Assembly (NCBI GenBank): GCA_004377245.1
Contig: SOIK01000204.1
Span: forward strand, 1-13,849
Direction of reading: 5' to 3'
DNA: 13,849 bases
Source of the DNA: Sulfurovum sp.
Lineage (GTDB): Bacteria > Campylobacterota > Campylobacteria > Campylobacterales > Sulfurovaceae
Shown: positions 1 through 13,849 of the stretch, piece after piece
Layout of the letters: each line of letters starts with the position of its first letter
Position numbering within the stretch: the first letter of the stretch is position 1
Position numbers and translations under genes: made by a program
Notes under the pieces: generated by a model
What the model was told of the DNA's origin: nothing
Databases searched by the model: none
What the model saw: the letters and a program-made list of their open reading frames with translations, nothing else

Positions 1-2
1 AA

Positions 3-656
3 GTACGTTACCTCTCTAACTTCTCTTCAGGAAAAATGGCAAAATCTCTTTGTCTGTCTCTTTACCTTAAAGGAGCTGATATCTGTTACATCACTACTAT
101 GGGAAATGAGGGGTTACCAGAAAGTATTTACACGATAGATGTAGAAGATACGCAGGAACTTTTAGACTATACGCAAGATGCTATCAGAGTAGCTAAAAAA
201 GGGAAGATGAGCAAGGCTTCCATGAACAGTGATGCATCTGTTCACCTTATACAAAAAGAGCCTTACCTCTTTATGGTAGCTGCTGTATCTGACTTTACCC
301 CTAAGTATCCACAATCTGGTAAACTAAAAAAATCGACTATAGGCGAGAGTTGGAATTTAGAGCTTACACAAACACCTGATATTTTAAGTTCTCTACGCAA
401 AGATGGTATTAAAACTATTGCCTTTAAAGCAGAAATGGACAGTGAAAAAGGTTTGGACAGTGCCATTTCACTCCTTGATAAAAAAGAGATAGATGCTGTC
501 TGTTACAACCTGCTCCAAGATAGCAGAAGTTTCGGAACATCCGATAATGAGATCACCTTTATCACCAAAGAGGCACAAACTCAACTGGGTAAAGCTGACA
601 AGCTTACACTCTCTGAAAAAATACTAACCCAAGCCAAGAGTCTTTTAGATGAGTGA
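3..656 (+). CDS. coaBC: Coenzyme A biosynthesis bifunctional protein CoaBC, C-terminal (CoaB) part, 5' end outside window
   Basis: This is the phosphopantothenate-cysteine ligase half of the bifunctional CoaBC protein. CoaB joins cysteine to 4'-phosphopantothenate using CTP, and the CoaC half then decarboxylates the product in the cytoplasmic CoA pathway. The open frame has no stop back to the window edge. Codons before the first ATG at 36 read VRYLSNFSSGK, which continues into MAK; this matches the conserved R-x-[IL]-S-N-x-S-S-G-K-M motif of CoaB, so that ATG is internal and the gene is cut by the edge. Further family signatures are AAVSDFTPK, the KLKK lysines, and the late segment YNLLQ...F...NEITFI. 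The CoaC flavoprotein half is not in view. The stop overlaps the uppS start by 8 bases (ATGAGTGA), which suggests translational coupling. Identity is secure; the full length is unknown. Confidence 0.93.
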   Translation, partial: VRYLSNFSSGKMAKSLCLSLYLKGADICYITTMGNEGLPESIYTIDVEDTQELLDYTQDAIRVAKKGKMSKASMNSDASVHLIQKEPYLFMVAAVSDFTPKYPQSGKLKKSTIGESWNLELTQTPDILSSLRKDGIKTIAFKAEMDSEKGLDSAISLLDKKEIDAVCYNLLQDSRSFGTSDNEITFITKEAQTQLGKADKLTLSEKILTQAKSLLDE

Positions 657-1335
657 AACCCCTCTTAAACATCTTGCTATTATCATGGATGGTAACGGAA
701 GGTGGGCGAAGCAACGTGGCTTAAAACGTACAAAAGGGCATGAAAAAGGTGCTGAAGTCATTCGTGATATCACCACATACTGTGCAAAACATCCTACCAT
801 AGAGACTGTTACTTTTTATGCCTTTAGTACAGAAAATTGGAAACGTCCTAAACTCGAAGTAGAATTTCTTATGAAAATACTAGACAGGTATTTGAAACAA
901 GAGTTGATGACCTATCAAGAACATGGTATTCGTTTTCAAGTGATTGGAGATTTAACACAATTTTCAAAACCTTTACAAAAACGTATCTTAGATACACAAG
1001 AGCTTACTAAAGACAATACCGATCTTATACAAGTATTGGCTTTAAGCTATGGGGGACGTGCAGAGATCACAACTGCGGTGAACCAACTTATAGCAGAGGG
1101 TAAAAAGAGTGTGACGGAAGAAGATATCTCTTTAGCATTACAGACACCATACAGTGATATAGATCTGCTCATCCGCACAAGTGGTGAAGAGCGTATCTCC
1201 AACTTTCTTCTATGGCAGCTAAGTTATAGTGAACTCTACTTTACTCCTACACTTTGGCCTGATTTTACAGCTGAAGAGTTAGATGAGATCATACAAAGTT
1301 ACAAACAACGTACCAGACGTTTCGGAGGGGTATAA
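649..1335 (+). CDS. uppS: Undecaprenyl diphosphate synthase (isoprenyl transferase)
   Basis: This cis-prenyltransferase adds isopentenyl diphosphate units to farnesyl diphosphate. It makes the C55 carrier lipid used for peptidoglycan and surface polysaccharide assembly, acting at the cytoplasmic face of the membrane. The 228-residue product has the normal length and all five family motifs. These include MDGNGRWAKQRG with the Mg-binding Asp14 and Arg18, the segment FSTENWKRP at about 59-67, ALSYGGRAEI at about 131-140, and the pyrophosphate-binding RTSGE at 176-180 followed by R182, S184 and N185, with E195 in SELYF. The ATG overlaps the coaBC stop by 8 bases. Its own TAA shares a base with the ATG of the next gene (TAATG at 1333-1337), so it sits in a coupled operon. 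GGAGGGG just before that junction can serve as the ribosome site for the downstream gene. Confidence 0.96.
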   Translation: MSETPLKHLAIIMDGNGRWAKQRGLKRTKGHEKGAEVIRDITTYCAKHPTIETVTFYAFSTENWKRPKLEVEFLMKILDRYLKQELMTYQEHGIRFQVIGDLTQFSKPLQKRILDTQELTKDNTDLIQVLALSYGGRAEITTAVNQLIAEGKKSVTEEDISLALQTPYSDIDLLIRTSGEERISNFLLWQLSYSELYFTPTLWPDFTAEELDEIIQSYKQRTRRFGGV

Positions 1336-2075
1336 TGATAGAAACCAGCACCATAGTCATAGTTGTATTTATTTTTGGAGCCATGATAGGCTCATTTTTA
1401 AATGTAGTGATCTATCGTATACCCAAGGGAGAAAGTATCGTCTTCCCTTCATCTAAATGTCAAAGTTGTCAAACAAGCCTAAAATGGTGGCATAATATTC
1501 CTATCTTTTCATGGTTATTTTTAAGTGGCAAGTGTGCATTTTGTAAAGACCCAATTGCTAAACAATACCCCGTTGTTGAACTTCTTACAGGTATCATCTT
1601 TGTAGCACTCTACTTTAAACTGGATCTAGTCTGGTATCTACCATTTGTCGCAGCTTCTTTTGCTGCATTGCTTGCCTTGGTCATGATAGATTTCAAATAC
1701 ATGGCTGTACCAGACAATGTAAACTTTGCTGCACTCATTTTTGCTCTTGTTCAACCAGAGTTTTTACAAGTGCTTATGCATGCAGCTATCGCAGCAGGTG
1801 GACTTTATCTTATAGGTTTACTCTCGTCTTTGATTGCCAGAAAGCAGGCTATGGGTGGAGCAGATGTTATCGTAGCTGGGACTATGGGTGCTTTACTTGG
1901 GTTTCCAAACTTTTTTGTTGCCATTTTCCTCTCAGCACTTTTAGCGATGATCCCTTCTCTCATAAACCGTGAAAATGGTGTACCTTTTGTGCCATTTTTA
2001 GCTTTAGCAACATTTATCGTCTACCTCTACGATGCCCAAGCAACACAGCTCTTGGAGACTATTATTTATGGTTAA
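1335..2075 (+). CDS. Prepilin peptidase / leader peptidase (A24 family, PilD-like)
   Basis: This is a polytopic inner-membrane aspartic protease that cleaves, and in many relatives N-methylates, type IV prepilins and type II secretion pseudopilins. The 246-residue product begins with a membrane segment and GSFLNVVIYRIP, the hallmark of the N-terminal A24 region. A zinc-type cysteine pair set follows at C42/C45 and C67/C70. The two catalytic aspartates are D119 in MIDFKYMAVPD and D177 in MGGADV. The second motif is usually written GxGD with a nearby lysine; here it is G-G-A-D-V with no lysine directly after, a mild variation. Several hydrophobic helices fill the C-terminal half. The start shares one base with the uppS stop. 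No pilin genes lie in the window, so the substrate cannot be told from context. Confidence 0.9.
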   Translation: MIETSTIVIVVFIFGAMIGSFLNVVIYRIPKGESIVFPSSKCQSCQTSLKWWHNIPIFSWLFLSGKCAFCKDPIAKQYPVVELLTGIIFVALYFKLDLVWYLPFVAASFAALLALVMIDFKYMAVPDNVNFAALIFALVQPEFLQVLMHAAIAAGGLYLIGLLSSLIARKQAMGGADVIVAGTMGALLGFPNFFVAIFLSALLAMIPSLINRENGVPFVPFLALATFIVYLYDAQATQLLETIIYG

Positions 2076-3087
2076 CGTAAGAGGGTACATTTCGTCAAAC
2101 TTTACCAAAGCATTTTTAACCATATTTCTACCCTTTTTTCTTATCATTTCTCTCGTATACCTTGTTAAAATATCTTCACTCACTGCAAAGATACAAATTA
2201 CTTTTGGAGAACTAGTCACACTTTACGCTTACTCTGTTCCAGATATCATTTTTTATACCTTACCACTCTCCTTTGTCGCAGCTCTAGCCAATGTGCTTAT
2301 GAAACTTTCACAGGACAATGAGCTTATCGCACTCTATGCATTAGGACTTAAAGCTAACAAAGTACTTAGAAGTCTATTGCTGCTTGGTGTACTCTTTTCC
2401 TTACTACTAGCATCTATCTCTTTTTTGGCTATGCCGCTCAGCAAGCAGTTTTATAAATCATTTAAAGAGTCTAAAAGATCAGAAGCTAAACTTAATATTG
2501 TAGCCGGAAAACTAGGTCAAAAGTTTGGGAACTATTATATCTATGTAAAAGAGAAAGAAAATGATATTTTTCATGATATTGTTATCTATAATCGTACCCA
2601 TAAAAATGAAGAACAGTTTTTTTCATCACAAAAAGGCAAACTGAACAAAAAAGAGAATACCACTTCTCTTTTACTCAACGATGGTTACGGCTACACATAC
2701 GCAGAGACTAAGCTACAACAAGCCAAATACAAGACCCTTGAAGTCTATGACACTAGCAAGAAGAAAGATTTCCATTTTGAAGATATTGTCGCATACTGGA
2801 GTAAAGCAAAAGACAATGCAAAAATGATGCGTAAAGTTCTCTTTTTTATTTTTCTAAGTCTTATACCTTTGCTTTCAGTCTATCTTGTGGCATCTTTTAC
2901 CATGATTAATCCTCGCTATCAAACAAACCGTTCATTTATTGTTATCTTTGCTACAACATTTCTATTCTATATGTTAGCATCCTCTTTACAAAAGTGGGGA
3001 AATTATGCAATCTTACTTTTTCTTATTATTGCAGTTTTTCTCTTAGGTAGATGGCTCTTTACACAACGAGTAGCAAGATACTTTTAA
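2068..3087 (+). CDS. LptF/LptG family lipopolysaccharide export permease
   Basis: This is a membrane subunit of the LptB2FG ABC transporter, which extracts lipopolysaccharide from the inner membrane and passes it to the periplasmic Lpt bridge. The 339-residue product has the YjgP/YjgQ layout. Three N-terminal membrane helices include the conserved stretch SQDNELIALYALGLK near residues 81-95. A periplasmic beta-rich region at about 130-250 contains GKLGQKFGNYYIYVKEKE, and three C-terminal helices follow. I chose the ATG at 2068 rather than an in-frame ATG at 2032. The shorter form begins directly with the amphipathic N-terminus typical of the family, has GGAG at 2053-2056 ahead of it, and overlaps the peptidase by only 8 bases. 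Campylobacterota usually carry separate LptF and LptG proteins, and I cannot say firmly which one this is. Confidence 0.88.
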   Translation: MVNVRGYISSNFTKAFLTIFLPFFLIISLVYLVKISSLTAKIQITFGELVTLYAYSVPDIIFYTLPLSFVAALANVLMKLSQDNELIALYALGLKANKVLRSLLLLGVLFSLLLASISFLAMPLSKQFYKSFKESKRSEAKLNIVAGKLGQKFGNYYIYVKEKENDIFHDIVIYNRTHKNEEQFFSSQKGKLNKKENTTSLLLNDGYGYTYAETKLQQAKYKTLEVYDTSKKKDFHFEDIVAYWSKAKDNAKMMRKVLFFIFLSLIPLLSVYLVASFTMINPRYQTNRSFIVIFATTFLFYMLASSLQKWGNYAILLFLIIAVFLLGRWLFTQRVARYF

Positions 3088-3122
3088 TGGAAAACTTTTA
3101 ATGGAAGACTTTTAATGGGTAT
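3081..3122 (+). repeat. Three tandem 14-bp repeats forming a TAATG stop/start chain between the lptF/G-family gene and truA
   Basis: The unit CTTTTAATGGAAAA occurs at 3081-3094, 3095-3108 (CTTTTAATGGAAGA) and, decayed at its end, 3109-3122 (CTTTTAATGGGTAT). The first copy carries the stop codon of the permease gene. Each copy contains TAATG, so a stop overlaps a start three times, at 3085-3089, 3099-3103 and 3113-3117. The period of 14 shifts the frame each time. The result is mini-frames encoding MENF, then MEDF, then MGIYLCV, the last ending at 3138 inside truA. This is direct sequence observation; any role in translational coupling is inference. Confidence 0.85.
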
Positions 3123-3128
3123 TTATCT

Positions 3129-3851
3129 ATGCGTGTAAAAGCAGTCATTGCCTATGATGGAAGTGCTTATCAAGGTTTTCAAAAACAAACCACTACAGAC
3201 AAAACAGTGACAAGTAGTGTAGAAAAAGCCTTACGCTCTTTGCAGATAGACTCATCTATAGTAGGCAGTGGACGTACAGATGCTGGCGTGCATGCAACAG
3301 GACAAGTGATACATTTTGATCTACCAGAATTTTGGTCTGATCTTGACAAACTCAAACTGAATCTCAACAGAAAACTAACAGAGATACAGTTCAAACATAT
3401 TAGTAGTGTTTCTCATGATTTCCATGCACGTTTCTCAGCGAGAAAAAGACTTTATCGCTATGTATTTAAAACACAAAAACCTTCCGTATTTGAACAGAAG
3501 TACATCTCATACTATCCAGAGTTTGATGCAACTCTACTTACACAAGCCTTAGCACTCTTTGTAGGAGAACATGACTTTGATTACTTTCATAAAACAGGTA
3601 CTATTACCCACACGACAGTAAGAAAAATCTATAAAACAAACTACATACAACGAAATAACTATCATTATATTTATTTTCAAGCTAATGGATTTTTGCGTTC
3701 ACAAGTAAGGATGATGATAGAAGCTGCGATGCAGTGCGCTAGAGGAGAAATGACTCTAAAACAGCTCTTGGAGCAGATAGAGTGTCAAGAAAAGCACACT
3801 ACAAGGCTTGCTCCTCCTGAGGGACTTTATCTAGCTAAGATTTTATATTAA
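3129..3851 (+). CDS. truA: tRNA pseudouridine(38-40) synthase TruA
   Basis: TruA isomerises uridines 38, 39 and 40 in the anticodon stem-loop of many tRNAs, in the cytoplasm. The 240-residue protein has the expected length for the family. It opens with the core strand VKAVIAYDGSAYQGFQKQ and carries the catalytic motif GSGRTDAGVHA, with Asp51 as the nucleophile. The second-domain signatures are RLYRYVF, GEHDFDYFHKTG and GFLRSQVRMM. The start at 3129 gives the canonical N-terminus. It has no strong ribosome site of its own but lies within the last of three TAATG mini-frames, so translation may be handed on from the upstream permease gene. The stop overlaps the stop of the convergent histidine kinase gene by three to four bases, leaving no room for a separate terminator. 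Confidence 0.95.
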   Translation: MRVKAVIAYDGSAYQGFQKQTTTDKTVTSSVEKALRSLQIDSSIVGSGRTDAGVHATGQVIHFDLPEFWSDLDKLKLNLNRKLTEIQFKHISSVSHDFHARFSARKRLYRYVFKTQKPSVFEQKYISYYPEFDATLLTQALALFVGEHDFDYFHKTGTITHTTVRKIYKTNYIQRNNYHYIYFQANGFLRSQVRMMIEAAMQCARGEMTLKQLLEQIECQEKHTTRLAPPEGLYLAKILY

Positions 3852-6800
3852 TCTATTTTTAACTTCTTTCTGAGATCTTCAATATTTGCTTTTTCTTCTA
3901 AAGTATCACAACAAAAATCATCTTGTTCTGATAAATTATGTATGAATGCAAAAGGTTTAGCTCCAGTATCTTGAATAAGATCAACAATCATACATTTCAT
4001 GCTTTTGAAAGGTTCTCCCTCATATATGACAAATGTATACTCTGTATCATCAAGTCTATCTAAAAACTTTTCTTCATCAGTAACAATATCCATATCATAT
4101 TCTAAATTTTTCAATATGCTTCCATAGAGATTTGCTATTAATGGCATAGAGTGATAGACTAAAACATCAGATTTTCTTTTTTTCTCTACAACTTTTTCAA
4201 CCTCTACTGCTTCTACCGCCTCTACTTCACTCTCTTGAATTTCGACAGCATTATCACTGCTCTGCGTATCAGCACTTTCTTCTTGTATGTTTTCATCTAT
4301 TTGCTTTGCACTCCCTAATGCTTCTAAAAGATCATCATAGAGCCCTTCATTATAAAGTTCATCATCGATACTTTCTTCAGTCTCAACAACATTATCTTTC
4401 TTCTCTTCTTCTATTTCTTTTTTCTCTATGTCATTTTCTATGGCTTCTTCTTTGTTTCCAACAATCTTATGAGGAAAATACTCTTGAATCAGTAAGTTTA
4501 ACTGCTCAAGCTCTATAGGTTTTGAAAGATAATTGTCCATACCTGCGTTTATATATTTCTCTCTGTCACCCTCTAAGGCATTTGCGGTTAGGGCAACAAT
4601 AGGGATATGATGTTTGCGTTGCTTTTCTTCAAAATCTAAAATTTTTCCTGTTGCTTCAATACCACCCAGTACAGGCATTTGAATATCCATAAATATCATA
4701 TCATATTCATTTTGCATACGAAGTTCCAGAGTCTCCTCACCATTGTTTGCAAGTGTAACTTCCACACCAAAGCCATTCAACACATTTTTAATCAACTTTT
4801 GATTGATGGTATTATCTTCTGCTACCAGGACATGTATATTTTCAAATGCTATATTACTCTTGCTATCTTTAGCTTTAGTCAACTTTTTATTATCTTTCTC
4901 TTCATAAACTACTTCAAGTGATTTGAGGGTTTTAGTAAGATTAACTGGCTTATAAAATATTCTATCTATGCTGTCTTCAATATCTTTAATACTCTTTTTC
5001 TTATCTCCGGTTGTCATGAGGACGATTTTTGTATCAAGGTCTAGATATTGGTCAAGTTCATCTTTTCTTTGATGGTATCTATGATCAATAAATACTACAT
5101 CTGGTAAAAGTGACTTTTCCTCTTCAAGTAATTCAGTACCATAATAGACTTTAAACTTAGCACCAGAATAATCAACATAAGCTTCAAGATTTTTATTCAT
5201 TTCTCGTTCAATATTTGCATCAGGAACTACAAAACCAACTTTAAATCCACGCATATTTACTACTGTTCTCTTTTCAGGTTGATCTGATTTTTCAAGTTTT
5301 AATGCAAAGAAGAAAGTAGAACCCTCATCCTCTACACTTTCTATCTCTAATTTTCCTCCCATAAATGAGACCAATTTACTAGAGATAGCCAAACCTAAGC
5401 CTGTACCACCAAATTTTCTACTTGTACTAACATCTGCTTGGGAGAAGGCATCAAATATTTTACTTTTCTGCTCCTCAGTAATACCAATACCAGAATCTGT
5501 AACAGAAAATTTAACTGTAGTATCTTGATCACTTTCAGAAAGCTTTTCTATAAGAACATCCACCTTACCACTCACTTTAGTAAATTTAATTGCATTACTG
5601 ATAAGATTGACAATAACCTGAGAAATTTTAGTAGGATCACCTATGACTGTAGAAGGTAATTCAGGATCTATATAGATACCAAATTCGATATCTTTTTCTG
5701 CAGCCCTCGCAGCATAAGACTCTACAGATGCTTCAAACTTCTCAATAGGATCAAATGGAATACTTTCCAATTCAATCTTATCTGCTTTTATTTTAGAAAG
5801 GTCAAGTATATCATTTACAATGGTTAACAAGTTCTCAGAACTATGTTCTATGACTGCAATAAACTCTTCCTGCTCTTCTGTAACAGGTGTAGATTTAAGC
5901 AGTTGGGTAAAACCGACAATACCATTCAGAGGTGTACGAATCTCATGAGACATATTTGCAAGAAAGAGATCTTTCGCTTGATTTGCCTCTCTAATTGTTT
6001 CAGTTAGAAATTTATATATCTGATTTATTTCCCTATTATCAATCAAAACTTTCAACTCTTTTTGCTGTTCTAGGTTAAGTACTGCCTCAATATCTTTTAA
6101 AGTATCTTCAAATAATTGTTTATCTTTGTTAATATTATGATAGATTACAAATAATACGAGAAGAAGTAGCAAGGTAAAGAGTGCGCCCATTGCATATTGA
6201 GTCATAACTTCTTTGCTTTGAGATACGTTATCTTCTGTATGTTTTTGAATCGTTGAGGAGAGTATACTTTGTGCTAACGCAATATAATTCATCTTTTTCT
6301 CAACTTGACTAAACCATTCATTTGTTGCAACAGAATACTCTCCTGTGTATGCTCCATATAGAATTAAAACACGCTCATTAGAACCAATTTTACTAAACTG
6401 CTCCGGTGTAAGCAGTGCATTGAGCTTAGAAACAATAGCTCTATTCTCCAATGCGTCGAATTCCGGCAATGTATCATTTACTAAAAGAGAATCCCACAGC
6501 ATCAAATCTTCATCACTCATCTTCTTTGAACCACTCAAGATAAAAAAGATACCTGTATTTTCTAACTCAGTATTTTCTTTCAACACTGTAAAGCTTGTGT
6601 AAGTTGACAGGTAGCTCTTCATCTCCGGAGAAGAATCTTTTGATGCAACTATTTTCATAGCCCCTACAAGTGATTCAAAAATTTTATCGTGGTATATCTT
6701 AAAGAAAATATTCTTATAATCTGAACTCAGAGTATCTACTTTTGTTCTTGCATGCTTTAAGTTTTTTGCAGCAGCCTGCAATCTTTTTTGATAAGTTGTA

Positions 6801-7111
6801 AATTCTTTATTGGTGTTTGTAAATGTCACTAGCTCTCTTATGGCACTATCAACAGCAATTCTCGATTCTTTTACCTTGTCAAACCCTGATTTCCCCTCTG
6901 TCCCCATATATATAGCACTGTAAAGTCTTTCTTTTGCTATCTTGTCAAGAACACTGTCCATCTCTTTAACGAAATATGTACTTTGTGTACTCTTTTGCGT
7001 AGATTCATACTCGACGTAAGAGATATAAGTATAATAAGAGAACACTCCCAATACCGCTACAACCACAGTAATAAGAAAAGTAAAGATGTTTTTATTATTT
7101 ATAATTTTCAT
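3848..7111 (-). CDS. Membrane hybrid histidine kinase with NIT-like periplasmic sensor and three receiver-like modules
   Basis: The predicted 1087-residue sensor kinase is the last gene of the five-gene minus-strand operon. Membrane helices at about 9-29 and 304-324 flank a helical periplasmic domain. Its segment KERLYSAIYMGTEG followed by SRIAVDSAIREL resembles the NIT (nitrate/nitrite sensing) fold. The cytoplasmic part has HisKA with phospho-acceptor His389 in SHEIRTPLNG, then an HATPase with N502/N506, DSGIG at 539-543 and GGTGLGLA at 568-575. Three receiver-like modules follow. The first, about 620-735, keeps D676 and K721 but lacks the adjacent acidic pair. The second, about 757-880, is canonical with E765, D766, D809, T842 and K864. 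An acidic linker (about 885-975) leads to a degenerate C-terminal module. No HPt domain or output domain is visible. GAGGA at 7118-7122 sits 6 bases before the ATG at 7111 and directly abuts an in-frame ATG at 7117, so the inner start is preferred. The NIT assignment is by eye and less certain than the kinase core. Confidence 0.9.
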   Translation of the reverse strand: MKIINNKNIFTFLITVVVAVLGVFSYYTYISYVEYESTQKSTQSTYFVKEMDSVLDKIAKERLYSAIYMGTEGKSGFDKVKESRIAVDSAIRELVTFTNTNKEFTTYQKRLQAAAKNLKHARTKVDTLSSDYKNIFFKIYHDKIFESLVGAMKIVASKDSSPEMKSYLSTYTSFTVLKENTELENTGIFFILSGSKKMSDEDLMLWDSLLVNDTLPEFDALENRAIVSKLNALLTPEQFSKIGSNERVLILYGAYTGEYSVATNEWFSQVEKKMNYIALAQSILSSTIQKHTEDNVSQSKEVMTQYAMGALFTLLLLLVLFVIYHNINKDKQLFEDTLKDIEAVLNLEQQKELKVLIDNREINQIYKFLTETIREANQAKDLFLANMSHEIRTPLNGIVGFTQLLKSTPVTEEQEEFIAVIEHSSENLLTIVNDILDLSKIKADKIELESIPFDPIEKFEASVESYAARAAEKDIEFGIYIDPELPSTVIGDPTKISQVIVNLISNAIKFTKVSGKVDVLIEKLSESDQDTTVKFSVTDSGIGITEEQKSKIFDAFSQADVSTSRKFGGTGLGLAISSKLVSFMGGKLEIESVEDEGSTFFFALKLEKSDQPEKRTVVNMRGFKVGFVVPDANIEREMNKNLEAYVDYSGAKFKVYYGTELLEEEKSLLPDVVFIDHRYHQRKDELDQYLDLDTKIVLMTTGDKKKSIKDIEDSIDRIFYKPVNLTKTLKSLEVVYEEKDNKKLTKAKDSKSNIAFENIHVLVAEDNTINQKLIKNVLNGFGVEVTLANNGEETLELRMQNEYDMIFMDIQMPVLGGIEATGKILDFEEKQRKHHIPIVALTANALEGDREKYINAGMDNYLSKPIELEQLNLLIQEYFPHKIVGNKEEAIENDIEKKEIEEEKKDNVVETEESIDDELYNEGLYDDLLEALGSAKQIDENIQEESADTQSSDNAVEIQESEVEAVEAVEVEKVVEKKRKSDVLVYHSMPLIANLYGSILKNLEYDMDIVTDEEKFLDRLDDTEYTFVIYEGEPFKSMKCMIVDLIQDTGAKPFAFIHNLSEQDDFCCDTLEEKANIEDLRKKLKID

Positions 7112-7124
7112 TTCCATTCCTCAT

Positions 7125-7883
7125 TTATTGATTTTTACTATGATAAAGTGCTAGTTGAGCAACAATATTCTCAAGGTAATCTATAGAAGTAAACATTAGC
7201 TTTGGAATGAACAAACTTTCTGATTTATCAAAAAAGATTTTATTTGCTTTCCAAGATTCATTCATTTTCACTTGTATTTTATGTGTTTCTTCTGTGTATG
7301 TGTAAAGATTGATTTTTTCTATATTTTCTTCAAGCTTACGCATAGATTCTTGCATCTGCTCTTTATTTGTAGCAGTATTAAAACCAACATGAAGAGCCAT
7401 GTAGTATTTAGTGATTCTTTCCAAAAGATACTCCATCTTTTTAGTTACCATCAGCATCTTTTCTTCTTCGGAGAAATCATACTTGTGTGCATCCGCAATA
7501 GAATCAGCTCCTTCAAGAAGTGTTTCACTATAGTCAAGCATCAATGCAGCTTTTTCTTTATCTACTTCTTCACTAACTATCTGTTCAATCTGATCCTTAC
7601 TGTAAGCAAGGAACTCAAGAATATCTTTTGTATCGGTATCCTTGGTTGTTGTAGCGATGATTCTGAGGTCGTCGCTCAACTTGTCCAGCGTTCTCATTAG
7701 CTCATTCTTGACTTCTGTTCTCCCTGGATTCTTATAGAAAAAAAGATAGTCTTTAACCATCTTCTGACTGAGGTATCTAATATTCTCAGAAGCCTCGATA
7801 ATCTTTACATCCCCCCTCGTTGCAGCATGACTAAGAAAAGTCAAAGAAGAAACAAGAAGAAGCACACGAAATATTGTTTGCAT
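7125..7883 (-). CDS. Exported PilJ-like protein with degenerate P-boxes
   Basis: This fourth and most divergent member of the exported helical protein series precedes the kinase gene by 13 bases, or 7 if the outer kinase start is used. The 252-residue product begins with a signal peptide (MQTIFRVLLLVSSLTFLSHA). It then follows the two-segment layout of its neighbours. At 32-46 the sequence SENIRYLSQKMVKDY aligns with AGKQRMLSQRIAKDY of the upstream gene: the leading Gly and the Met are lost while Arg36 is kept. The second site, ITKYY at about 157-161, keeps the helix end but has Glu151-Tyr152 where Arg-Met is expected. AAGGA at 7890-7894, six bases before this ATG, fixes the start; an in-frame ATG at 7919 would overlap the previous gene and precede the signal peptide awkwardly. 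Function is unknown. Loss of the signature suggests it does not bind the same ligand. Confidence 0.8.
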   Translation of the reverse strand: MQTIFRVLLLVSSLTFLSHAATRGDVKIIEASENIRYLSQKMVKDYLFFYKNPGRTEVKNELMRTLDKLSDDLRIIATTTKDTDTKDILEFLAYSKDQIEQIVSEEVDKEKAALMLDYSETLLEGADSIADAHKYDFSEEEKMLMVTKKMEYLLERITKYYMALHVGFNTATNKEQMQESMRKLEENIEKINLYTYTEETHKIQVKMNESWKANKIFFDKSESLFIPKLMFTSIDYLENIVAQLALYHSKNQ

Positions 7884-7899
7884 AGTAGATCCTTGTCTG

Positions 7900-8727
7900 T
7901 TATTTATAGAGTTCCACATAAAGCCCTGTAATCTGATTCATCTTCTTAGTGATATTATCAGTAGTATTGAAAACGATTAATGGTAATCCACCTTTTTCAA
8001 TATTGAGATAGAATTTATATACGATTTTCCAGAGTCTATCTATTTCATTGAGTTTTCTGTTGATCTCCGGTGTGTTTGCCGAGTTTGCCATAAGTGCTGC
8101 GTGAGACTCACTAAACAACGCTACTGCTGCTTTCATCTGATCAATCGTATTTTTATCTTTAATTCCAGCCTGGTAAGCGATATAATATTTAGCGATACGT
8201 TGAGCAAGCATTCTCTGCTTACCAGCTTGTCCTACAATTTTAGACTCTTGGATCTGAACCGTCTCTTTCAATGAATCAACTACATACTGGCTTCCCTCTA
8301 GCATCGACTCACTTAAATCTATAACAAGCTGTGCATTATCAAGAGTAAATTCTTCATTTGCTGTTGCTTCAAAGTCCTCCGTACTCATCTCAACAAAAGC
8401 AAGAAGGTTTTTAATCTCAGGATCATTAATAGACTTAACAAGTACTTTATGAGACTCGATAAGCTCAATAAGAGAATTTTTAAGCTGCTTATTTGCCTTA
8501 GCTGGCGCAATCTTTTTACCAGCATAAAGATAATCTTTAGCAATACGTTGAGAAAGCATTCTCTGCTTACCTGCCATCTCTATCAACTTCACTGTATCAG
8601 ATATAACTACTGGATTAGATGAAGCAGTAGATGCTGTAGTATTTACCTCTTCTGCCATACAAACCTCTGACAATGTAAATATTGTCACCACTACCATACT
8701 CATGTTTTTAATCATACTATTTTTCAT
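7900..8727 (-). CDS. Exported protein with two PilJ/NarX-type P-box segments
   Basis: The 275-residue protein has an N-terminal hydrophobic signal ending near CMA|EE and no later membrane helix, so it should be periplasmic. It contains two copies of the P-box-like motif, AGKQRMLSQRIAKDY at 52-66 and AGKQRMLAQRIAKYY at 168-182, 116 residues apart. This motif typifies the PilJ domain (Pfam PF13675) and the nitrate-binding region of NarX-class sensors. A PilJ domain of the chemoreceptor McpN is known to bind nitrate. The rest is predicted helix, ending in a long segment around LWKIVYKFYLNIE. GGGAG lies five to ten bases before the ATG. It is separated by 12 bases from the preceding gene and 16 from the next, consistent with one transcript. 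Ligand binding is inference. A soluble protein with two such segments and no kinase or chemotaxis output is unusual. Confidence 0.88.
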   Translation of the reverse strand: MKNSMIKNMSMVVVTIFTLSEVCMAEEVNTTASTASSNPVVISDTVKLIEMAGKQRMLSQRIAKDYLYAGKKIAPAKANKQLKNSLIELIESHKVLVKSINDPEIKNLLAFVEMSTEDFEATANEEFTLDNAQLVIDLSESMLEGSQYVVDSLKETVQIQESKIVGQAGKQRMLAQRIAKYYIAYQAGIKDKNTIDQMKAAVALFSESHAALMANSANTPEINRKLNEIDRLWKIVYKFYLNIEKGGLPLIVFNTTDNITKKMNQITGLYVELYK

Positions 8728-8739
8728 CCTGTCTCCCTT

Positions 8740-9522
8740 TTACTTAGTCTCTAAAGCAACATAATTTTGTGTTGCACTATTCATATTTTTAAGAATATCA
8801 TTTGATTTTTTGTAAATCAATGTTGGAACAAATTTAGAACTTGATCTGCTCATCATTTCAAAAAACATAAATGATCTCTTCACTTTTGCCAAAAGAGCAG
8901 TTATTTCTGCCGTATTTAAACTTGACTTCTCCAGTTCGGCTAATGAAGTCTTAAAAAGCTTCATAGTCTCATCCAGTTTAGTTTTGAACTTAGGGTCTTC
9001 CACTCCCCAAACTTTCAACATATATAGACTTGCCATTCTTTGAGAAAGCATTCTTTGCCGTCCTGCCATATTTACAATCTTTCCAGATTCTTTTCCAGAC
9101 TCTTTAGCAAAAAGTTTTGTTGTGTCATCTGCTGCTTTAAGGAGTGTTTCCGAATCCTCCTGTAGCTTTTCTACCTTCTCTTTGCTCGGTGCCTCTGAAA
9201 GTGTTTGTTGGAGAGGAACCCAAAGGGTTTTAACCTTTTCTATACTCTTCTTGGTCTCATCATTTTTAGTATAACTCAAAAGTGATTCCATATGATCTTG
9301 AAAAGTATCTGCTACTTTTTTAAGATCCTCATCTGGTTTGCCGAATGTGTTGCCCATGCCTACCATTGCATAATCTTTCAACATGCGTTGTGTAAACATT
9401 CTTTGTTTACCTGCTATATCTACTGCTTGAGTAGGACTGCTTATCTCTATTGCCAACGCAGAAGTAGAAAGTAAAGAGATAATACCTAATCCCTTCAGAG
9501 CTTTTTTTGTTTTTTTTATCAT
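8740..9522 (-). CDS. Exported protein with two PilJ/NarX-type P-box segments (tandem-duplicate copy 2)
   Basis: The 260-residue protein has a signal peptide ending in ALA at about residue 24, then an all-helical body. The first P-box, VDIAGKQRMFTQRMLKDY, is at 34-51 and the second, VNMAGRQRMLSQRMASLY, at 150-167, again 116 residues apart. The C-terminus carries the shared block FEMMSRSSSKFVPTLIYKK. It is a tandem paralogue of the gene just upstream: both have 783-base coding regions and the copies are offset by exactly 798 bases. AAAGGTG about ten bases before the ATG is the likely ribosome site. Family knowledge (PilJ domain, NarX, McpN) suggests a nitrate- or nitrite-type ligand pocket formed with the P-box arginines. 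That is inference, and the protein has no visible output domain, so it would need a partner such as the co-encoded kinase. Confidence 0.88.
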   Translation of the reverse strand: MIKKTKKALKGLGIISLLSTSALAIEISSPTQAVDIAGKQRMFTQRMLKDYAMVGMGNTFGKPDEDLKKVADTFQDHMESLLSYTKNDETKKSIEKVKTLWVPLQQTLSEAPSKEKVEKLQEDSETLLKAADDTTKLFAKESGKESGKIVNMAGRQRMLSQRMASLYMLKVWGVEDPKFKTKLDETMKLFKTSLAELEKSSLNTAEITALLAKVKRSFMFFEMMSRSSSKFVPTLIYKKSNDILKNMNSATQNYVALETK

Positions 9523-9537
9523 TAGTTTTTGTCACCT

Positions 9538-10320
9538 TTACTTTGTCTCTTGTGCTGCATAAAGACCTGTTGCAGTATTCATATCTTTTAAAATCTCATT
9601 TGATTTTTTATAAATAAGTGTTGGAATGAACTTTGAACTTGATTTGTTCATGATTTCAAAAAACATAAAAGACTTTTTAGCTTTCTTGAGCAATATTGTA
9701 ATTTCAGGTGTGCTCATATCTGACGCCATCAGTTTATCCAAAGAAGTCTTGAACAGGTTCATTGCTTTGGTCATTTTGTCTTTAAATTGAGGGTCATCTA
9801 TTCCCCAAACTTTCAACATATACAGACTTGCCATTCTTTGAGAAAGCATTCTTTGTCGTCCTGAAATATTGATGATCTCACCTGAAGCTTTTCCTGTCTG
9901 CTTGGCAAAAAGTTGGGTAGCCTCATTGGCTTGCTTGAGTAGCGCCTCCAAGTCTTCCTGCATCTTTCCTGCTTTGTCTTTACTCGGTGCTTCCTTTAGA
10001 GCAGCCCTTATCGGGTCCCACAGAACTCTTACTTTAGCAAGACTTTCCTTAGTGGCGGGATCTGTATTAAAACCTATAAGTGATTCCAAATGGTTTTCAA
10101 ATGCACCCATTATTTTCTGGAGATCTTCCCCTGGATTTCCAAAATTATTTTCCAATCCCACCATCGCATAATCTTTCAACATACGTTGCGTAAACATTCT
10201 TTGTTTACCTGCTACATCTACAGCTTCTGAAAGGTTTTTTATTTCAATTGCGAATGCAAAACTAGAAATGAGAGAGGGAAGAAGTACTATTTTTATTGCT
10301 TTTTTCATAAAACGAGACAC
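9538..10320 (-). CDS. Exported protein with two PilJ/NarX-type P-box segments (tandem-duplicate copy 1, GTG start)
   Basis: This is the first gene of the minus-strand operon and a close paralogue of the next. I place the start at a GTG at 10320. AAAGGAG at 10327-10333 stands six bases before it, the product is then 260 residues like its paralogue, and AGKQRM falls at 37-42 in both. An ATG four codons later (10308) is too far from that ribosome site. The frame also stays open upstream to an ATG at 10464, but that would put about 48 Phe/Ile-rich residues before the signal peptide. The signal ends at about AFA|IEI. P-boxes are at 34-51 (VDVAGKQRMFTQRMLKDY) and about 150-167 (ISGRQRMLSQRMASLY), followed by the conserved SSSKFIPTLIYKK block. 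Periplasmic location is predicted. The ligand is unknown, with nitrate or nitrite the leading guess from the PilJ/NarX families. Confidence 0.86.
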   Translation of the reverse strand: MSRFMKKAIKIVLLPSLISSFAFAIEIKNLSEAVDVAGKQRMFTQRMLKDYAMVGLENNFGNPGEDLQKIMGAFENHLESLIGFNTDPATKESLAKVRVLWDPIRAALKEAPSKDKAGKMQEDLEALLKQANEATQLFAKQTGKASGEIINISGRQRMLSQRMASLYMLKVWGIDDPQFKDKMTKAMNLFKTSLDKLMASDMSTPEITILLKKAKKSFMFFEIMNKSSSKFIPTLIYKKSNEILKDMNTATGLYAAQETK

Positions 10321-10630
10321 TATAAACTCCTTTATACTTAGTATAGTAACCATACTAAAATTCATAAAAAAGTTAAAAAATATATAGAAGCGAAAGCATA
10401 CAAACTCTATTAGCAGTCTGGCGATCTTTTTTAAAAGACCCATAACTTTCCGTCCTTGCTTCACAACAAGTTTGGCTTTTTTAATTAAATTGCATTTTGT
10501 TACATCATTAATTGTACTTATTGCTAACTTAAACGAAACTTATATTCTTTGCGGTAAATAACTTTTAATATCATACAAAAGATGTTTTTACAATCTTCTG
10601 CTAAAATACTTAAAAAATGGAATAACTTTT
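10321..10630. promoter_or_regulatory. Divergent intergenic promoter region between the PilJ-type/kinase operon and the cytochrome c gene
   Basis: These 310 AT-rich bases hold no convincing gene. On the operon side there is an inverted repeat and a candidate -10 box at 10338-10358, listed separately, and an AT-rich run around 10360-10385 (TATATA at 10381). A short palindrome-like TCTTTT-TT-AAAAGA lies at 10425-10438. On the cytochrome side, TAAAAT at 10602-10607 is a possible -10 element about 24 bases before the ATG, with TATATT at 10541-10546 as an alternative. No strong -35 elements are visible, which is usual for Campylobacterota promoters. All promoter calls here are by eye. Confidence 0.45.
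10338..10358 (-). promoter_or_regulatory. Inverted repeat TTAGTAT-N7-ATACTAA overlapping a candidate -10 box (possible operator)
   Basis: Perfect 7-base arms lie at 10338-10344 and 10352-10358. An overlapping second palindrome, ATACT-T-AGTAT, is at 10334-10344. On the minus strand, 10345-10340 reads TATACT, a good -10 hexamer, placed about 7 bases before the AAAGGAG ribosome site. A transcript starting just after it would have a very short leader. A dyad centred on the -10 is where a repressor-type operator would sit. The binding protein is unknown. Confidence 0.4.
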
Positions 10631-10984
10631 ATGAAACAACTTTTACTTTTATATTTATTTTCACTTATTCTTTTTGCTTCCACTGATGCTGAAACCCTCT
10701 ATCTCAAAAATGCCTGTAACTCTTGCCATGGTACGTATGCAGAGGGTATGGGAGCTTCACCTAGGCTACAAGGTGTAAGGGAAGATGTATTGTTACGAAG
10801 ATTAAAAGATCTGCAACAAGGTAAAACACGTACAGCATTTGGTTCAGTGATGATATCTTTTGCCAAAGCACTGGATGAGAACCAAACCATTCAAATGGCA
10901 AAGTATCTATCCACTCTTAAAACAACTGTAAATGAAAATCGTTATGAGATAGAATATGACACCGCAGGAGATGGCGGGTCATAA
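10631..10984 (+). CDS. Small periplasmic c-type cytochrome (c553-like)
   Basis: The 117-residue precursor has a signal peptide (MKQLLLLYLFSLILFASTDA) and a single haem-attachment motif CNSCH at 29-33. A likely distal haem ligand, Met74, is in SVMISFAKALD, and a closing helix (IQMAKYLSTL) completes a class I cytochrome fold of about 95 mature residues. Such proteins carry single electrons between periplasmic oxidoreductases or from the bc1 complex to terminal oxidases. It is transcribed divergently from the PilJ-type/kinase operon and converges with the DUF2231-type gene across a 6-base gap. The ribosome site is weak (GGA about 9 bases upstream of the ATG). The tail after about residue 97 is polar and unstructured-looking. 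Its electron partners cannot be told from this window. Confidence 0.9.
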   Translation: MKQLLLLYLFSLILFASTDAETLYLKNACNSCHGTYAEGMGASPRLQGVREDVLLRRLKDLQQGKTRTAFGSVMISFAKALDENQTIQMAKYLSTLKTTVNENRYEIEYDTAGDGGS

Positions 10985-10990
10985 TCGTTC

Positions 10991-11752
10991 TTAATGTGCA
11001 GCTGGTTTTACCTCAGCTGCAGGAGTAACTTCAGCTTTAACCTCTTCTACCTTCTCTTTCACTGCTGACACAGCTTCTTGTGAAGTCTCTTTTACTTCCA
11101 CTTCTACAGGAGCTGTACTTGTTTCAGTAGTTGCCGGTGTAGCCTCTACTGGATCCTCTTTAGCTTCAGTGGTTGCTGCAGGCTCTTTTTCTTCAGTTTC
11201 TGCAGCTTTATTCTTCTCTTCCAACTCTTCAAGTTCTTCTTTAACATCAAAAAGCTCACTATCTAACTCTTGTACTTTTTCAACATTTACACCATATTTA
11301 TAGACAAGCTCTCCACCCTCTTTACCTTGCTTCAATATACCTGCTACAAATAAGATAAGAATAAACAGATAAAGTGCTTTCATAAGTCCTCTACTAATCA
11401 TCGCAGAGAGTATTTTAAATACCAATACTACTACAGAAACTAGCATAAGGTATGTTCCTAAAATCTTATGTTCTTTTAACTCTCCCTGTGCTGCTTCACC
11501 CAGTAAAGGGAATGCTTCTTTACCATCTATACTACCTGTGAAATACGCAGCAGCTGCTGCTACTACGGTTAAAACAAGTAAAAAGAATGAGACTGCCCCA
11601 ACAGCTCTTTTTTTCACGATAAGGTTAACAACTTCCAATAGAAGAACGATCACTGGTAACGCGATGATAAAATGATCCACTGGCGGGTGCATTAATACTG
11701 GGATATCAAACGGCAGTTCGACTTGTGGTAATTTGATAGCAGGTAATTCCAT
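10991..11752 (-). CDS. DUF2231-type membrane protein with acidic coiled-coil and Ala/Thr/Glu-rich tail
   Basis: The 253-residue protein begins with a short amphipathic lead and MHPPVDHFIIALP, the histidine-proline signature of the DUF2231 family (H22 and H27). Four membrane helices follow at about 27-47, 51-72, 99-118 and 123-141. A charged coiled-coil segment at about 157-185 (ELDSELFDVKEELEELEEK) then gives way to a low-complexity tail rich in Ala, Glu, Thr and Pro up to the end. The family has no firmly assigned function; the conserved histidines and the nearby cytochrome and HemJ genes hint at a redox or haem link, which is only inference. AAAGGAT eight bases ahead supports the ATG. TATACT at 11788-11783 on the minus strand is a possible -10 box about 31 bases upstream, so the gene may have its own promoter. 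Confidence 0.75.
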   Translation of the reverse strand: MELPAIKLPQVELPFDIPVLMHPPVDHFIIALPVIVLLLEVVNLIVKKRAVGAVSFFLLVLTVVAAAAAYFTGSIDGKEAFPLLGEAAQGELKEHKILGTYLMLVSVVVLVFKILSAMISRGLMKALYLFILILFVAGILKQGKEGGELVYKYGVNVEKVQELDSELFDVKEELEELEEKNKAAETEEKEPAATTEAKEDPVEATPATTETSTAPVEVEVKETSQEAVSAVKEKVEEVKAEVTPAAEVKPAAH

Positions 11753-11782
11753 ACTTCAATCCTTTGATTTAAAATTTAGAAA

Positions 11783-11788
11783 AGTATA
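11783..11788 (-). promoter_or_regulatory. Candidate -10 box for the DUF2231-type gene
   Basis: The minus strand reads TATACT at 11788-11783, in the 67-base gap after the HemJ gene, about 31 bases before the ATG and with the ribosome site AAAGGAT in between. The -35 region is not recognisable. The call is by eye only. Confidence 0.3.
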
Positions 11789-11819
11789 ACACAAAATTAT
11801 TTAGTTCCATATGTTTTAT

Positions 11820-12254
11820 TTAAAACGGTTTGACAATAACCATGATCACGATAAATATCATCAAAAGTGTTGGTACTTCATTGTAGAACCTGAAGTATTT
11901 GCCACTTTTATAATACGGATCCGTGATGAGTTTTTTACGGATCATATTGAGTGAAAAACTATATGCGATCAAAAATGCCAAAAAGAATAACTTCACATGC
12001 ATCCAGCTTCCACTTTGAAAAATACCAGGATTGAGGTAAAGCATCACAGCACCAGAGATGATAGTCGCCCACATTGCAGGTACACCTATATAGGCATAGA
12101 GTTTATACTCTTGTATCTTTACCACTTCTCCAAATGCTTCATTATCAGCATGTTCTCTATGATAGATAAAAAGTCTCGGCAAATAAAACAACATTGCCAT
12201 CCAAGAGGTAAAACTCATCACATGAAATGCCAATATCCAACTATAATACGCCAT
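11820..12254 (-). CDS. hemJ: Protoporphyrinogen IX oxidase HemJ (UPF0093 family)
   Basis: HemJ is the membrane-bound enzyme that oxidises protoporphyrinogen IX to protoporphyrin IX, the next-to-last step of haem synthesis, in bacteria lacking HemG and HemY. The 144-residue protein has the usual length. It shows the conserved N-terminal helix with His11, the motif MLFYLPRLFIYH at about 21-32, and MHVKL at 85-89 with the conserved Lys88. Four hydrophobic helices span the protein, ending with LLMIFIVIMVIVKPF. The ATG directly abuts the stop of the upstream nuclease gene (TAGATG), with GGAG inside the end of that gene, so the two are probably translated from one transcript. A HemJ enzyme fits an organism that also makes c-type cytochromes. 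Confidence 0.88.
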   Translation of the reverse strand: MAYYSWILAFHVMSFTSWMAMLFYLPRLFIYHREHADNEAFGEVVKIQEYKLYAYIGVPAMWATIISGAVMLYLNPGIFQSGSWMHVKLFFLAFLIAYSFSLNMIRKKLITDPYYKSGKYFRFYNEVPTLLMIFIVIMVIVKPF

Positions 12255-13817
12255 CTATTTCTCCAATATTTCAAAATCTTTTTTACTATAAACTACTAAC
12301 TGTAATTTCTTATAATATCCAAGATGGGCATAGTCTATCTTTAGCTTAGCCCCATTAGGTGGTGTATCTTTCTTCTTTTTAAAGTAGATGGGAAATTCCT
12401 TCCCCTCTATAGTGAATTTTTTATTTCGATAAACACCTACAAGGTCACGTATCACTTCATTTTGCTTCAAAGTACTATGGTTTATCGCTTTATTTGAATG
12501 ATAGTAAGAATCCAAACTTACCTTCCCTTTCTCTTTGAGCTTGATAACATCTGTTACCTCTTTGAGTCCATTATAACTTGTGATACTTTGAACTAAAAGG
12601 TCATACCTATAGCCCTCTTGTAAACCTTTCGCACAACCGTACAGGTAGACACCTCTGCCATGAGAAGTCTGTTTGATGATGGCATGATTTCCCCGCTTTA
12701 GCACAACAACGACATCTTTCAACTCTATCTCATCCTTTAACAACTCTACACTGTAAAGATATTCAATCGTTTTACTGAGTGTTTTAGTAACTCTACTTGT
12801 TTGTTTTTCAGCTACATACGGCTTTGTATCAAAAAGTGCATAAATGGGTAGATGGTCAGAATACCCTTTCGCCATATGTTTACCATTTTTATATCTCCAA
12901 CCATTGATATACCCTTTTTTGGTAAAAAGGTAAGAAGCTTTGAATACCTTAAACGAGTTATTGACATAATCTATACCTTGATGGTCAAACATATTAGAGG
13001 GAAGCAAGATATGGTCTAACGTGCTCCTGTGTCCATAAAACTTATGACTCCAACGATATTTGAAAGGCAGTTCCTGCCATGTGTTGTAATGCGTACCTTT
13101 ATCAGCATTTAGCATCTGATACTTTTGTGCAAGCTTCTTATTTATTGTTGTTTGTAAAACATCACCTATGCCAGTCACACCATTGGTATCATTAAGCCTT
13201 TTATGCAGTGTCAAATGTGCATTATAATTACTATTTAAATCACCTAAAATAATATACTCTCTCTTTGCAGCTAAAGAGAGTATTCTCTTTTGTAAACGCT
13301 TTGCATATTTGATACGTTTACTCTCTACCCCTTTCCTGCTTTTTGATTTCCAATGGTTCACAAAAAGTGTTAAAGGGTCTCCCTCTATCTCTACTTCAAC
13401 TTCTAAAATATTACGTACAAAAGGTGAATAGCTCACCTGCAATTCTTTTTGATTGACAATAGGGAATCTTGAGAGAAGTGCGACTTGAATAGGAGCACCC
13501 TTTTTATGGGTGATGGCACCGTAACGATACTCACAACCTACCCGTTTCAAACGTTTAAGTAGTGCTTCAAATATAATACTATTCTCCACTTCTTGAAGTC
13601 CAAGGATATCTGCATCCAGATCACAGATCACTTCAGCTGTATGGTTGAGCTTTATCTCCACCATTCTTTTGTTCCAGTTATGTTTACCTGGGATATATTC
13701 TTTATATTCTGTACCTTGAAAGTTAGCATCAAAAAGGTTTTCTACATTATAAGTGGCTATTTTAAAGGGTTTTGAAAAGAGTAATAAAGGCAGTAAAAAG
13801 AGTAGCAAATATCGCAC
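12255..13817 (-). CDS. Exported endonuclease/exonuclease/phosphatase family protein with C-terminal extension
   Basis: The 520-residue protein starts with a hydrophobic signal (MRYLLLFLLPLLLFSKP) and then an EEP-fold domain with its full catalytic set. This is N24 in ATYNVENLFD, E76 in LQEVEN, H155 in VNHWKSKS, D193 and N195 in GDLNSN, D268/H269 in STLDHILLP and D321/H322 in YSDHLP. These residues bind a divalent metal and cleave phosphodiester or phosphomonoester bonds. About 190 further residues follow, including a stretch around 400-425 (GLQEGYRYDLLVQSITSYNG) that looks OB-fold-like and could bind nucleic acid. The start is a GTG at 13817 with AGGA six bases ahead; nearby ATGs upstream are in another frame. 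It sits directly before hemJ with no gap. It is probably an extracytoplasmic nuclease; a phosphatase role cannot be excluded. Confidence 0.82.
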   Translation of the reverse strand: MRYLLLFLLPLLLFSKPFKIATYNVENLFDANFQGTEYKEYIPGKHNWNKRMVEIKLNHTAEVICDLDADILGLQEVENSIIFEALLKRLKRVGCEYRYGAITHKKGAPIQVALLSRFPIVNQKELQVSYSPFVRNILEVEVEIEGDPLTLFVNHWKSKSRKGVESKRIKYAKRLQKRILSLAAKREYIILGDLNSNYNAHLTLHKRLNDTNGVTGIGDVLQTTINKKLAQKYQMLNADKGTHYNTWQELPFKYRWSHKFYGHRSTLDHILLPSNMFDHQGIDYVNNSFKVFKASYLFTKKGYINGWRYKNGKHMAKGYSDHLPIYALFDTKPYVAEKQTSRVTKTLSKTIEYLYSVELLKDEIELKDVVVVLKRGNHAIIKQTSHGRGVYLYGCAKGLQEGYRYDLLVQSITSYNGLKEVTDVIKLKEKGKVSLDSYYHSNKAINHSTLKQNEVIRDLVGVYRNKKFTIEGKEFPIYFKKKKDTPPNGAKLKIDYAHLGYYKKLQLVVYSKKDFEILEK

Positions 13818-13849
13818 ACATCATCCTAATGTTTTAACGGTATTTTAGC

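Follow-up and report, generated by a model that had tools for sequence, protein, structure and literature searches.

The window analysed here, positions 1 to 13,849 of contig SOIK01000204.1 (assembly GCA_004377245.1), comes from a species of the vent bacterium Sulfurovum. One strand carries five consecutive genes behind a structured leader. Four encode exported proteins (PilJ1 to PilJ4) and the last encodes a histidine kinase. In the order of transcription, the features are as follows.

10408..10485, minus strand: c-di-GMP-I (GEMM-I) riboswitch aptamer, full-length match to Rfam RF03167 (65.9 bits, gathering threshold 59)
10325..10374, minus strand: predicted hairpin holding the Shine-Dalgarno sequence AAAGGAG, from minimum free energy folds (z-scores -1.45 and -1.22)
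9538..10320, minus strand: PilJ1, exported tandem PilJ protein of 260 aa with a predicted NIT-like fold; GTG start behind AAAGGAG
10186..10221, minus strand: PilJ1 box 1, VDVAGKQRMFTQ (Arg41), the Arg present in 76/79 PilJ1/2 proteins
9838..9873, minus strand: PilJ1 box 2, INISGRQRMLSQ (Arg157), the Arg present in 76/79 PilJ1/2 proteins
8740..9522, minus strand: PilJ2, exported tandem PilJ protein (Pfam), 61% identical to PilJ1 in alignment
9040..9075, minus strand: PilJ2 box 2, VNMAGRQRMLSQ; its translation fits the full published N-box pattern (PMC6381276), as that of no other box in the window does
7900..8727, minus strand: PilJ3, exported tandem PilJ protein (Pfam)
7125..7883, minus strand: PilJ4, exported homologue of PilJ whose boxes are altered, directly before the kinase
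3848..7117, minus strand: NIT-domain hybrid histidine kinase of 1089 aa (Pfam domains)
6254..6949, minus strand: periplasmic NIT sensor of the kinase, with Arg64 retained and Asn187 in the place of NasR Arg176

The genes are separated by 15, 12, 16 and 7 bases, with PilJ4 counted from the ATG that it shares with most aligned orthologues and a longer open reading frame set aside. An earlier note on this DNA had described five same-strand genes with gaps of about 7-16 bases, the last encoding a hybrid kinase, and both descriptions hold. However, the span that it gave to the operon (3848..10320) omits the riboswitch at 10408-10485, which lies at the operon start and belongs to the unit. The linkage is conserved: the gene order is repeated at 70 of 79 PilJ3 loci, and the five-gene unit is therefore not a chance arrangement. 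Nor does it reflect many independent events, since the operon kinases group almost wholly together on one tree. This tree includes only seven unlinked rows, the other pieces being too short or lacking the kinase core motif, and one locus counted as unlinked (C196) clusters with the operon kinases. Signal peptides of PilJ1-4 were assigned by eye, and no lipobox was seen by eye in the four proteins of the window. A Pfam scan found no output domain in any of them, so they are not PilJ-type chemoreceptors or sensor kinases.

PilJ1, PilJ2 and PilJ3 match Pfam PilJ (PF13675) with 75.8, 80.0 and 65.2 bits (cut-off 26.6), the PilJ1 score being that of a longer frame of 308 residues. The three proteins to which the earlier note ascribed two intact boxes 116 residues apart do carry them: the two QRM boxes are seen directly in PilJ1 and PilJ3, and follow for PilJ2 from its gap-free alignment to PilJ1. 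The box arginine of PilJ3 is kept in 56/57 PilJ3 proteins at each box. The secreted proteins had also been described as all-helical, and PilJ1, the one modelled of the four, is predicted to be so. The closest overall match to its predicted fold is the NasR sensor. On this model, the most fitting description of the entire PilJ1 protein is a detached NIT-like fold, and not just two P-box domains, which modifies the earlier reading of a PilJ-type sensor. By sequence, no PilJ protein matches NIT (PF08376) in Pfam up to E 1. Profile comparison gives no support for a kinship between tandem PilJ and NIT (0.3%, and 1.7% for PilJ4), and the link between them is thus one of fold. PilJ2 weakly matches McpN (6gcv, E 0.029).

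PilJ4 departs from this pattern. Its PilJ score of 15.5 bits falls below the cut-off, so that the profile matches implied by the earlier reading extend to PilJ1-3 and the kinase but not to this protein. At E 0.1 or better, 15 of 35 PilJ4 proteins match PilJ, and when profiles of the PilJ4 orthologues and of PilJ3 are compared, they match at 99.9%. The glycine of box 1 is replaced by glutamate and the arginine of box 2 often is as well, leaving no intact box. PilJ4 is a separate conserved component.

In McpN, nitrate is contacted by the Gly, Arg and Met of the boxes, and these are among the most conserved residues. At least one strict N-box ([IVL][ND]xAGxQRML[ST]Q, as given in PMC6381276) occurs in 51/57 PilJ3, 31/80 PilJ1/2 and 0/53 PilJ4 proteins. 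A link to nitrate is also weakly supported by NapA, which was found in 57/67 PilJ1-positive genomes versus 65/108 others (p 0.0006), in 21/25 versus 30/53 within the genus (p 0.022), and in 14/16 versus 14/26 genus genomes at least 90% complete (p 0.042). We keep this as weak support because phylogeny is ignored in all three comparisons and NapA detection (E 1e-100 or better) depends on genome completeness. PilJ1-positive genomes were typed at about E 1e-40. Six of 51 full-system genomes, including one 99% and one 92% complete, gave no NapA hit, in a tally that counts the 7 unfetched genomes of the 67 PilJ1-positive ones among the others. A genome resembling Nitratifractor salsuginis holds the riboswitch, one PilJ1-type gene, PilJ3, PilJ4 and the kinase, and N. 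salsuginis is described as respiring nitrate and non-motile (PMC3156401).

There is a considerable possibility, if not one that we would put first, that the ligand is another anion, such as nitrite or a sulfur oxyanion, or a protein partner. This would agree with the 49/80 PilJ1/2 proteins that have no strict N-box, and with the report, in the McpN study, that neither the tandem PilJ domain of PilJ (PA0411) nor the NIT domain of PA4520 binds nitrate (PMC6381276). Likewise, at the corresponding place in the QseG-QseE system, conserved arginines have been suggested to serve in the recognition of an accessory protein (PMC12691602). However, the frequency of the strict N-box in PilJ3 and the positive NapA association both point back to nitrate.

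The kinase contains NIT (51 bits, cut-off 24.9), HisKA (381-445), HATPase_c (493-609) and Response_reg (763-876) domains. Its sensor is NIT-like by fold as well as by Pfam score, with NasR as the closest overall match. A PDB sequence search with this sensor alone returned nothing useful, and a profile built on 14 other NIT domains found NasR. By alignment to NasR, only the first of the two pocket arginines is present. Among 50 operon kinases (52 kinase ORFs less two shorter than 350 aa; five of the 50 have no site-1 residues), the arginine is found at site 1 in 33, at site 2 in 15 and at both in 14. On these counts, some operon kinases may themselves bind ligand; that of the Nitratifractor-like genome has both arginines in the alignment. 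The pair is often lost in operon kinases, unlike in other NIT proteins, although the first control set was made up of the highest-scoring NIT loci and is skewed towards canonical sites, and the second was hand-picked (30 + 20 control loci, taken irrespective of neighbouring PilJ genes; two rows of a 32-row control have no residue at site 1).

The arginines of the secreted proteins are thus conserved, whereas those of the kinase are frequently lost. This pattern and the fold matches lend indirect support to the idea that the PilJ proteins are soluble receptors read by the kinase. The PilJ proteins might instead scavenge or store anions in the periplasm with no contact to a kinase that senses alone, as the lack of output domains and the arginines kept by part of the operon kinases would allow. 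We consider this unlikely, as it leaves unexplained both the erosion of the arginine pair and the position of PilJ4, a protein with no intact box that directly precedes the kinase at 70 of 79 PilJ3 loci.

The leader aptamer is supported by covariation: across the alignment of 29 copies, 97.1% of cells are paired, and both sides have changed in 11 of 19 pairs. Position 10, which we take to be the base discriminating c-di-GMP from cAMP-GMP, is an invariant G in 21 aptamers. Downstream, the Shine-Dalgarno sequence of the window is enclosed by a predicted hairpin, as it is, by eye, in ~5 of 8 leaders folded, with weak z-scores. The hairpin is a possible translational expression platform, for which z-scores of only -1.45 and -1.22 are weak evidence. 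Scanned for sigma-70 sites, the leader gave none on the operon strand, nor did it yield an intrinsic terminator. The riboswitch match is absent at 41/61 PilJ1-type loci and from the fetched stretch at 68/79 PilJ3-type loci, some of these stretches beginning past the leader. It is very improbable that the secreted proteins form a structural or adhesive periplasmic layer tied to sessile life and c-di-GMP, with boxes serving folding or dimerisation, since the riboswitch and the reported lack of flagella in Sulfurovum and Nitratifractor (PMC5401914) would fit such a layer but the conservation of the nitrate-contacting residues and the NasR-like fold of PilJ1 would not.

On balance, we lean towards a multi-component periplasmic unit in which secreted receptors and PilJ4 dock on a NIT hybrid kinase and the riboswitch sets their dose. 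PilJ1-3 would each have an eight-helix NIT-like fold carrying two conserved arginines, as modelled for PilJ1 and by assumption also for PilJ2 and PilJ3, and would bind a small anion, nitrate being the leading candidate. PilJ4, with its altered boxes, may serve as an adapter. All four would dock on the kinase NIT domain and set kinase activity, and the phosphoryl group would exit through the receiver to an HPt protein or regulator encoded elsewhere. The c-di-GMP-I riboswitch would set the amount of receptor and kinase, turning it either up or down. With such an RNA switch in front of the genes, the cell may be able to adjust its responsiveness to an external ion such as nitrate. A more specific and rather doubtful version is that PilJ1-3, PilJ4 and the eroded kinase NIT domain form a split, multiplied sensor, a mixed receptor whose ligand sites are mainly soluble and whose sensitivity is tuned through receptor dose.

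If the multi-component reading is right, a nitrate sensor made of one protein can be split into soluble receptors and a kinase that reads them, and a single operon combines second-messenger control with the sensing of outside signals. The unit escapes notice under current annotation: among PilJ1 relatives of ~250-260 residues, some are named 'nitrate/nitrite-specific signal transduction histidine kinase', and their listed domains include no kinase. The Nitratifractor-like genome makes testing in culture possible. In titles and the starts of abstracts, we recognised no description of the five-gene system in the open-licence literature, and none joining PilJ with Sulfurovum, c-di-GMP riboswitches with Campylobacterota, or riboswitch and c-di-GMP with Sulfurimonas.

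Several known systems share parts of this arrangement. In NarX/NarQ and McpN the sensor lies inside a membrane protein with its output, whereas here the tandem protein is free and exported. NasR is the closest overall fold for both PilJ1 and the kinase sensor, and the latter matches NIT in Pfam. However, NasR carries its NIT domain joined to an RNA-binding domain, the PilJ proteins match PilJ and not NIT by sequence, and the window's kinase has no second arginine. In TorT-TorS a soluble periplasmic protein is also read by a hybrid kinase with a helical sensor, but TorT has a periplasmic binding protein fold and is not a helical bundle, and the window's kinase reaches 340.1 bits, far below the NCBIfam TorS cut-off of 676.5. 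QseG similarly binds and activates QseE, a kinase with a four-helix-bundle sensor; it is an outer-membrane lipoprotein, and the available part of that report mentions neither tandem PilJ proteins nor a riboswitch (PMC12691602). In NreA-NreB a two-component system is again tuned by a separate soluble protein (PMC8199190), but NreA has a GAF fold and NreBC senses oxygen.

The unit consists of a riboswitch aptamer, which the earlier note missed, and five genes:

10485-10408, - strand: c-di-GMP-I riboswitch aptamer, 87 bases upstream of the operon start codon
10320 to 3848, - strand: five genes, in order PilJ1, PilJ2, PilJ3, PilJ4 and the hybrid kinase

The five same-strand genes with short gaps described in the earlier note are borne out, with intergenic gaps of 15, 12, 16 and 7 bases (the PilJ4 start codon was chosen by orthologue alignment). 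Its proposed Pfam assignments hold in part: PilJ1-3 exceed the PilJ cut-off and the kinase carries NIT, HisKA, HATPase_c and receiver domains, but PilJ4 falls below the PilJ cut-off. In profile comparison PilJ4 matches the PilJ3 profile at 99.9%. All 6 PilJ matches in the window's own genome (1.19 Mb, 58% complete) are confined to the operon. No Pfam family scores above cut-off in the C-terminal part of the kinase beyond the receiver (window 3848-4489), which contains a stretch kept among orthologues. Divergent from the operon lies a cytochrome c gene (10631-10984), followed by genes for DUF2231 and UPF0093 membrane proteins (10991-12254).

Named relatives of the operon proteins belong to Sulfurovum, Nitratifractor and unclassified Campylobacterales, and PilJ1 relatives (E 1e-6) occur in 102/175 Sulfurovaceae genomes. 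The PilJ1 sample consists of 60 loci from 59 genomes; with the own genome, this represents 60 of the 67 genomes that hold a relative at an E value of roughly 1e-40 or lower. A genome-neighbourhood survey, proposed earlier as a check, finds the linkage conserved. PilJ3, PilJ4 and the NIT kinase all lie within the examined stretch in 51 of the 60 PilJ1-type genomes, and several of the remaining 9 run into a contig edge. Among 79 PilJ3-anchored loci of named genomes, which partly overlap the PilJ1-anchored set, PilJ4 is next in 72, the kinase follows PilJ4 in 70, and a PilJ1/2-type gene precedes PilJ3 in 68. Open frames of ~560 residues with several PilJ repeats, i.e. longer arrays, are also present (G021:C165, G019:C183, G024:C3 and G145:C28; two other genera of the family).

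Across the phylum sample, the PilJ4 profile finds 16/397 genomes in 6/68 genera, 14 in the same family and 2 in another family of the order. In these two (L277 4363-5994 and L278 6750-8288), the same three PilJ types precede a shorter protein (543 or 512 residues) matched by the kinase-sensor profile (221.6 and 102.8 bits). Pfam gives a NIT match below cut-off for one of these proteins and lists none for the other; the kinase ATPase narrowly misses its cut-off in one and goes unlisted in the other. Neither protein has a Pfam receiver domain. No riboswitch was found at either locus.

The aptamer shows strong covariation (97.1% of cells paired vs 85.9% in shuffles), with 11 of 19 pairs altered on both sides. 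RF03167 matches occur in 107/175 family genomes, over cut-off in 92. Model R1 was trained on 21 copies, 14 of them from 13 of the 61 PilJ1-type loci; it finds the aptamer in 20 of these 61 (window included), 7 being new finds, and none in the remaining 41. Of the PilJ3-type loci, 11/79 have an aptamer. At L135 (G029), stops break the PilJ1 frame downstream of a full-length aptamer match, and this genome has no NapA match.

The own genome contains 9 c-di-GMP-I matches, of which only the window copy passes the Rfam gathering score, and 9 GGDEF matches, part of these fragments. Neighbours of the other aptamers include genes for a PAS protein, for a DUF11 protein, and for a LuxR-type regulator with a GGDEF-EAL protein next in line. 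Contig C53 (L017 592-6244) holds another signalling operon led by a riboswitch, which encodes a PAS protein, an HPt protein, a NIT hybrid kinase that keeps both arginines, and a receiver; its HPt and receiver are candidate relay partners of the operon kinase. On contig C196 (L020 438-3438), an 880-residue hybrid kinase directly follows a riboswitch with no PilJ genes between, and clusters with the window's kinase on the kinase-core tree. Contig C45 (L021 188-433) has a tandem pair of c-di-GMP-I-like aptamers at one end, with no target gene seen there.

The box arginines of the secreted proteins are well conserved in PilJ1/2 (76/79 for each box) and PilJ3 (56/57 for each). In PilJ4 box 1 the arginine is kept in 51/53, yet glycine is replaced by glutamate in 51/53; in box 2 arginine becomes glutamate in 33/53. 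The strict nitrate N-box, a pattern from McpN (PMC6381276), occurs in 31/80 PilJ1/2 and 51/57 PilJ3 proteins, and within the window in PilJ2 box 2 only.

Both NIT arginines are kept in 14/50 operon kinases, and the full ERG plus second arginine in 1/50. Control NIT proteins keep both in 28/32; a second, low-scoring and hand-picked control keeps both in 16/20 and the second in 20/20. In alignments, Asn187 of the window kinase falls where NasR has R176, which together with E175 was predicted to belong to the nitrate pocket (PMC7496416); the offset of 27 between NasR chain and protein numbering was inferred from the QER motif. On the kinase-core tree (54 rows, just 7 of them unlinked), operon kinases group together with only the C196 paralogue nested among them, and the second arginine changes at least 6 times. 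The site is therefore under weaker constraint, rather than marked by a single loss.

In the simplest account, ligand binding would have shifted onto the detached NIT-like proteins, and the kinase would have retained its NIT scaffold for reading them. PilJ4 may be an adapter, given its altered boxes and its position before the kinase. Nitrate as the ligand fits both the boxes and the association with NapA, which is found in 45/51 full-system genomes (no match in 6) vs 77/124 others (Fisher p 0.0005; the test ignores phylogeny). Nitrate binding is described as not universal among PilJ or NIT domains (PMC6381276). The name PilJ should not be taken as a pointer to motility: Sulfurovum and Nitratifractor are reported to lack flagella (PMC5401914).

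Kinases fed by soluble accessory proteins, nitrate sensors of the PilJ and NIT types, and riboswitches for c-di-GMP are all known. In open-licence literature, we found no description of a kinase operon that encodes exported tandem PilJ proteins, nor of a c-di-GMP-I riboswitch in Campylobacterota. A precedent for the simplest account is QseE, which is activated by a separate protein, QseG, with a proposed role for arginines at the equivalent position (PMC12691602).
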